Of a stretch of 64,000 bases of DNA, positions 1-64,000 are shown piece by piece. The translations under genes and the position numbers were made by a program. The notes beneath the pieces were generated by a model. That model made no database searches and was not told the DNA's origin. It saw only the letters and a program-made list of their open reading frames with translations. The stretch is from Kribbella catacumbae DSM 19601 (lineage in GTDB: Bacteria > Actinomycetota > Actinomycetes > Propionibacteriales > Kribbellaceae): contig NZ_AQUZ01000017.1 in the NCBI RefSeq assembly GCF_000372465.1, positions 62,001 through 126,000 of the forward strand, read 5' to 3'. Within the stretch, counting starts at the first letter, position 1. Every line of letters starts with the position of its first letter.

Positions 1-2
1 AC

Positions 3-152
3 GGTTCGCACATCGACGACATCGGCGCGATCCACCTGCCGCACATCGGCATCCTCACGTCGCTCGGCTTCATCGCCGGAACGCTGCTCGTGACGACGGT
101 CGCAAGCCTGATCAAGACCGGCTACGACCGCCGTCGCGTCGAAACGGAATAA
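3..152 (+). CDS. C-terminal end of a TerC-family-like membrane protein (partial, runs off the left edge)
   Basis: An open frame enters from the left edge and stops at TAA 150-152. Its last 49 residues end in one hydrophobic helix (TSLGFIAGTLLVTTVASLIK) followed by a short basic tail (YDRRRVETE). A final helix of the form LVTTVASL(L/I)K followed by a short charged tail is what I would expect at the end of TerC/Alx-type integral membrane proteins, which are linked to metal export and tellurium resistance. Only the last tenth or so of the gene is visible, so the family call is tentative. It converges on the MFS gene and overlaps it by 31 bases. Confidence 0.5.
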   Translation, partial: GSHIDDIGAIHLPHIGILTSLGFIAGTLLVTTVASLIKTGYDRRRVETE

Positions 153-1411
153 ACCGTCTCAGCAGCCGGTACAACGTTCCGCGGGGCCGGCCGCAGTCGC
201 AGATAGAGCAGCGGGATCGGCGAAAGGATCAACCCGGACGCGACCAGCGCAGTACGGATCGATGTTGAGCCGGCCAGGGCGCCGAGCGGGGGACCGCCGG
301 CCACCTGGCCGATCGCGTTCGCCTGGGACACCATCGAGATCACCGTGGCCCGCGACTTGGAGTCGAGGTTGCGGTTGAGCCAGGCCGACTCGACCGGATA
401 CGCGATGGTGCCGGCGATGCTGCCGACCCACATCGCAGCCAACGCGAGCCACAGGTACCCGGCGAGCGCGAACCCGACGACGCCGCCCAGCTGGAACAGG
501 CTGAGCAAGGCCAGCAACCCATTCGGGTGCAGTGAGTTGACGCGTTCCGGCGAGACCTTGTTGACCACTAGCGAGCCGCAGAGTGCGAGGAGCGTGCCGA
601 CCAGCGAGAACACAGCGAACCAGACCGCCGGATCGGTCGTTCCGAGCAGATCGGGGAAGCTGAAGTCCGACAGGATCTTCACCGACCACAGCCGGTCGAA
701 GACTTCGCTGGACAGCCCCGAGACCAAGCTGATCAGCACCAGCGTGCGGACCACCGGACGGCGCCGGGCGACCGCCAAGCCGTGTTTGAAGGTTTCGCCC
801 ATCTGCCGGAAGGTCTCCCGTTCGGCCTTCGGGGTCGGGTGGAAGTTCTGTTCCCGCATGAAGACGAACAGAGCCAGCGCCGTCAGCATCATGCCCACAC
901 CCGACAGTCGCAGCGGCAGGCTCAGGCTGACCAGGCCGATGGCCCCCGCGGAGACGATGCCGGCGATCCGGAAACCGAGGCTGATCTGCTGACTGCGGAC
1001 GAAGATCCGGCCGATCTTGTCCTCGCCGACTTCATCGGTGATCCAGGCCTGATCGGCTCCCGAGGTGAACGTGAAGCCGAGACCCCAGAGCACCTGCGCC
1101 GCGAGGACGGCGAGGAATGTCGGCACCAGTCCCTGGAGCAGGAGGCCCGCGCCGATCAGGACAAAACCGATGATGACGGACAGCCGCCGGCTGTAGAGGT
1201 CGGCGACGATGCCGGTCGGGATCTCGAACAGGAAGCAGGCGACCTCGAGCGTCGTACCGACGAGCACGAGCTGGAGCGGGCTGAGACCGACTTCCTTGAT
1301 CTGGTAAACGAGGCTGAGGGTGAACGCCAGTGAGGACAGGTAGGCCCAGGCGCCGTTGAAGGCGCAATAGGTGCGAGCCGGATCGGCGGCCCGGTAGGCA
1401 GGCAAAAGCAT
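122..1411 (-). CDS. MFS transporter, about 12 membrane helices
   Basis: A 429-residue integral membrane protein of normal major facilitator superfamily length. It begins with a cytoplasmic stretch (MLLPAYRAADPARTYCAF) followed by repeated hydrophobic helices. An MFS signature loop between helices 2 and 3 is visible as FEIPTGIVADLYSRRLSV, a variant of the G-x-x-x-D-R-x-x-R/K motif. The central cytoplasmic loop (REQNFHPTPKAERETFRQM) separates the two six-helix halves. It probably exports or imports a small molecule, but the substrate cannot be read from the sequence. It is a single-gene unit converging on the TerC-like gene; upstream is a gene-free stretch of about 320 bases. The start ATG at 1411 has no strong ribosome binding site. 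Confidence 0.85.
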   Translation of the reverse strand: MLLPAYRAADPARTYCAFNGAWAYLSSLAFTLSLVYQIKEVGLSPLQLVLVGTTLEVACFLFEIPTGIVADLYSRRLSVIIGFVLIGAGLLLQGLVPTFLAVLAAQVLWGLGFTFTSGADQAWITDEVGEDKIGRIFVRSQQISLGFRIAGIVSAGAIGLVSLSLPLRLSGVGMMLTALALFVFMREQNFHPTPKAERETFRQMGETFKHGLAVARRRPVVRTLVLISLVSGLSSEVFDRLWSVKILSDFSFPDLLGTTDPAVWFAVFSLVGTLLALCGSLVVNKVSPERVNSLHPNGLLALLSLFQLGGVVGFALAGYLWLALAAMWVGSIAGTIAYPVESAWLNRNLDSKSRATVISMVSQANAIGQVAGGPPLGALAGSTSIRTALVASGLILSPIPLLYLRLRPAPRNVVPAAETVYSVSTRRRS

Positions 1412-1422
1412 CGTGGATTCGC

Positions 1423-1533
1423 TCCTGAAAGCAGCACGTGTGCGGGCATGGCAAAGCGCGACCGTTCAGAGGCGACGGTCAAAGCGCCGACGTGACGCAC
1501 TACGGCCGGTCCGGCGGTGGTGCGCTTTCAGGA
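1423..1533. repeat. 10-bp inverted repeat with 91-base spacer upstream of the MFS gene
   Basis: TCCTGAAAGC at 1423-1432 is exactly inverted as GCTTTCAGGA at 1524-1533; the flanking GCAC/GTGC bases also nearly pair. It lies directly upstream of the MFS start. It could be a pair of operator half-sites or the base of a large hairpin. Nothing else in 1412-1734 reads as a gene. Confidence 0.4.
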
Positions 1534-1601
1534 AGAAGCTTGCATGTGCGCGATGGTAGGGCAGCGATTCCACCCGCCGCCCCCCAATTACCCGATTGCG
1601 C

Positions 1602-1616
1602 ACCCCCACCGGGGGT
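1602..1616. promoter_or_regulatory. Perfect 6-3-6 inverted repeat, CsoR/RcnR-operator-like
   Basis: ACCCCC-ACC-GGGGGT is perfectly symmetrical. G-tract/C-tract palindromes of the form TACCCCC..GGGGGTA are bound by CsoR/RcnR-type metal or sulfide regulators in actinobacteria. No copper or sulfide gene lies next to it, so the assignment is inference only; it could also be a chance palindrome in GC-rich DNA. Confidence 0.25.
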
Positions 1617-1734
1617 ACCATCAAAGAAGCCTGGCCCGGCCGTTCCCCCGTGATGGTCGGGTCAGGTCCTTTCTGCCCGAAGCGCGGCCGACCGAAATCG
1701 CTGCGGGTGAGTGCCTCGTCGTACGGCGGTATCA

Positions 1735-1960
1735 CGTGCTGCGGACCAGGAAGATCTCACCTACGACCTCGCCGACTGGGCGGAGGTCGAGATGGCGGCC
1801 GCCAAGGATATTGTTGCTGAGAGCAACTTGCTTGGGCTGCCGCGGTACGTCGTACACGGTGACTTCGCGGAGTGGAACCTGCACTACGAGGCCGGCCTGC
1901 TGACCGGGCACTTCGACGTACCGATGGATCGAACGCCAGCTCGGCCTCACCGGCACTACG
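1735..1960 (+). pseudogene. Remnant of an aminoglycoside phosphotransferase-family gene
   Basis: In one frame the stretch 1741-1920 reads as a protein-kinase-like phosphotransferase core: an acidic helix (DLADWAEVEMAAAKDIVAES), then LPRYVVHGDFAEWNLHYE and GLLTGHFDV. The catalytic-loop pattern HGDxxxxN is present (HGDFAEWN) and the later metal-binding D of the IDFD motif appears as HFDV. No N-terminal lobe precedes it and similarity ends after FDV, where the frame turns into arginine-rich out-of-frame-like sequence that runs into the next gene. It is therefore a fragment of about 60 codons of a gene normally near 300 codons. Confidence 0.6.
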
Positions 1961-1969
1961 CTCTGAGGC

Positions 1970-2566
1970 ATGCCTCTGCTCGTCGATCCGGCGTTGCCAC
2001 CAGGAACACTCAGCAATCTCGAACAGCCACACCTGAGGGTCGACGAGGAGTTGCGGCTACGCCCGTGGCGCGCTAGCGACGCACCGATGGTGCAGGCCGC
2101 GTTCGAGTGCCCGAGTATCCAGCGCTGGCATGTCCGGCGTCTGGACTCACTCGACGAATCCGTCGAATGGATCGCGCAGTGGGAGCCGCGCTGGACCGCC
2201 GAGGAAGCGGTGAGCTGGGCAGTGGTCGCCAGCGATGATGAGCCGCTGGGGCAGGTGGGGTTGCGCAGTATCTCCCTGGTCGAGGGAGACGCCGGGCTTT
2301 CGTACTGGGTGGCGCCGGCCGCACGCGGTCGAGGGGTGGCTGCCCGGGCGGTTGAGGCCGTGCGCGAGTGGGCCTTCGACGAACTCGGCTTCAACCGGCT
2401 GGGCATCCAGCACTCGATCGCGAACGAGGCGTCCTGCAGGATCGCCGGCAAGACCGGTTTCGTCCTGGAAGGAACGCTGCGCCAGGCGATCAGGCACGCC
2501 GACGGCTGGCACGACTGGCACCTCCACGGCCGGGTACGCAGCGACGGCGCAAGATTCACGTCTTGA
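1970..2566 (+). CDS. GNAT-family N-acetyltransferase (RimJ/RimL-like)
   Basis: A 198-residue protein of the size and architecture of RimJ/RimL-type acetyltransferases. It opens with a strand typical of this subgroup (LRVDEELRLRPWRASDAPMV) and carries the acetyl-CoA pyrophosphate-binding loop around residues 110-120 (YWVAPAARGRGVAARAV, matching R/Q-x-x-G-x-G/A). The end shows the usual NxxSxxxxxKxGFxxEG arrangement (NEASCRIAGKTGFVLEGTLR), which closes over the cofactor. It probably acetylates an amino group on a protein N-terminus or small molecule; substrate unknown. It stands alone after the phosphotransferase remnant and is followed by the promoter region of the sugar transporter. Confidence 0.85.
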   Translation: MPLLVDPALPPGTLSNLEQPHLRVDEELRLRPWRASDAPMVQAAFECPSIQRWHVRRLDSLDESVEWIAQWEPRWTAEEAVSWAVVASDDEPLGQVGLRSISLVEGDAGLSYWVAPAARGRGVAARAVEAVREWAFDELGFNRLGIQHSIANEASCRIAGKTGFVLEGTLRQAIRHADGWHDWHLHGRVRSDGARFTS

Positions 2567-2728
2567 CATAAGTCTCGGCGCACAGTTGACTGGTATATAG
2601 TTCACGAAGGTAATAAACTCCCGCATCGGTCCGGGGTCGCAGCGCAGAGCGACTCCGCCCGGCGCTGACGGCCGCCCAGGTCTCGTGGTGAATCCACGGG
2701 GCCTCGCTGTGTTGTTGTCGTAAGCAAC

Positions 2729-2765
2729 TTTCCGGTCAGAGTCGGAAATCCCTTGTAGTAAAGGG
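2729..2765 (+). promoter_or_regulatory. Two adjacent inverted repeats, candidate operators of the sugar ABC operon
   Basis: The 300-base gap before the permease gene holds two symmetrical sites: TTTCCG-8 bases-CGGAAA (2729-2748) and CCCTT-6 bases-AAGGG (2750-2765). They sit 100-140 bases upstream of the first transporter gene, the usual position for LacI- or GntR-type control of CUT1 sugar transporters. No regulator gene is adjacent, so which protein binds is unknown. The rest of 2567-2867 shows no gene. Confidence 0.4.
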
Positions 2766-2867
2766 TTAAAGCTCCCTCTTCCACTCCCCGGAGTTCTGTG
2801 CCATCCTCCCGGTTGAAGCCAAATCCTATCGGATATCGGTTTGGTATCAGCAGGAAGGGACGCAGGA

Positions 2868-3866
2868 GTGAGCGGAACGATCGAGGTGAAACCGGCGCCA
2901 CCGGCGCCGGTGCTGAAGCAGGTGGTGACGACCGCCAGGATCAGGCGGCCGAGCCGCTGGACGGAGGCCCGGCGCAGCTTCCGCCGGCATTGGCAGCTCT
3001 ACCTGCTGATCATCGTCCCGCTCGCGTACTTCGTGATCTTCAAGTACATCCCGATCTCCAACGCGGTGATCGCGTTCAAGGACTACAGCCCGATCAAGGG
3101 CCCCTGGGGCAGCGACTGGGTCGGCTTCCGGAACTTCGAGCTGTTCTTCCAGAACCCGGTCTTCTGGACCCTGGTGAAGAACACCTTCATCCTGGCCGCC
3201 TACACGGTGCTGGCCAGCTTCCCGATCCCGATCATCTTGGCGATCGCGCTGAACGAGATCAGGACCGGCTTCTTCAAGAAGACCGTCCAGCTGGTCACCT
3301 ACGCGCCGTACTTCATCTCCACCGTCGTCGTGGTCTCGATGACGATCCTGGTGCTGTCGCCGCGGATCGGGTTCGTCGACGACGCGATCGGCCTGTTCGG
3401 GATCCCGGCGATCGACTTCCTCGGCGATCCCAACTACTTCCGCCACATCTACGTCTGGTCCGACGTCTGGCAGACCACCGGGTACTCCGCGGTGATCTAC
3501 CTGGCCGCGCTGGCCGGGATCGACCCGGCGCTGCACGAGTCGGCCAAGATCGACGGCGCGAGCCGGATCATGCGGATCCTGCACGTCGACCTGCCCGGCA
3601 TCATGCCGACCGCGGTGATCATCTTGGTGCTCGGCGTCGGCAACATCATGTCGATCGGGTTCGAGAAGGCCTTCCTGTTCCAGAACCCGCTGAACCTGGC
3701 CCAGTCGGAGATCATCGCCACCTACGTCTACAAGACCGGCCTGCTGAACGCGGACTTCAGCATGGCGACGGCAGTCGGCCTGTTCAACTCCGTGCTCAAT
3801 CTCTTCCTTCTCCTCGGCGTGAACTTCGCCGCCAAGCGGATCACCGGGAGCGGACTGTGGTCATGA
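2868..3866 (+). CDS. Sugar ABC transporter permease, LplB type (CUT1)
   Basis: Membrane permease of a carbohydrate-uptake ABC transporter, about 332 residues from the GTG at 2868. That start has AGGAAGGG just upstream; an in-frame TTG at 2841 is less likely. The protein has a basic N-terminal tail, a first helix (LYLLIIVPLAYFVIFKYIPI), about six helices in all, and the cytoplasmic EAA loop near the C-terminal third (HESAKIDGASRIMRILHVDL), which docks on the ATPase. The motif DYSPIKGPWGSDWVGFRNF is typical of LplB/YtcQ-related permeases for oligosaccharides or polysaccharide fragments. It overlaps the next permease by ATGA. No ATPase gene is nearby; actinobacterial systems of this type usually share a distant MsiK-type ATPase. 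Confidence 0.92.
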   Translation: MSGTIEVKPAPPAPVLKQVVTTARIRRPSRWTEARRSFRRHWQLYLLIIVPLAYFVIFKYIPISNAVIAFKDYSPIKGPWGSDWVGFRNFELFFQNPVFWTLVKNTFILAAYTVLASFPIPIILAIALNEIRTGFFKKTVQLVTYAPYFISTVVVVSMTILVLSPRIGFVDDAIGLFGIPAIDFLGDPNYFRHIYVWSDVWQTTGYSAVIYLAALAGIDPALHESAKIDGASRIMRILHVDLPGIMPTAVIILVLGVGNIMSIGFEKAFLFQNPLNLAQSEIIATYVYKTGLLNADFSMATAVGLFNSVLNLFLLLGVNFAAKRITGSGLWS

Positions 3867-4765
3867 CCAAGGAAAGCGCGTCCACGATCGCCGAGACCCG
3901 GACCGACCGGATCTTCCTGGCCGGCGTGAAGGTGATGCTGACCATCGCCCTGATCGCGGTCCTGGTGCCGCTGGTCTATGTGGTCGCCAACTCGTTCAGC
4001 AGCGCGGGAGCGGTCAGCTCCGGCCAGGTCTTCCTCTGGCCGGTCGAGCCGAGCCTGCGCGCGTACCAGGAGGCGCTCAGCGATCCGCAGATCCTCAAGG
4101 GCTACTACAACTCGCTGGTCTACGCCGTCGGCGGCACCTTGATCAGCGTCACGCTGACGGTCGCGATCGCCTATCCGCTGTCGCGCAAGACCTTCTTCGG
4201 CCGCAACCTGATCATGAGCCTGCTGCTGTTCACGATGCTGTTCTCCGGCGGTCTGATCCCGACGTACCTGGTGGTCCAGGACCTGGGCATGCTGAACACC
4301 CGGTGGGCGATGGTGATCCCGAGTGCGATCGGGGTCTGGCAGGTCATCATCGCGCGCACCTTCTTCCGCCACACCATCCCCGACGACCTGTACGAGGCCG
4401 CCGTCCTCGACGGCGCCAGCGACCTGCGCTTCCTCTGGTCGATCGTGCTGCCGCTGTCCAAGCCGGTGATCGCGGTGATCGCCCTGATGTACGCGATCTT
4501 CCAGTGGAACACCTACTTCGACGCACTGGTCTATCTCAAGGACCCGGGCCTTTATCCGCTGCAGATCGTGCTGCGGAACATCCTGATCCTGAACTCCACC
4601 ACCGGCGCCGCCGCGGACGTCGCGGCGACGCTCGAACGCCAGCAACTCGCCAACGTGCTCAAGTACGCGCTGATCGTCATCTCGAGCCTGCCCGTACTGA
4701 TCATCTACCCGTTCATCGCCCGCCACTTCACCAAGGGCGTGATGGTCGGTGCCGTCAAGGGTTAG
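3863..4765 (+). CDS. Sugar ABC transporter permease, YtcP/LplC type (CUT1)
   Basis: Second permease of the transporter, 300 residues, starting at the ATG inside the ATGA overlap with the preceding gene. After a short cytoplasmic tail it has about six membrane helices, beginning with KVMLTIALIAVLVPLVYVVA. The EAA loop is clear (YEAAVLDGASDLRFLWSIVL). The segment LLFTMLFSGGLIPTYLVVQD is typical of LplC/YtcP proteins. It should form the heterodimeric channel with the upstream LplB-like protein and receive substrate from the lipoprotein encoded 31 bases downstream. The tight coupling indicates one transcript. Confidence 0.92.
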   Translation: MTKESASTIAETRTDRIFLAGVKVMLTIALIAVLVPLVYVVANSFSSAGAVSSGQVFLWPVEPSLRAYQEALSDPQILKGYYNSLVYAVGGTLISVTLTVAIAYPLSRKTFFGRNLIMSLLLFTMLFSGGLIPTYLVVQDLGMLNTRWAMVIPSAIGVWQVIIARTFFRHTIPDDLYEAAVLDGASDLRFLWSIVLPLSKPVIAVIALMYAIFQWNTYFDALVYLKDPGLYPLQIVLRNILILNSTTGAAADVAATLERQQLANVLKYALIVISSLPVLIIYPFIARHFTKGVMVGAVKG

Positions 4766-4796
4766 TAGTCCTGTTCCAGAAGGGAAACGAAAGAAA

Positions 4797-6464
4797 ATGC
4801 GCTCAACCAAACCCAAGGTGGTGGCCGGCCTGGTGGCTGCCATCGCGCTGGCTGTCGCGGGCTGTAGCTCCGACAAGTCCGACGACGGCGCCAAGAACGA
4901 GGTGAGTGCCGACGGCAAGGTCATCATCGACACCTTCGCGCCGCAGGGACCCGACGACAACCTCGACAGCAACCTGGTGACCAAGGCCATCAGCGACAAG
5001 TTCAAGATCCAGTTCCGCTGGCAGACCACCACTCTCGACGCGGGGGCAGCCAAGGAGAAGCGCCAGATCGCGCTCGCCAGCGGCGACTACCCGGACCTGT
5101 TCATGCTGATTCCCTGGGTCGACGGCATCACCCAGGCCGAGGTGCAGAAGCTCGGCACTCAGGGCGTCGCCGTACCGATCGAGCAGCTGATCAAGGACAA
5201 CGCGCCGAACATCCAGAAGCAGCTGGACTCCAACAAGACGCTGAAGGAGATGTCCACCGCGCCGGACGGGCACATCTACGCGCTGCCGCAGTGGTCGGAC
5301 TGCTTCCACTGCACCTACCCGGACAAGCTCTGGATCAACTCGGCCTGGCTGAAGAAGCTCAACCTGCAGATGCCGAAGACGACCGAGGACCTGCGCACCG
5401 TACTGCGGGCCTTCAAGACCCAGGACCCGAACGGCAACGGCAAGGCCGACGAGATCCCGATGACCACGGACGTCCAGGACAGCAGCCTGATGGGCTTCCT
5501 GATGAACGCGTTCGCCTACAACCCGGTCGGCGGCAACAGCAACCGCTCGCTGCTCGCGCTGAACGGCGACAAGGTCGTCACGCCGGTCAACTCCGATGCC
5601 TGGAAGGAGGGCCTGAAGTACATCAACTCCCTCTACAAGGAAGGCCTGATCGACAAGGCCTCCTTCACCCAGAACGCGGAGGCGCTGAAGGCCACCGGCA
5701 ACAACCCGAAGGCCGTCGTCGTCGGCTCCGTGCCGGTGCTGTGGCCCGGCATCTTCGTCCAGCTGGGCTCCAAAGACGGCCGCGACAAGCAGTACGACGC
5801 AGTACCGCCGCTGACCGGTCCAGATGGCAAGAGCTACACCGGCTACAACTACCCGAGCTCGACCGGCTACACCTTCATGCTGACCAACAAGGCCAGCAAG
5901 GAGGCGCAGGTCGCCGCGGTCAAGATGCTCGACTACATCTACAGCGACGAGGGTCGCAAGGTCAGCGTGATGGGTCCGGAGGGTGTCGGCTGGTCCAAGC
6001 CGCGTCCGGGAGACATCGCCCTCGACGACAAGACGAAGGTGGGGTACTACCGGTTCAGCGAATCCGAGCACAAGAAGAACATCTCCTGGGACTCGATGGC
6101 GCAGTACAACATCACGCTTGCCTACCGCAACGAGCAGGCGGTACCGGCCGACATCTACTCCGACTCGGGCCTCGAGCGCCGGCTCTTCCAGGCGACCAAG
6201 CAGTACGAGGGCCACGAGGACAAGGCGCAGTGGTTCCCGCTGGCCTCGGTCTGGGTTGACCCGAGCCTGAGCGGTGAGCTGGCAACCTTGCAGACCAACC
6301 TCAACAGCTATGTAACGCAGAACCAGCTGGCCTTCATCACCGGGACGAAGAACCTCGACACCGGCTGGGAGGCCTACGTGAAGGGCCTCGACAGCACGGG
6401 GATGACCAGGTACCTCGAGCTCGAGCAGCAGGCCTACGACAAATACAAGTCCGGCAGCAAGTAA
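4797..6464 (+). CDS. Sugar ABC transporter substrate-binding lipoprotein (LplA-like)
   Basis: Large extracytoplasmic solute-binding protein of 555 residues from the ATG at 4797, preceded by AGAAGGG. The N-terminus has basic residues, a hydrophobic core and a lipobox ending AVAGC near residue 23, so it should be a membrane-anchored lipoprotein. Its length and the sequence near residue 50 (DDNLDSNLVTKAISDKFKIQ) fit the LplA/YtcQ subgroup of family-1 binding proteins rather than the shorter maltose type. A segment around residue 215 (DPNGNGKADEIPMT) resembles the calcium-binding loop found in this subgroup. It is the third gene of the operon; a strong palindrome follows the stop. Confidence 0.92.
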   Translation: MRSTKPKVVAGLVAAIALAVAGCSSDKSDDGAKNEVSADGKVIIDTFAPQGPDDNLDSNLVTKAISDKFKIQFRWQTTTLDAGAAKEKRQIALASGDYPDLFMLIPWVDGITQAEVQKLGTQGVAVPIEQLIKDNAPNIQKQLDSNKTLKEMSTAPDGHIYALPQWSDCFHCTYPDKLWINSAWLKKLNLQMPKTTEDLRTVLRAFKTQDPNGNGKADEIPMTTDVQDSSLMGFLMNAFAYNPVGGNSNRSLLALNGDKVVTPVNSDAWKEGLKYINSLYKEGLIDKASFTQNAEALKATGNNPKAVVVGSVPVLWPGIFVQLGSKDGRDKQYDAVPPLTGPDGKSYTGYNYPSSTGYTFMLTNKASKEAQVAAVKMLDYIYSDEGRKVSVMGPEGVGWSKPRPGDIALDDKTKVGYYRFSESEHKKNISWDSMAQYNITLAYRNEQAVPADIYSDSGLERRLFQATKQYEGHEDKAQWFPLASVWVDPSLSGELATLQTNLNSYVTQNQLAFITGTKNLDTGWEAYVKGLDSTGMTRYLELEQQAYDKYKSGSK

Positions 6465-6478
6465 CCCCCCCCACCTTC

Positions 6479-6529
6479 TGATCATTCGCCCCCTTTTCAC
6501 CCTCCAGGTGAAAAGGGGGCGAATGATCA
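6479..6529 (+). terminator. Perfect 23-bp palindrome with 5-base loop after the transporter operon
   Basis: Arms 6479-6501 and 6507-6529 are exact inverted copies around the loop CTCCA. Each arm contains a C5T4 or A4G5 run. It lies 15 bases after the binding-protein stop and should act as a transcription terminator or mRNA 3' stabiliser. There is no long T-run beyond it. The same 23-bp arms recur at 30831-30853 (one mismatch) and 31285-31307 (identical), so this is also a dispersed repeat; see the entry at 30831. Confidence 0.75.
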
Positions 6530-6577
6530 GGTTGGTTGGGCCCTGCCCCTCTGCGTCAAGGAAGTCGAGCTGACCGG

Positions 6578-6590
6578 TTAGGAATGCCTA
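6578..6590 (+). promoter_or_regulatory. Iron-box-like inverted repeat upstream of the siderophore-binding gene
   Basis: TTAGGAATGCCTA has TAGG/CCTA symmetry and resembles the core of DtxR/IdeR iron boxes (TTAGG..CCTAA). It lies about 40 bases upstream of the FecB-like gene, the expected place for iron repression. A second palindrome (TTGCCT-T-AGGCAA, 7676-7688) follows that gene. The match to the full 19-bp consensus is only partial. Confidence 0.4.
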
Positions 6591-6629
6591 TCCAAAGTTG
6601 TTGTAGCCTCAACCATCGACCTTGGAGAG

Positions 6630-7664
6630 ATGGGACTGCTTGTGATGGGAACGGCTCGGCGGCTGGCCGCCGGTGCGGTGATGATGACGGTGCTGCTGGC
6701 AGGCTGCGGCAGTAACGACAACAAATCGGCTGACACCGGGGTCGGTGACACCGAGGTGGCGACCGGTGGCAGGTTGTTCTCGACCGCCGACGAGGCGACC
6801 GCGAAGCTCGGGTCGGACGCGCAGCCGGGGGTCTTTCCGCGGACGGTGAAGCACGCGCTCGGCGAGACCAAGCTGGAGAAGAAGCCCGAGCGGGTCGTGG
6901 TGCTCGACAGCGGTGAGCTGGACGGCGTCCTGGCGCTCGGCATCACGCCGGTCGGGATGGCGACGAACGCCGGGCAGAGCGGCGTACCGGCGTACCTGAA
7001 GGACAAGGCGCAGGGCATCAAGACGGTCGGCGGTGTCACCGAGCTGAACCTCGAGGCGATCGCCGCGCTGAAGCCCGACCTGATCATCGGCAGCAAGCTG
7101 CGGGCCAACGACCTCTACCCGAAGCTGACCGCGATCGCGCCGACCGTGTTCAGCATCCGCCCCGGCTTCCCCTGGAAGGAGGACTTCCTGCTGCTGGCCG
7201 ACTCGCTCGGCGAGGAGGCGAAGGCCACCGGGCTGCTGAACGACTACCAGAAGCGCGCGAACGAGGTGAAGAGCAAGGTCAGCGGGTCGCCGACGATCTC
7301 GCTGGTCCGGTTCCGGCCGGGCGACATCCGGCTCTACGGCAACCTGTCCTTCATCGGCGTGATCCTGAAGGACGTCGGCCTGCCGCGGCCGAAGGTGCAG
7401 GACATCAAGGAGCTGGCGGTCGAGATCTCCCAGGAGAACATCGCCCAGGCCGACGGTGACTGGATCTTCTACTCCAGCTACGGCAAACCGGACCAGACGG
7501 GAGAGAACACGGTCGTCAACGGCAAGATCTGGAAGGCGCTTCCCGCGGTCAAGGCCGGCAAGGTCGCCCGCGTCGACGACGAGGTCTGGTTCCTCGGACT
7601 CGGCCCGATCGGCGCGATGGCCACCTTGAGCGACCTGGAGAAACTGCTGGCCGGCAAGAACTGA
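6630..7664 (+). CDS. Iron-siderophore ABC transporter substrate-binding lipoprotein (FecB/FhuD-like)
   Basis: Periplasmic-binding-protein fold of the helical-backbone metal receptor type, 344 residues. A signal peptide ends in the lipobox LLAGC near residue 26. The mature protein has the usual pattern: PERVVVLDSGELDGVLALGI (first strand and specificity helix), a middle segment LEAIAALKPDLIIGS, and a second lobe ending GLGPIGAMATLSDLEKLLAG. It should bind a ferric siderophore or haem outside the membrane. No permease or ATPase lies beside it, so it is an orphan receptor. The ATG at 6630 has GGAGAG directly adjacent, too close to be ideal; GTG 6642 or ATG 6645 are possible true starts. Confidence 0.87.
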   Translation: MGLLVMGTARRLAAGAVMMTVLLAGCGSNDNKSADTGVGDTEVATGGRLFSTADEATAKLGSDAQPGVFPRTVKHALGETKLEKKPERVVVLDSGELDGVLALGITPVGMATNAGQSGVPAYLKDKAQGIKTVGGVTELNLEAIAALKPDLIIGSKLRANDLYPKLTAIAPTVFSIRPGFPWKEDFLLLADSLGEEAKATGLLNDYQKRANEVKSKVSGSPTISLVRFRPGDIRLYGNLSFIGVILKDVGLPRPKVQDIKELAVEISQENIAQADGDWIFYSSYGKPDQTGENTVVNGKIWKALPAVKAGKVARVDDEVWFLGLGPIGAMATLSDLEKLLAGKN

Positions 7665-7675
7665 CGCGACGTAAG

Positions 7676-7714
7676 TTGCCTTAGGCAAGCAATCTTGGCC
7701 GTCCCTTCGGACGG
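7676..7714. terminator. Palindrome and short hairpin between the FecB-like and EEP genes
   Basis: TTGCCT-T-AGGCAA (7676-7688) is a perfect 6-1-6 palindrome, and CCGTCC-CTTC-GGACGG (7699-7714) is a compact GC hairpin. The hairpin may end the FecB-like transcript, although no T-run follows. The palindrome contains the half-site TTAGGCAAG seen in some actinobacterial iron boxes, so it may instead be a regulatory site. Confidence 0.4.
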
Positions 7715-7809
7715 GACGGGTCGTACCAAGGGATGAAATCGGACCGGCGTCAGGATGATCGGGCCCTCCCGGGCTTTGGTCCTGACCCCGGGTCCGCAAG
7801 AATCGGTTC

Positions 7810-8829
7810 ATGTCCGACCGCCAGACTCTTCCCAGCCGCCGCAAGCCGGGTGCCGGCCGACGCAAGCCGAGTACCGGGCGTGCCGCTGCCCGGCGGGAAC
7901 GCCGTGGCGGCAAGTGGCGTCGCGGCTGGGTCATCGCGGTGCTGGCGATCCTGACGGCCGTGCCGTTGGTGTTCCACCGCCACGTGCCGAACTCGATCGG
8001 CAACCTCGGCAGCCTGCTGGACACCTTCCTGCCCTGGGTCGGCGTCGTGATCCCGATCCTCGCCGTCGCGGCGATCGTCCGGCGGTCGGCCAGCGCCGGG
8101 GTGGCTCTGCTGATCCCGACCGTGATCTGGGGCCTGATGTTCGGGAACCTGATGGTCCCGGGCAAGGGCGGCGGGCAGTACGACCTGCGTGTGCTGTCGC
8201 ACAACGTGGACGCGGCCAACAAGGATCCGAAGCGGACCGCGTCGGAACTGCTCGGCGCCGACGCGGACGTCATCGCGCTGGAGGAGATCACTGCGGCTGA
8301 CCTGAAGATCTACAAGGCCCAGTTCGCCAAGACCTATCCGCATGTGGTCGCGCGCGGCACCGTCGCTTTGTGGTCGAAGTACCCGGTCGAGGAGAGCGAG
8401 GCGATCGACGTCGGCTTCGCCTGGACCCGGGCCTTGCGGGCCGAGGTGGCCACCCCCGAGGGCAAGGTCGCCGTCTACGTCGCACACCTGGCCTCGGTCC
8501 GGGTCGGCACCAGCGGCTTCACCTCGGGCCAGCGCAACGACACGATCAAACAGCTGGGTCAGCAGATCGCCCAGGAGAAGGTGGCCGGCGTGATCGTGAT
8601 GGGCGACTTCAACGGTACGGCGAACGATCGCAGCCTCGCCCCGCTGACCGCCGGGCTCCGCTCGGCCCAGGGCGCCGCCGGTCACGGCTTCGGCTTCACC
8701 TGGCCGGCCAAGTTCCCGATGGCCCGGATCGACCACATCATGGTCCGCGGCGTCACCCCCACCAAGGCGTGGGTGATGACGTCCACCGGCAGCGATCATC
8801 TGCCAGTGGTCGCCGAGATCCGGATCTGA
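7810..8829 (+). CDS. Membrane-anchored endonuclease/exonuclease/phosphatase (EEP) family protein
   Basis: A 339-residue protein with an arginine-rich N-terminus and about three hydrophobic helices (residues 37-115), then a soluble EEP domain. Catalytic landmarks are visible in order: SHNVDAANKDP (strand 1, metal-binding Asn), LEEITAAD (metal-binding Glu), GDFNGTANDR (the DxN pair) and GSDHLPVVAEI (the terminal SDH catalytic motif), so the active site looks complete. The family cleaves phosphodiesters in nucleic acids, sphingomyelin or phosphoinositides. The membrane anchor suggests an extracytoplasmic lipid or nucleic-acid substrate. It is a single-gene unit. Confidence 0.88.
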   Translation: MSDRQTLPSRRKPGAGRRKPSTGRAAARRERRGGKWRRGWVIAVLAILTAVPLVFHRHVPNSIGNLGSLLDTFLPWVGVVIPILAVAAIVRRSASAGVALLIPTVIWGLMFGNLMVPGKGGGQYDLRVLSHNVDAANKDPKRTASELLGADADVIALEEITAADLKIYKAQFAKTYPHVVARGTVALWSKYPVEESEAIDVGFAWTRALRAEVATPEGKVAVYVAHLASVRVGTSGFTSGQRNDTIKQLGQQIAQEKVAGVIVMGDFNGTANDRSLAPLTAGLRSAQGAAGHGFGFTWPAKFPMARIDHIMVRGVTPTKAWVMTSTGSDHLPVVAEIRI

Positions 8830-8847
8830 CGGCGGTCAGGCATCGCG

Positions 8848-8925
8848 ATGCTCGTCTTCGCTGCCCTGTTCGTGCTCTGGGCCTGGCCGCGGCCGATCGC
8901 AGTACCGGTGGAAACCGACGAGTGA
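8848..8925 (+). CDS. Possible 25-residue hydrophobic peptide
   Basis: A short frame just after the EEP gene encodes a hydrophobic segment (MLVFAALFVLWAWPRPI) and an acidic tail. It could be a tiny membrane peptide, but there is no clear ribosome binding site and such short frames occur by chance in GC-rich DNA. Confidence 0.15.
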   Translation: MLVFAALFVLWAWPRPIAVPVETDE

Positions 8926-9024
8926 CCTCCCGGTACCGCTGGTCGTTGTAAGACCAGTGGTGCCGGAGGTTCCTTCCCTGTGGGATGCCGGCGTCGGCCC
9001 CGTCTCCTTGCGAAGGACCCCCGA

Positions 9025-9918
9025 ATGCCCGCTGCAGTACCTCTTGCCCGGAGGGCCTTCCTGGCCCGGATCGGTGTCCTCGGTGCGGCGCTGGGAGGTG
9101 GTGGGCTGCTGACCCGCAGCCTGCTCAATCCCGCCGATGCCGCGACGAACCCGCTCCTCCCGCCCGCGGTGGACCTGGTCCGCCCAGTCCTCGCGGCCCT
9201 CGCCCGCGACACTCTGAACGGTCTGACCGCGTTCGCCTTGCCCGGTCCGGACCAGTACTCCCGCACCCAGCGCGCGAGCAGCCGCACTCCCGGTGCGATG
9301 GAGGCCGGCGCGACCGACTTCATGATCAACGCGCTGGAACACTTCGTCCCGTTCCCCGATGCTCTCGCCCAGCCGATCAGTGCCGCCCTCGTGACGGGAC
9401 TGGCCGACACGGGCATCAGCCTGCCGGGCCTCGAAGTACTGCCTGCTGAGCTGCGCACGCTGGACCAGGCGTTCGCCGCGCTGTTGCAGAGTGACGAGAC
9501 GCTGCCGCTGTCGTTCCCGATCGCCGGTCTGCTGAACCTGATGGCGACCCAGGTGAACCCGGCCGCGGTGAACGGCCCGCATCTGTCGCCGTTCGCGCGG
9601 CTCACCTACGCCGAGAAGGCCAAGGCGTTCGAGCTGATCGAGAAGACCGACTCGGACCTGGTCGCGTTGCTGGACGTGCAGTTCCCCGAGCCGTTGAAGG
9701 CTTCGGTGTCCGGGCTGCTCAAGTTCGTCGGCGGCGCCCTGATCGAGTTCGCCACCTTCGGCGCGTACGGCGAATTCGCCGTGTTCGACCCGAAGACGAA
9801 GCAGTTGCGTAAGCGGCCGGTCGGCTGGACCCTCACCGGCTACCAGCCGGACGGGCCCGTCGAAGGCTGGGACGACTTCATCGGCTACTACCAAGGGCGT
9901 ACGGAGGTGCACGACTGA
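9025..9918 (+). CDS. Tat-exported partner subunit of a GMC oxidoreductase
   Basis: A 297-residue protein from the ATG at 9025, which has AAGGA 8 bases upstream. The N-terminus is a twin-arginine signal (LARRAFLARIGVLGAALGGG, RRxFL), so it should be exported folded. The mature part is mostly helical and has no catalytic motif I recognise. Its stop overlaps the start of the GMC flavoprotein gene by one base. This layout matches gluconate-2-dehydrogenase-like enzymes, where a small Tat-tagged subunit carries the flavoprotein across the membrane. An uncharacterised actinobacterial family found beside GMC enzymes is the likely assignment; the chaperone or carrier role is inference. Confidence 0.75.
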   Translation: MPAAVPLARRAFLARIGVLGAALGGGGLLTRSLLNPADAATNPLLPPAVDLVRPVLAALARDTLNGLTAFALPGPDQYSRTQRASSRTPGAMEAGATDFMINALEHFVPFPDALAQPISAALVTGLADTGISLPGLEVLPAELRTLDQAFAALLQSDETLPLSFPIAGLLNLMATQVNPAAVNGPHLSPFARLTYAEKAKAFELIEKTDSDLVALLDVQFPEPLKASVSGLLKFVGGALIEFATFGAYGEFAVFDPKTKQLRKRPVGWTLTGYQPDGPVEGWDDFIGYYQGRTEVHD

Positions 9919-11693
9919 TGCGCGACGTGATCGTGATCGGAGCCGGCGGTGGTGGACCGGTGGTCGCCAAGGAGCTGGCAGCGAAGGGCCTCGACGTTCT
10001 CCTGCTCGAGGCCGGACCGCGGCACGCGAAGCCGCGGGAGGAGTGGACGACCTTCGAGGACGACGCCAACAACCCGCTCACCGGGTACTTCCGGCTCGGC
10101 CCGACCGACCGGTCCAAGCCGGCCTGGTACAGGGAGTGGCCGCAGAACTCGTTCGTCTGGCAGTTGTCCGGCGTCGGCGGCACCACCCAGCACTTCTACG
10201 GCAACTACCCGCGCGCGTACCCGGGCGTCTTCAAGGGGTACGACGGCGCCGACCGCAACGAGTACGACGTGAACCACCGGTTCCCGTTCACCTATTCGGA
10301 AATGGTCCCGTACTTCGAATGGGTCGAGGCGATCATGCCCGTCCAGACGGCCGCGATGGGGCACAAGGAGCAGCTGTTCTTCCGCGGTGCGGAGACGATG
10401 AACCTGCCCGTGCAGACCACGAAGACGACCCGCGGACCGTCGTACCGGCCGCAGGAGAACGCGATCCTGCAGCCGGGTGGCACGGCGGGCAAGACGTCGG
10501 ACAAGAACCTGCTGAACTACCCGCAGGCGACCGGCTGCACCTTCTGTGGTTACTGCTTCCAGGGGTGCATGCGACCGAATGGTGCCCCGCGCAACCAGTT
10601 CGCGAAGCGCTCGACGGACAACAGTTATGTGCCGATGGCGGTGACGGCCGAGGTCTGGGCCCGTGGCGGCAAGCCGGTGGAGTTGATCGCCGACGCCTAT
10701 GTGACCAGGGTGCATACGGAGTCGCGGCACGGAGTGCTGACCGCGTCCGGGGTGACGTGGCGGGACAACGTGTCGGGTGACGAGCATCGCGAGGATGCTC
10801 GGGTCGTGGTCATGTCCGGTGGGTGCACGGAGAATCCGCGGCTCTGGTTCAACAGCGGGCTGCCGAATCCGAACGGCTGGGTCGGGCGCGGCTACACCGA
10901 TCACTTCTTCGACTGGATGATCGGGTCGTTCGACGACTACACCGGCAATCCCAAGGGCGTCGGGTCGAGCGCGCGGCTGGACTACCCGCCGTACGGGGGA
11001 CTGGAGAACGTCGGGCTGCCGCCGGCGTTGAACGCCTTCGCCGGGACGCTGTCGGACAGTGGGATCCGTGGTCAGTACAGGAACGGCCGCGGTCAGACCG
11101 GGCCATGGGACGGGCCGGCCGGGCGGCTGATGGGACCGGAGCTCAAGGAACTGCTGGCCGGTGGGATCGACAAGCTGCTCACCGTGCTGGTGATCACCGA
11201 TGACGATGTCGAGGCCCAGAACCGGGTCACCACGTCGGCGCTGCCGGCCGATGAGAACGGGCCGATCCCGAAGGTCACCTTCCAGCAGCGGAAGCGGACC
11301 AAGCGGACGCTGAACAACCGCGAGTTCATGGCGCGCAAGGCGGCCGAACTGCTGCGGGGCGCGGGCGCGAAGAAGGTCTACCGGATCGACTGGGCGCCGC
11401 TCATCCTGCACGTCCAGTCGTCGATGCGGATGGGGGAGTCCGAGCACAACTCGGTGCTCGACCCCCGCGGCGAGACGCGAGCGGTCAAGCGGCTGTTCAT
11501 CGCCGACAACTCGGCGCTGTCGAACGGCCTCGGCGGACCGAACCCGACGCTGACCAGCCAGGCGCTGGCGACCCGGACCGCGGAGAAGATCTTCCAGACG
11601 TACTTCGACGGCGACCCGTGGGTCCGCAAGGAGACGCCGGTGGTGTCGACCGACCCGCGGATCAGCGTCCGGCTGGGCCAGCTGGGGCTGTAG
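9918..11693 (+). CDS. GMC-family FAD-dependent oxidoreductase
   Basis: A 591-residue glucose-methanol-choline oxidoreductase. The N-terminal ADP-binding motif is VIVIGAGGGGPVVAKELA, followed by the LLLEAGP strand. The C-terminal GMC domain contains HVQSSMRMG (active-site His region) and the FAD-binding end FIADNSALSNGLGGPNPTLT. A cysteine cluster near residue 205 (CTFCGYCFQGC) could hold a disulfide or metal. It has no signal peptide, consistent with export bound to the Tat-tagged protein encoded immediately upstream. It probably oxidises an alcohol, sugar or sterol; substrate unknown. Confidence 0.9.
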   Translation: MRDVIVIGAGGGGPVVAKELAAKGLDVLLLEAGPRHAKPREEWTTFEDDANNPLTGYFRLGPTDRSKPAWYREWPQNSFVWQLSGVGGTTQHFYGNYPRAYPGVFKGYDGADRNEYDVNHRFPFTYSEMVPYFEWVEAIMPVQTAAMGHKEQLFFRGAETMNLPVQTTKTTRGPSYRPQENAILQPGGTAGKTSDKNLLNYPQATGCTFCGYCFQGCMRPNGAPRNQFAKRSTDNSYVPMAVTAEVWARGGKPVELIADAYVTRVHTESRHGVLTASGVTWRDNVSGDEHREDARVVVMSGGCTENPRLWFNSGLPNPNGWVGRGYTDHFFDWMIGSFDDYTGNPKGVGSSARLDYPPYGGLENVGLPPALNAFAGTLSDSGIRGQYRNGRGQTGPWDGPAGRLMGPELKELLAGGIDKLLTVLVITDDDVEAQNRVTTSALPADENGPIPKVTFQQRKRTKRTLNNREFMARKAAELLRGAGAKKVYRIDWAPLILHVQSSMRMGESEHNSVLDPRGETRAVKRLFIADNSALSNGLGGPNPTLTSQALATRTAEKIFQTYFDGDPWVRKETPVVSTDPRISVRLGQLGL

Positions 11694-11774
11694 AAAATTG
11701 ATCTGAACCGATGGCGGAATTCCTGCGTGCTGTTGGTCGAGGGCACCGAAGACCAACTACGAAAGGCTTTCCCG

Positions 11775-13127
11775 ATGTCTGTTCGCCAGTTTGTCCTGCC
11801 AGCTGTCGTCACGGGTGTGGCGGCGTCGACGATTGTCGCCGGTGTCGCTTTCGCCCATGACGGTCACTCCATACAGCCCGCCCAGGTGACTGACAGCAAG
11901 GCGTCGGCGGTGTACTTCGCCGCTGGGCTGAGCGGGCGCAACGAAGTACCGGTCGCGGGTGGTCCGGCCGTCAACGACCCGGACGGACGGGCGACTGCAG
12001 TCGTCCGGATCAAGGGCGACCAGGTCTCGTACGCCGTCCGCTGGCAGAACATCACCGCTCCGAAGGCGTTCCACATCCATCAGGGCGCGGCGGGCACGAA
12101 CGGTGGCGTGAAGATCGACTTCCTCGGCTCGGACATCCCGGCCGGAGTGTCGGCCGTGACGGGCAGCGTGAAGGTGCCTGACAAGGCACTGCTCGACTCG
12201 ATCCGTGCGAACCCGGCCGGGTTCTACCTGAACCTGCACACGGCTGAGTTCCCCGGCGGTGCCGTTCGCGGTCAGACCCAAGCGTTGAGCCGCTCGGTGG
12301 ATCTCAACGGAGTACTGAACGGCAGCGCTGCGGCGAACCTGCAGGCGGTTGCCGATGGCAAGCAAGAGGTGCCTGGCCCGAAGCCGTCCGGTGACCAGGA
12401 CGGCCACGCCGAGTGGTTGCTGAAGGCAAGCGGTGACAAGCTCTCATATGCCGCTGTCTGGAGCAGGATCGGTGCGCCGACCAACGGCCACATCCACGCG
12501 GGCGCCAAGGGTGTCAACGGCGCGGTCGTGGCTGATCTCTTCGCTGACGCGGACGGGCTGCCGGCTTCGGTGACCGGTGTCGCCGGTACTGCGACGGTCG
12601 GCGCCGAACTGGCCGGACGCCTCGCGAAGGAGCCGGCCGCGTTCTACACCAACCTGCACACCGCCGAGTTCAGCGGTGGCGCCGTGCGGGGGCAGCTCGC
12701 GAAGAACACCCACGGACAGCCGCGTGCGTTGCAAGCAGCCGTCGTTGGTGGGTCGCAGATCTACCAGTGCGTCGCCCAGCCCGGTGGTGGGTTCGCGTTC
12801 GGTCAGTTCGGCGTGGCCGCAGTACTGCGGGAAGGCATCCTGCACTCGTTCTCGAAGCCGGTCGACGGCCCGCCGCAGTGGATCGCGCCGGACGGTACTG
12901 CGGTCACCGGCAAGCTGGTCAGCAAGTCGGCGAACGGTCAGGGCAACATCCCGGAGTTGCTGCTCGACGCCCAGCAGATCGGCGGGCGGAGCGGCATCCT
13001 GGCCGACACCACCCAGATCCTGCGGCTGAACACCGTCGGCGGGGTTGCCCCGGCCGGTAGTTGCGACCCCGAGAAGGACGCCATCGCGATGGTTCCGTAC
13101 CAGGCGGACTGTCTGTTCCTTGGCTGA
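11775..13127 (+). CDS. Secreted protein with two CHRD domains and a DUF3455-like C-terminus
   Basis: A 450-residue exported protein from the ATG at 11775 (GAAAGG upstream). A signal peptide covers roughly residues 1-28 (ending AGVAFAHD). Two CHRD domains follow (about residues 48-165 and 185-305), each with the hallmark HIHxGAxGxNG (FHIHQGAAGTNG; GHIHAGAKGVNG) and YxNLHTxxFxGGAVRGQ. The C-terminal third (YQCVAQPGGGFAFGQF to YQADCLFLG) resembles DUF3455, a family seen in secreted bacterial and fungal proteins. Function is not established; chordin-like CHRD modules suggest extracellular binding. It follows the GMC pair by about 80 bases but has its own ribosome binding site. Confidence 0.87.
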   Translation: MSVRQFVLPAVVTGVAASTIVAGVAFAHDGHSIQPAQVTDSKASAVYFAAGLSGRNEVPVAGGPAVNDPDGRATAVVRIKGDQVSYAVRWQNITAPKAFHIHQGAAGTNGGVKIDFLGSDIPAGVSAVTGSVKVPDKALLDSIRANPAGFYLNLHTAEFPGGAVRGQTQALSRSVDLNGVLNGSAAANLQAVADGKQEVPGPKPSGDQDGHAEWLLKASGDKLSYAAVWSRIGAPTNGHIHAGAKGVNGAVVADLFADADGLPASVTGVAGTATVGAELAGRLAKEPAAFYTNLHTAEFSGGAVRGQLAKNTHGQPRALQAAVVGGSQIYQCVAQPGGGFAFGQFGVAAVLREGILHSFSKPVDGPPQWIAPDGTAVTGKLVSKSANGQGNIPELLLDAQQIGGRSGILADTTQILRLNTVGGVAPAGSCDPEKDAIAMVPYQADCLFLG

Positions 13128-13258
13128 CCGGGGCGGTGGGGTGGGGAAAGAATCCAACACAGCGTGTCTGTCTTGCGAACATCGGCGTCCGGGCAGATCC
13201 TGCTGCCTGGGCGCCTTCGTTCGTAGGCTCGGGGGTAACCGATCAGGAGGGATCCGAG

Positions 13259-14026
13259 ATGACGATCACGCAGAGCCGAGCGGATCTGGCGGCGCTGGCG
13301 ACGCAGTACGCCGAGCAGGGCTTCGTACTGGTGAAAGGCCTGCTCAGCAAGGAAGAAGCGGCGGCGTGCCGGGAGGCCGGCCATGCGTTGCTGGCCCGGC
13401 TGAACCGCGATGACGACCCCACTTGGCAGTCCGCGATGGGGATGTCGGACGCGAAGACGCGGCTCCAGCACCTGCACGACGCGCAGTTCTACGACGCGGT
13501 CTTCTCGAAGCTGCTGGTGGACCCTCGCTTCACCGATGTGGCTGCCGCAGTGATGGGGGTGGAGGACGTCCAGCTGCACCACACCAAGCTGTTCGTGAAG
13601 CCGCCGGAGAACGGTTCGCCGTTCCCGCTGCACCAGGACTATCCGTTCTTCCCGCACACGTACCACCGGGTCGGGGCCGCGATCTTCCACTTCGACGACG
13701 CTCCTGTGGAGAAGGGCTGCGTCCGGGTGATCCCGGGCAGCCACCTGGCCGGGCCGCGGGAACACGATGCGGAGGGCTCGTTCCACCTGCCCGACGTACC
13801 GTTCGAGGACGCCGTCCCGCAGCCGGCCGAGGCCGGAGACGTGCTGTTCTTCACCTATCTGACCGTGCACGGCTCCGGCGTCAACGTCAGCAGCGAGGCC
13901 CGCACGACCTGGCTCGTCCAGTACCGCGACCCGTCCGACCCGCCGACCGTCAAGACCCACGAACACTCCCTCGGCCAGGGCATGATCCTGCGAGGCATCG
14001 ACCCGACCGGCAGAGGTTCGGTTTGA
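13259..14026 (+). CDS. Phytanoyl-CoA dioxygenase-family Fe(II)/2-oxoglutarate oxygenase
   Basis: A 255-residue enzyme from the ATG at 13259, with AGGAGG upstream. The iron-binding triad is visible: H125 and D127 in FPLHQDYPFF and the distal H204 in LTVHGSGVN. An Arg in SEARTTWLVQYR is placed to bind the 2-oxoglutarate carboxylate. The double-stranded beta-helix core is complete. The family hydroxylates small molecules such as phytanoyl-CoA, ectoine or natural-product intermediates. It is translationally coupled to the AraC regulator downstream (TTGA overlap), suggesting that the regulator controls use of the same substrate. Confidence 0.88.
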   Translation: MTITQSRADLAALATQYAEQGFVLVKGLLSKEEAAACREAGHALLARLNRDDDPTWQSAMGMSDAKTRLQHLHDAQFYDAVFSKLLVDPRFTDVAAAVMGVEDVQLHHTKLFVKPPENGSPFPLHQDYPFFPHTYHRVGAAIFHFDDAPVEKGCVRVIPGSHLAGPREHDAEGSFHLPDVPFEDAVPQPAEAGDVLFFTYLTVHGSGVNVSSEARTTWLVQYRDPSDPPTVKTHEHSLGQGMILRGIDPTGRGSV

Positions 14027-14919
14027 GCCTGGCAGCTGTTGGGACGGCGGGGCGGTTCGTCGACCTCGCGGGGCTTCTGGAGTCCTGCGAGGTCGGGGGC
14101 TTCCGGGCTGACTTCGTGAGCTGGGGGCACTACCGGCCGGAGTACTGGCGGAACTACTGGCACAGTCACTCCTTCCATGAGGTCTGCCTGGCCTACTCGG
14201 GCGAGGGCCGCTTCAACTCCGGTACCACGACGTACGAGGTCAATGCGGGCGATGTGTTCCTGGCCCGGCCGGGTGACGTGCATGAGATCGAGTCGAGCCG
14301 GTCGGCGCCGCTGGGGATCGCGTTCTGGGGCTTCACCTTCCGCGCTGTGTCGACTGTCTCCGGTACCGGCTGGTGGTCGGGGTTGATGCGCTCTGACGGT
14401 CCAGTGGTGTCGAGGGAGCTCGGTGGGCTGCCTGCGGTCATCACTGCGCTGGCGGACGAGGCTGCGGAGCTGCGATCCGGCTATGGCGAGGCGACGGCTG
14501 CTCTAGGAGCTGCGCTGGTGCTGGGCACGGCACGGGCGTTCGCACTCGACGAGGACTTGTCAGTCGCCCCCGTAGTACGGGATCGCCGGCCAGTGGTGGT
14601 GGAGGCGATGCAGCGGCACCTGCTGGACAACCTGGCTCGCCCGGTGACCGTGCGAGAGGTTGCGGCCGCAGTACACCTGTCCGAGCGCCATGCGGAGCGG
14701 CTGTTCAGGCAGGTCGTCGGCGCCTCGATGATGTCCACCCTGCGCCGCCTTCGGCTTGAGCTTGCCGCGCAGCTACTACTCGACCCGGCATTCACAGTCA
14801 CCCAGGTTGCCCACGCTTGCGGGTACTCCGACGTACGGCCGTTCTCTACTGCGTTCAAGCGCCACTACGGCCGTACGCCGGGGGAGTACCGCCGTACCGG
14901 CGGGACTTCCTTCGTCTAG
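14023..14919 (+). CDS. AraC-family transcriptional regulator with cupin sensor domain
   Basis: A 298-residue regulator. The likely start is TTG 14023, inside the TTGA overlap with the dioxygenase stop and preceded by AGAGG; no ATG or GTG lies near the expected N-terminus. The N-terminal cupin (residues about 20-110) shows HSHSFHEVCLAYSGEGRF and LARPGDVHEI. The C-terminal double helix-turn-helix (last 100 residues) has RPVTVREVAAAVHLSERHAERLF and the second helix VAHACGYSDVRPFSTAFKRH, both canonical. It probably senses a small ligand and activates the PhyH gene or its own operon. Confidence 0.9.
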   Translation: MSLAAVGTAGRFVDLAGLLESCEVGGFRADFVSWGHYRPEYWRNYWHSHSFHEVCLAYSGEGRFNSGTTTYEVNAGDVFLARPGDVHEIESSRSAPLGIAFWGFTFRAVSTVSGTGWWSGLMRSDGPVVSRELGGLPAVITALADEAAELRSGYGEATAALGAALVLGTARAFALDEDLSVAPVVRDRRPVVVEAMQRHLLDNLARPVTVREVAAAVHLSERHAERLFRQVVGASMMSTLRRLRLELAAQLLLDPAFTVTQVAHACGYSDVRPFSTAFKRHYGRTPGEYRRTGGTSFV

Positions 14920-15042
14920 AACGCGAGGCGTTTCCGGGTCGTCACTGTCGGTCAGCTCGATCACTGAATGTAGTCCGGCCTGTGGACGAGGGTGGTCCGC
15001 GCTGGTCAAATGCAGGGACGCATCACCATTTCTGGAGGAGAT

Positions 15043-15903
15043 ATGAGGAGTCGACTCGGCCGGATCATCGGCATCATCGCGCTGGCACTGGGACTCGCCA
15101 CCCTGCCACTGCTGTCGGCCACCGCCATCACCGGTGGCGAACCGGATGGCAACCGTCATCCGAACGTCGGTCTGATCCTGTTCTACCAACCCGACGGACG
15201 GTTCCGCTGCACGGCAACCCTGGTCTCGCCGACCGTCCTCGTGACCGCCGCGCACTGCACGCTCGGCACCAAGGGCAAGACGCTGGTGACCTTCGACTCG
15301 GTGATCGCCGAGCAGCCGCCGTCGCCGTTCCCGGTCGCGGCCGACCCGGCGGCCGGTTACACCCAGGCCGAGCTCGAGAAGGCCGGCTACAAGTCCGGTA
15401 CGGCGCACTCCCACCCGGCGTACTCCGACTTCACCGACCTGGACAACTGGAACGACGTCGGCGTCATCGTGCTCGACCGCCCCGTGACGACCATCGCGCC
15501 GGCCAAGATCGCGCCGGCGAACTACCTGAACGCCTACCAGCAGCCCAAGCTGAACAGCACGATCTTCACCTCGGTCGGCTACGGCACCGAGGTCCGCAAG
15601 GCCGATTCCGGACCGCAGAAGCCGACTCCGATGTCCTACCCGCTGATCCGGCGCCTGGCTGAGGAGCCCGGCCAGAAGCTCACCCCGCAGATCCTTCAGG
15701 TGAACGGCAACGAGCACGACAACCGGGGTACCGGCGGCACCTGCTTCGGTGACTCCGGCGGCCCGACGTACCACGGTGGCTACGTGGTCACGGTGACCAG
15801 CTACGGCTACACCGCGAACTGCCGCTACCTGGACGGCCTGCAGCGGATCGACATCCCGGTCGTGCAGAACTGGCTGAAGACCTTCGGAGTCACCTTCGGC
15901 TGA
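15043..15903 (+). CDS. Secreted trypsin-like serine protease (S1 family)
   Basis: A 286-residue protein starting at ATG 15043 behind a strong TGGAGGAG. A signal peptide (about residues 1-27, ending LLSATA) is followed directly by ITGGEPDG, a typical mature start. The triad is intact: H71 in VTAAHC, D138 in WNDVGVIVLD, and S238 in CFGDSGGPTY. The spacing and the LVSPTVLVTAAHCT context fit the chymotrypsin fold. Expected to act outside the cell as a general endopeptidase. It is monocistronic and closed by a strong terminator. Confidence 0.92.
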   Translation: MRSRLGRIIGIIALALGLATLPLLSATAITGGEPDGNRHPNVGLILFYQPDGRFRCTATLVSPTVLVTAAHCTLGTKGKTLVTFDSVIAEQPPSPFPVAADPAAGYTQAELEKAGYKSGTAHSHPAYSDFTDLDNWNDVGVIVLDRPVTTIAPAKIAPANYLNAYQQPKLNSTIFTSVGYGTEVRKADSGPQKPTPMSYPLIRRLAEEPGQKLTPQILQVNGNEHDNRGTGGTCFGDSGGPTYHGGYVVTVTSYGYTANCRYLDGLQRIDIPVVQNWLKTFGVTFG

Positions 15904-15922
15904 GTCGATCGGTTCGTTCACG

Positions 15923-15964
15923 ACCGCTCCTCCCGGCGCCTGAGCGCGGGGAGGAGCGGTTTTG
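15923..15964 (+). terminator. Rho-independent terminator after the S1 protease
   Basis: Arms ACCGCTCCTCCC (15923-15934) and GGGAGGAGCGGT (15949-15960) pair perfectly over a 14-base loop and are followed by TTTT. It separates the protease from the Wadjet operon. Confidence 0.9.
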
Positions 15965-16010
15965 TCCGTGCGTCCCACTAGCATCGGTGCGAAGCGGATT
16001 GGGAGGCTGA

Positions 16011-17453
16011 GTGGACTACGACGAAGTGGAAGCCCTTCGACGGACCAGTGCGGCCTGGCGGCTGTTGCGGGCGAAGAACGCGCCCCTGGTGATCGGCTTC
16101 CTCGGGCGAGTGTTCGTCGAGGACAATGTCCGTGGCATCGCGGCCGCCGACCTGGTGGCCCGCCTGGACGACGAGCTGTACTCACTGAACGGGCGGCTGG
16201 GGGAGGAGACCTTCCCGCGTCCCGCCAAGGAGTACCTCGACGAGTGGGCGTCACCGGACTACGGCTGGCTGCGCAAGTACTACCCGCCGGGTGCGGACGA
16301 GCCACACTTCGACGCCACCACAGCAGTCGAGAAGGCACTCGCCTGGCTGCAGTCCCTGCAAACCAGATCGTTCGTCGGTACCGAGTCGAGACTGACCACG
16401 ATGTTCGATCTGCTGCGCCAGTTGGTGTTCGGTGCCGAGTCGGACCCCGACGTGCGGTTGGTGGAGCTGGAGCGGCAGCGCGGCGCGCTGGATCGCGAGA
16501 TCGAGCGGGTGCGCTCCGGCCAGGTGGAGCTGATGGACACCTCGGCCCAGCGGGATCGGTATCAGCAGTTCGCCCGGACCGCGATCGAGCTGCTGGCGGA
16601 CTTTCGCGAGGTGGAGAACAACTTCCGCACCCTCGACCGGGAGCTGCGCGAACGGATCACCGGCTGGACCGGGTCCAAGGGAGAGCTGCTCGAGGACGTG
16701 CTCGGCAGCCGCAACGGCATCTCCGATTCCGATCAGGGCAAGAGTTTCCACGCCTTCTACGACTTTTTGCTGTCCCCGCAGCGACAGGCCGAGTTCAGCG
16801 AACTGTTACAGCGGGTCCATGCCCTGGAAGCGGTCGGGCAGGTCGATCCCCGGATGCGGCAGATCCACTACGACTGGCTCGATGCAGGGGAGCGCACGCA
16901 GACCACGGTGCGGCTGTTGTCGGAGCAGTTGCGGCGCTTCCTGGACGATCAGGTGTTCCTGGAGAACCGGCGTGTTCTCGACCTGGTCAAGGGGATCGAG
17001 GCCACTTCCCTGCGGCTGCGCGAGCAACCGGCCATGGCGGTCGGAGCAGAGGTCGACGCTGTTGCGCCGACCGTGAACCTGCCAATGGAACGGCCGCTCT
17101 ACACCCCGCAGGCCAAGCAGCAGGTCGACAGCAGCAACGTGGACGACGAGGTTGCCGAGCTGGATGCGGCAGCTCTCTTCGAGCAGGTGTACGTCGATCC
17201 CGAACCACTGCGCGGCGGCGTACGGCGTGCTCTGCGGGGCCGGCGTCAGGTTGGCCTGGCGGAACTGCTGCAGACGCGTCCGATTGAGCAGGGACTGGCT
17301 GAGCTCGTCACGTATCTGTCGCTCAGCGACTCTGGTTTCACTGTGGTCTACGACGAGGAAGTCCGGGAGGAACTGGGCTGGCACGACCCAGCCGGACAGG
17401 AACGGACCGTGAGTCTACCGAGGGTGACCTTCGCCCGGACGGAGGAGTCGTGA
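16011..17453 (+). CDS. jetA: JetA, Wadjet type I kleisin-like subunit (DUF3375)
   Basis: First gene of a four-gene Wadjet operon, 480 residues, GTG start with GGGAGG upstream. The N-terminal segment (ALRRTSAAWRLLRAKNAPLVIGFL) and the central coiled-coil region (residues about 145-210) are typical of DUF3375/JetA, the MukF-like kleisin that links the two heads of the SMC-like JetC dimer. The order DUF3375-DUF4194-SMC-TOPRIM defines type I Wadjet. By knowledge of the family, the complex extrudes loops on DNA and cleaves small closed circles, protecting against plasmids. It overlaps jetB by GTGA. The upstream terminator marks the operon boundary. Confidence 0.93.
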   Translation: MDYDEVEALRRTSAAWRLLRAKNAPLVIGFLGRVFVEDNVRGIAAADLVARLDDELYSLNGRLGEETFPRPAKEYLDEWASPDYGWLRKYYPPGADEPHFDATTAVEKALAWLQSLQTRSFVGTESRLTTMFDLLRQLVFGAESDPDVRLVELERQRGALDREIERVRSGQVELMDTSAQRDRYQQFARTAIELLADFREVENNFRTLDRELRERITGWTGSKGELLEDVLGSRNGISDSDQGKSFHAFYDFLLSPQRQAEFSELLQRVHALEAVGQVDPRMRQIHYDWLDAGERTQTTVRLLSEQLRRFLDDQVFLENRRVLDLVKGIEATSLRLREQPAMAVGAEVDAVAPTVNLPMERPLYTPQAKQQVDSSNVDDEVAELDAAALFEQVYVDPEPLRGGVRRALRGRRQVGLAELLQTRPIEQGLAELVTYLSLSDSGFTVVYDEEVREELGWHDPAGQERTVSLPRVTFARTEES

Positions 17454-18061
17454 GCCAGCCCGTGGTCGCCCGGTCGGAGCTCGATCTTCCATTGGTGGTG
17501 ACAACCCTGCTCAAAGGGGTCGTCTACCAAGATCAGCACGAGAAGGTCTGGAGCCACCTGCTGCCGCTCCGCGCTCAGGTGGCCGACTATGTCGCGACAA
17601 TGGGCTTGATCGTCGTCATCGACGAAGCGGAGGGGTATGCCTTCCTGCGGTCCCGGCCGGTGGAGGACGACGAGCAGGCCGTGCCGCGGTTGATCGCGCG
17701 GCGCTCGCTCTCGTTCCCCGTCAGCTTGCTACTTGCTCTTCTGCGCAAGCGGTTGGCGCAGTTCGACGCCGACAACAGCGACACCCGCCTGATCCTCAGC
17801 CGCGACCAGATCGTCGAGTTGATCCGGGTCTTCCTGCCGGTCAACAGCAACGATGCCCGGCTGGTCGACCAGATCGACACCCAGATCGGCAAAGTGATCG
17901 AGCTGGGCTTCCTGCGCCGGCTTCCCGGCGAGGACAACCAGTTCGAGGTCCGCAGGATCCTGAAGGCCTTCGTCGACGCCCAGTGGCTGGCGGACTTCTC
18001 CGAGCGGCTGGCCGGGTACGCAGACGAGGTTGCCGGCCCGGTGGAGGGTACCGATGACTGA
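17450..18061 (+). CDS. jetB: JetB, Wadjet type I MukE-like subunit (DUF4194)
   Basis: A 203-residue protein starting at the GTG within the GTGA overlap with jetA. It is small and rich in winged-helix-like segments ([40 protein letters not shown]), matching DUF4194, the MukE-like KITE subunit that binds the JetA kleisin. It overlaps jetC by 8 bases, so translation is coupled and subunit ratios probably controlled. Length is normal for the family. Confidence 0.92.
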
Positions 18062-21000
18062 GGGATTGTTCAGTGCGGTTGAGTTGCACGATGCCGAGGC
18101 TGCGGAACTGGTCGGCTACCGGCTGCAGCGGCTGGAATTGCGCAACTGGGGAACCTTCGATCGCCGGGTCTGGGAATTCGGGCTGGGGGGCAGCAACGCC
18201 CTGCTGACCGGGGATATCGGATCCGGCAAGTCGACCGTCGTCGATGCGATCACGACGCTACTGCTGCCCGCGAACCGGATCGCCTACAACAAGGCGGCCG
18301 GCGCCGAGACCCGCGAACGCAGCCTCCGCTCGTATGTCCTCGGCTACTACAAGTCCGAGCGGAGCGAGACCACCGGCACGTCGAGGCCGGTCGGGCTGCG
18401 CAAGGAGGATTCGTTCTCCGTGGTACTCGGAGTCTTCCACAACGCCGGCTTCGACAGCACAGTCACGCTGGCCCAGGTGTTCTGGACGGTGGCAGGGCGG
18501 CAGGGACAGCCGGAGCGCTTCTTCGTGGTCGCGGACACCGGGTTGAGCATCGGCACGGATTTCAGCGACTTCGGGCCCGAGCTGACCGGGCTGCGCAAAC
18601 GACTCCGGGCCCGCGGCGCGTTGGTCAAGGATCACTTCCCGGAGTACGGCCGGGAATACCGACGACGGATGGGGATCGAATCGGAGCAGGCTATGGACCT
18701 GTTCCACCAGACTGTCTCGATGAAGTCGGTCGGCGACCTGAACGACTTCGTTCGCACCCACATGCTGGAGCCGTTCGACGCAGCCTCCTGGATCGACAAG
18801 CTGGTCGGGCATTTCGACGATCTGACCCGGGCGCACGACGCCGTCGTACGGGCCAGAGCGCAACTGGCCGAACTGGAACCGTTGCTCTCCGACTGCGCGG
18901 TGTACGACCGGCTGACGGAACAGATCGCCGCGTTGACGGCGGAGCGGACGGCATTGCCGTTCTTCTGCGCGGACCGGAGGGTGGATCTGCTGGAGAGTCA
19001 GCGGCTGCGGCTGAGCGCCGACATCGCGCAGCGCGAGGAAGAGTTGAGCCGGATCCGCGGCGAACTCCGCGAGTTGAGTACCGAAAAGGGACGGCTGGAG
19101 CTGGAACGAGCCGGATACGGCGGTAACCGGATCGGCGAGCTCGAGCGGTTGATCGACTCTGAGACCTCGGCGGTCGGGCCGCGGCAGCAGAAGTTCCAGC
19201 GCTATAACGAGCTGCTCGCCGAGACGGAGCTGGAGGACGTAGAAGCCGCGGAGCAGTTCGAGAGGCGCCGCCGGCAGGTGCTGGAGGAGCTTGCCGCAGC
19301 CGAGATCTCGGCCGGCGACGTACAGAACCAGCTAACCGAGACCGCGGTCGAGAGGGTCCTGATCGAGGACCAAGGCAAGGAACTGAACGCTGAGCTGCTC
19401 AGCTTGCGGAAGCAGCGGAGCAATATCCCGCGCCGCACACTCGAACTCCGTCAGGCGTTGTGTGACGACTTGCGGCTGAACACGGCCGATCTGCCGTTCG
19501 CCGGTGAACTGATCCAGGTCCGGCCCGAGGAGTCGGAATGGGAAGGCGCGGCCGAGCGGGTACTGCGTGGCTTCGGCACCTCGATCCTGGTCGGACAGGA
19601 CCACTACGCCGAGGTGTCGGACTGGATCAACGGGCGGCATCTGAACGGCCGGATCGTGTACTACCGGGTGCCGAAGGCAATGGTGCCTACCGTGGTACGG
19701 CCTGATGTGGCCCGTCCACTGTTCGACAAACTCGACCTCAAAGAGTCGGCGTTCTCCGACTGGCTGGATCGCGAGCTGGTCAAGCGGGCCGATCACGACT
19801 GCGTCGACACCATGTCAGAGTTCCGTCGAGCCGCCGTTGCGGTGACCCGGTCCGGACAGATCAAGGCGCGCGGAGGCAGGCACGAGAAGAACGACAGCAC
19901 CCGGATCGACGACCGTACGTCGTACGTTCTGGGCTGGACCAACGAGCTGAAGATCCAGACCCTGCTGGCGCAGGCACAAGGCATTCAGACCAGGTTGCAG
20001 CAGGCGGCGGAGACGCAACGGAAACTGAATGACCGCCTTCGACAGGCTGACGCCCGCAAGAGTGCCCTGGGCAAGCTGGAGGAGTTCGGGGACTGGGCGG
20101 ACCTGGACTGGCAGAGCCTGGTGAAACGGATCGCCGGGTACGAGGCCGAGAAGGCCGAGCTGGAGCGCTCGACCGGGCAGCTCGCGGAGGTCGCCGCAAG
20201 GCTGGCTGATCTGGACGTGCAGCTAGCGGCGAGCACGACGCGGCGGGACGAGCTGATCAAGCACAACGGTAAGGATGAGAGCAGCTTGGAGGACACCGAG
20301 CGTCAACTGACAGCCGCGCGGGTCGTCCTGGCCGGCGACGGCTTGGCCGATGCCCAGAAGATGTTCAGCTCCCTGGCGGCACGGATCGAAGCCGAGCCTG
20401 TCGAACCCGCCGGCTACGGAGCGGTCGAGCTTGAGTTGCAGCGGGTGCTGACCACGGCCTTGGAAGGCAAGGACAGGGCGCAGCACCAGGCGGCGGGCCG
20501 GGCAGTCGGCAAGATGCGGGAGTTCCGGCAGCGATATCCGGTCGACGCCACTGAGCTGGACGATTCGATCGACGCTGCCGCGGAGTACCGGCGGCTGCAT
20601 GATCGGTTACGTGACGACGACCTGCCCCGATTCGAGGAAGATTTCAAGGCCTACCTGAACACCAACACGATCCGCGACATCGCGACCTTCCAGTCACAAC
20701 TCAACAAGCAGCTCGACCTGATCGGGTCCCGCGTCACCACCATCAACGAGTCGCTGGTCAGTATCGACTACAACCCGGATCGCTACATCCGGCTGGAGAC
20801 GACCGCGACCCCGAACGTGGAGATCCGCGAGTTCCGCCGGGACCTGAGGGCCTGCACCGACGACTCGCTGCCAGGTGAGGACACTGACCAGTACTCCGAA
20901 CAGAAGTTCCTGCAGGTCAAGCGGATCATCGAACGCTTCCGTGGCCGGGAAGGGCAGACCGAGCTCGATCGGTCCTGGACCAGACGGGTCACCGATGTAC

Positions 21001-21434
21001 GGCAGTGGTACGTGTTCACCGCGTCAGAGAGGTGGCGGACAGATGACACCGAGCATGAGCACTACACCGACTCGGGCGGCAAGTCCGGCGGGCAGAAGGA
21101 GAAGCTCGCGTACACCATCCTCGCGGCGTCACTGGCCTACCAGTTCAAGCTCGAGTGGGGTGCGAGCCGGTCGAAGACGTTCCGGTTCGTGGTGATCGAC
21201 GAGGCCTTCGGACGCGGGTCGGACGAGTCGACCCGGTTCGCGCTGTCGCTGTTCCGGCGGCTTGGTCTGCAGCTGCTGATCGTCACGCCGTTGCAGAAGA
21301 TCCATGTGATCGAACCCTTCGTGTCCGCCGTGGGGTTCGTGGACAACCCGAATGGGGCGTACTCGAGGCTGCAGACGTTGACGGTCGAGGAGTATCGCGA
21401 ACGTCAGGCTTCCCGGGCAGCCCGGGCCGGGTGA
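18054..21434 (+). CDS. jetC: JetC, Wadjet type I SMC/MukB-like ATPase
   Basis: A 1126-residue SMC-like motor ATPase. The start is ATG 18054, overlapping jetB. The N-terminal half-head has the Walker [10 protein letters not shown] at residues 53-61. Long coiled-coil arms follow (about 270-470 and 650-900), interrupted by a hinge-like globular region (about 480-650). The C-terminal half-head holds the ABC signature [14 protein letters not shown] and the Walker [11 protein letters not shown], with the D-loop and H-loop region following (LIVTPLQKI). All ATPase motifs look intact, so the motor should be active. It forms the loop-extruding core with JetA and JetB. Confidence 0.95.
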
Positions 21435-22594
21435 CGATGACCTGGACCCTGCCGTCCGAAATCGTCCAACGGCTCCGCGACCGGTGGCTCAAAGGGGGCG
21501 ACCTGGCCGCGCTGGTGACCGGCCGGGGCTGGCAGCCGATCGCCCTCACCATCAAAGGCCCCTCAGTCACCGAGCTGGGCGACGACCTTGCCGCGGTGCA
21601 GGCCTGGGCAGCGAGGTGGACCGCTCAGGGCGACCTGCGGGTCGAGTCCCGGCCGCTCGGTGGGCGCAAGGTGGGGACGAACGCGGTGCCGGCCAAGGCG
21701 TGGATCGATACTCCACAGAAGTTGTGGCGGGTGCTCGGCGTCGTCCGGGAGGTCGAGCGGTTCGTCGACTTGTTCGAGCGGACCAGCGAGCTGGAACCGG
21801 TGCTGCTCGGCTGGATGGCGGACCACCCGCTGAAGGTGCTGTCGTCGGCTGACAGCTGGTTGCGGCTGGTCGCGACGGTGACGTGGGTGGCCGGGCTGGA
21901 GCGCACCTCGGACGTCTACCTGCGGCAGATCGCCGTACCGGGCGTGGACACCAAGTTCATCGAGGCCAACCGTTCGGTGCTGACGGACCTTCTCGATCTG
22001 CGGTTGCCCGCCGGAAGGATCGACATCTCGGTGCCGCGGGCGGACTTCACCGCGCGGTACGGGTTTCTCAGGAAGCCCGGATACGTGCGGATCCGCTATC
22101 TGGACGGCGAGCCGCGGGGCTTCACCGAGATGGCGCTGCGGACGTCGGAGCTGGCCGCGAACCCGTTGCCGGTGTCGACCGTCTACGTGGTGGAGAACGA
22201 GGTCACCTATCTGGCCTTTCCCGCCGTGCGTGACGCGGTCGTCCTTTGGGGCAGCGGGTATGCGGTTTCGGTTCTCCGCTCGCTGTCGTGGTTGCGGGAG
22301 CGCGAGCTGATCTACTGGGGCGACATCGATACGCACGGTTTCCGGATCCTGCATCGACTGCGGGAGTATTTCCCCGCGGCCAGGTCGATGCTGATGGACC
22401 GGGCGACGTTGCTGTTGCACGAGGGCCAGTGGGTGGACGAGCCAGTCCAGGTGCGCGAGCCGCTGACCCGGCTGACCGAGGCGGAGACAGCCCTCTACCA
22501 CGATCTTGTCGAAGACCTGTTCGGTCCCGCTGTCCGGCTAGAGCAGGAACGGGTCGGTTTCGCGGCCCTGGAGGCTGCACTCGGACCCGGTTAG
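21431..22594 (+). CDS. jetD: JetD, Wadjet type I TOPRIM nuclease (DUF3322-DUF2220)
   Basis: Last gene of the Wadjet operon, 387 residues from GTG 21431 (GTGA overlap with jetC); ATG 21437, two codons later, is an alternative. The N-terminal half corresponds to DUF3322. The C-terminal half is the DUF2220 TOPRIM domain related to the topoisomerase VI A subunit, with the conserved acidic residues visible: [16 protein letters not shown] (catalytic Glu) and [16 protein letters not shown] (the DxD pair). JetD cuts the circular DNA recognised by the JetABC motor. All four proteins appear full length, so the defence system is likely functional. The leuS attenuator begins within 25 bases of its stop. 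Confidence 0.93.
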
Positions 22595-22602
22595 AGGTGC
22601 GC

Positions 22603-22608
22603 TATTCT
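22603..22608 (+). promoter_or_regulatory. -10 element of the leuS leader transcript
   Basis: TATTCT lies 7 bases before the leader ORF start codon. This spacing would place the transcription start at or next to the ATG, giving a leaderless leader peptide. A weak TCGGAC at 22581-22586 could be the -35 element. Confidence 0.5.
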
Positions 22609-22615
22609 GAGACGC

Positions 22616-22642
22616 ATGCGAGTGACCCTGCTCCTTATCTAG
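22616..22642 (+). CDS. leuS leader peptide (8 residues, three consecutive Leu codons)
   Basis: ATG CGA GTG ACC CTG CTC CTT ATC TAG encodes MRVTLLLI, ending in Leu-Leu-Leu-Ile. It uses CTT, a rare leucine codon in this GC-rich genome, and lies in the 180-base gap between jetD and leuS, followed by a terminator. A run of the cognate amino acid codons before a terminator upstream of its own aminoacyl-tRNA synthetase is the hallmark of ribosome-mediated attenuation: when charged Leu-tRNA is scarce the ribosome stalls and leuS is expressed. This is inferred from layout. Confidence 0.7.
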   Translation: MRVTLLLI

Positions 22643-22689
22643 CCGTACTGGCAACCAGGCGCCATCTACAGCGCCGATCAGTGCGGCGT

Positions 22690-22712
22690 CCCCTCCTGTG
22701 CGAGGGGCTTTT
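22690..22712 (+). terminator. Attenuator terminator in the leuS leader
   Basis: CCCCTC (22690-22695), loop CTGTGC, GAGGGG (22702-22707), then CTTTTT. A competing upstream stem, GGCGC..GCGCC, lies between the leader stop and this hairpin, providing the alternative pairing expected of an attenuator. Confidence 0.75.
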
Positions 22713-22774
22713 TCATTTGCGGGCAGCTTTCTGGCAGGGTTCCCATGACATCACTAGAACGCAGGAGTACGACG

Positions 22775-25264
22775 GTGAGCGACCAGGTGGAGCACGAGGC
22801 GGACGACGCGATCGACCGCGGCGGCTACGACTTCAACGTCATGCAGGCCAAGTGGCGGCCGGTCTGGGAGAAGCTCGACCCGTTCAAGGCGCGCGACGAC
22901 GGCTCCGCGGAGCGCCGGTACGCGCTGACGATGTTCTCCTACCCGTCCGGTGACCTGCACATGGGCCACGGCGAGGTGTTCGCGCTGCACGACGTGCTGT
23001 CCCGGTTCTGGTTCCAGCAGGGGTACGACGTGCTGAACCCGATCGGCTGGGACTCCTTCGGGCTGCCCGCCGAGAACGCGGCGATCAAGCGCAACGAGCA
23101 CCCGGCGACGTACACGTACGCCAACATCGAGACCCAGGCGGAGTCGATCCGGCGGTACGCGCTGAGCTTCGACTGGTCGCGCCGGCTGCACACGTCCGAC
23201 CCGGAGTACTACCGGTGGACGCAGTGGCTGTTCCTGCGCTTCTACGAGCGCGGACTGGCCTACCGCAAGGCGTCGTACGTGAACTGGTGCCCGAACGACC
23301 AGACGGTGCTGGCCAACGAGCAGGTCGTGCAGGGCCGCTGTGAGCGCTGTGGCTTCGAGGTGACCAAGCGCGAGCTGACCCAGTGGTACTTCAAGACCAC
23401 GGCCTACGCGCAGCGGCTGCTGGACGACATGGACCAGCTGCAGTGGCCGGAAGAGATCCTGCTGCAGCAGCGGAACTGGATCGGCCGCTCCGAGGGCGCC
23501 TTCGCCTCCTTCGAGGTGGAGGGCCGCGACGAGCCGATCAAGGTCTTCACCACTCGTCCCGACACGCTGTTCGGCGCCACCTTCATGGTGGTCGCGCCGG
23601 ACGCCAAGCTGGCCGAGGAACTGGTCACGCCGGAGCAGCGCGAGGCCTTCGACGAGTACCTGAAGGCCGTCAAGGCGTCGACCGAGATCGAGCGGCTGAG
23701 CACCGACCGGGAGAAGACCGGTGTCTTCCTGGGGTCCTATGCGACCAACCCGGTGACCGGTGAGCGGATCCCGATCTGGGCCGCCGACTACGTGCTGTCC
23801 GACTATGGCACCGGCGCGATCATGGCCGTGCCCGGGCAGGACTCACGGGACTGGGAGTTCGCGGAGAAGTTCGGCCTGCCGATCGTACGGACCGTGCAGC
23901 CGGAGGCGGGTTTCGACGGCAAGGCGTTCACCGGCGAGGGGCCGGCGATCAACAGCGCCAACGACGAGATCAGCCTGGACGGGCTGCCGATCACCGAGGC
24001 CAAGGCCCGGATCATCGACTGGCTGCAGGACAAAGGCCTGGGTGAGCGGACGATCAACTTCCGGCTGCGCGACTGGCTGCTGAGCCGGCAGCGCTACTGG
24101 GGTGCGCCGATCCCGATGATCCACTGCGCCGCGTGCGGCGAAGTACCGGTCCCGGATGACCAGCTGCCGGTGGAGCTGCCCGACCTGCGGGGCGAAGCTC
24201 TCGCTCCCCGGGGTGTCTCGCCCCTGGCGTCGGCCCGCGACTGGGTCGAGGTCAGCTGCCCGAAGTGTGGCGGTCCCGCCGAGCGGGACACCGACACGAT
24301 GGACACCTTCGTCGACTCGTCCTGGTACTTCCTGCGCTACCTGTCGCCGGACTACACCGAGGGCGCGTTCGACCCGGAGGCCGCGCGCCGCTGGATGCCG
24401 ACGTACCAGTACGTCGGTGGGAAGGAGCACGCCGTCCTGCACCTGCTGTACGCGCGCTTCTTCGTCAAGGCGCTGCACGACATGGGGATGCTGGACGCCA
24501 CCGAGCCTTTCGCCCGGCTGCTGAACCAGGGCCAGGTGATCAACGAGGGCAAGGCGATGAGCAAGTCGCTGGGCAACGGTGTGAACCTGGGCGACCAGCT
24601 GGATGCCTTCGGCGTCGACGCGGTCCGGCTGACGATGGTCTTCGCCGGTCCGCCGGACGACGACATCGACTGGGCCGACATGTCGCCGGGCGGCTCGCTG
24701 AAGTTCCTGCAGCGGGCCTGGCGGCTGAGCGGGTCGGTCGAGTCCCCGGTCGGAGTGGACTTCAGTACCGGTGATCTGGCGCTGCGCAAGCTGACCCACC
24801 GCACGGTGGCCGACGCGACCGAGCTGATCGAGTCGTACCGGTTCAACGTGATGATCGCGCGCGTGATGGAGCTGGTGAACGCGACCCGCAAGGCGATCGA
24901 CTCCGGCCCGGGTGCGGCCGACCCGGCCGTCCGCGAGGCGGTCGAGACGGTGTCGATCCTGCTGAGCCTGGTCGCGCCGTACACGGCCGAGGACATGTGG
25001 GAGAACCTGGGCCACGAGCCCACGGTCGCCAAGGCCGGCTGGCCGAAGGTCGACCCGGCTCTGCTGGTCCAGGACTCGGTCATCGCCATCGTCCAGATCG
25101 CCGGCAAGGTCAAGGACCGGCTGGAGGTGTCACCCGGCATCTCCGACGCCGAGCTGGAGCAGCTGGCGCTGGCGTCCGAGGCCGTGCAGAAGGCTCTGGA
25201 CGGCCGGGGCACCCGCAAGGTCATCGTCCGCGCGCCGAAGCTGGTCAACATCGTCCCTGCCTGA
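22775..25264 (+). CDS. leuS: Leucyl-tRNA synthetase
   Basis: Class I aminoacyl-tRNA synthetase that charges tRNA-Leu; 829 residues from GTG 22775, which has AGGAG at good spacing. An in-frame ATG at 22745 would add 10 residues. The HIGH motif is HMGH (residues 62-65) and the KMSKS loop is KAMSKS (593-598). The CP1 editing domain occupies about residues 225-420 and contains [20 protein letters not shown] CxxC pair ([20 protein letters not shown]) marks a zinc-type insert. The C-terminal anticodon-binding domain ends ITD-like with [15 protein letters not shown], typical of LeuRS. It is preceded by its leader-peptide attenuator. Confidence 0.97.
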
Positions 25265-25276
25265 GACGCTGCACGG

Positions 25277-25696
25277 ATGCGTTCAGAGCTGATCGACGTC
25301 GGAACGGGCGGCCGCGAGGTCGTATTCGACCTGACGAGCAAGTGCGAGCAGTTCGTCTCCGCTGGGGCCCATCAGGCCCGGGGAGACGGACTGCTGCACG
25401 TGTTCGTCCCGCACGCGACCGCCGGGATCGCGATCCTGGAGACCGGGGCGGGCAGCGACACCGACCTGCTCGCGGTACTCGAGCAACTGCTGCCGCGCGA
25501 CTTCGGCTGGCAGCACCGGCACGGTGCGCCGGGCCACGGGCGCGACCACGTGCTGCCCGCGCTGATCCCGCCGTACGCGTCGATCCCGGTGATCGGCGGC
25601 CGGATGACCCTGGGCACCTGGCAGTCGATCTGCCTGGTGGACACCAATGTGGACAACCCGCAGCGGCAGGTCCGCCTTTCTTGGTTGCCGAGGTAA
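25277..25696 (+). CDS. YjbQ/UPF0047 family protein (secondary thiamine-phosphate synthase-like)
   Basis: A compact 139-residue protein with the signature of the UPF0047 family: LLHVFVPHATAGIAILE near the middle, HGAPGHGRDHVLPALIPP, and a final TWQSICLVDTN. Conserved His residues in HATAGI and GRDHV probably bind a metal. Family members can partly replace thiamine-phosphate synthase, but their true role is unsettled. It starts 12 bases after leuS and is probably co-transcribed with it. Confidence 0.9.
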   Translation: MRSELIDVGTGGREVVFDLTSKCEQFVSAGAHQARGDGLLHVFVPHATAGIAILETGAGSDTDLLAVLEQLLPRDFGWQHRHGAPGHGRDHVLPALIPPYASIPVIGGRMTLGTWQSICLVDTNVDNPQRQVRLSWLPR

Positions 25697-25749
25697 CTGT
25701 TTTTTCAATTACGCGACAGCTTATTGACGACTTATTGCGATGTTGCCGA

Positions 25750-25762
25750 ATGCGTTACGCAT
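25750..25762. promoter_or_regulatory. Perfect 6-1-6 palindrome
   Basis: ATGCGT-T-ACGCAT, in the 427-base stretch between yjbQ and the XRE-STAND gene. The surrounding DNA (25697-25800) is noticeably AT-richer than its neighbours and looks like a promoter region. Which gene it controls is unclear. Confidence 0.4.
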
Positions 25763-25792
25763 GCGAAACACGTCTCCGCTTGAATACTCCAC

Positions 25793-25999
25793 ATGGCGGC
25801 CCTGGAGAACCTGCGTGAGCACTGGCTCGTGGTCGGTACCGAGCTCCTGGTCCGCGCGACCAGAGGTATTTGCGACGGCAGTCTGCTGAATGCGGATTCG
25901 GGTCGCGCCGACACCCGCGCGCGGATCGAGGAATGGTCCGGCGTGCTGTCTCTTTATGCCCCGGTCACTGAGAAAGATTCGATTCGCGTCAGCGCCTGA
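25793..25999 (+). CDS. Hypothetical small protein (68 residues)
   Basis: An ATG-started frame in the otherwise gene-free interval before the XRE-STAND regulator. Third codon positions are GC-rich in the first half and weaker in the second. The predicted protein begins with an amphipathic helix (MAALENLREHWLVVGTELLV) and has no recognisable motif. A palindrome lies 30 bases upstream. It could be a real small gene or chance; no family recognised. Confidence 0.3.
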   Translation: MAALENLREHWLVVGTELLVRATRGICDGSLLNADSGRADTRARIEEWSGVLSLYAPVTEKDSIRVSA

Positions 26000-26123
26000 C
26001 GCGGCAATCAATCGCTTGTCGCTCCGCTGTCCCGCAGTGTGGTCACTGGGTGCATACGGCCCCGACACCCCTGTCACGCTATGTTGTGGGGGGACTGTGA
26101 GGCTCTGAATGGGGTGACGGGCT

Positions 26124-28685
26124 TTGTCGGACGCGGATGGCCGAGTTGAGGGACGGCGTGGTTTTGCCGATCTCTTGCTTGACTTGAGGGTCCAGGCAGG
26201 GCTGTCGCAGGAGGAGCTGGCCGACCGGGCGAGGCTCAGCGTGCGGACCATCCGCGAGCTCGAAGCGGGCCGGGTCGCCCGGCCGCGCAAGGACTCCGTC
26301 CGGCTGCTGGCCGAGGGCCTCGGACTGCGCGACGGTGATGCCGGCCGATTCCTGGCCGCCGCCGGGCACGCGAGTGTGCGGCCCGTGATAGCTGTCGCCG
26401 ACCCCGCTCCGACGGGCCTGCGCTGGCGAGGAACCAGGCCGATCCCGGACGGCCTCGTCGGTCGCGACGTCGAGTTGGCGGAGATCGAGAAGCTGCTTCG
26501 GCAGAACCGGCTCGTGACGCTGGTGGGGCCGGGTGGCGTCGGCAAGACCGAGCTCGCCCTGGCCGCCGCCGATCGGGTCTCGTCGGTGGATACGACGGTG
26601 GTGGTCGTCGACCTCACGACGGTGCAGCGCGACGCCGCAGTACCGTCGGCGATCCTTGATGCCTTCGGGACGGCTCCTGGGACCTCGGACCTCGACGACG
26701 TGTTGTCCGGGCGCAAGCCGGGTGATCTGGTGATCGTCGAGGACAACGCCGAGCACGTGCTCGACGGGGTGGCGACCGTGGCCAACCGGATGGTCCGCAC
26801 CTTCCCGGGCATCGGCGTACTGGTGACGTCGCGGATTCCGCTCGGTCTGCCGGATGAGGTCGTACGCCGGGTGCAGGTGCTCGGCGTACCGTCCAATGAC
26901 AAGGATTTCGACGAGATCGCGGCTTCGCCGGCCGTGGAGATGTTCTGCCGGCGGGCGGCGCGGGTTCGGCCTGATTTCTCGCTGACCACTGAGAACGCGG
27001 CGATTGTGGCTCGGCTCTGTCAGCGGCTTGATGGATTGCCTTTGGCGCTTGAGCTCGCGGCGGCGCGAGCCGGGTCGTTGTCGGTGGAGACGATTCTGGC
27101 TGCTCTGGACGACCGGTTCCGGCTGCTGTCGGGGCCGCGGCGGTTCGGGGCTCCGCACCAGCGAACGCTGGCAGACACGATCGCGTGGAGCGTCGATGCG
27201 CTCTCCGACCCCGCGCGACAGCTCCTGTACCGCGCTTCGATGCTGGGGTCGCCCTTCACGCTGGACGCGGTAGTCGGCGTGTGCACGGGTGCGCCTATCG
27301 ATCCGCTGGATGTCCCGATGCTGCTGGCCGAGCTGGTAGACAAGTCGTTGTTGCAGCCGGTACTGGAGTTCGAGCAGCTGTACGGCGCCCGCTACAAGAT
27401 GCTGGAGACGATCCGCGAGCACGCCTACGCGGGGCTGTCCTCGCAGGGCGATGATCTGGTCGAGTTCAAGGATCACACTGTCGCCTGGTGTTCGAAGTAC
27501 GTCGAGAGCCTGGACGGCGCCTGGTCGAGCCCGGACCGCGAGCGGCGCTACCGGGCGGCCAATGCCAACTCGGCGACCTTCGAGGTGGCGCTGGAGCGGG
27601 CGGCGGCGCTGGAGCAATGGGACGACGCTGCGGCGATAGTGCTCGGCTTCCGGATCGCGTGGCAGTACCAGGCCAGCGTGGCCGAGAGCGGGATCCAGTG
27701 GGCGAGCTTGTGTGCTGAGAACGTCCAGGACAAGGAGGTCAGCGGCAGGCTGCTGGCCATCGCGGGCCGGCTGTCCAACCTGACCGGCGACGTCCGGGCC
27801 GCCCGCCGCTACTACGGCGAGGCGCGGACTCTGATCTCACCCTCGTCGGAGATGGGGCTGATGGCTCGTGGCGGCTGGGTGTCGTCCGGGTCGCTACTGC
27901 TGGACACACAGAGCTTGGCGGAGATCCCGGCACTAGTGGCCGACGCACGGTCGCATGGAGACGTGCAGCGGTCTGCGACGGTGCAGGCGATCTGCGGGCT
28001 CGCCCTGGCGCGCTGGGGCCGGCTGCCGGAGGCGAAGGAGCTGCTGCTCGCCTGGGAGGCCGCACTGGTCAACCCGGGCGTCTACCCGGATGAGATCGCC
28101 TACTTGGCGCTCAGCAGGGTCGAGCTGGAGCTGGGGAACCTGGATCAGGCTCGCCGCTGGGCAGAGCTCGCCAGGGGCAGTCAGGCCTCCGACGACCCGG
28201 AGCGGACCAAGGTGGCCGGCTGCCTGGCGATGGTGGAGTTCCAGGCTGGGCATTTCGAGTTGGCTCAGTCGCTGCTCGATGAGGCCGACGCGGACATCCG
28301 TGGGCATCGTGGGTACTTCGACTATCTGGTGATGCTGTACCGGAGCCGGTTGGCCCGGCGTACGGGGGATCTGGAGCAGGCCAGGGCGTCTATCCGGGAC
28401 GCGGTGAGCCGGTTGCTGGTCGAGGGACGCGTCGTCTACCTGCTCGACGTCATGCCTGAGGCTGTGGCTGTGCTGCACGCGTTGGGGGAGCACGAGCAGG
28501 CGGACCAGCTCTGTGGGCAGCTGCTGGCCTGGCAGCGGACCATGGACCCGCCGATGCTGCCGACCGCCTGGGCGGTGCTGCAGGAGTCCTGCGCGAGCGC
28601 TCCGGTGGCCGAGGGGTGGCCGCTGCCTGACCCGGCCGAGGCTGCCCGCCGGCTGGCGGACGACGTACTCGCTGCGCTGTCCTGA
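26124..28685 (+). CDS. XRE-family helix-turn-helix STAND ATPase with TPR-like C-terminus
   Basis: An 853-residue signal-transduction regulator. The TTG start has GGGGTGACG upstream. Residues 14-70 are an XRE-type DNA-binding domain (AGLSQEELADRARLSVRTI). From about residue 108 comes a STAND/NB-ARC-like ATPase: the LVGRDVEL lead-in, Walker A GPGGVGKTE (135-143) and Walker B DLVIVEDN. The remaining 400 residues are alanine- and leucine-rich helical repeats like tetratricopeptide repeats. Such actinobacterial proteins are thought to be ligand- or protein-gated transcription factors. It is a single gene; the structured region downstream (28985-29350) could be its 3' UTR or a separate RNA. Confidence 0.87.
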   Translation: MSDADGRVEGRRGFADLLLDLRVQAGLSQEELADRARLSVRTIRELEAGRVARPRKDSVRLLAEGLGLRDGDAGRFLAAAGHASVRPVIAVADPAPTGLRWRGTRPIPDGLVGRDVELAEIEKLLRQNRLVTLVGPGGVGKTELALAAADRVSSVDTTVVVVDLTTVQRDAAVPSAILDAFGTAPGTSDLDDVLSGRKPGDLVIVEDNAEHVLDGVATVANRMVRTFPGIGVLVTSRIPLGLPDEVVRRVQVLGVPSNDKDFDEIAASPAVEMFCRRAARVRPDFSLTTENAAIVARLCQRLDGLPLALELAAARAGSLSVETILAALDDRFRLLSGPRRFGAPHQRTLADTIAWSVDALSDPARQLLYRASMLGSPFTLDAVVGVCTGAPIDPLDVPMLLAELVDKSLLQPVLEFEQLYGARYKMLETIREHAYAGLSSQGDDLVEFKDHTVAWCSKYVESLDGAWSSPDRERRYRAANANSATFEVALERAAALEQWDDAAAIVLGFRIAWQYQASVAESGIQWASLCAENVQDKEVSGRLLAIAGRLSNLTGDVRAARRYYGEARTLISPSSEMGLMARGGWVSSGSLLLDTQSLAEIPALVADARSHGDVQRSATVQAICGLALARWGRLPEAKELLLAWEAALVNPGVYPDEIAYLALSRVELELGNLDQARRWAELARGSQASDDPERTKVAGCLAMVEFQAGHFELAQSLLDEADADIRGHRGYFDYLVMLYRSRLARRTGDLEQARASIRDAVSRLLVEGRVVYLLDVMPEAVAVLHALGEHEQADQLCGQLLAWQRTMDPPMLPTAWAVLQESCASAPVAEGWPLPDPAEAARRLADDVLAALS

Positions 28686-28735
28686 CGTACCTCCTGCCCT
28701 TTCTGACTCAGTCGAGGCGCTGGCGGACGACGTAC
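28652..28735 (+). repeat. 17-bp direct repeat at the end of the XRE-STAND gene
   Basis: GCTGGCGGACGACGTAC occurs at 28652-28668, inside the last codons of the gene, and again at 28719-28735, 67 bases later. In the second copy the frame DSVEALADDVPGPVSLRRFA reads like coding sequence, so this may be the scar of a partial duplication or a remnant of a neighbouring gene. Confidence 0.4.
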
Positions 28736-29120
28736 CGGGGCCTGTTTCGTTACGCCGATTCGCGGAAGCTGCCGGGGAACTGCCGGTACTTCTGCCTCGT
28801 CCGGACATGTCTGCCGGAACAAGAATTGCAGCCGTAGGACAGGTTCCACGAAGACAGAGATCTGAGACCGGATTCGAGCCATACGGGCAGGGAATGGGGG
28901 CGGTGACCATGACGAGGCAACCATGGCGCACCGGACTGCCGGGTAGCACTTCGAATCCGGAGCAGGCGACGCGGAGTACATCCGACGGTCGGACGGTGGG
29001 GGCGCCGGACAACTGTCGAGATCTTCGGGGTGCTGCTTCGTGTGGAGCTGTCCTACCTCACACCGGGGGCCGTGCACCGTCAGGGCACGTGACCCGGGGC
29101 GGGGTCCCAGCAGTGACCAG

Positions 29121-29302
29121 GGCACACGACACAGGGGACGAGTGCCGGTCCGGTCGACACGGGAAAGCCGGCGGGTTTGGTCACCCGCCGGTGGGTCGAC
29201 CGCTGGGACCTCCCGGGGGGATCGCGGCGAGCATCACAGGGGACTGCTCACCGCACAGCCGGTACCAAGCCAAGTGAGCTGACACCGAGGGGGAGTCAGC
29301 TC
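29121..29302. ncRNA. Candidate structured RNA: stem-loop cluster with CACAGGGGA loops
   Basis: The 688-base gap 28686-29373 has no convincing gene but dense secondary structure. In order: GGCAC/GTGCC hairpin (29121-29146) with CACAGGGGA in its loop; CCGGCGGGT/ACCCGCCGG (29168-29191), flanked by pairing GGTCGAC/GTCGACC; GAGCA/TGCTC (29229-29249) with CACAGGGGA in its loop; and GAGCTGAC/GTCAGCTC (29276-29302) with loop ACCGAGGGGGA. A larger hairpin at 29306-29349 again carries CACAGGGGA in the loop. On the minus strand the same loops read TCCCCTGTG. It does not match RNase P RNA, tmRNA or SRP RNA as I know them. The strand of transcription is unknown. Confidence 0.45.
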
Positions 29303-29305
29303 TAT

Positions 29306-29349
29306 CGGCGAGGTGGAGGGCCACACAGGGGATGGCCTCCACCTCGCCG
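29306..29349. terminator. Long bidirectional hairpin between the XRE-STAND and PPOX genes
   Basis: Arms 29306-29322 and 29334-29349 pair over 16 bp with one bulged G; the loop contains CACAGGGGA. It lies 25 bases beyond the stop of the minus-strand PPOX gene and could end transcripts from both sides. No clear T-run follows on the plus strand. Confidence 0.6.
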
Positions 29350-29373
29350 AGGCGCTTCCGCGTCTCAGTCGTC

Positions 29374-29880
29374 TCAGCTGAGCAGCGCAGGCTTGTCGAA
29401 CGCGTAGCCGACCATCCAGTGCGGCTGGAGGCGGCAGTAGACGATGTCATCGGCCCAGCTCGACGGTGAACTGCCGTAGTGCGCGACCAGATGACCCTCG
29501 ATCTCGGCGAAATCCGGGTGGTCGGTGGTCAGGAACTCCACCTGGCCGTGGCTGAACACGCCGATCCGCTCACCGTCGACGTACGAGATGCTGGCCGCAG
29601 GTCTGGCCTTCAGTTGCCGTGCCTTGGCCGCCTGACCCGACGTCGTGAACACCCACCGCGCGTGCAGGAAATGCCCGTCGACGGCGCTGATCCGCGGCTC
29701 ACCCTTCGCCGTCACGGTCGCCAGATTGAGCGTGCACATCCCCTGCAGCACCTGGACCAGCTCGGCCGCGGTCAGCCGGCGGTCGTCGGTGATGATGGCG
29801 TGCAGATGCTCCGTGGAGCGCTCGTAGGCCGCCTCGAGCAGCCGCTGCAGTTCCTCGACTTCTTCGCTGGACTCCCTCAT
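29374..29880 (-). CDS. Pyridoxamine 5'-phosphate oxidase-family (PPOX) flavin-binding protein
   Basis: A 168-residue protein from the ATG at 29880. After an N-terminal helix (VEELQRLLEAAYERSTEHLH) it has the split-barrel flavin-binding core: TLNLATVTAKGEPRISAVDG (first strands), HARWVFTTSG, KARQLKARPAASISYVDGE. This is the standard arrangement of PPOX-class F420- or FMN-dependent proteins. The end (CRLQPHWMVGYAFD) places an aromatic-rich strand on the dimer interface. Substrate unknown. It is divergent from degV with about 50 bases between starts, so they may share a control region. Confidence 0.85.
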   Translation of the reverse strand: MRESSEEVEELQRLLEAAYERSTEHLHAIITDDRRLTAAELVQVLQGMCTLNLATVTAKGEPRISAVDGHFLHARWVFTTSGQAAKARQLKARPAASISYVDGERIGVFSHGQVEFLTTDHPDFAEIEGHLVAHYGSSPSSWADDIVYCRLQPHWMVGYAFDKPALLS

Positions 29881-29932
29881 TGGCTGAGTCTGACACCAGG
29901 CGCCGACGAAAACTGTCCGGTAACCTCGCTGC

Positions 29933-30775
29933 ATGTCAGCCCGCGTGCACGTCGTCACCGACTCCACTGCGGGTCTGTCGGCGCACGAGGTGCTCCGGCT
30001 CCCGCTGACCGTCGTACCGCTGCAGGTGGTGATCGGCGGGACGTCGTACGACGACGGCGCGACCAGCTCGGATGCGGTCGCGGAGGCGTTGAAGACCTTC
30101 ACCCCGGTGTCGACAAGTCGGCCGGCTCCGCAGTCCTTCGCGGATACCTACGCCGAGTGCGCCAAGGCCGGCGTCGAGTCGATCGTGTCGATCCACCTGT
30201 CCGGGGACATGTCGGGGACGTTCGAGGCCGCCATGATCGGGGCGAAGGAGTCGCCGATCCCGGTGCGGGTGGTCGATTCACGGTCGTTGGGGATGGGGTT
30301 GGGCTTTCCCGTCCTCGCTGCCGCGGCGGCTGCTCTGGATGGCGCCGATCAGGCCGGCGTCGAGGCGGCCGCTCGGGCGCGGATGGCGGCGGTGTCGTCG
30401 TACTTCTACGTGGACACGCTGGAGTATCTCCGGCGCGGCGGCCGAATCGGTGCCGCCCAGGCACTGCTCGGTACTGCGCTCGCCGTCAAGCCGCTGCTCA
30501 CCATCAGCGGTGGCCGGATCGTGCCACTGGAGAAGGTCCGTACGTCGAGCCGCGCGATCGCCCGCCTCGCCGACATCGCCGTGCAACGTGCGGGAGACGG
30601 TCCGGTGCAGGTCGCCGTCCACCACTTGGCCAACCTCGACAAAGCGCACACCTTGGCGGACGGCCTGGCCGAACGCCTGCCCCAGGCGGAAGAGATCGTG
30701 CTGCGCGAGGTCGGCGCGGTCATCGGAGCCCATGTCGGTCCCGGCATGCTGGCCGTTGTCATCGCGCCCTACTGA
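29933..30775 (+). CDS. DegV-family fatty-acid-binding protein
   Basis: A 280-residue protein of typical DegV length. Family landmarks are VHVVTDSTAGLSAHE at the N-terminus, TSRPAPQSFADTY, IVSIHLSGDMSGTFEAA (ligand-contacting Ser region), VVDSRSLGMGLGF and YVDTLEYLRRGGRIGAAQALLGT. DegV/FakB proteins bind a fatty acid and, with a FakA kinase, present it for phosphorylation. No fakA is in the window. Its position next to comEA fits a conserved actinobacterial gene order. Confidence 0.93.
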   Translation: MSARVHVVTDSTAGLSAHEVLRLPLTVVPLQVVIGGTSYDDGATSSDAVAEALKTFTPVSTSRPAPQSFADTYAECAKAGVESIVSIHLSGDMSGTFEAAMIGAKESPIPVRVVDSRSLGMGLGFPVLAAAAAALDGADQAGVEAAARARMAAVSSYFYVDTLEYLRRGGRIGAAQALLGTALAVKPLLTISGGRIVPLEKVRTSSRAIARLADIAVQRAGDGPVQVAVHHLANLDKAHTLADGLAERLPQAEEIVLREVGAVIGAHVGPGMLAVVIAPY

Positions 30776-30830
30776 CCGGCTGCCGTGCCTGCCACCCGGT
30801 CCTCGCCAGGCCGACCGACCGACCAGCACC

Positions 30831-31307
30831 TGATCATTCGCCCCCTTTTGACCACCACCAGCACCTTGTGCACCGGCCAGGCACCCAACCAAACGACGCC
30901 CACCCTGCTCCCAAAGCCGATCACCTAGAGGGCTACAGCCGGAGTTGGTGATGTTGGGCGGCAGGCCCGGACCTCCGCCACTCACAAACCTCCTGTTTCC
31001 CCTCGGGAGCACGCCTGTGCACGCCTGGCCGGGTGCGATCAGTTGAGGTTTGTGAGTGGCGGCGGTCCGGCCCAACCCGACGACCGCACGCTGAACATCA
31101 CGAACTCCGCCTGTAGTACCAGCCAGGTGGGGAGGGAAATGTCCCAGACCGGGGGCAAGATCCGCCCCGGGTCCCGCGAAAACCTCCCCAACTGCACCCG
31201 CCTCTTGCCAAACCACGCCGGATGGGTCGGACGAGCGCTCTACCCCTCCAGGCGGCCGCTGCGATCACCATGGCTCGGCGCGCGGGTGAAAAGGGGGCGA
31301 ATGATCA
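30831..31307. repeat. 477-bp non-coding fold-back element bounded by 23-bp inverted repeats
   Basis: The outer arms are 30831-30853 (begins TGATCATTCG) and 31285-31307 (ends CGAATGATCA), inverted with one mismatch. They are the same 23-bp units that form the palindrome at 6479-6529. Inside lies a second pair of inverted arms: 30933-30955 with 31094-31116, and 30964-30991 with 31046-31072, together about 50 bp at high identity with a 54-base apex. No gene is readable inside. It fills most of the 620-base gap between degV and comEA. This looks like a small palindromic mobile or structural element (MITE- or REP-like); no transposase is seen and no target-site duplication is obvious. Confidence 0.65.
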
Positions 31308-31399
31308 CAAGGGGTTGGCGCGCGGAGTGACTGAGCCGGTTGTCCCCAGGCTCGCAACTCGTTGCTCCGGACGCGGGAAAGGCTCGTACTTTCCCTGGT

Positions 31400-32200
31400 G
31401 TGAAGCTCTCCCGCCGACCCCCACCTCCGGACCCGGAAGCCCGCCGGCAATCCCTCTCCCGGCTCCACGCCGCCAGCCACCCGCAAGACCCCGAAGAGGT
31501 CAGAGGTGGCTGGACACCGCCGGCAGCTCCGCCCGACCGTTTGAAAGGACCGCTATGGACCCTGTCACCACGTCATGTGGTCGTGCTCGCACTCGTCCTG
31601 CTCGTTGGGCTGACGTGGGCGGCCTACGCCCTCTTTCGGACCAGCCCCGAGACGATCCCCAACCCACCGACCAGCCTGACCTCTGGTTCGCCGGTCGCCA
31701 CGCCGACCCTCGGGACGACTCCGCTCGGCCCGAGCAGCGCCGGGTCGCCCGGGAAGCCGGCGATGGTGGTGGTGCACGTCGCCGGCAAGATCCGTCGTCC
31801 TGGCTTGGTTCGGATCTCGGCGGGCTCGCGCGTCGCCGACGTACTGGCAGCTGCGGGTGGAGCGCTACCCGGCGTCGACCTGACCACGCTCAACCTCGCG
31901 CGCCAAGTGACCGATGGCGAGCAGATTGTCGTCGGCGTCCCTGCGCTGGCACCACCCGGCACGCCTACCGTCGGGCCACCGGCTAGTACGCCGGGTGCGG
32001 CTGCCGGAACGCCGCTCGACCTCAACACCGCGACCCTCGCGCAGCTCGACGGACTGCCGGGTGTGGGACCGGTTCTCGCGCAACGGATCCTCGACTGGCG
32101 CACCGAACACGGCCGCTTCACCAGCGTCGACGAGTTGCAGGAAGTCCCGGGAGTGGGCCCCAAGAAGTTCGAATCGCTGAAGCCCCATGTCCGAGTCTGA
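31400..32200 (+). CDS. comEA: ComEA-like DNA-binding competence protein
   Basis: About 266 residues from GTG 31400; an in-frame TTG at 31340 would add 20. A proline-rich cytoplasmic tail leads to one transmembrane helix (HVVVLALVLLVGLTWAAYAL). A Ser/Thr/Pro linker, a SLBB-type domain (VVVHVAGKIRRPGLVRISAG) and a C-terminal helix-hairpin-helix pair (LDLNTATLAQLDGLPGVGPV, ELQEVPGVGPKKFESL) follow. In competent bacteria ComEA holds incoming double-stranded DNA at the membrane for ComEC. It overlaps comEC by 14 bases. Actinobacteria keep this pair although natural transformation is rarely shown. Confidence 0.92.
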   Translation: MKLSRRPPPPDPEARRQSLSRLHAASHPQDPEEVRGGWTPPAAPPDRLKGPLWTLSPRHVVVLALVLLVGLTWAAYALFRTSPETIPNPPTSLTSGSPVATPTLGTTPLGPSSAGSPGKPAMVVVHVAGKIRRPGLVRISAGSRVADVLAAAGGALPGVDLTTLNLARQVTDGEQIVVGVPALAPPGTPTVGPPASTPGAAAGTPLDLNTATLAQLDGLPGVGPVLAQRILDWRTEHGRFTSVDELQEVPGVGPKKFESLKPHVRV

Positions 32201-34610
32201 GAGTCTTCCCGCGACGTCGACCGCGGCGTTGGTCGGCGTGCCTGACCGCGGGGCCGATCTGCGGCTGCTGGCTCCAGCGGGCGCGGGGTGGCTGACGGCC
32301 GTCTTCCTGATGGGAACGAGCGCGTCGACTGCTGTGTGGGTGGCCGTGGTGGCGGCGTTCGGGATGGCAGTCGGACTCCTGACGCTGTGGCTGACCGGGC
32401 TGCTGTGGGTGGGGCGGCTGGTATCACGGCGGGTGGTGACCACCGGGGTTGGCGTCGGGGTTGTTGTGGTGGGGATGGCGCTGGCTGCTGGGCTGCAGGT
32501 GGAGAGGTTGCAGGCGGGGCCGGTGATGGAGCTGGCCCAGTCGGGGGCGGCAGTGAAGGTGCGGTTGAAGGTGGTGGGCGACCCCGCTATACGGAGTACT
32601 GCGGGTAGTCGGAGGCCGCCGTACGTGGTGGTTCGGGCGACGGTGGAGGAGGTGACTGGCAGAGGAGTGACGACGCGGGTTCGTACGCCGGTGTTGGTGA
32701 TTGGGTCTGTGCGATGGAAGGAGGTGAGATTCGGCCAGCACGTCGAGGCGACCGGGCGGCTCGAATCGGTCGACAAGGGCGGCGATGTCGCTGCGATGTT
32801 GTCGTCGCGGGTTGCTCCCCGGGTGCTCGATGAGCCCGCTTGGTGGTTGCGCGCGGCCGAGCGAGTCCGTGCCGGTCTGCGGCAAGCCGTAGCCGGAGAG
32901 CCGCCAGCAGTACGCGGGTTGGTGCCGGCGCTCGTCATGGGTGACGAGTCCGGCTTGCCACCCGAGCTGGTCAAGGACTTCGAGACGACTGGGCTCACGC
33001 ATCTATCAGCTGTCTCCGGCACCAATCTCACGCTGCTGTTGGCGTTTGTGCTCCCGCTCGCCCGTCTCATCGGCGTACGGGCTCGCGGGTTGACCGTCGT
33101 CGGGCTCGCCATGGTCGTGGTGTTCGTAGTGCTTGCTCGGCCACAACCCAGCGTTCTCAGGGCGGCCGCGATGGGCTTGGTCGCCTTGGCTGCGATGACC
33201 GGTGGCGGCGGGACACGACGGGCGGTGCGAAGCCTGTCGGTCGCCGTGATCGCGCTGTTGCTGGTGGACACGTCGCTCGCGAAATCTGCCGGGTTCGCGC
33301 TGTCCGTGTTGGCGACTGCGGGCATCGTCCTGCTCGGACCGGGCTGGCGCGATGCGCTCGCCCGCTGGATGCCGGTTCGCATTGCGGAGGCGGTTGCGTG
33401 CCCACTCGCTGCACAGCTGGCCTGTACTCCGGTGGTCGCGTGGCTCTCCGGCCAGGTCTCGCTGGTGGCCGTCGCGGCGAATCTGCTGGCAGGTCCCGCA
33501 GTAGGTCCAGCGACGATCCTCGGCTTCGGCGCAGCCGGAATCGCCTTGCTGAGCGCGGATCTGGCTCGCCTCCTCGGCTGGTTGGCGGGCTGGCCCGCGA
33601 GGTGGATCATCTTCGTCGCGGAGAAGGGCGCCGACCTGCCCGGTGCCTCCAGCGACTGGCCCGCCACGGTGATCGGCGTCGCGGTCCTGACACTGCTCTG
33701 TCTCGCGCTGGTGATCGGCCTGCACCGGATACTCGCGCGCCCGATCGCGATGGTGCTCGCCGTCATCCTCCTTGCCATCGCAGTACTGCGCCCAGTCCGC
33801 TCGCTCGGCTGGCCGCCCGCAGACTGGCTGATGGTCGCGTGCGATGTGGGCCAGGGCGACGGATTGGTCCTGCACGCGGGCCGCAGTACTGCGGTAGTGG
33901 TCGACACCGGCCCCGACCCGGCAGCCATCGACCGCTGCCTACGCGAGCTCGACGTGCAGTACGTACCTGTCCTCGTGCTCACCCACTTCCACGCGGATCA
34001 CGCCGGCGGCTTGGCGGGCGTGCTGCGAGGAAGGACCATCGGTGAGATCGAAGTGACGCCGTACTTCTCGCCGCCCGCGGAGTACAAGCGCGTCCTGGAG
34101 CTCGCCGCCCTGCACCGGATCCCGATCCGGACAGTCACCTACCGAGAGAAACGCGTGGTCGGCCCAGTCGCATGGACCTCGCTCTGGCCGGCCCGGGTGC
34201 CCTCGCCAGGTCGACCGAACTCAACCGCCGACGAAGGCTCGCCGGAGAACAACGCCAGCATCGCCATGATGGCCGAGGTGTCCGGCCTCCGGCTTCTGCT
34301 CACCGGCGACCTGGAGCCCGAATCCCAGCGAGCCATCCTCGCCACCGGCGCCGACCTGCGAGCGGACGTCCTGAAGGTCCCGCACCACGGCTCCAGCCGG
34401 CAGGAACCAACCTTCATCGCCGCCACCCAAGCCAGACTCGCCATCATCTCCGCCGGCCTCAACAACGACTACGGCCATCCAGCTCCCCGGACCCTCGACC
34501 TCCTCAGCCACCAAGGAACGAAGATCGCCCGCACCGACACCTCCGGCTCGATCGCCCTGCAAAACTCCGGCGACCAGCTCTCCATCACCTCCGGACGAAC
34601 CCACCCGTGA
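32187..34610 (+). CDS. comEC: ComEC/Rec2-family DNA uptake channel with MBL domain
   Basis: An 807-residue polytopic protein. After an N-terminal soluble/OB-like region come many helices forming the competence domain (about 230-520; HLSAVSGTNLTLLLAFVLPL is the conserved ComEC signature). A C-terminal metallo-beta-lactamase domain carries the metal motif LTHFHADHAGGL near residue 600 and later LLLTGDLEPESQ and VPHHGSSRQEP. In transformable species it passes single-stranded DNA into the cytoplasm, the MBL domain being the candidate nuclease. Start ATG 32187 lies inside comEA, so the two are translationally coupled. Confidence 0.94.
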   Translation: MSESESLPATSTAALVGVPDRGADLRLLAPAGAGWLTAVFLMGTSASTAVWVAVVAAFGMAVGLLTLWLTGLLWVGRLVSRRVVTTGVGVGVVVVGMALAAGLQVERLQAGPVMELAQSGAAVKVRLKVVGDPAIRSTAGSRRPPYVVVRATVEEVTGRGVTTRVRTPVLVIGSVRWKEVRFGQHVEATGRLESVDKGGDVAAMLSSRVAPRVLDEPAWWLRAAERVRAGLRQAVAGEPPAVRGLVPALVMGDESGLPPELVKDFETTGLTHLSAVSGTNLTLLLAFVLPLARLIGVRARGLTVVGLAMVVVFVVLARPQPSVLRAAAMGLVALAAMTGGGGTRRAVRSLSVAVIALLLVDTSLAKSAGFALSVLATAGIVLLGPGWRDALARWMPVRIAEAVACPLAAQLACTPVVAWLSGQVSLVAVAANLLAGPAVGPATILGFGAAGIALLSADLARLLGWLAGWPARWIIFVAEKGADLPGASSDWPATVIGVAVLTLLCLALVIGLHRILARPIAMVLAVILLAIAVLRPVRSLGWPPADWLMVACDVGQGDGLVLHAGRSTAVVVDTGPDPAAIDRCLRELDVQYVPVLVLTHFHADHAGGLAGVLRGRTIGEIEVTPYFSPPAEYKRVLELAALHRIPIRTVTYREKRVVGPVAWTSLWPARVPSPGRPNSTADEGSPENNASIAMMAEVSGLRLLLTGDLEPESQRAILATGADLRADVLKVPHHGSSRQEPTFIAATQARLAIISAGLNNDYGHPAPRTLDLLSHQGTKIARTDTSGSIALQNSGDQLSITSGRTHP

Positions 34611-34702
34611 AACGACGATCCGATCGTGGCGGACACCGGCGACGGCACCTCCGGAAGGGCTGGTGGGGATTGTCGGTCGGGCATGGCATGCTGGCGGGCG
34701 TT

Positions 34703-35686
34703 ATGGCTGCTCGAAAGAACTCCGCGCCCAAGCTCGGCGACGTGCTGCTCGTCACCGGTCCGGAAGCGTTCCTCGCCGACCGGGCTGTTCGCTCTGCGAT
34801 CGCTGCCGTCTCGAAGGGCGGGGTCGAGATCGAGGTGACCGAGGTCGGTGGGGCCGACCTGGACGTCGGTGTGTTCGCCGAGCTGACCGGGCCGTCGCTG
34901 TTCGCGGCCGAGCGGGTGATGGTGCTCCGGACCTTGGAGAACCTGCCCGCCGAAATGGTCTCCCACCTGCTCGAGTACGCCGCTGCCCCGTCCGAGGACG
35001 TGCTCGTCGTCCTGGTCCACTCCGGTGGGCAGAAGGGCAAAGCAGTCCTCGACAAGTTGCGGAAGGCCTCGGTCAACGAGGTGGTCGCGACTGCGCCGAA
35101 GACGTGGGAGCTGCCACAGTTCGTCCTCGGCGAGGTCAGACTGCTCGGCGGGAGTATCGACGAGCGGGGCGCCAATGCGCTGGTGGACGCGGTCGGCCAC
35201 GATCTGCGGGCGCTGGCCGGAGCGTGCTCGCAGCTCGTCTCGGACTCGGGCGGCCAGCCGATCAGCCCGGAACTGATCGGCCAGTACTTCGGCGGTCGCG
35301 CCGAGGTGACGAGTTTCGCGGTGGCCGACGCGGCGATCGCCGGGCGCACCGAGCCCGCGCTGGAACAGTTGCGCTGGGCCCTGGATTGCGGCGTCGCGGC
35401 GGTGCTGATGACGAGCGCGATGGCCGGCGGGTTGCGGGGCCTGGCGAAGTACACGAGTGCTCCGAGCGGGCTCCGTGAGGCCGACCTGGCGCGCGAGGTC
35501 GGCGTACCGCCGTGGAAGTTGAAGACTCTCAAGCAGCAGGCTCGCGGCTGGACCGCGGGCGGCCTCGCCACCGCGATCAAGGCAGTCGCTCAGGCCGATG
35601 CCGACGTCAAGGGCGCCTCCGGCGACGCCGGCTATGCCCTGGAACGCATGGTCATCACCGTGAGCCGCGCTCACGGCCGCCGCTGA
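34703..35686 (+). CDS. holA: DNA polymerase III delta subunit
   Basis: A 327-residue clamp-loader subunit; start ATG 34703 with GGCGGG upstream (an in-frame ATG at 34688 is possible). N-terminal AAA-like domain: DVLLVTGPEAFLADRAVRSA (degenerate P-loop, usual for delta), then SLFAAERVMVLRTLENLPAE. Domain III has GRAEVTSFAVADAAIAGRTE and the C-terminal collar helices (VGVPPWKLKTLKQQARGWTA). Delta opens the beta sliding clamp. It follows comEC by 90 bases, the conserved arrangement in actinobacteria, where rpsT normally comes next on the opposite strand. Confidence 0.93.
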   Translation: MAARKNSAPKLGDVLLVTGPEAFLADRAVRSAIAAVSKGGVEIEVTEVGGADLDVGVFAELTGPSLFAAERVMVLRTLENLPAEMVSHLLEYAAAPSEDVLVVLVHSGGQKGKAVLDKLRKASVNEVVATAPKTWELPQFVLGEVRLLGGSIDERGANALVDAVGHDLRALAGACSQLVSDSGGQPISPELIGQYFGGRAEVTSFAVADAAIAGRTEPALEQLRWALDCGVAAVLMTSAMAGGLRGLAKYTSAPSGLREADLAREVGVPPWKLKTLKQQARGWTAGGLATAIKAVAQADADVKGASGDAGYALERMVITVSRAHGRR

Positions 35687-35726
35687 CGCTGACCTCAACC
35701 TGCACGCTTGCACCCAGGGGCAGACC

Positions 35727-35761
35727 TTGACTTCACTCGGTAGGTAGGAAAAATTCTTTCC
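35727..35761 (+). promoter_or_regulatory. Promoter and inverted-repeat operator of the NgcE-like gene
   Basis: TTGACT at 35727-35732 fits a -35 element, and the AT-rich inverted repeat GGAAA-AATTC-TTTCC (35747-35761) covers the -10 position, about 45 bases before the ATG. An operator over the -10 would give repression. It does not look like a DasR site. Confidence 0.45.
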
Positions 35762-35802
35762 AGCAAATAGCTGATGTAGTTACTTGTCGGAGGGCGGGAC
35801 CG

Positions 35803-37221
35803 ATGACCACTCCCAACAACCTGTCGCGGCGGCTGTTTCTGCAGCGCGCGGCAGTCGGGACCTTGCTGGCGACGGGCGGCGGAACGCTGCTGTCGGCCTG
35901 TGCGAGCGGCGATGACAGCGGCGGCACCGGCGGGGGTGGTGCGGAGAAGACATCCGCGAACCCGTTCGGCGTACAGGAGGCCGACCCACTCGACGTCGTC
36001 ATCTTCAAGGGTGGCTACGGCGACGACTACGCGAAGTTCCACGAGTCGCTGTACAAGAAGAAGTTCGGCAAGTCGGAGATCAAGCACAAGGGCATCACCG
36101 ACATCACCCCGCAGCTCCAGCCGCGGTTCAACGGCGGTACTCCGCCGGACGTGATCGACAACTCCGGCGCGTCCCTGCTGCCGATGTCGACGCTGGCCAG
36201 CTCGGGGCAACTCGCCGACCTGACCGTGCTGTTCGACGCGCCGTCGATCGACGACCCGAACGTCAAGGTCCGCGACACCCTCGAACCGATCGCGCTCGAT
36301 GCCGCCATGCGCGACGGCAAGCCGCTCGTGCTCGAGTACGTCCTCACCGTCTTCGCGATCTGGTACGACAAGAAGCTCTTCACCGAGAAGGGCTGGGAGC
36401 CGGCCAAGACGTGGGCGGACTTCCTCACGCTGTGCGGGGAGATCAAGAAGGCCGGCATCGCGCCGCTGGCCTACCAGGGCAAGCACGGCAACTACATCGG
36501 CCAGGTCGTGATGGACATGGCGGTCAAGCACGGCGGCCACGAGGTGATCAAGAAGATCGACTCGCTCGAGCCGAACGCCTGGATGCACCCGTCGATCAAG
36601 CTCGCCGCGGAGGCCCTGCTGGAGCTCCGGAGTAAGGGCTTCATCCTGCCCGGCACGGACGGACTGGACCACATCCAGTCTCAGACCGCCTGGAGCCAGG
36701 GCAAAGCCGCGTTCATCCCGAGCGGTTCCTGGCTGGAGAACGAGCAGAAGCCGGTGGCGCCGAAAGACTTCCTCACCACCGCGACCTTCACGCCGTTGCT
36801 GCCGGACTCGAAGCTGCCGGTCGACTGCACCGGGATCAGTGCCGGTGAGAACTTCATCGTCCCGGAGAAGGCCAAGAACAAGACGGGCGGTCTGGAGTAC
36901 CTCCGGCTGATGCTGTCCAAGGAGGGCGCCGGCAAGTTCACCGAGCTGACCGGCTCGCCGACGGTCGTGAAGGGCGCGGCCGAGGGCCTCAAGCTGAGCC
37001 CGGGCGCCGAGTCGTCCAGCGCGCTGCTGAAGTCCGGCGGACAGAACAACTGGACGCAGTACTGGGCTGCTTGGTACTCGACGATGGATCAGCCGATGCG
37101 CGGCGTGTACGCCGAACTCGCGGCGGGCCGGATCACTGCCGACGAGTTCCAGAAGCGGGCCCAGAAGCTGGCCGACGAGACCGCGAAGGACCCGAAGACC
37201 AAAAAACAAACCCGCAGCTGA
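35803..37221 (+). CDS. NgcE-like carbohydrate ABC transporter binding lipoprotein (orphan)
   Basis: A 472-residue family-1 solute-binding protein. The N-terminus combines a twin-arginine motif (SRRLFLQRAA) with a lipobox (LLSAC, Cys near residue 31), so it is probably Tat-exported and lipidated. The segment PLDVVIFKGGYGDDYAKFHE and ITPQLQPRFNGGTPPDVIDN resembles NgcE, the N-acetylglucosamine/chitobiose-binding protein of streptomycetes. In ngc operons two permease genes follow; here the stop codon is inside a 28-bp tandem repeat, then a terminator and rpsT. The transporter is therefore incomplete at this site and must use permeases elsewhere or be non-functional. It also interrupts the usual holA-rpsT adjacency. 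Confidence 0.85.
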   Translation: MTTPNNLSRRLFLQRAAVGTLLATGGGTLLSACASGDDSGGTGGGGAEKTSANPFGVQEADPLDVVIFKGGYGDDYAKFHESLYKKKFGKSEIKHKGITDITPQLQPRFNGGTPPDVIDNSGASLLPMSTLASSGQLADLTVLFDAPSIDDPNVKVRDTLEPIALDAAMRDGKPLVLEYVLTVFAIWYDKKLFTEKGWEPAKTWADFLTLCGEIKKAGIAPLAYQGKHGNYIGQVVMDMAVKHGGHEVIKKIDSLEPNAWMHPSIKLAAEALLELRSKGFILPGTDGLDHIQSQTAWSQGKAAFIPSGSWLENEQKPVAPKDFLTTATFTPLLPDSKLPVDCTGISAGENFIVPEKAKNKTGGLEYLRLMLSKEGAGKFTELTGSPTVVKGAAEGLKLSPGAESSSALLKSGGQNNWTQYWAAWYSTMDQPMRGVYAELAAGRITADEFQKRAQKLADETAKDPKTKKQTRS

Positions 37222-37338
37222 GGGGGCGTGCTAGCAAACCCGCAGCTGAGGGGGCGTGCTAGCAAACCCGCAGCTGAGGGGGCGTGCTGGCAAACCCGCA
37301 GCTGAGGGGGCGCTGGCAACCCGCAGCTGAAGGCACGC
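37207..37338 (+). repeat. 28-bp tandem repeat, three full and two degenerate copies
   Basis: Unit starts CAAACCCGCAGCTGAGGGGG and ends CGTGCTAG. Copies: 37207-37234, 37235-37262, 37263-37290 (one change near the end), 37291-37316 (two bases lost) and 37317-37338 (degenerate). Each carries CAGCTG and an in-frame TGA; the first copy supplies the last four codons and stop of the NgcE-like gene. There are no spacers, so it is not a CRISPR. Probably slippage-expanded, or a protein- or RNA-binding array at the transcript end. Confidence 0.93.
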
Positions 37339-37342
37339 AAAA

Positions 37343-37380
37343 ACGATCGGCCTCGTTCCGGTATCGGAGAGGCCGATCGT
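37343..37380. terminator. Bidirectional terminator between the NgcE-like gene and rpsT
   Basis: ACGATCGGCCTC (37343-37354) pairs perfectly with GAGGCCGATCGT (37369-37380) over a 14-base loop. It is preceded by AAAAA on the plus strand, which gives a T-run for the minus-strand rpsT transcript, whose stop is 10 bases away. Confidence 0.88.
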
Positions 37381-37390
37381 CAGGGCGTGG

Positions 37391-37651
37391 TCAGAGGGAA
37401 GCGGCCTTCTTGAAGATGGACGACTTCCGGTTCGCAGCCTGGTTGGCGTGAATGACGCCCTTGCTGGCGGCCTTGTCGAGCAGCCGAGCGGCAACGCGGG
37501 CCTGCTCCTGCGCCTTCGCGGAGTCGCCGTTGTCAGCAGCCTCGCGGAAGCGGCGAACAGCCGTCTTGAGGGTCGACTTCACCGACTTGTTGCGAAGCCG
37601 CGCAGCCTCGTTCTGGCGGTTGCGCTTGATCTGGGACTTGATGTTCGCCAC
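37391..37651 (-). CDS. rpsT: 30S ribosomal protein S20
   Basis: An 86-residue basic protein starting at GTG 37651 (reads [20 protein letters not shown]). Long basic helices with the conserved KSxxKTxxR pattern ([14 protein letters not shown]) and the final segment [18 protein letters not shown] are diagnostic of S20, which binds the 5' domain of 16S rRNA. It is in the usual orientation opposite to holA and lepA. The frame extends upstream to 37726, but the S20 N-terminus fixes the start. Confidence 0.97.
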
Positions 37652-37922
37652 GGATGCAGAGCCTCGATCAGTTTTGGGATCAGTACAGGAAAGGTGGTGC
37701 GTGCACGGGTGAGTACCGACGCACACGCGCGAACAGACAGATTAGCAATAAGCGGCCGCCAGCACCAAACCGGCCATTCCTGGTGACACGGCCGGGGCTG
37801 AGCGTGACATCGCAGCGGGCTGACGGCATACTCGGGGCCCTCAGTGACGCTGATCACCGCGGGGGTGGTGTCTGTGGCCGTCACGAATCCGCTCCACTCA
37901 GCTCCTTGCCTGGAGGACCTCC

Positions 37923-40900
37923 GTGCCAGCTTCCGCCCGCCGTCGTACCCGCCTGCTCGTCGTGGCCTCGGCCTCCGCCGCTGCCCTGCTGATCGCCGCC
38001 GGCGCCCAAGCCACCGCGGCCACCACGCAAGCCACACAACCTCCGGCCGGCCCGACCTCCGACGCCGCGCAGAGCGAGACCGTCAAGGAATCCCCGACCG
38101 GCTCCTACATCGTGCAGCTCGACGACTCCCCGGTCGCGGAGTACGGCGGTGACATCGCGGGCCTGCCGTCCACCCTGGCGCTCCCCGGCGGCAAGCTGCT
38201 CACCGGCGCCCGCCAGGTCACGTCGTACGTCCAGCATCTCGCCCGCGAGCGCGGCGATCTGCTCCGCCAGGTGCCGGGCGCGAAGAAGCTCTACGACTAC
38301 AACTACACTTACGCCGGTTTCTCCGCCCGGATGTCGCATGACGAAGCCGTCAAGCTGGCCAAGTCGTCGGGTGTGAAGAGCGTCGAGCCGAGCGAGCTGC
38401 AGCACCAGGACACCGTCGATACACCCCGGTACCTCGGACTGTCCGGCAAGGGCGGCGCCTGGCAGCAGGCGGGTGGCATCGACAAGGCCGGTGACGGCGT
38501 GATCATCGGCGTGATCGACTCCGGCTACGTCCCCGAGCGCGCCAGCTTCGCGCCGATCAAGACGACCCGGCAGTCGGACGCCCTGGTCGCCAAGAAGTGG
38601 AAGGGCACCTGCCAGGTCGGCACGGAGGCTCCGGTCGCCTGCAACAACAAGGTGATCGGCGCCCGGTACTTCGACGCCGGCATCGGCGACCGCCCGATCG
38701 CCGACGAGTTCCGCTCGCCTCGCGACTACGGCGGCCACGGCACCCACACCGCCAGTACCGCGGCCGGCAACAACGGCGTCGAAATGAGCGTCCTCGGCCG
38801 GGACTACGGCAAGGGCTCGGGCATCGCCCCGCACGCCAGGCTCGCCATCTACAAGGCGCTCTGGGCCGTGGATGCGACCGGTGGCGGCAGCGGTACCGAC
38901 GCGGACATCATCGCGGCCATCGACCAGGCCGTCGCGGACGGCGTCGACGTGATCAACTACTCGATCTCCGGCTCCGGCTCGACCTACGTGAACACGACCG
39001 GCCTCGCCTTCCTGCGCGCGGCCAAGGCCGGCGTATTCGTCGCGACCAGCGCCGGCAACACCGGCCCGGGCGTCAGCACGGTCGGCAAGAACTTCCCGTG
39101 GGTGACGACCGTTGCCAATGGCACCCATGATCGCGACGTCCAGACCACCGTCACCTTGGGCAACGGCAAGTCGTACACGGGAGCCGGCATCGGCGCCGGT
39201 ACGCCGAGCGCTCCGATGATCCTGGCCAAGGACGCCGGCCTGGCGAACGCCAACCCCACGAACCTCGTGCTCTGCATGCCGGGCACGCTCGACGCGGCCA
39301 AGGTGACCGGCAAGATCGTCGTCTGCGACCGCGGTGTCAGCGCGCGGGTGGACAAGAGCCTGCAGGTGAAGAACGCCGGCGGTATCGGCCTGATCCTGGT
39401 CAACCCGACCGCAAGTACTCTCGACTCCGACCTGCACTCCGTCCCCGCCGTGCACCTCGACCACGTGACCAACCCGGAGATCAAGGCCTATGTCTCCGGC
39501 ACCGCCAACCCGACCGCACAGGTCGGCGCGGCCCAGACCGTTCGGGTGAACGCGCCCAAGGTCGCCAGTACGTCGAGCCGCGGCCCGTCCCTGGCCGGCA
39601 ACGGTGACCTGCTCAAGCCCGACATCATGGCGCCGGGCACGAACGTCCTCGCGGCGACCAGCGCGTTCAGCGCCGCAGGCGGTCAGTACGCGTTCATGAG
39701 CGGTACTTCGATGGCGTCGCCGCACATCGCCGGCGCGGCCGCCGTACTCAAGAGCAAGTACCCGAACTGGTCGCCGATGGCGATCAAGTCGGCCCTGCTG
39801 ACCACCGGCAACTCGCTCGACACCAACGGCGAGCCGATCAAGAACGACTCGGGCTCGGCGGGCAACCCGTTCGGGTACGGCGCCGGCATGATGCAGGCGA
39901 AGAAGGCGATGGACCCGGGCCTGGTCTACGACTCGTCGTACGACGACTGGGCGAGGTTCGTCTGTGGATCGGGGCAGGTCGCGCCGACGCACGAGATGTG
40001 TGCCAAGGGCAAGATCGACCCGAGCGACCTGAACTACCCGTCCATCGCGGTCGGCGACCTGGCCGGCCAGCAGACGGTCAAGCGGACCGTGCGCAACGTC
40101 GGCCTGTTCCCGGAGATCTACCGCCCGAAGGTGGAAGGCCTGGCCGGGTTCCAGGTCACTGTCTCGCCCAAGCTTCTGATCGTCCTGCCTGGCCGCACCG
40201 CGTCGTACACGGTGACCTTCAAGCACGACGGGGCACCGCTGGAGCAGTACTCCTTCGGCAAGCTCAACTGGACGTCCAGCCGGCACGTGGTCAGCAGCAC
40301 GCTGGCGATCCGGCCCCTGACGGTCAAGGCGCCGGTGCAGGTCAACGGCACTGGCACCAGCGGCTCGCTCGAGGTTCCGCTCATCTCTGGCTACAGCGGC
40401 ACGCTGGCGACGTCGGTGAGCGGCCTGACTGCGGCCACTGTCGCCGAGACGACCTTGAAGGACCCGGGTGGCGTCTCCTTCCCGACTGCCAACCCAGCGG
40501 CCAACGCCCACGTCGCGAAGTACACGGTGAATGTCCCGGCTGGTGTTAAGCACGCGAGGTTCTCCACTTTCGACGCTGACTACCCGGCTGGCACTGACCT
40601 CGACGTCTTCGTCTACAAAGCCGGCACTACCGCATTGCTCGGCAGCAGCACTGGCGGCTCGGCTGAAGAGGAAGTCAACCTCGCTAGGCCTGCGGGTGGC
40701 TCGTACGACGTGTACGTCGACCTGTTCGCCGGTGCGGCCGAGCAGGTGGTCAAGCTCAACCACTGGGAGATCAACGAGCCAGCGGGCAACCTCACTGCCA
40801 CCCCCGCCTCCCAACCCGTCACCGCTGCAGGCCAGACCTCGGTCACTGCTTCCTGGTCCGGCCTGACCGCAGGCACTCGCTACCTAGGCCGCCTCGCCTA

Positions 40901-40952
40901 CACAGACGGCGCCGACGGCTCCGGCTCAACCTTGGTCCGCATCAACAGCTGA
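37923..40952 (+). CDS. Large secreted subtilisin-like serine protease (S8) with PA and C-terminal modules
   Basis: A 1009-residue exported protease. GTG start behind TGGAGGA. The signal peptide covers about residues 1-33. An inhibitor I9 prodomain follows (GSYIVQLDDSP to VKSVEPSELQ, about 60-160). Catalytic residues: D199 in IGVIDSG, H272 in GGHGTHTAS and S596 in MSGTSMASPH. A protease-associated insert (about 430-540, LVLCMPGTLDAAKVTGKIVV) splits the domain, as in plant cucumisin-like enzymes. After S596 comes an Fn3-like domain (KRTVRNVGLFPEIYRPKVEG) and a beta-rich C-terminal domain. It should be a self-processing extracellular peptidase. It is divergent from rpsT. Confidence 0.95.
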   Translation: MPASARRRTRLLVVASASAAALLIAAGAQATAATTQATQPPAGPTSDAAQSETVKESPTGSYIVQLDDSPVAEYGGDIAGLPSTLALPGGKLLTGARQVTSYVQHLARERGDLLRQVPGAKKLYDYNYTYAGFSARMSHDEAVKLAKSSGVKSVEPSELQHQDTVDTPRYLGLSGKGGAWQQAGGIDKAGDGVIIGVIDSGYVPERASFAPIKTTRQSDALVAKKWKGTCQVGTEAPVACNNKVIGARYFDAGIGDRPIADEFRSPRDYGGHGTHTASTAAGNNGVEMSVLGRDYGKGSGIAPHARLAIYKALWAVDATGGGSGTDADIIAAIDQAVADGVDVINYSISGSGSTYVNTTGLAFLRAAKAGVFVATSAGNTGPGVSTVGKNFPWVTTVANGTHDRDVQTTVTLGNGKSYTGAGIGAGTPSAPMILAKDAGLANANPTNLVLCMPGTLDAAKVTGKIVVCDRGVSARVDKSLQVKNAGGIGLILVNPTASTLDSDLHSVPAVHLDHVTNPEIKAYVSGTANPTAQVGAAQTVRVNAPKVASTSSRGPSLAGNGDLLKPDIMAPGTNVLAATSAFSAAGGQYAFMSGTSMASPHIAGAAAVLKSKYPNWSPMAIKSALLTTGNSLDTNGEPIKNDSGSAGNPFGYGAGMMQAKKAMDPGLVYDSSYDDWARFVCGSGQVAPTHEMCAKGKIDPSDLNYPSIAVGDLAGQQTVKRTVRNVGLFPEIYRPKVEGLAGFQVTVSPKLLIVLPGRTASYTVTFKHDGAPLEQYSFGKLNWTSSRHVVSSTLAIRPLTVKAPVQVNGTGTSGSLEVPLISGYSGTLATSVSGLTAATVAETTLKDPGGVSFPTANPAANAHVAKYTVNVPAGVKHARFSTFDADYPAGTDLDVFVYKAGTTALLGSSTGGSAEEEVNLARPAGGSYDVYVDLFAGAAEQVVKLNHWEINEPAGNLTATPASQPVTAAGQTSVTASWSGLTAGTRYLGRLAYTDGADGSGSTLVRINS

Positions 40953-41600
40953 GTCGCTTGCGCAGCCAGTCGAGATGCTGGATAGCCGACTCGCGCTGCC
41001 ACGCACGGATGGTGGGCAGCCCCGCAGGAGACTGCTGGTGGCTGCCCCACCACTGCCCTCCCGCAACACCCGCGATGAACCCAGTGATCCCTACATCGTC
41101 CGGCAGCGCCGGCAGGTCCACTGAGCCTTGCATGTCGCCGTACATACTGCGGCCACCGGCGCATCCGGCCACGGCGACGGCTGCAACGCAGCGGTCAGCT
41201 CCTCGAGCGCGTCGAGCACCCGGGTCGCGTCCTGCGGGTGCCACGGGTGTGGTGGGAGGTAGCCATCGATGTCCTCCATCAGCATCCCCACCCAGTCGCC
41301 GTCGTCGTAGACGTCGTACAGGAACGGGGTGTGCGGCAGCGAATGTGCCGCCAGCCCTTGCATGGCGGCGATCTCGTTGCGGAACAGGGTCGGCGTGTCC
41401 GGGTTCAGCGAGCTGCCAACGGCCTTGAGGAAGGCCCGGCGACCGGTACTGGTCACCAGACGAGCAGCGACGCCGGGGGAGAAGCCGCCCTGCTGGGTCG
41501 CAGCGGAGACCACAGACGATCCCAGTGCTCGGTCCACCCATCCTCGGACCTGTGCAGGAAGCTCCTCGTAGGGCATACGTACCCCAGTTGCGTGTGCCAT
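40942..41600 (-). pseudogene. Phosphotransferase (APH-family) gene with internal deletion and frameshift
   Basis: The first 150 codons (41600 down to about 41120) read as the N-terminal lobe of a phosphotransferase: FSPGVAARLVTSTGRRAFLK (nucleotide-binding strands with Lys) and DWVGMLMEDIDGYLPPHPWH. In another frame the last 55 codons (about 41110 to 40945) read as the C-terminal end of the same family (GLPTIRAWQRESAIQHLDWL). Between them the catalytic loop HxDxxxxN and the metal-binding motif are missing, so roughly 100 codons were lost together with the reading frame. The remnant overlaps the subtilase stop by 11 bases. It cannot encode an active kinase. Confidence 0.75.
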
Positions 41601-41643
41601 GCCTACCGAGGGTAGGTGCGGAGCGTTGGTCGGGGCTTGGGAA

Positions 41644-42891
41644 TTAAGGGAAGCCGAGGTCTGGGCCGGCGGGGGCGCCTTCTTGGGGGCTGTCCTGGAT
41701 GCGTTCGCAGGTGCCGTTGAGGACGTCGCAGCGGATGGTGACCATGCGGTCGGTGCCGAGGCCCGCGGAGTTGAGGAGGTGGGTCGGGTCCTCCCAGATG
41801 GCCTCGTTGTCGACGCTGACGAGCATTGACGAGACGTTGAAGCGGGTCGGTTCGCCGCTGTCGACCAGGTAGCCGTGGATGCCGTCGATGTCCACGACCA
41901 GCACCTTGCCGTCCGGCGAGAGGGTGCCGGCCGTGCCGCCGCACTTCCCCTGGATGGTCTTCAGCTTGTTCGCGGTGTCCAGCGTGGCGACGCGCACGCA
42001 CAGGCCGGGCGCGTTCCCGTTGTTGCCCGGCGCCTCCTGGTCGCTGAGCAGCATCCGGTCCGTACCCCGGTACGCCGTCAGCTGGTGCTTGTCAGTGTCG
42101 ACCGTGATCGGCGTCGCGCCCGGCCGCCAGACCTTGGTCAGGTACTTGTCCCGATCCAGCAGGAACCACACGCCATGGCCGTTCCAGCCGACCACCTCCG
42201 AGTTGGCACCGGCCGGTGTCGCAGCCAATCGCTTGCCGGTGGCAACGGAAACGGTGACGACCTCAGCCTTGCCACGCGAAGCCGGCGCGACGTACGCCAA
42301 CTGACTGCCATCCGGCGACAAGGACGCGCCGTCGTCGGTCACCGGTCCGAACGAGCGAAACTTCCCGTCAGTCGTCAGTACGCCGATCTCCGCCGTCACC
42401 TGGCTGCTGGCCTTGCCCGACTGCCGGTACACCGCCCAGCCGCACTCGACCCGGCCGATGCTGAAGACCTGTTGCCCAGCCTGGAGCGGCACCCGGACGC
42501 CGCGGTCCTCGAGGTAGCCGCCGTTCAGATCCACGTCCTTGGCCATCATGAACGGCACTTTCGGCGCCGCCCCGAACGGCAGCTTGTTCAGCTCGGCGTA
42601 GTTCGGGTCGGTGTACTCCCGCCTCTCGTACTGCAGCGCGTCGACGGCCGGCGCCGTCGGGCACAGCACCGAGGCCGGCGGCGGTGCTGACTTGTTCCGC
42701 GAGATCGCGATCGGAATCGCCACCGCGATCACCACCGCGGCCATCGCGAGCCCGACCGCCAGGACCGGTACCCAACGCCGCTCGGCGCTCGGCGCGGCCG
42801 GAAACAGCTCCGGCGGTACTGCGTTGTCCGGCACGGTCCGGGCGGCGGCGTCGAGAGCGTCCGACAACCGCTCTTCGAGACGCTTGGTCAT
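41644..42891 (-). CDS. Membrane-anchored beta-propeller-like protein paired with a sigma factor
   Basis: A 415-residue protein from ATG 42891. Residues 1-45 are cytoplasmic (MTKRLEERLSDALDAAARTV), residues about 46-70 form one membrane helix (VPVLAVGLAMAAVVIAVAIP), and the rest is extracellular with repeats of the TolB/WD40-like kind (GASLSPDGSQLAYVAPAS, AGTLSPDGKVLVVDIDG). The start overlaps the stop of the sigma-factor gene by ATGA. Location and topology fit an anti-sigma or sigma-linked sensor, but no zinc anti-sigma motif (HxxxCxxC) is present, so that role is inference. A truncated paralogue lies at 43501-44133. Confidence 0.75.
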   Translation of the reverse strand: MTKRLEERLSDALDAAARTVPDNAVPPELFPAAPSAERRWVPVLAVGLAMAAVVIAVAIPIAISRNKSAPPPASVLCPTAPAVDALQYERREYTDPNYAELNKLPFGAAPKVPFMMAKDVDLNGGYLEDRGVRVPLQAGQQVFSIGRVECGWAVYRQSGKASSQVTAEIGVLTTDGKFRSFGPVTDDGASLSPDGSQLAYVAPASRGKAEVVTVSVATGKRLAATPAGANSEVVGWNGHGVWFLLDRDKYLTKVWRPGATPITVDTDKHQLTAYRGTDRMLLSDQEAPGNNGNAPGLCVRVATLDTANKLKTIQGKCGGTAGTLSPDGKVLVVDIDGIHGYLVDSGEPTRFNVSSMLVSVDNEAIWEDPTHLLNSAGLGTDRMVTIRCDVLNGTCERIQDSPQEGAPAGPDLGFP

Positions 42892-43436
42892 CGGTCCTCC
42901 TTCAGCTTGTGGCCCAGACTCTTCAAGGCGCGGGACGTGGTCGACCGGACGGACACCTCGCTGATCCCGAGAGTCTGGGCGATGTCGGCATCGGACAGCT
43001 GCAGGTAGAACCGCATCACCAGTACTTCGCGCCGCCGGGCCGGCAACGTCGCGAGTGCCGCGAGCACCTCCCGGCGGTCCTCGCCGATCATTGCCGCGCT
43101 CTCCGCGGACCAAACGGCCGGCTCGGGCTGGCCCCGGTGCAGCAGCGCGAGCTTGCGGCGCCGGAGTACGGACCGGCTGGTGTTCAGTACTGCGGAGCGC
43201 AGGTAGGCCTCGACCCGGGTGCCGTCCTTGATCTTGTCCCAGCTCCGGTACATCGCGGCGAAGGCTTCCTGGACGGCGTCCTCGGCCGACGGGCGGTCGC
43301 CGAGCATCAGCAGGGAGAGCCGGACCATGCCGGCCCACTGCTCGCGGTACAGGCGAGTGATGGCGGCCTCACGGTCCGTGTCCGGCGCAGGCGGCGCCTC
43401 AGGACGGCTGCCCCCGCTCAGCATCATGTCGCTCAC
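42888..43436 (-). CDS. ECF RNA polymerase sigma factor, SigE-family-like
   Basis: A 182-residue ECF sigma factor; likely start GTG 43436 (ATG 43427 or 43424 possible). Region 2 is YREQWAGMVRLSLLMLGDRP plus SAEDAVQEAFAAMYRSWDKI, the core-binding and -10 recognising helices. Region 4 is LPARRREVLVMRFYLQLSDA plus IAQTLGISEVSVRSTTSRAL, the -35 helix-turn-helix. It is translationally coupled to the membrane-anchored propeller protein, the usual layout of sigma/anti-sigma pairs. No strong ribosome binding site is seen, so translation may be leaderless. Confidence 0.9.
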   Translation of the reverse strand: MSDMMLSGGSRPEAPPAPDTDREAAITRLYREQWAGMVRLSLLMLGDRPSAEDAVQEAFAAMYRSWDKIKDGTRVEAYLRSAVLNTSRSVLRRRKLALLHRGQPEPAVWSAESAAMIGEDRREVLAALATLPARRREVLVMRFYLQLSDADIAQTLGISEVSVRSTTSRALKSLGHKLKEDR

Positions 43437-43500
43437 AGTAGAGAGACACCGGCTCAGCGCATTTGTTGCACGCTGAGCCGGTGAAGGGTCTGCTGCTGGA

Positions 43501-44133
43501 TCAGCGCCAGGGCACGGCGAACAGTTCGCCTGGCTTCTCGGTCCGGAGCGCCTTGCACTCACCGGTGGTGACCCGGCAGCGGTACATCGTCTGGCCCGTG
43601 GCCTTGGTCGGGTCTTTGGCAGGGACTTCGCCGAGCACGATCGCATCGGTCGGGTTTTCGAAGACCGCCGGGTATCCGGCCCTGAACCCGGCGGGCAGCC
43701 GCAGCTTGGTGGTATTCCCACCAGCGACGTCGATGGCGACCCAGGCGTGAGTGAGCAGCATCGTCCCTCCGTCCGGGGAGAAACTGATGCGGGGCCCGGG
43801 CAAGGACGCGTCGTTGGAGCAGTACTCCCGCTTCACCTCGGGTCCGTTCGCAGCCAGGGTGGCTGCCTTGGCGCAGTAGCCGGCTTTGCCGTTGGAGGTC
43901 AGGTAGCCGATCGTGCCGGCGCCCCGAGCGACCGTGATCTCGTTGCCGAGGTCCGCCACCGTCCGTGCCTCCTGCGATCCGGGCTGCCAGACGAACGCCG
44001 GCTTGCGTTCCGGACCGGCTGGGGTCAGCCAGATGCCCTCCTTGTTCCAGCCCCAGGGCATCAGCATCGGCGTCGGGATCCGAACGCTGGACACTTCCTT
44101 GCCGTCCGCGACGTGACCGGGTTCAGCCGTGAC
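43501..44133 (-). pseudogene. 5'-truncated paralogue of the sigma-linked propeller protein
   Basis: A 197-residue frame beginning at a GTG (44094) reads as the C-terminal half of a propeller protein (PMLMPWGWNKEGIWL, RISFSPDGGTMLLTHAWVAI, YRCRVTTGECKALR). Upstream the same frame continues as plausible coding sequence (VTAEPGHVADGKE) until a TGA at 44134-44136. The anchor and first blades are missing, and lepA begins 110 bases beyond. Block-by-block it resembles the end of the 415-residue protein at 41644-42891 (VWxPG, C-x-V-A-T-L spacing), indicating an old tandem duplication whose second copy has decayed. Confidence 0.6.
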
Positions 44134-44247
44134 TCAGAGTGATGAAGTGCCGGTCGAAAACCGGTGGGGCGGCATGGGATGATTGGTGGGTTGCGCGGAC
44201 CCTGCCGCGCGCTTGGATCGACCACCCGAGACGAACTGGAATCTTCC

Positions 44248-46137
44248 GTGCCCGCTGGCCCCACGTCCGTTCCGCAGCCCGGTCGTACCGACCCGTCGCT
44301 GATCCGGAACTTCTGCATCATCGCCCACATCGACCACGGCAAGTCGACGCTGGCCGATCGGATGCTGCAGATCACCGGAGTGGTCGACGGCCGCGCGATG
44401 CGGGCCCAGTACCTGGACCGGATGGACATCGAGCGCGAGCGCGGCATCACGATCAAGTCGCAGGCGGTCCGGCTGCCGTTCGCGCCGAAGCCGGACACCC
44501 CGGGTGGACTGATCGCGCCCGACGGTACGACGTACATCCTGAACATGATCGACACCCCCGGCCACGTGGACTTCACCTACGAGGTGTCCCGGTCGCTGGA
44601 GGCGTGTGAGGGCGCGGTGCTGCTGGTCGACGCGGCGCAGGGGATCGAGGCGCAGACGCTGGCCAACCTCTACCTGGCGCTGAACGCGGACCTGCACATC
44701 ATCCCGGTGCTGAACAAGATCGACCTGCCCGGCGCGATGCCGGAGAAGTACGCCGCCGAGCTGGCGCACATCATCGGCTGCAAGGAGTCCGACGTACTGC
44801 GCGTGTCGGCCAAGACCGGCGAGGGCGTCGAGGAGCTGCTGAGCGAGATCGTCGCCCAGGTCGAGCCGCCCAAGGGCGTCAAGGACGCTCCGCCGCGGGC
44901 GCTGATCTTCGACTCCGTCTACGACACGTACCGCGGCGTGGTCACCTACGTCCGGGTGGTCGATGGTGAATTGACCCACCGCGACAAGATCAAGATGATG
45001 TCGACCGGCGCGGTGCACGAGATGCTCGAGGTCGGTGTCATCTCGCCCGAGCCGATGAAGTCGCCGAGCATCGGCGTCGGCGAGGTCGGCTACCTGATCA
45101 CCGGCGTGAAGGACGTCCGCCAGTCCCGAGTCGGTGACACCGTCACGTCATCGATCCGCGGTGCCACGGAAGCGCTCGGCGGCTACAAGCACCCCCAGCC
45201 GATGGTGTACTCCGGGCTGTTCCCGATCGACGGCGACGACTACCCGACGCTGCGCGACGCGCTGGAGCGGCTGCAGCTCAACGATGCCGCCCTGCAGTAC
45301 GAGCCGGAGAGCTCGGGCGCGCTCGGCTTCGGCTTCCGCTGTGGCTTCCTCGGCCTGCTGCACATGGAGATCGTCCGCGAGCGGCTCGAGCGCGAGTTCG
45401 ACCTGGACCTGATCTCGACCGCGCCGAACGTGGTCTACCGGGTCCAGATGGAGGACGGCAAGGAGCACGTCGTCACCAACCCGAGCGAGTTCCCCGAAGG
45501 CAAGATCGACGAGATCTACGAGCCGGTGGTGCGGGCGACGATCCTCAGCCCGAAGGACTTCATCGGCGTCATCATGGACCTGTGCCAGACCAAGCGGGGC
45601 AACCTGCAGGGGATGGAGTACCTGTCCGAGGACCGGGTCGAGCTGCGCTACACGCTGCCGCTGGCCGAGATCGTCTTCGACTTCTTCGACCAGCTGAAGT
45701 CGAAGACCAAGGGCTACGCGTCGCTGGACTACGAGCCGACCGGCGAGCAGGCCGCGGCGCTGGTCAAGGTCGACATCCTGCTGCAGGGCGAGACGGTCGA
45801 CGCCTTCTCGGCGATCGTGCACCGCGACAACGCCTACGCGTACGGCGTCGCGCTGGCCGGCAAGCTGAAGGAGCTCATCCCGAGGCAGCAGTTCGAGGTA
45901 CCGATCCAGGCCGCGATCGGGTCCCGGATCATCGCCCGGGAATCGATTCGGGCGATCCGCAAGGACGTGCTGGCCAAGTGCTACGGCGGTGACATCACCC
46001 GGAAGCGCAAACTGCTCGAGAAGCAGAAAGAGGGCAAGAAGCGGATGAAGATGGTGGGCCGGGTCGAGGTCCCCCAGGAAGCCTTCATCGCCGCCCTCAA
46101 GACCAGCGAGTCCCCGGGCGACAAGACGAAGAAGTAG
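44248..46137 (+). CDS. lepA: Elongation factor 4 (LepA)
   Basis: A 629-residue ribosomal GTPase; start GTG 44248 ([20 protein letters not shown]). GTPase motifs: AHIDHGKST (P-loop), RGITIKSQ (switch I), DTPGHVDF (switch II), NKIDLP and SAKTGEG. EF-G-like domains II, III and V follow, then the LepA-specific C-terminal domain ([40 protein letters not shown]). LepA back-translocates or remodels stalled ribosomes and assists initiation. It is normally next to rpsT in actinobacteria; here about 6.6 kb of accessory DNA separates them. Confidence 0.97.
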
Positions 46138-47048
46138 TGCCGGTCGAGATCCCCGCGGAGTTCCTGAAGGTCGGGTCGCGGGGACCGGAGTGGGTCGCGT
46201 GGCTGGACCGGCTGCCGCGGCTCACGAGCGACCTGCTGGCCGAGTGGGACCTGCGGGTCGACGGCCAAGCGACGTACGGGAACTGTGCCCTGGTGGTTCC
46301 TGTACTCACAGCGGACAGCACGCCGGGAATGCTGAAGGTGCAGTTCCCGCACTGGGAGGCCGAAACCGAGCACCTCGCGCTGCGGATCTGGGACGGCAAC
46401 GGCGCGATCCGGCTGCTCAGGGCGGATCCGCGACGGTTCGCGTTGCTGTTGGAGCGGGCGCAGCCGCGGGACCTGACCAGCGTCGAGGAGATTGAGGCGA
46501 TCGAGATCGTCGCCGCCATGTACAAGCGGCTGCACGTGCCGGCCGGCCCGCAGTTCAGGGTGCTGTCCGGTGAAGCGAAGCGGTGGGCGAGCGAACTGTC
46601 CGAGCTCCCCGCCTCGTCGGCAGTGCCCCACCGGTACGTCGAGCAGGCGGCCGCGCTGGCGCGGGATTTCGCCTCTGACGCCGAGACCGACGGCAAGCTG
46701 ATCCACACGGATCTGCACTACTTCAACGTGCTCGCGGCCGACCGCGAACCGTGGCTGGTGATCGATCCCAAGCCCCTGTCGGGCGATCCGCACTACGAGG
46801 TCGCGCCGCTGCTGTGGAACCGCTGGGACGAGATCGCGTCAGCGCGGGACCTGCGCTTCGCCCTGCGGCGGCGGTTCTACACGATCGTCGACGCGGCCGG
46901 CCTGGACGAGAACCGGGCCCGCGACTGGGTGATCGTCCGGCAGATGGTGAACGTCAAAGGCGCCATCCAGGACGCCGGCACCGACCAGGTCCTCCCACAC
47001 GACTGGCTGACCCGCAACATCGCCATCACCAAGGCAATCCAAGACTAA
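46137..47048 (+). CDS. APH(6)-family aminoglycoside/hydroxyurea phosphotransferase
   Basis: A 303-residue kinase-like protein whose GTG overlaps the lepA stop by one base. The motif LIHTDLHYFNVLAADREPWL is the catalytic loop (HxDxxxxN) and LVIDPKPLSGDPHYEVAPLL is the metal-binding DPK segment characteristic of the streptomycin-6-kinase/hydroxyurea kinase family. The N-terminal lobe has GNCALVVPVLTADSTPGMLK with the ATP-binding Lys. Such genes are frequent in actinobacteria and may modify an aminoglycoside or an endogenous metabolite. Intact, unlike the two phosphotransferase remnants in the window. Confidence 0.88.
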   Translation: MPVEIPAEFLKVGSRGPEWVAWLDRLPRLTSDLLAEWDLRVDGQATYGNCALVVPVLTADSTPGMLKVQFPHWEAETEHLALRIWDGNGAIRLLRADPRRFALLLERAQPRDLTSVEEIEAIEIVAAMYKRLHVPAGPQFRVLSGEAKRWASELSELPASSAVPHRYVEQAAALARDFASDAETDGKLIHTDLHYFNVLAADREPWLVIDPKPLSGDPHYEVAPLLWNRWDEIASARDLRFALRRRFYTIVDAAGLDENRARDWVIVRQMVNVKGAIQDAGTDQVLPHDWLTRNIAITKAIQD

Positions 47049-47081
47049 ATAGGTGGCTGTGCGGCCGGTGTGGGGGAGACG

Positions 47082-47717
47082 ATGGCTGTCATGCGGCTGC
47101 TGACGGTGAATGTGGTGGAAGGGTTGATTCCGGGGCCCAAGGAGACTGGGCTGACGGCGATTGACAAGCGGCCGCAGGGTGGGCGGGTGGCTGTGGGGGT
47201 GCTGGGGCTCGAGCGGGATCGGGTTTGTGACACGAAGAACCACGGCGGGCCGGACCAGGCGGTCTACTGCTATGCGCAGGAGGATGCTGACTGGTGGGCG
47301 GGTGAGCTGGATCGCGATATCCCGCCGGGGTTGTTCGGCGAGAACCTGCGGACCGAGGGGCTTGATATCACCAACGCGCTGATCGGCGAGGTCTGGCGGT
47401 TGGGTGAGTCGGTCGAGGTGATGGTCCGCGCGCCGCGCATGCCGTGTGTCACCTTCCAGCACCGGATGCAGCTCAAGGGCTGGGTCAAGCGCTTCCAGCA
47501 GGCAGGTTGCCCGGGCGCCTACCTCAAGGTCCTGAAGACGGGCACGATCGGCGCCGGCGACCCCATCGAGATCCTCAGCCGCCCCGATCACGAGGTCACC
47601 ATCGCCGACATGTTCGCTGCCCAGGACTCCGCCAAGATGCAGGGCATGCTCGACTCCGGTGTGGACCTGATGGACGAGCTCCGCGAGGCCGCCCAGCGCA
47701 TCGCCGCGCGGGCATGA
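47082..47717 (+). CDS. MOSC domain-containing protein
   Basis: A 211-residue protein; ATG 47082 has GGGGGAG upstream. The MOSC fold is clear: LTAIDKRPQGGRVAVGVLGL, DRVCDTKNHGGPDQAVYCYA (H-GG-x-DQAVY signature), FGENLRTEGLDI and MPCVTFQHRM containing the conserved Cys that binds a sulfur or molybdenum cofactor. It resembles YiiM-type proteins, which handle N-hydroxylated compounds or sulfur transfer. Its stop overlaps the start of the MFS remnant by ATGA. Confidence 0.9.
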   Translation: MAVMRLLTVNVVEGLIPGPKETGLTAIDKRPQGGRVAVGVLGLERDRVCDTKNHGGPDQAVYCYAQEDADWWAGELDRDIPPGLFGENLRTEGLDITNALIGEVWRLGESVEVMVRAPRMPCVTFQHRMQLKGWVKRFQQAGCPGAYLKVLKTGTIGAGDPIEILSRPDHEVTIADMFAAQDSAKMQGMLDSGVDLMDELREAAQRIAARA

Positions 47718-48264
47718 AGGGCCTGCTCCCCGCTCCCGGACCACTGAGACCGCTGGCCCTGGCGACGCTGCTCAGCCGCGTCGGCAACGGGCTGCTGATG
47801 ACCGTCAGCGTGCTCAGGTCAGGTCGAGCCGCGGAATCGCGGACCCGGCGACCGCCGCGCGAGCGACCAGGACCGCCGGATTGTTGCTAATGGCATCCAT
47901 GGTGCTCTTCGCCGGCGCCTCGGGTGGCGGTGTTGTCGTCGCCGTAGCGCTGCTGGCGGTCGGGGCCCTGGTCCAGGTGATCGGCGAACTGCTGCAGTCG
48001 TCCGGCTCGTTCCTGCTCGGCTTCGACCTCGCGGCAGACGAGGCGCAGGGGCAGTACCAGGGCGTCTGGAACACGAGTATGTCGATCAGCACGATGCTCG
48101 CCCCGATGGTGCTGGCGCTGTTGCCGCTGGGGCTTGGGGTGCCGGGCTGGATCATCCTCGGGGTGTGGTTCGCGGTGATCGGCGTTCTGTTCGTACCGGT
48201 CGTGCGATGGGCCGCCGCCCGCCGTACTGCGACGCTGGAGCGGGCGGCGGCGTACAGCCTCTAG
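47714..48264 (+). pseudogene. MFS transporter with most of its middle deleted
   Basis: The first 34 codons are a normal MFS start (GPLRPLALATLLSRVGNGLL, first helix). The frame then breaks into arginine-rich sequence and stops near 47889. From 47881 a different frame encodes the last third of an MFS protein (four helices, SSGSFLLGFDLAADEAQGQY, ending AAARRTATLERA). About 240 residues are missing compared with a normal 400-residue transporter. Its stop lies in CTAG 48261-48264, which also supplies the stop of the convergent IclR gene. Confidence 0.8.
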
Positions 48265-49025
48265 TGCGTGGGCTCCAGGTAACCGAGGGCAGCGGAGATC
48301 TTGCGGGCCGCCTCGATCGCGGCCGGTGCCATCAGGGCGACCTGGGCGATCGACTGCTCCAGCGAGAGTGTCGAGATGCTGACCGCGGCGATCGCCGTAC
48401 CGGTGTGGTCGTGGATGACGGCCGCGACGCAACGAATGCCCGGCTCGTTCTCCTCGTCGTCCAGCGCATAGCCGCGAGAGCGGACCTGAGTGAGATCGGC
48501 CTTCAGGGAGGCGGCCGTCGTGTGGGTCAGGGGAGTGCGGGCCGGCAGACCGGTACGGGTGACGAGGGCGTCGAGCGCTTCGTCGTCCTTCTCGGCGAGC
48601 AGCGCCTTGCCGATGCCCGTGCAGTGCAGCCAGAACGCCTTACCCACCCGCGAAGGCATCCTGTACGGCTTCGGCCCGTCAAGGCGGGCTACGTAGATCG
48701 CCTCGTCGCCGTTGAGCAGGCCGACGTGCACCGTGCAGCGGGTCTGCGAGACGAGATCGGCCAGCACCGGCCGGGCCACCGTCGCCAGGTCGACGTTCGT
48801 GAGCGCGTGACCGGCCAGCCGCAGCGCCTTCGGGCCCGGATGGTACGAGCCGTCCTCCGCCTGCGCCACGAACTCGTGCTCGACCAGCGACGCCATGATC
48901 CGGTGCACGGTCGATTTGGCCAGGCCGGTGGCCGTCACCACGTCGGTGAACCGGGAGTGCTCGAGGACCGCGTCGAGCACCATCAGCGTCTTGTCGATGG
49001 CCGAGGGCGAACTCATATCGCTCAT
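48261..49025 (-). CDS. IclR-family transcriptional regulator of the uronate cluster
   Basis: A 254-residue regulator, ATG 49025, with GAGGTGACAGG directly upstream. The N-terminal winged helix-turn-helix (residues 8-65: FTDVVTATGLAKSTVHRIMA) binds DNA. The C-terminal IclR effector domain (about 80-250) has GLLNGDEAIYVARLDGP, HCTGIGKALLA and GYALDDEENEPGIRCVAAVI, all typical. It is 11 bases downstream of kduD on the same strand, so it is likely autoregulated within the kduI-kduD operon. The IR boxes at 50665-50792 and 52344-52356 are good candidate targets. By analogy to KdgR it probably responds to 2-keto-3-deoxygluconate. Confidence 0.9.
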   Translation of the reverse strand: MSDMSSPSAIDKTLMVLDAVLEHSRFTDVVTATGLAKSTVHRIMASLVEHEFVAQAEDGSYHPGPKALRLAGHALTNVDLATVARPVLADLVSQTRCTVHVGLLNGDEAIYVARLDGPKPYRMPSRVGKAFWLHCTGIGKALLAEKDDEALDALVTRTGLPARTPLTHTTAASLKADLTQVRSRGYALDDEENEPGIRCVAAVIHDHTGTAIAAVSISTLSLEQSIAQVALMAPAAIEAARKISAALGYLEPTH

Positions 49026-49036
49026 CCTGTCACCTC

Positions 49037-49828
49037 TTACCTGGCTAGCCAGCCACCGTCGACCGCGAGAATGTGTCCGTTGACGTAGTCGGAGGCCGCC
49101 GAGGCCAGGAAGACCGCGGCTCCGACCAGGTCCTCGGGCCGGCCCCAGCGCCCGGCTGGGATGCGGTCGCGGATGGCCGACGCCCGTTCCGCGTCGGCCC
49201 TGAGATCGGTCGTGTTGTCGGTACTGATATACCCCGGCGCGATCGCATTCACCTGTACTCCGGCCGGGCCCCACTCATTGGCGAGAGCCTTCGTGAGGCC
49301 GGCGACCGCGTGCTTGCTCGCGGTGTAGGCGGGCACGGTGATGCCGCCCTGGAAGCTCAGCAGTGAGGCGATCGTGATGATCTTGCCGCCGCCACGCTGG
49401 ACCATCGCGGCACCGACCGGCCGGGTGACCGCCCAGGTGGAGTTCAGGTTCACGTCGATGACGTGCTGCCAGTCGGCGGCCGCGGTACTGGCCGCCGGAG
49501 CTCGCCGGATGGTCCCGGCGTTGTTGACCAGGATGTCGATCGGGCGACCCGCTGCGGCGGCGACCGCCTCGGTGGCGGCCGCCTCGACCGCTGCCGGGTC
49601 CGCGAAATCGGCCGTGATGACGCGAGCCTGCCCGCCGCCGTTCTGCTTGATCGCTTCCAGCGTGTCTTCGAGCGCCGCGTCGCGGGCCATCAGGATCAGC
49701 TCGGCGCCGGCCGCGGCCAGCCCGGCGGCGATCGCCGCACCGATCCCGCGCCGTGCTCCGGTGACCAGCGCCGTCTTCCCTGCCAGCGACAAGCTCGACG
49801 GCGGAGCCGGCTCCGGGGCCTGCGTCAT
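49037..49828 (-). CDS. kduD: 2-deoxy-D-gluconate 3-dehydrogenase-like SDR (KduD)
   Basis: A 263-residue short-chain dehydrogenase. Motifs: cofactor loop TGARRGIGAAIA (TGxxxGIG), NNAG (ILVNNAGTIRR), catalytic Ser in IASLLSFQGG, YTASK (Tyr and Lys) and the end DYVNGHILAVDGGWLAR. The sequence NNAGTIRRAPA and its pairing with kduI identify it as KduD, which reduces 5-keto-4-deoxyuronate-derived diketogluconate to 2-keto-3-deoxygluconate. The start overlaps the kduI stop by ATGA. Confidence 0.92.
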   Translation of the reverse strand: MTQAPEPAPPSSLSLAGKTALVTGARRGIGAAIAAGLAAAGAELILMARDAALEDTLEAIKQNGGGQARVITADFADPAAVEAAATEAVAAAAGRPIDILVNNAGTIRRAPAASTAAADWQHVIDVNLNSTWAVTRPVGAAMVQRGGGKIITIASLLSFQGGITVPAYTASKHAVAGLTKALANEWGPAGVQVNAIAPGYISTDNTTDLRADAERASAIRDRIPAGRWGRPEDLVGAAVFLASAASDYVNGHILAVDGGWLAR

Positions 49829-50664
49829 CGAAGGTCCGCCACGTTGACGCCGTCCATGTCGGTGAAAGCCTGGTTCTCGCCGGCCATCGCCCAGACGAAG
49901 CTGTACGACGAGGTGCCGACGCCCGAGTGGATCGACCAGCTCGGCGAGATCACGGCCTGGCGATCGGCGACCAGCAGGTGCCGGGTCTCCTCGGGCTCAC
50001 CCAGCAGGTGGACGATCCGCTCGGACTCCGGCAGGCCGAAGTACAGGTAGCACTCGGTACGCCGGTCGTGGGTGTGTGCGGGCATCGTGTTCCAGGTGCT
50101 GCCCGGGTGCAGGGTGGTCACGCCGAGCACGATCTGGCAGCTCTTGACGCCGTCGGCGTGGATGTACTGGTCGATCGTGCGGCGGTTCGCGGTCTGCTGG
50201 TCGCCGAGCTCGAGCCGGTTGCCTTCGCCGGGCTGCACGAGCGTGGTCGGGAAGTCGGTGTGGGCCGCGGCGGAGAACAGGTAGAACGCGGCGTCGGTGC
50301 CTTCGAAGACGATCTCGCGCGCGCCGCGGCCGGCGTACAGGCAGGCGCCGGTGGTGAGCTCGAACTTGGTGCCGTCGACCGTCACGGTGCCCGTGCCGCC
50401 GACATTGATGATGCCGGCCTCGCGGCGCTCCAGGAAGAACTCGCTGCGCAGCTCCGGCCAGGTGCCCAGGGTGAGCGGGCCGCTGACCGGACAGGCGCCG
50501 GCCAGCACGATCCGGTCGTGGTGGGTCAGCACCGCGGTGATCGTGTCGGCGGTGAACAGGTCATCGACCAGGTACGTCCGGCGCAGCGCGGCGGTGTCGA
50601 ACCCGGGCACCTGGTCGGGGTGGGTGGCGTGCTTGACCTGGAGGGCTTTCTGCGACGAATTCAC
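49825..50664 (-). CDS. kduI: 5-dehydro-4-deoxy-D-glucuronate isomerase (KduI)
   Basis: A 279-residue cupin-fold isomerase converting 5-keto-4-deoxyuronate to 2,5-diketo-3-deoxygluconate in the breakdown of pectin- or glycosaminoglycan-derived unsaturated uronates. Family segments: HATHPDQVPGFDTAALR, FFLERREAGIINVGGTG, and the metal motif MPAHTHDRRTECYLYF with HSGVGTSSYSFVWAMAGENQ at the end. Start GTG 50664 sits about 7-9 bases after an AGAAC box at the -10 position, so the mRNA is probably leaderless. First gene of the kduI-kduD-iclR operon. Confidence 0.95.
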   Translation of the reverse strand: MNSSQKALQVKHATHPDQVPGFDTAALRRTYLVDDLFTADTITAVLTHHDRIVLAGACPVSGPLTLGTWPELRSEFFLERREAGIINVGGTGTVTVDGTKFELTTGACLYAGRGAREIVFEGTDAAFYLFSAAAHTDFPTTLVQPGEGNRLELGDQQTANRRTIDQYIHADGVKSCQIVLGVTTLHPGSTWNTMPAHTHDRRTECYLYFGLPESERIVHLLGEPEETRHLLVADRQAVISPSWSIHSGVGTSSYSFVWAMAGENQAFTDMDGVNVADLR

Positions 50665-50792
50665 AGAACTAGGTTCTATCTCGCGGAACAGTCTGTCAAA
50701 CCACGTCCGTGTCGTGGGCTGAAGGTCCCCGATTGGTCTCGGTGTTTGTTCCGCCTCTTGACACTTGGTTCTGACAGATGGAACCTTCCATC
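50665..50792. promoter_or_regulatory. Divergent kduI/symporter promoters with inverted-repeat operators
   Basis: Two perfect TTGACA -35 elements face apart: minus-strand at 50699-50694 and plus-strand at 50758-50763. Each is followed by an inverted repeat over the -10 region: AGAAC-TAG-GTTCT (50665-50677) for kduI and GATGGAA-CC-TTCCATC (50777-50792) for the symporter. The latter overlaps a GGTTC..GAACC pair. The shared core GGAAC/GTTCC resembles IclR-type operators (TGGAA..TTCCA) and recurs at 52344-52356. The IclR protein of this cluster is the obvious candidate repressor. Confidence 0.7.
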
Positions 50793-50818
50793 ACATCCCG
50801 CCCCGAGGAGGACCTCTG

Positions 50819-52333
50819 ATGACCGCGCTCGACTGGACGGTGCTGGCCGGCTATTTCGTGCTGATGGTGGCGATCGGGCTGTGGTCGCGCACCAAGATCA
50901 AGACGGTGGTGGACTACTTCACCACCGGCGGCCGGATCCCCTGGTGGCTGTCCGGCATCTCGCATCACATGTCCGGCTACAGCGCGGTCATGTTCGTCGC
51001 GTTCGCGGCGGTCGCCTACAACTACGGCATCACCGTGTACGTGTGGTGGGCCGTGTCGATCGGTGTCGGTGTCGGCATCGGCGCGTTCATCTTCGCCGCC
51101 CGCTGGAACCGGCTGCGGGCGAAACACGGGGTCGTCTCGCCGCTGGAGTATCTGGCCCGCCGCTACAACCTGCCGACCCAGCAAGTGCTCGCGTACTCCG
51201 GTGCCGCGCTCAAGGTGGTCGACATCGCGGCGAAGTGGGTCGCGATCGCCGTACTGCTGAACGGCTTCACCGGCGTACCGATGCGCTGGGGCATCCTGCT
51301 CACAGGCGTGGTGACGATGCTGTACGCGACGCTCGGTGGACTGTGGGCCGACGTGCTCACCGACTTCGGCCAGTTCATCATCCAGGCCGCGGCTGGGATC
51401 GCGATGTTCGTCGGCGTCCTGACCCATCTGGACGGCATCCCGACGCTGTGGAAGATGTGGGACCAACTGCCCGAGGGGCACGGTGACGCGCTGACCGGGC
51501 CGTACACACCGATCTTCCTGATCGCGTTCCTGTTCATCAAAACCTTCGAGTACAACGGCGGCATGTGGAACCTGGCGCAGCGCTACATGGCCGCGCCGTC
51601 GGGTTCCGCGGCGAAGAAGTCGGCACTGCTGTCCTCGGTGCTGTGGCTGGTCTGGCCGCTGGTGCTGTTCATCCCGATGTGCGCCGCGCCGCTGCTCGTG
51701 CCGAACCTCGGCAAGGCCGAGCAGTCGTACGTCGAACTGGCGCAACTGCTGCTGCCGAGCGGGCTGATCGGCTTGGTGCTGGCCGGGTTCTTCTCGCACA
51801 CGATGGCGATGGTCGCCTCGGACGCGAACGTGATCTCCTCGGTGATCACCCGCGACATCGGCCCGGTACTGGTGCCCAAGCTGCGCCGGCTGTCGGATGT
51901 GGCCACCCTGAAGTTCGCCCGGATCACCACCTTCACGTTCGTCACGCTGAGCATGCTGATCGCGATCATCACCAACGGTCAGGGTGTGGTGCTGAAGATC
52001 GTCGTGGACCTGGTGGCCGCGACGATGGGGCCGATCTCGATCCCGCTGATGCTCGGGCTGCTGCCCTGGTTCCGGCGCTCGGGATCGCGGGCGGCGATCG
52101 CTTCCTGGGCGTCCGGGCTGATCGTCTGGTCGATCGTCAAGTGGGGTATCGGTTCGACCGACACGACGATGGTCGTGGCGTTGCCACTGGCAACCTCCCT
52201 GATCGTGTACGTCGGCCTCGGGCTGCTCCTGCCGGAACGCCGTCCGGAGGTCGACGTGCTGCTCGAATCGCTGAACCATGACCCCGACGAGACCGGCGAG
52301 GTGCTCGCCAGGCGAGCGGCCGCGGTCAGCTGA
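50819..52333 (+). CDS. Sodium:solute symporter (SSS family), probable uronate importer
   Basis: A 504-residue transporter with about 13 helices; ATG 50819 is preceded by GAGGAGG. SSS features: WTVLAGYFVLMVAIGLWSRT (helix 1), DYFTTGGRIPWWLSGISHHM (conserved G-R-x-W-S-G segment around the sodium site) and MAMVASDANVISSVITRDI (the A/S-x-x-N-x-x-S signature). It is divergent from kduI and under a matching operator, so it most likely imports unsaturated uronates or oligouronides into the KduI-KduD pathway. Exact substrate is inference from context. Confidence 0.92.
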   Translation: MTALDWTVLAGYFVLMVAIGLWSRTKIKTVVDYFTTGGRIPWWLSGISHHMSGYSAVMFVAFAAVAYNYGITVYVWWAVSIGVGVGIGAFIFAARWNRLRAKHGVVSPLEYLARRYNLPTQQVLAYSGAALKVVDIAAKWVAIAVLLNGFTGVPMRWGILLTGVVTMLYATLGGLWADVLTDFGQFIIQAAAGIAMFVGVLTHLDGIPTLWKMWDQLPEGHGDALTGPYTPIFLIAFLFIKTFEYNGGMWNLAQRYMAAPSGSAAKKSALLSSVLWLVWPLVLFIPMCAAPLLVPNLGKAEQSYVELAQLLLPSGLIGLVLAGFFSHTMAMVASDANVISSVITRDIGPVLVPKLRRLSDVATLKFARITTFTFVTLSMLIAIITNGQGVVLKIVVDLVAATMGPISIPLMLGLLPWFRRSGSRAAIASWASGLIVWSIVKWGIGSTDTTMVVALPLATSLIVYVGLGLLLPERRPEVDVLLESLNHDPDETGEVLARRAAAVS

Positions 52334-52343
52334 CCAGCATTCC

Positions 52344-52356
52344 GGAACAATGTTCC
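52344..52356 (+). promoter_or_regulatory. Third uronate-type operator, upstream of the tautomerase remnant
   Basis: GGAAC-AAT-GTTCC, perfect 5-3-5 inverted repeat with the same core and spacing as the kduI box. It lies 11 bases after the symporter stop and 35 bases before the truncated 4-oxalocrotonate-tautomerase start, which suggests the lost gene belonged to the regulon. Confidence 0.6.
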
Positions 52357-52390
52357 ACAAGGCAGAACTCAAACCCTCCTGAGGAGCCTC

Positions 52391-52435
52391 ATGCCGAACA
52401 TCACCGTCGAACTGCTTCCGGGGCTCGCACGGGCG
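52391..52435 (+). pseudogene. 5' fragment of a 4-oxalocrotonate tautomerase-family gene
   Basis: ATG 52391 has an ideal GAGGAG 4 bases upstream and starts MPNITVELLPG, the canonical N-terminus of 4-OT-type tautomerases with the catalytic Pro right after Met. After about 11 codons the similarity is lost and the frame runs into the asd start. The rest of a gene of 60-130 codons is missing, apparently deleted up to the asd promoter. Confidence 0.6.
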
Positions 52436-52491
52436 TCAGTTGCCGGCCGGATGGTGGATGGTCGGTCAGGTGGGCGGAAGCCTTCTAATAG

Positions 52492-53526
<1,035 letters not shown>

Positions 53527-53540
53527 CGGAGGCCCTCAGG

Positions 53541-55166
53541 TCAGCAGCCGTAACGGTCCTTGGTGTAGTAGCCGTTGACGGCCGTGAGGGTGTGGTCGTA
53601 GCAGCCATCGGTGCCAGTCGATCGGTAGCGGACGGTTTGAGTTCCGGTGGCGTGGCGCTGGTCGCGAGGGACGTTGTAGATCCACGAGGCGCGACCGTCA
53701 TACGTGTCGGCCGTACGCCGGTCCGCGAGGGTCACCGGGCCGAGCCGGCTGGTGGTGTGGCTGCGGTCGGCCAGGTCGAGATCGGTGATCACGTCGTACG
53801 CGTCGGGGATCGTTGCGTGCGGCAAGAAGCTGATGTAGCCGTTCTTGCTGTAGGTCAGGTCGGTCCGGTCGACCCGGAGCCCGCTGGTCACGGTGGAGAG
53901 GTCACGCCAGGACGCTTCGAGAGAGTCGCGGGACTCGCCGGCTTCCCAGACATGCACGCTGCTGTTGGTGAGTGATCGCTCGACCGTGGTGGGGATGCGG
54001 CCGGCCGACGTGTCGACGTACCCGCTGATCTTGAGTGACCGGGAGGCCTTCATTTGCACGGATCCCGCCGTGCCGCTGGAGCCCGTGACGTCATCCGACT
54101 TGGTCAGCGGCGACACGGAGTACGAGGTCAGCTTGCCGCTCGTCTGCTTCAGGATCGGGTCGGTCCAGACGTGCAGGTTGGGCACGGTGAACCACCCGCT
54201 CTGCCCGGCTGGTACGCCGACCACGTGGACGCGGAACTCGTGCGGCTTGCCGTCGTTGACCAGGCCGGCGAACGGCGTCAGGTCGTAGGTCAAGGGTTTG
54301 ATGTCGAAGGCGCGCGGCGCGGGCGACGGGCGCCAGGCGTACGGGTTCGACCAGCCGCCCGAGTAGATGTGCGGATACGGCAACGCGATCCCGGCGAGCT
54401 TCCCGTCGATCTGTACTTCGACCTCCCGGTACGGCGACCCGTCCGGGCACGAGTAGCCCGTCGAGGCCGGCGCCGAGGTGTCCCAGAACTCTTCACACCC
54501 GCCGCCGGAGCCCGTCACGTAGACCTCACCGAGTAGGCGGGAGGTGTTGCGCGGCAACGTCGCAGTACCGACGAGGTCGGAGTCTTCGCGTCGCTGGTCC
54601 TGCAAGGGGAGGACGGCGGCCGCAGTACGGGCCGCTGGGGCGCCGAGGCCGGTTGGGTAGAAGTCGAGCGTGACGACGATGTCAAAGATGCCGGTGTAGG
54701 TCTCGTTGACGACGTTGCCGAGCTCCATCACCACGGGCTGGGGAGTGCGGAGCAGAGGGCTGTAGGAGGTGAGGTCCTTCTCGACCTGCCAGCTGATTCC
54801 GTCCGCGCTCGGCTCGGGGGTCGACGTACGGAACACGCCGACGCTGCCGATCGTGATGTGGCCGAGGCGGTCGTACTGGACGCCCTTGACCGAGCCTTGC
54901 AGCCGCAGGACGACCTTCGACCAGGGGCCGCGGCAGGCGGCCGGCGGGGTGTAGGTGGAGGTGTACGGGTCGAAGTTCTTGAACCCGTTCCGGACGATCT
55001 CCACCGAGCAGTGCCTGGTGTGGGGGACCGCGACCGGCGGCGCCGGCGTCCGGGGATCGGAGTAGTCGGAACCGAACTCCGCCGGCGGCGGGACCGCCGT
55101 GGCCGGGGTCAGGACGCCGAGGAAAAGGACGGACAGTGAGAGCATTGCCACAGACCGTGCGCGCAT
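53541..55166 (-). CDS. Secreted peptide-N-glycosidase A (PNGase A)-like protein
   Basis: A 541-residue exported protein from the ATG at 55166 (the frame extends to 55220). The signal peptide is about residues 1-25 (VAMLSLSVLFLGVLTPATAV). The body matches the pattern of peptide-N4-asparagine amidase A: HTRHCSVEIVRNGFKNFDPY, TYTPPAACRGPWSKVVLRLQ, ISWQVEKDLTSYSPLL, GEVYVTGSGGGCEEFWDT and HIYSGGWSNPYAWRPSPAPR. PNGase A releases N-glycans from glycopeptides. In a soil actinobacterium it would scavenge eukaryotic glycoproteins. It converges on asd with only 14 bases between stops. Confidence 0.85.
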   Translation of the reverse strand: MRARSVAMLSLSVLFLGVLTPATAVPPPAEFGSDYSDPRTPAPPVAVPHTRHCSVEIVRNGFKNFDPYTSTYTPPAACRGPWSKVVLRLQGSVKGVQYDRLGHITIGSVGVFRTSTPEPSADGISWQVEKDLTSYSPLLRTPQPVVMELGNVVNETYTGIFDIVVTLDFYPTGLGAPAARTAAAVLPLQDQRREDSDLVGTATLPRNTSRLLGEVYVTGSGGGCEEFWDTSAPASTGYSCPDGSPYREVEVQIDGKLAGIALPYPHIYSGGWSNPYAWRPSPAPRAFDIKPLTYDLTPFAGLVNDGKPHEFRVHVVGVPAGQSGWFTVPNLHVWTDPILKQTSGKLTSYSVSPLTKSDDVTGSSGTAGSVQMKASRSLKISGYVDTSAGRIPTTVERSLTNSSVHVWEAGESRDSLEASWRDLSTVTSGLRVDRTDLTYSKNGYISFLPHATIPDAYDVITDLDLADRSHTTSRLGPVTLADRRTADTYDGRASWIYNVPRDQRHATGTQTVRYRSTGTDGCYDHTLTAVNGYYTKDRYGC

Positions 55167-55273
55167 GTTGCGGAAACGTAATCGAGATGGTGCCCATGGG
55201 CAAGCGAGGACCATGGCCACCGCTGGCTCAGACCATTACTGTTCGGTTACTTGACCCCTCGTGGAGGCCAGAC

Positions 55274-57109
55274 ATGAAGCCCGTTGCCGACGGTCCCCAG
55301 CTTGCGTTGCTCAGCAACCGCAAGGAACACCTTGCACAGATGTTCCTCGACCGCGTCGTCTCGACGCCCGATCGCGAGGCCTTCAGGGCGCCAGCCGCCG
55401 ACGGCTGGCGATCCGTGACCTGGCAGGAGACCGAAGACCTTGTACGGCGTCGCGCCGCGGGCCTGGTCGCGCTGGGCCTCCAGCCGGAGGAGCGGGTCGG
55501 CCTCGCCGCCAGCACCCGGCTCGAATGGGTCCAGTGCTATCTGGCCGGCATCCTCGCCGCGGCCGCGACCACCACGATCTACCCGACAACGATGGCCACG
55601 GACGTCGCGTACATCGTCGCGGACGCCGAAGTACAGGTCATTTTCGCCGAGGACGCCAGCCAGGTCGACAAGCTGCGCGACCACAAGGCGGAGACCCCTT
55701 CCCTGCACAAGGTGATCCTGATCGACGGCGAGCCTGACGAGCGCGACGGCGATTGGGTCATGACGCTGGCCGCACTCGACGAGCTCGGCGCCAAGCAGCT
55801 CGAGGACAATCCGGAAACGGTCAACGAGCGGATCGCGCAGGTCGAGCCCGAGCATCTCTGCACCCTCGTCTACACCTCCGGCACGACCGGCCGTCCCAAG
55901 GGCGTCCGGCTGCCGCACTCGGTCTGGACCTACGAAGGGGCCGCTGTCGAAGGCATCCGGGTGCTCAGCCCGGACGACCTGCAGCTGCTGTGGCTGCCGC
56001 TGTCGCACGTGTTCGGGCAGGTGCTGCTGGCCGTGCAGTTCCAGATCGGCTTCGCGACCGCGATCGACGGCCGCGTCGACAAGATCGTCGAGAACGCCGC
56101 CGTCGTCCAGCCGACCTTCATGGCCGCCGCGCCCCGCGTCTTCGAGAAGGCGCACGGCCGGATCGTGACGATGATGGAGGCCGAGGGCGGGGTCAAGGCC
56201 AAGCTGTTCCACTGGGCGTTCGGAGTCGGCGCCAAGGTGTCGTCGCTCCGCCAGCAGGGCAAGGAGCCGGGCGGCGTACTGGCTGCGCAGTACTCGCTGG
56301 CCGACAAGCTCGTACTGTCGAAGATCCGGGCCCGCTTCGGTGGACGGATCCGCTTCTTCGTGTCGGGCTCGGCCGCGCTGGACAAGCACCTGGCCGAGTG
56401 GTTCCACGCCGCCGGGTTGCTGATCCTCGAGGGCTACGGGCTCTCCGAGACGGCCGCCGGGTCGACGCTGAACCGGCCCGACCACTACCGGCTCGGCAGC
56501 GTCGGGCCGATCTTCCCGGCGTCGGAGTTCAAGATCGCCGAGGACGGCGAGATCCTGATCAAGGGCCCCGGCGTGATGAGCGGGTACCACAACCTGCCGG
56601 ACCAGACCGCCGACGTGATCGACGCCGACGGCTGGTTCCACACCGGCGACATCGGTCACTTCGAGGACGAGTTCCTCTTCATCACGGATCGCAAGAAGGA
56701 CCTCTTCAAGACCTCCGGCGGCAAGTACGTCGCGCCGCAGGTGATCGAGGGCCGCTTCAAGATGATCTGCCCGTACGCCAGCCAGTTCCTTGTCCACGGC
56801 AACCAGCGCAACTTCGTCAGCGCGCTCGTGACCCTGGACCCGGAGGCGATCCAGGGCTGGGCCGACCAGAACGGCTTGGGCGGCAAGTCGTACGCCGAGA
56901 TCGTCACGTCGGAGGCCGCCGAGAAACTGGTCCAGGGGTATGTGGACGAACTCAACTCCGGCCTCAACCGCTGGGAAACCATCAAGAAGTTCACCATCCT
57001 GGACCGCGACCTGACGGTCGAGGGCGGGGAGATGACACCTAGCCTGAAGCTGAAGCGCAAGTACGTCGAAACGACCTACGGGGATCTTCTCGACAAGATG
57101 TACGACTGA
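55274..57109 (+). CDS. Long-chain fatty-acid-CoA ligase / AMP-dependent synthetase
   Basis: A 611-residue adenylate-forming enzyme; ATG 55274 with GTGGAGG upstream. AMP-binding motif YTSGTTGRPKG near residue 200, GYGLSETAAG (A5), DGWFHTGDIG (A7), and DRKKDLFKTSGGKYVAPQ (A8/A10 with the adenylation Lys). Its length and the domain between residues 250-380 fit the FadD15-like long-chain acyl-CoA synthetases of actinobacteria. It activates fatty acids for degradation or lipid synthesis. Divergent from the PNGase A gene. Confidence 0.94.
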   Translation: MKPVADGPQLALLSNRKEHLAQMFLDRVVSTPDREAFRAPAADGWRSVTWQETEDLVRRRAAGLVALGLQPEERVGLAASTRLEWVQCYLAGILAAAATTTIYPTTMATDVAYIVADAEVQVIFAEDASQVDKLRDHKAETPSLHKVILIDGEPDERDGDWVMTLAALDELGAKQLEDNPETVNERIAQVEPEHLCTLVYTSGTTGRPKGVRLPHSVWTYEGAAVEGIRVLSPDDLQLLWLPLSHVFGQVLLAVQFQIGFATAIDGRVDKIVENAAVVQPTFMAAAPRVFEKAHGRIVTMMEAEGGVKAKLFHWAFGVGAKVSSLRQQGKEPGGVLAAQYSLADKLVLSKIRARFGGRIRFFVSGSAALDKHLAEWFHAAGLLILEGYGLSETAAGSTLNRPDHYRLGSVGPIFPASEFKIAEDGEILIKGPGVMSGYHNLPDQTADVIDADGWFHTGDIGHFEDEFLFITDRKKDLFKTSGGKYVAPQVIEGRFKMICPYASQFLVHGNQRNFVSALVTLDPEAIQGWADQNGLGGKSYAEIVTSEAAEKLVQGYVDELNSGLNRWETIKKFTILDRDLTVEGGEMTPSLKLKRKYVETTYGDLLDKMYD

Positions 57110-58154
57110 TCTCGCTGAGGTTCTCCCCACGCCGGCTCCGCCGTCCGCTCCTGCGTCGCGTTCGCTAGCTCCCACCCGCCCCGGGTGCGCGGGCTCCTTC
57201 GTCGCCCGCTTGGTGAAGGCGTTGGGGCGCGGGCCGGCGCGGCGGGGTTGATGTGGTTTGCGTTGTCTCGGTGGGGCGGCCCGGTGTGGTGTGGCCAGCT
57301 TCGTGTGCTGCGGCTGGTTGTTGCCCACCCCTTCCCCGCGGCCCATCTGCCGAGGCCGGCGGGCGGGGGTGGGTGCGGGTCAAGGGTCGGAGATCCTGGA
57401 GGGACGCCGTAGGCGCCCTTGATGCGTGCCGTTCCGGGCAGTCCCTTTCATGGTTGCTAGCGGGCGATGCGGGAACCCACAGGCAGACGGGTGGCCCGGG
57501 CAACCGGGCGAGGCGGGGTAGCCGGCCGTTCCGGTGGGGCGTGTACCAACGGGGTGTCGAGCGTTGACGGCGAGTTCTGCTCTCTTCGACCCGGCACCCC
57601 TGTCGGCATGTGCGCGTCAAGCCAAGGGACGCGCCCAGAACACAGCGAAGCGGAGTGGCGGGCAGGCGTCCCGCCCTGTGGTGGCGGCGCGCTTTCGGGC
57701 CCTGGTGGGGCCCGTCTTGAAGACGTAGAGAAAGTTGTCAGGTATCTGCAGATCGCTGACCATCTAGGTCGCAGCCGGTTCTCGACGACGCAGGATGTCT
57801 AAGAGCCTGTTGGGAGATGGGTCTGGGGTTCGCGTTGTGTCCCGACCGACAGGAAGTAGTGCCAGTTCTGCGGCCGGCCGCGGCCTGCGTGAGCGTGGCG
57901 CGCGGCCGAACGGTCGACTACTTCCTGTCGCTCGGTACACAATCGGCCGCTGCCGAGCCAATTCGCAAAGGCTCCTAAATGGGCAGCACGGCAAAGAACT
58001 CCGGCGCGGCCATTGCCGCGAAGCCAGCTTGAAGGCGCCCTGGGCAGGATCGAGCTAGGGGCGTGGGCAAGGGCAGCGGCCCCGGAACGCCTGTCTTCAG
58101 GGCAGCGGGACGAGCGACGCAGGAGCGAGGTAGCTGGGGGTGGGCGAATCGCGC
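57110..58154. other. About 1 kb without a convincing gene
   Basis: Very GC- and G-rich DNA between the acyl-CoA ligase and the AbiE remnant. Open frames exist in several directions but read as low-complexity Arg/Gly/Pro sequence with no motif. A GGGCCC-TGGT-GGGCCC-type hairpin lies near 57695-57715. The last part (57798-57980) may be a small inverted-repeat element; see the separate entry. Degraded mobile DNA is likely. Confidence 0.5.
57847..57930. repeat. 14-bp perfect inverted repeat, possible MITE core
   Basis: CGACAGGAAGTAGT (57847-57860) is exactly inverted at 57917-57930, with a GC-rich 56-base interior containing GCGGCCGGCCGC. About 50 bases outside on each side are similar ends: AAGAGCCTGTTG near 57800 and its inverted relative CAAAGGCTCCT near 57968-57978. 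This nested symmetry suggests a small non-autonomous insertion element of about 180 bp; no transposase is present. Confidence 0.5.
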
Positions 58155-58155
58155 A

Positions 58156-58859
58156 TCACTCGTTCTCGCGGGCCGATCCCGGGCCGTTGCGGGCCTGCGA
58201 CCAGGTCAGGCGCTGTGGGTTCCAGGTTGCGGTGTTCGAGTTCTTGTCGAGTGCGGGGTCGATGAAGGTTGCGACGAGTTCTGCTGCGGTCTTGGCAGTG
58301 AAGGGTTCGGCTACTGGTACGCCTTTGGCGGTCTGGGAGTAGGTCCGGGTCCAGTCGGCGGGGATGTCGAAGTGCCCGAACGGATCGATGTCGCTGAGGT
58401 TCTGTTTGGCGGCGATCGCGGTCCGTAGCTCGTGCAGGTCCACTGTCTGGGTGTGCGCCAGCACGACGAGCCGGGCTGGTTGTCGCCGAGGCCGGTGGGC
58501 GTGGAGCGGATGAGCCGGAACGTGAGATGGTCACCGAGGTCGACGTCAACCAGCTCGGTCAGTGCTCTCTCAGCCTCGGCGAGATTGGTCGCGTGCTGCG
58601 CTGCGAGGTCCATGTCCTTGGTGGCGCGCGAACGGGGCACGCGGGCGAGCATGCTCATCCCGCCCTTGAGTAGCCACTCGGACTGCTCGCCGTGGGCGAA
58701 GACGCGCGAGAGGAATCGGTCGAAGCGAGCCTGCCGGATCTTGGCGTCGACGCTGGCGGCGCTGACTCCGGGGCCTGCGTGCTGCGCGGCCTTCTTCGCG
58801 GCGTCCTTGATCGCCAGCTCCAGGGATCGCCAGCTGGCGTAGCCCTCGTGCTCAGTTAC
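58156..58859 (-). pseudogene. AbiEii-like nucleotidyltransferase toxin gene, start codon lost and frameshifted
   Basis: Reading down from 58859 the product begins VTEHEGYASWRSLELAIKDA and continues RFLSRVFAHGEQSEWLLKGG then RSRATKDMDLAA, the GG..R..TxDxD nucleotidyltransferase core of AbiEii/AbiGii toxins. The expected first codon is GTA rather than GTG and no other start lies upstream in frame. After about 130 codons (near 58470-58490) the frame shifts; the rest (RLVVLAHTQTVDLHELRTAI to the stop at 58156) continues in another frame. It directly follows the intact AbiEi-like gene. Two independent lesions argue that the toxin is dead, barring sequencing error. Confidence 0.75.
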
Positions 58860-59506
58860 GGTCCCCCTTCCGGGCTGACGCCAGCCAGCTCGAACAGGTC
58901 GTTTGCCAGGGAGATGCCGTCGCTCCGGCGCTGCGCTGCGATGGGGTCGAGGTAAGACGCGAGCCGGCCGGGTGCCACGAGCTTGTCGGCGCGCACCGCG
59001 TCCCGTACGGCGCCGGCGACCAAAGACAGGTCGGTCCCGAGCTCGACCAGGTCCGCGATCGTTCGCTCGACCGTCAGGGTGGGGAGTCCATCGACGGGGA
59101 TCACCTCGTCACGGGTCAGTCGCCGGATGCGCAGGCGCACGCCGGCAAGACGGGTTCCTTTGCGGGCAGGCACCATGAAGTCGAAGCCGTCGAGGAAGTA
59201 GTCACCGACATCGTGAATGATCGCCGCCGTGATGCCAGCCGCCACAATCGATGCGACGCTGGCCCCGGTGCGGGGTGCGATCGCTCCACCAAGGGCCAGC
59301 CAGGTTGCGTAGATCGCCTCGTGATCCTGTGGTGGCGCTCCGGCCATGCGGTACACGCCCTGTGCCACACGCTCGAGCGCACCGGCCGACGCCATCCGGG
59401 AGAGCTGCTTGCGGGAGACGCCGGCGTCCTCGGCCTGGGCGGTAGTGACCAGGCCCCACCGGCGTTCCGCGATGGAGCCGAGCCGTACCAGCGTTGAATC
59501 CGCCAT
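58856..59506 (-). CDS. AbiEi-family type IV antitoxin / winged-HTH repressor
   Basis: A 216-residue protein from ATG 59506. The N-terminal winged helix-turn-helix (RRWGLVTTAQAEDAGVSRKQ, LERVAQGVYRM) is the AbiEi DNA-binding domain. The C-terminal part (LPTLTVERTIADLVELGTDL, AVRDAVRADKLVAPGRLASY) is typical of AbiEi proteins. AbiEi represses its operon by binding inverted repeats and neutralises the AbiEii nucleotidyltransferase indirectly. It appears intact while its partner is broken, so it may now act as a free-standing regulator. Confidence 0.87.
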   Translation of the reverse strand: MADSTLVRLGSIAERRWGLVTTAQAEDAGVSRKQLSRMASAGALERVAQGVYRMAGAPPQDHEAIYATWLALGGAIAPRTGASVASIVAAGITAAIIHDVGDYFLDGFDFMVPARKGTRLAGVRLRIRRLTRDEVIPVDGLPTLTVERTIADLVELGTDLSLVAGAVRDAVRADKLVAPGRLASYLDPIAAQRRSDGISLANDLFELAGVSPEGGP

Positions 59507-59513
59507 AGCAACT

Positions 59514-59544
59514 ATTGTACCCAGTTTCGGGGACAAATGTTGTC
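59514..59544 (-). promoter_or_regulatory. Leaderless promoter and GACAA palindrome of the AbiE locus
   Basis: TACAAT (minus strand, 59519-59514) lies 7 bases from the ATG, so transcription likely starts at the start codon. GACAA-ATG-TTGTC (59532-59544) is a perfect inverted repeat in the promoter, with flanking GGGGA/TCCCC extending the symmetry imperfectly. AbiEi proteins autoregulate through such repeats. Confidence 0.6.
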
Positions 59545-59684
59545 TCCCCTTGTCTGCAGCCTGGAACGGCGGGACTCCTGACGAGAGCTAACCGGTGTGA
59601 GAGATCTGTACGAGCTGGGCCAGTCGGTGTGGGAGAGATGTTAGGAACCGGTACTCCGGGAGCGGCGGCGCCTAGCGTCGGGAT

Positions 59685-59990
59685 ATGAGCATCTCGATGG
59701 ATGATCCCGTCCCGTTATTCGTGCCTACCCGGACCGCCGGGAGCGTCGATGCGGTGGCATTGCAGATCGGCAGGCGCCCAGATGGTGCCCGGGTGGGCAT
59801 CGCGTTCAGCAGTCTCGAATTGTTGCGCGAGGCAACTGGGCCGCGACAGGACTGGCTGCGGATGCACGAGGACGACCTCCGCGAGCTACTGGCACAGGTC
59901 GGCGTCGAGGTGATCCAGCTCGATCCAGTACTGGTCGGCCCCGATGTCAGCGCACCCGCTCCGCAGTTGGTGGGTTCCCATGGCCATTGA
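59685..59990 (+). CDS. SAV_915-family protein
   Basis: A 101-residue acidic protein. The pattern MDDPVPLFVPTRTAG near the start, GARVGIAFSSLELLREATGP in the middle and VEVIQLDPVLVGPD at the end fits the actinobacterial SAV_915 family, similar in layout to SseB-like N-terminal domains. Function unknown. It overlaps the start of a 45-residue membrane protein by 11 bases, implying co-translation. Confidence 0.8.
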   Translation: MSISMDDPVPLFVPTRTAGSVDAVALQIGRRPDGARVGIAFSSLELLREATGPRQDWLRMHEDDLRELLAQVGVEVIQLDPVLVGPDVSAPAPQLVGSHGH

Positions 59991-60117
59991 GCACTACCGG
60001 CACCCGCCAAAGCGGCGTACGAACAATCTGGACCCCGAGCTGGTGGCGATCATCCGCATCCTGGTGGTGACCGGCGCTCTCGCAGTACTACTGGGCGTCC
60101 TGAACCACCTGGTCTAG
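59980..60117 (+). CDS. Small single-helix membrane protein (45 residues)
   Basis: ATG 59980 begins inside the end of the SAV_915-like gene. The product has a basic N-terminus (MAIEHYRHPPKRRTNNLDPE) and one clear transmembrane helix (ELVAIIRILVVTGALAVLLG). Overlap with the upstream gene and the positive-inside layout support a real gene. Its TAG abuts the stop of the convergent small membrane gene on the other strand. Confidence 0.55.
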   Translation: MAIEHYRHPPKRRTNNLDPELVAIIRILVVTGALAVLLGVLNHLV

Positions 60118-60261
60118 CTAGGGGAGAAGGTTGCCGGCGTAGAGGCCGATTGCCATTCCGCTGCAGAGGAGTAGTGCGCTGAGGATGAGCTTGTAGCGGA
60201 AGGCGGACGCCAGGCCTGCGATGGCGAGCATCAGGGCCAGTACCCACAACCCGATCGCCAT
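60118..60261 (-). CDS. Small membrane protein (47 residues) downstream of the APC permease
   Basis: ATG 60261 is preceded by AAGGAG at good spacing. The product is almost entirely hydrophobic with two helices (MAIGLWVLALMLAIAGLASA and LILSALLLCSGMAIGLYAG) joined by a short FRYK turn. It lies 26 bases after the APC permease stop on the same strand, so it is probably the second gene of that operon. Small hydrophobic partners occur with some transporters; a partner role here is inference. Stop codons of this and the opposing 45-residue gene are back to back. Confidence 0.65.
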   Translation of the reverse strand: MAIGLWVLALMLAIAGLASAFRYKLILSALLLCSGMAIGLYAGNLLP

Positions 60262-60287
60262 GGGTCTCCTTGTCGGGGTCGGGGTGG

Positions 60288-62267
60288 TCAGCCGACGTGG
60301 ATGCCGGGCCGCAAGGCGGGGTCATCCTCGTGCTGGCGGATGATTTCGCGGACGACCGGAGCGGTGTCGCCGTGGCCGAGGATGAGGTAGCGGAGCAGGT
60401 GGGTTAGGGGGTTGCCCTCGGACCATTCGAAGTGGCAGTGCGGTCGTACGCCGGTGGTGTCGCGCAGTGTCAGCAGGATCGCGGCGATCGCGTTCGGGGC
60501 CGCGGGGCTGTCGGCTCGGAGGATCCGGTGGCCGTCGACGTCGACACCTTCGACACGGAGTACGTCGCTGAACGTGGAGGGGTCGACGACGTTGATCTCC
60601 AGGAACATCACGTCGGCGTGCCCGGGGACCGGGTCCATCGCGCGGACCTCGGCCTCCTTGGCGGTGTACTCGGCGGCATCGCCGGCCTGCCGCCGGTTGG
60701 CAATCAGGTTGAGGGCTCCGTCGTTGCGGATCGAGTCGGTGATGAACTGACGTGCGATGTCGTCGAACTCGATCCGGTCGGCCCGCAGCTCGGTGGTGCG
60801 CGCCACCCGGGAGATCAGCGAGACGACGACGATGCCGGCGATGAACAGGCCGGAGATGGCGATGCCGTCGGGCTTCTCGCGGATGTTCTCGGCCAGGGCG
60901 TACAGCAGCACGAGGGTGAGTACGGTGAAGGCGATCGTCTGACGCCGCTGCCGCCGGTGCCCTGCCGAGACGGTGACGGCGACAGCACCGGAGACCATCA
61001 TGACCAGGATCCCGGTCGCGTAGGCACCTGCCTGCGCGTCGACGTCAGCACCGAACGCGATGGTGATCACCACGCTGATGGCCGTGTAGACGAGCACGAC
61101 CGGCCGTACCGCGCGACCCCATTCCGGTGCCATCCCGTACGTCGGGAGGTAGCGCGGCACGATGTTGATCAGCCCTGCCATCGCCGACGCGCCTGCGAAC
61201 CAGAGGATCAGGATGCTGCTGATGTCGTACGCCGTACCGAAGATCTCGCCGAGGTGCTCGTGAGCCAGATAGGCCATGGCGCGCCCGTTCGCCGCTCCGC
61301 CTGGCTTGAACTCGTCGGCCGGGATCAGCACGGTGGTGATGAAACTGGTGGCCAGCAAGTAGACGCTCATGATCAGCGCGGCCACGGTGAGAAGCTTCTT
61401 GGTGTTGCGGATCCGGTCGGCCAGCCGCGCCTTCGCGTCCTGACCGTCGGCGGCGACCAGGGGCATCATGCTGACGCCGGTCTCGAACCCGGACAGCCCG
61501 AGAACGAGCAGGGGGAACGCGATGATCGCTGGCCCGATGACCCCGCTGAAGCCGTCCCGGCCTTCGGTCAGCGCGTCGACCCAGGCGGAGAACGCACCGG
61601 CGCCGGTGGCCACGTCGTACAGGCCTACCACCACGACGGCAGCGTTGAGTACCAGGAAGATCCCCACCAGCGGGATGGCGACACCGACCGCCTCGCTGAA
61701 CCCGAGCAGGAACACCCCACCGAGGATCAGCAGCAGGACGACGGTGACCGCGACTTCCTGGCCGTGCAGGAAGTCCGGGGTGTAAGGGTTCTCGACCAGG
61801 TGGACCGTCGCATCAGCCGACGACAGCGTGATGGTGATGATCCACGAGGTCGCCACGAACCCGAGCAGGACCAGCACGAACAGCTTCCCGCGCCAGAACG
61901 GCAGCAAGTTCTCGAGCATGGCGATCGAGCCTTGGCCGTGCGGGCTTTCCTTGGCCACCCGCCGATACATCGGCAACATGCCCAGCAGGGTGAGCGCGAC
62001 GATGAGGAGGGTCGCGAGCGGTGACAGCGCTCCGGCGGCGAGTGCCGCGATGCCCGGGAGATAAGACAGCGTGGAGAAGTAGTCGACCCCGGTCAGGCAC
62101 ATGACCTTCCACCACGCTTGTGGCGGCGCGTGGCCTTCGCCGGTCTCCGGACCAACCGGCTGGACGCGGTGCTGTAACAGCCAGCCCGCAAGCCCTCGAG
62201 CACCAGCCGATTTATCGCCCGGTCCTCTGACTGTCGCCGGTACTACGTACTCGTCTGACGTTGTCAC
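60288..62267 (-). CDS. APC-superfamily permease with C-terminal soluble domain
   Basis: A 659-residue transporter, GTG start at 62267. After a cytoplasmic tail, [20 protein letters not shown] begins the first helix; about 12 helices follow through residue 480 (for example [20 protein letters not shown] with the conserved Gly-Phe-Glu). The last 160 residues are soluble ([20 protein letters not shown] to the stop). This architecture is found in actinobacterial APC permeases resembling KUP/BasC-like transporters. Amino acids or potassium are plausible substrates; sequence alone does not decide. It is followed by the 47-residue membrane protein. Confidence 0.87.
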
Positions 62268-62429
62268 GCGAGACAGGATGCATGACCTTCGGGTCGAATC
62301 CGAATCGGTGTTAGAAGCGTGTGAGAAGGCCTCGATCCCGTACCGATTGCCGCTAAGGTACGCCGGTGCAGCCAGGATTGTCGCCCTGGACCACGATCGT
62401 CGAGGACCCGGCTGTTGGCCTTACCCTCC

Positions 62430-62655
62430 TCGGGGTCGCCGAAGACGATCTCCCGCAGGTAGGTCCGCCCGTTGTCGACCTGTTTGCGGTTGCACTCCAC
62501 GACCGGGCGGACGATCGCCATCACCGCGTCGAGTACGTCGGGGATGCTCTCGGCCGCCGACCTGCCTTCTGCGAGCGCTTCGGCGTACGTGGAATTCTGC
62601 ACCAGCAGGAGGAGCTCGCCCTTGGTCTTGGCGTAGAGGAACAGCGTGGCACGAT
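62430..62655 (-). pseudogene. Internal fragment of a TetR-family regulator
   Basis: Reading down from 62652 the frame gives KHRATLFLYAKTKGELLLLV then NSTYAEALAEGRSAAESIPD and ends REIVFGDPEE. This corresponds to the end of the TetR recognition helix (ATLFLYAKTKGELL) and the first ligand-domain helices. The start and first helices are missing where the lipoate-ligase gene begins, and similarity stops after GDPEE. About 75 of some 200 codons remain. Confidence 0.65.
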
Positions 62656-63394
62656 GCTTGGTATGCGGGTGTTCTCGGGGCCGGTTGGTGAGCCGGCGGT
62701 GGAGTTGGCTGTCGCGACCGCGATGGTGCGACGTGCGTCTGCGGGGGAGTTGGTGGAGGCGCTACGGATCTATCGGCCGGCCGAGCCGGTGCTGGTCTTC
62801 GGGCGCCGGGACACGCGGCACCCTGGCTTCGAGGCCGCAGTACGGGTCGGTCGTGACGCCGGGTTCGTGCCACTTGTGCGCGCGGTTGGTGGGCGGCCTG
62901 TCGCCTATACGTCGGAAGCGCTGGTGATCGACCACGTACGGCCTGACCTGCGAGCGACCGAGGACCAGCAGAGCCGCTTCAAGGCTTTCGGTCAGCTGTA
63001 CGCCGATACGCTCCGGGCGATCGACATCGATGCACGGGTCGGCGAAATCCCCGGCGAGTACTGCCCGGGCCCAGAGAGCATCAACGCTCGTGGCGCCGTC
63101 AAGCTGGTCGGTACGGGCCAGCGAGTCGTACGGAACGCCTGGCTCTTCAGCTCCCTGACCGTCATCGGCGACGCCGACCTGATCCGATCCCTCCTGACCG
63201 AGGTCTACGCCAACCTGGAGCTCCCCTTCGACCCGGCCACCGTCGGCTCCCTGTCAACCGAACGCCCCGACCTGACGGCGACCGCCGTCGAACACCACTT
63301 CCACGCGACCTTCGCCGCCGGAATCGCCCCATCGCTCCTTGACCACCCAACCCTGGAGCTGGCCGCCTCGTCCGCGGCCGACCATCGAATCTAG
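62654..63394 (+). CDS. Lipoate/biotin protein ligase A/B-family protein
   Basis: A 246-residue protein from ATG 62654 (ATG 62663 also possible). LplA/BirA-fold motifs: EPVLVFGRRDTRHPGFEAAV, VPLVRAVGGRPVAYTSEALV (RxxGG..ayh-like), GEYCPGPESINARGAVKLVG (GD/E-Y-C-P..KL-G catalytic loop with Lys) and TGQRVVRNAWLFSS. It probably attaches or transfers an acyl cofactor such as lipoate or octanoate. The gene starts on top of the TetR remnant. Confidence 0.87.
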   Translation: MLGMRVFSGPVGEPAVELAVATAMVRRASAGELVEALRIYRPAEPVLVFGRRDTRHPGFEAAVRVGRDAGFVPLVRAVGGRPVAYTSEALVIDHVRPDLRATEDQQSRFKAFGQLYADTLRAIDIDARVGEIPGEYCPGPESINARGAVKLVGTGQRVVRNAWLFSSLTVIGDADLIRSLLTEVYANLELPFDPATVGSLSTERPDLTATAVEHHFHATFAAGIAPSLLDHPTLELAASSAADHRI

Positions 63395-63428
63395 TCGCTG
63401 CCCGGATGCGGGCCTTGGTTGGCCGGCG

Positions 63429-63755
63429 TTACTTCTCGGCCGGGCCGGGTTCCCTCTTGATGGACTTCTGATAGATGTCCGCGTAGGTGGGCGAGTCCTT
63501 GACCAGGTCGTCGCAGAACGCGGCAACATCGGTGCCGATGAGTTCCAGAACTCCCTTACCGGCCGCGGCGCCCTCCTCGAAAAAGTCGACGATCCCTGTG
63601 AGCAGGGACCCGTCAACCAGGTCGAGCGGTCCAACCTTGAAGAGGTACCTCTGGATCTCCTTGTAGACGATCTGGTAGTCCGGCGGGAGCGCCTTGACTC
63701 GCGCCAGGTGCGCCCGCCACTGCTTCTTGCCCTCGATGATGTCCTGGATGCCCAC
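63429..63755 (-). CDS. DUF1048 domain-containing protein
   Basis: A 108-residue protein; GTG 63755 with AGGAGG upstream. The helical pattern KKQWRAHLARVKALPPDYQI, VYKEIQRYLFK, FFEEGAAAGKGVLELIGTDV and AAFCDDLVKDSPTYADIYQK is that of DUF1048, a small all-helical family of unknown function often found near PadR-type regulators. It follows a second DUF1048 gene with one base between stop and start. Confidence 0.87.
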   Translation of the reverse strand: MGIQDIIEGKKQWRAHLARVKALPPDYQIVYKEIQRYLFKVGPLDLVDGSLLTGIVDFFEEGAAAGKGVLELIGTDVAAFCDDLVKDSPTYADIYQKSIKREPGPAEK

Positions 63756-63756
63756 G

Positions 63757-64000
63757 TCAGCCTCCTAGCTTGGCGAGTTTCCTTGCGACGTTCCTGTTCA
63801 ACTGCTCGCGCCACCGGTCGCGATAGGTGCGAGCCTCCCTGCCGCCGGCCAGCGCCGCGCTGAAGCCCTCGATGTCGTCACCGACTACGTGATAGATGCT
63901 TTGCCCGTCGGCCGCTGTCTCTTCGAGCAGCCCCAGGGCGCCGTCGAGGATCGGCATCAGGTTTCGGCCGGTGAGGTCCGAGTAGGGTGAGAGATGACTC
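63757..64000 (-). CDS. Second DUF1048 protein (partial, runs off the right edge)
   Basis: The frame is open to the window edge on the minus strand. The visible end (SDLTGRNLMPILDGALGLLE, SIYHVVGDDIEGFSAALAGG, WREQLNRNVARKL) matches the C-terminal half of DUF1048. Its true start lies beyond 64000. An internal ATG at 63957 is not the start, because similarity continues upstream. It is co-directional with the other DUF1048 gene, and the two are probably a tandem duplicate. Confidence 0.8.
   Translation of the reverse strand, partial: SHLSPYSDLTGRNLMPILDGALGLLEETAADGQSIYHVVGDDIEGFSAALAGGREARTYRDRWREQLNRNVARKLAKLGG

Follow-up and report, generated by a model that had tools for sequence, protein, structure and literature searches.

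The intergenic element and its neighbours

The window, which is the whole 64-kb stretch of DNA analysed here, comes from a Kribbella soil bacterium and contains an intergenic region bounded by the gene of an XRE/AAA/TPR regulator and a convergent gene for a PNPOx-like protein, followed by DegV. Within this region the motif CACAGGGGA occurs three times on the plus strand (29130-29138, 29235-29243 and 29324-29332), each time in the loop of a hairpin, and there is no other copy in the window. The number expected by chance in the window is 0.63, and three copies were reached in 2 of 100 shuffles, a count that asked only for three copies anywhere in the window and did not demand their placement in hairpin loops within 200 bases. 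Including a fourth hairpin with the related G-rich loop ACCGAGGGGGA (29276-29302), AGGGG is displayed in the loop by four hairpins, the others being 29121-29146, 29224-29254 and 29305-29350. Shuffling the bases of the RNA gave a mean of 0.45 such hairpins, compared with the four observed, and the region folded far better than its shuffled versions on either strand (z = -6.7 on the plus strand and -7.2 on the minus strand). The three identical loops and their G-rich relative had been described in an earlier note on this DNA, and we found them exactly as reported. That note took the cluster for a candidate new structured RNA. The region is structured and matches no Rfam family, but conservation reaches well beyond the four hairpins, which make up the 3′ portion of an element extending from about 28765 to 29350. 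The features of the locus are as follows.

26124..28685, plus strand: gene for a regulator with XRE-family HTH, AAA and TPR domains, directly upstream of the RNA (Pfam, synteny, co-distribution)
28769..28786, plus strand: direct repeat CTGCCGG-N4-CTGCCGG with an 11-base pitch (37-genome alignment)
28835..28840, plus strand: near-invariant TAGGAC/TAGGGC, or TAGGRC (conservation)
28847..29350, plus strand: predicted structured noncoding RNA of about 500 nt (Kribbella homologues, conservation profile)
28965..29060, plus strand: conserved block GGCGACGCGGAGG ... GGTGGGGGCGCCG ... CCGGAGTGCTG, in consensus letters, partly paired (consensus fold)
29063..29097, plus strand: conserved stem-loop ahead of the multibranch core (covariation, helices 1 and 2)
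29098..29214, plus strand: multibranch core with closing helix GGCGGGGTCCCAGC ... GCTGGGACCTCC (covariation, helix 3)
29121..29146, plus strand: G-loop hairpin 1, GGCACACGACACAGGGGACGAGTGCC, where conservation within the RNA is highest
29152..29201, plus strand: long hairpin forming an arm of the multibranch core (covariation, helices 5 and 6)
29224..29254, plus strand: G-loop hairpin of the window's clade; other clades carry a different insert there
29276..29302, plus strand: G-loop hairpin shared by all; its loop is ACCGAGGGGGA here and AACCAGGGGGA in most species
29305..29350, plus strand: terminal hairpin of 18 bp with no T run, where conservation stops
29374..29895, minus strand: gene for a PNPOx-like protein, the convergent neighbour (Pfam, synteny)

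Conservation begins at about 28765 and drops off sharply after 29349. The block at 28765-28800, which holds the CTGCCGG repeat, is conserved at 93-96% in the alignment of 37 genomes. The 11-base pitch is as in SARP or PhoP boxes, and the repeat, lying upstream of the RNA, is a candidate site for an activator. It has three exact copies in the 9.6-Mb genome, and 49 matches with at most one mismatch versus 30 for a reversed control, numbers too weak to be interpreted as a genome-wide regulon. The TAGGRC motif is a candidate -10 element that would place the start of the RNA near 28847, an approximate position; a consensus scan for sigma-70 promoters upstream of the RNA gave none. The 5′ domain, which precedes the block at 28965-29060, is moderately conserved. 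Hairpin 1 lies within the multibranch core, and its CACACGASACAGGGGACGAGTG is fixed in the 37 genomes except for C/G at one position. The hairpin at 29276-29302 matches our hairpin model with an E value of 0.001. The 3′ end was set at the last hairpin, beyond which the sequence is no longer conserved; this hairpin is probably a transcription terminator lacking a T run.

The stop codon of the regulator gene lies about 160 bases upstream of the RNA, and a synteny comparison found the regulator adjoining the RNA upstream at all 37 loci, while the PNPOx-like gene was missing beside it in 4 of the 37 genomes. Regulator homologues were detected in 38 of 38 Kribbella genomes and in none of 109 others (E values up to 1e-60). 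This shared distribution is compatible with a functional regulator-RNA pair but equally with plain synteny within the genus, since genus-wide co-occurrence is what any stable neighbour would be expected to show. In one genome (G034:C1:2473149-2475626) the regulator match was split into two adjacent pieces, covering residues 1-444 and 473-853, with an open frame of 828 residues; about 28 residues are thus deleted internally.

Farther along the window, nested inverted repeats occupy 30831-31307 between DegV and ComEA. The inner element, a palindrome some 190 bases long at roughly 30930-31125, has about 30 or more copies in the genome at up to 95% identity, and it is apparently inserted in a second repeated element with several copies, whose outer arms lie at 30831-30853 and 31285-31307. 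Seven of the eight other Kribbella genomes searched had no match to these repeats and the eighth had two short matches only; they look like lineage-specific MITE-like elements.

Conservation, strand and distribution

Alignment of 37 homologous sequences revealed compensatory changes, in which both sides had changed and still paired, at 18 of the 51 pairs of the core. This was the pattern for which the earlier note had proposed to look among relatives. Core-pair cells were paired in 98.2% of cases, compared with 34-49% when the partner was slid by 1-3 columns, and none of 500 shuffles reached the observed covariation values; these shuffles ignore relatedness and the homologues all come from one genus, so the statistics are overstated and are to be read as strong but not as a probability. 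In the helix pairs common to the folds of both strands, 163 cells held G-U and 24 held A-C. Because a G-U pair on the plus strand would be an A-C mismatch on the minus strand, this asymmetry identifies plus as the functional strand, and consensus energy and covariation were also better for the plus strand. The loops of the RNA are therefore G-rich, and the idea of the earlier note that C-rich loops on the minus strand pair with Shine-Dalgarno sequences is not supported.

A coding function, the objection that the earlier note had itself raised, was considered as well. Many species have a reading frame open from 28909, but indels within 28985-29217 are mostly of 1 base and position-wise substitution rates over 28830-29109 show no codon periodicity, so we consider the region non-coding. 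The Rfam search, which had likewise been suggested, returned no credible match at either gathering or permissive thresholds; all hits were chance ones, to eukaryotic or otherwise unrelated families. A search for tRNA and tmRNA found neither. The covarying helices, the G-U strand bias and the lack of coding signal are those generally expected of structured noncoding RNAs. With sequence comparison supporting its RNA nature, strand, structure, conserved loops and synteny, the element is almost certainly a real plus-strand structured RNA.

The RNA appears to be confined to Kribbella. A DNA search of 58 genomes recovered homologues in 37 of 37 Kribbella genomes (the window's own and 36 others at 71-92% identity), and only chance-like matches of 25 to 40 bases in the rest. 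A covariance model built on 29060-29217 gave one match apiece in 38 of 38 Kribbella genomes. Outside the genus it matched none of 255 genomes from the order and none of 393 others from the class, in searches whose strict filters could have lost very divergent relatives. When the pattern of the invariant hairpin was run against 84,980 species, it hit 21 contigs, all from Kribbella except one labelled Streptomyces sp. SID13031. That contig (NZ_JAAGLV010000017.1) carries the Kribbella RNA and its neighbours, with protein identities of up to 97%, and the record is probably a mislabelled Kribbella. The locus is single copy and has no mobile context, and searches of viral contigs and plasmids did not find the RNA.

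Variation of hairpins and loops among species

Depending on the genome, our scan counted 2-6 hairpins with an AGGGG loop, mostly 3-4, compared with about 0.4-0.9 in shuffles; the low counts are partly due to the strictness of the scan, and the loop of hairpin 1 is present in all genomes. The variants CACAGGGGA, GACAGGGGA, AACGAGGGGA, AACCAGGGGGA and ACCGAGGGGGA occur on different stems, and on new stems such as GTTGAC/GTCGAC, GCCGGC/GCCGGC and GAGCC/GGCTC the loop remains ACNAGGGG(G)A. Hairpins have been gained and lost at different places and on different stems, always with a ACNAGGGG(G)A or GGAGGGGU loop. For example, the window's clade has a G-loop hairpin ahead of the one at 29276, another clade has one behind it, and two other loci (L011 and L012) bear further G-loop hairpins. 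Most species, among them the most divergent one (L038), have GGAGGGG(T) as their terminal loop. In the clade L002-L005 this loop has changed from GGAGGGGT to CACAGGGGA, the form seen in the window and in its close relatives. Pair counts from our hairpin alignment (A2) are illustrative only, as its members were selected for having stems.

Because hairpins are gained and lost and loops are converted towards one motif, this pattern suggests that the loops are interchangeable binding sites for one partner. The proposal of the earlier note that a binding site is presented repeatedly fits the recurrence of one conserved loop on unrelated stems. Its description of the stems as variable needs a qualification, in that the same loop does sit on unrelated stems but the stem of hairpin 1 is nearly invariant across the genus.

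A single-hairpin model, searched against the rest of Kribbella and against 158 further genomes from the order, matched isolated sites only and revealed no second array. One perfect hairpin, CCAGTC-TCACAGGGGAC-GACTGG, whose loop is identical to that of the 29224 hairpin in the window, was seen in the window's own genome (C75:35034-35056) and, identical despite differing flanks, in a close relative (L123). By eye this site looks like part of a coding sequence, perhaps for a Rieske-type protein, that specifies a variable linker.

Interpretation and comparison with known RNAs

When a large structured RNA repeats interchangeable loops, it usually serves a global regulator as decoy or scaffold. On the strength of its architecture, the Kribbella RNA could well be multivalent in this sense, acting as decoy or scaffold for a partner that binds its loops and is not CsrA, a reading that we favour but hold tentatively. 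Its gene would be free-standing and noncoding, about 500 nt long and transcribed from the plus strand in all Kribbella, with an RNA in which the conserved 5′ part and multibranch scaffold carry the 3′ hairpin array and each loop exposes AGGGG, as ACNAGGGG(G)A or GGAGGGGU. The array would offer interchangeable docking sites, and the RNA would titrate or assemble multiple molecules of a single partner, probably a protein that binds RNA, following the logic of CsrB/RsmZ with CsrA but with a different protein. Its expression would probably be controlled through the conserved CTGCCGG repeat, at which the upstream XRE/AAA/TPR regulator may be the controller. A more far-reaching version, which we regard as rather unlikely at present, is that of a genus-specific, CsrB-like global regulator whose AGGGG array titrates a novel actinobacterial loop-binding protein under the control of the XRE/AAA/TPR (STAND-type) regulator. 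Two points weigh against a decoy: conserved G-rich loops could equally seed pairing with C-rich RNA, and the analogy to CsrB is drawn without its known protein, CsrA being absent from the genome.

The main rival is accordingly that the AGGGG loops are base-pairing seeds, either acting in trans on C-rich stretches (CCCCU) of mRNAs or forming a sponge for a C-rich small RNA. In the consensus the loops are unpaired, and they are rich in G and almost invariant; a full complement is computed to bind well (-13 to -21 kcal/mol). We nevertheless consider such pairing doubtful: a search of 20 relatives, 13 of them Kribbella, turned up no 6C RNA, the neighbouring genes contain neither of the exact complements, TCCCCTGT and TCCCCCTGG, on their plus (sense) strand, and the variation of the N before AGGGG and of the A/U after it suits recognition by a protein at least as well. 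Pairing could also be directed at the anti-Shine-Dalgarno end of 16S rRNA, so that the RNA would act on ribosomes; AGGGGG and GGAGGGG reach -9.4 and -10.7 kcal/mol with CCUCCU, compared with -11.6 for a good Shine-Dalgarno sequence. Ribosome binding becomes less likely, and in our judgement very improbable, because the best-conserved loop, ACACAGGGGA, which is fixed in all genomes, pairs weakly (-6.5), and the AGGAGG variant that would give -10.3 is never seen there. Several loops have four or more G each and might join as a G-quadruplex, but several species have only three such hairpins and a quadruplex would not need the fixed ACN before the G run or the A after it, which leaves this arrangement extremely unlikely.

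Other alternatives concern the molecule itself. The element is on the same strand as the regulator gene, always directly downstream of it and about 160 bases from its stop codon, and the two occur in the same genomes, as would be the case if it were the structured 3′ untranslated end of the regulator mRNA, serving stability or giving rise to a 3′-UTR-derived RNA, with no independent gene. We judge this improbable, as the conserved upstream block with the direct repeat and TAGGRC resembles a promoter of its own and the stretch just after the regulator stop codon is less conserved. An RNA from the minus strand with C-rich loops, as the earlier note had read it, would fold well too, but the excess of G-U over A-C cells and the better consensus energy and covariation of the plus strand make it scarcely credible. 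The hairpins are also palindromic as DNA and might serve as a recombination or protein-binding site; an excess of G-U over A-C is what RNA should show and double-stranded DNA should not, and with a single copy and no mobile context we attach minimal weight to a function at the DNA level.

The conserved loop provides, as a single hairpin, a ready bait for the partner, which would make the question of what exerts post-transcriptional control in these bacteria directly testable, in a genome that is missing CsrA, the best-known protein bound by such RNAs.

Our literature search found no paper describing this RNA, and the one relevant mention of a Kribbella small RNA was that of Ms1, as presented in PMC9130861. 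Ms1 is there a 6S-like intergenic RNA of about 300 nt, found across actinobacteria including Kribbella and defined by synteny with a HAD hydrolase. The Kribbella RNA is likewise an intergenic actinobacterial RNA, but its neighbours are the XRE/AAA/TPR regulator, PNPOx and DegV, so the defining synteny of Ms1 is not found at this locus and we rejected identity with Ms1; the passages on Ms1 consulted there mention no array of G-loops. The 6C RNA (RF01066) is another actinobacterial RNA with two or more hairpins sharing a homopolymer-rich loop, but its loops are C-rich and it spans about 75 positions. RF01066 had no match on either strand of the locus or in 20 relatives including 13 Kribbella, and a sponge for 6C was rejected on this ground.

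The closest resemblance in design is to CsrB/CsrC and RsmY/RsmZ, the sponges of CsrA/RsmA, which are free-standing RNAs with several hairpins of varying number, whose differing stems carry one shared G-rich loop motif containing GGA. Three to six hairpins with a common loop are found in most Kribbella genomes, and both ACNAGGGG(G)A and GGAGGGG contain GGA. The loop consensus of CsrB/RsmZ is ANGGA, whereas most Kribbella loops read AGGGGA or AGGGGGA, and the Kribbella RNA differs further in its length of about 500 nt with a multibranch core, its restriction to Kribbella and the lack of an Rfam match. It is not a Csr RNA or a CsrA sponge, because CsrA/RsmA (PF02599) is absent from the window's genome, as judged by a search in which the control genomes were positive. 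What the Kribbella RNA would share with CsrB is the decoy logic towards a protein partner, as outlined for CsrB and CsrA in PMC5027483 and PMC4005645. Judged by its sequence and those of its homologues, it is a new RNA family with a decoy-like architecture.
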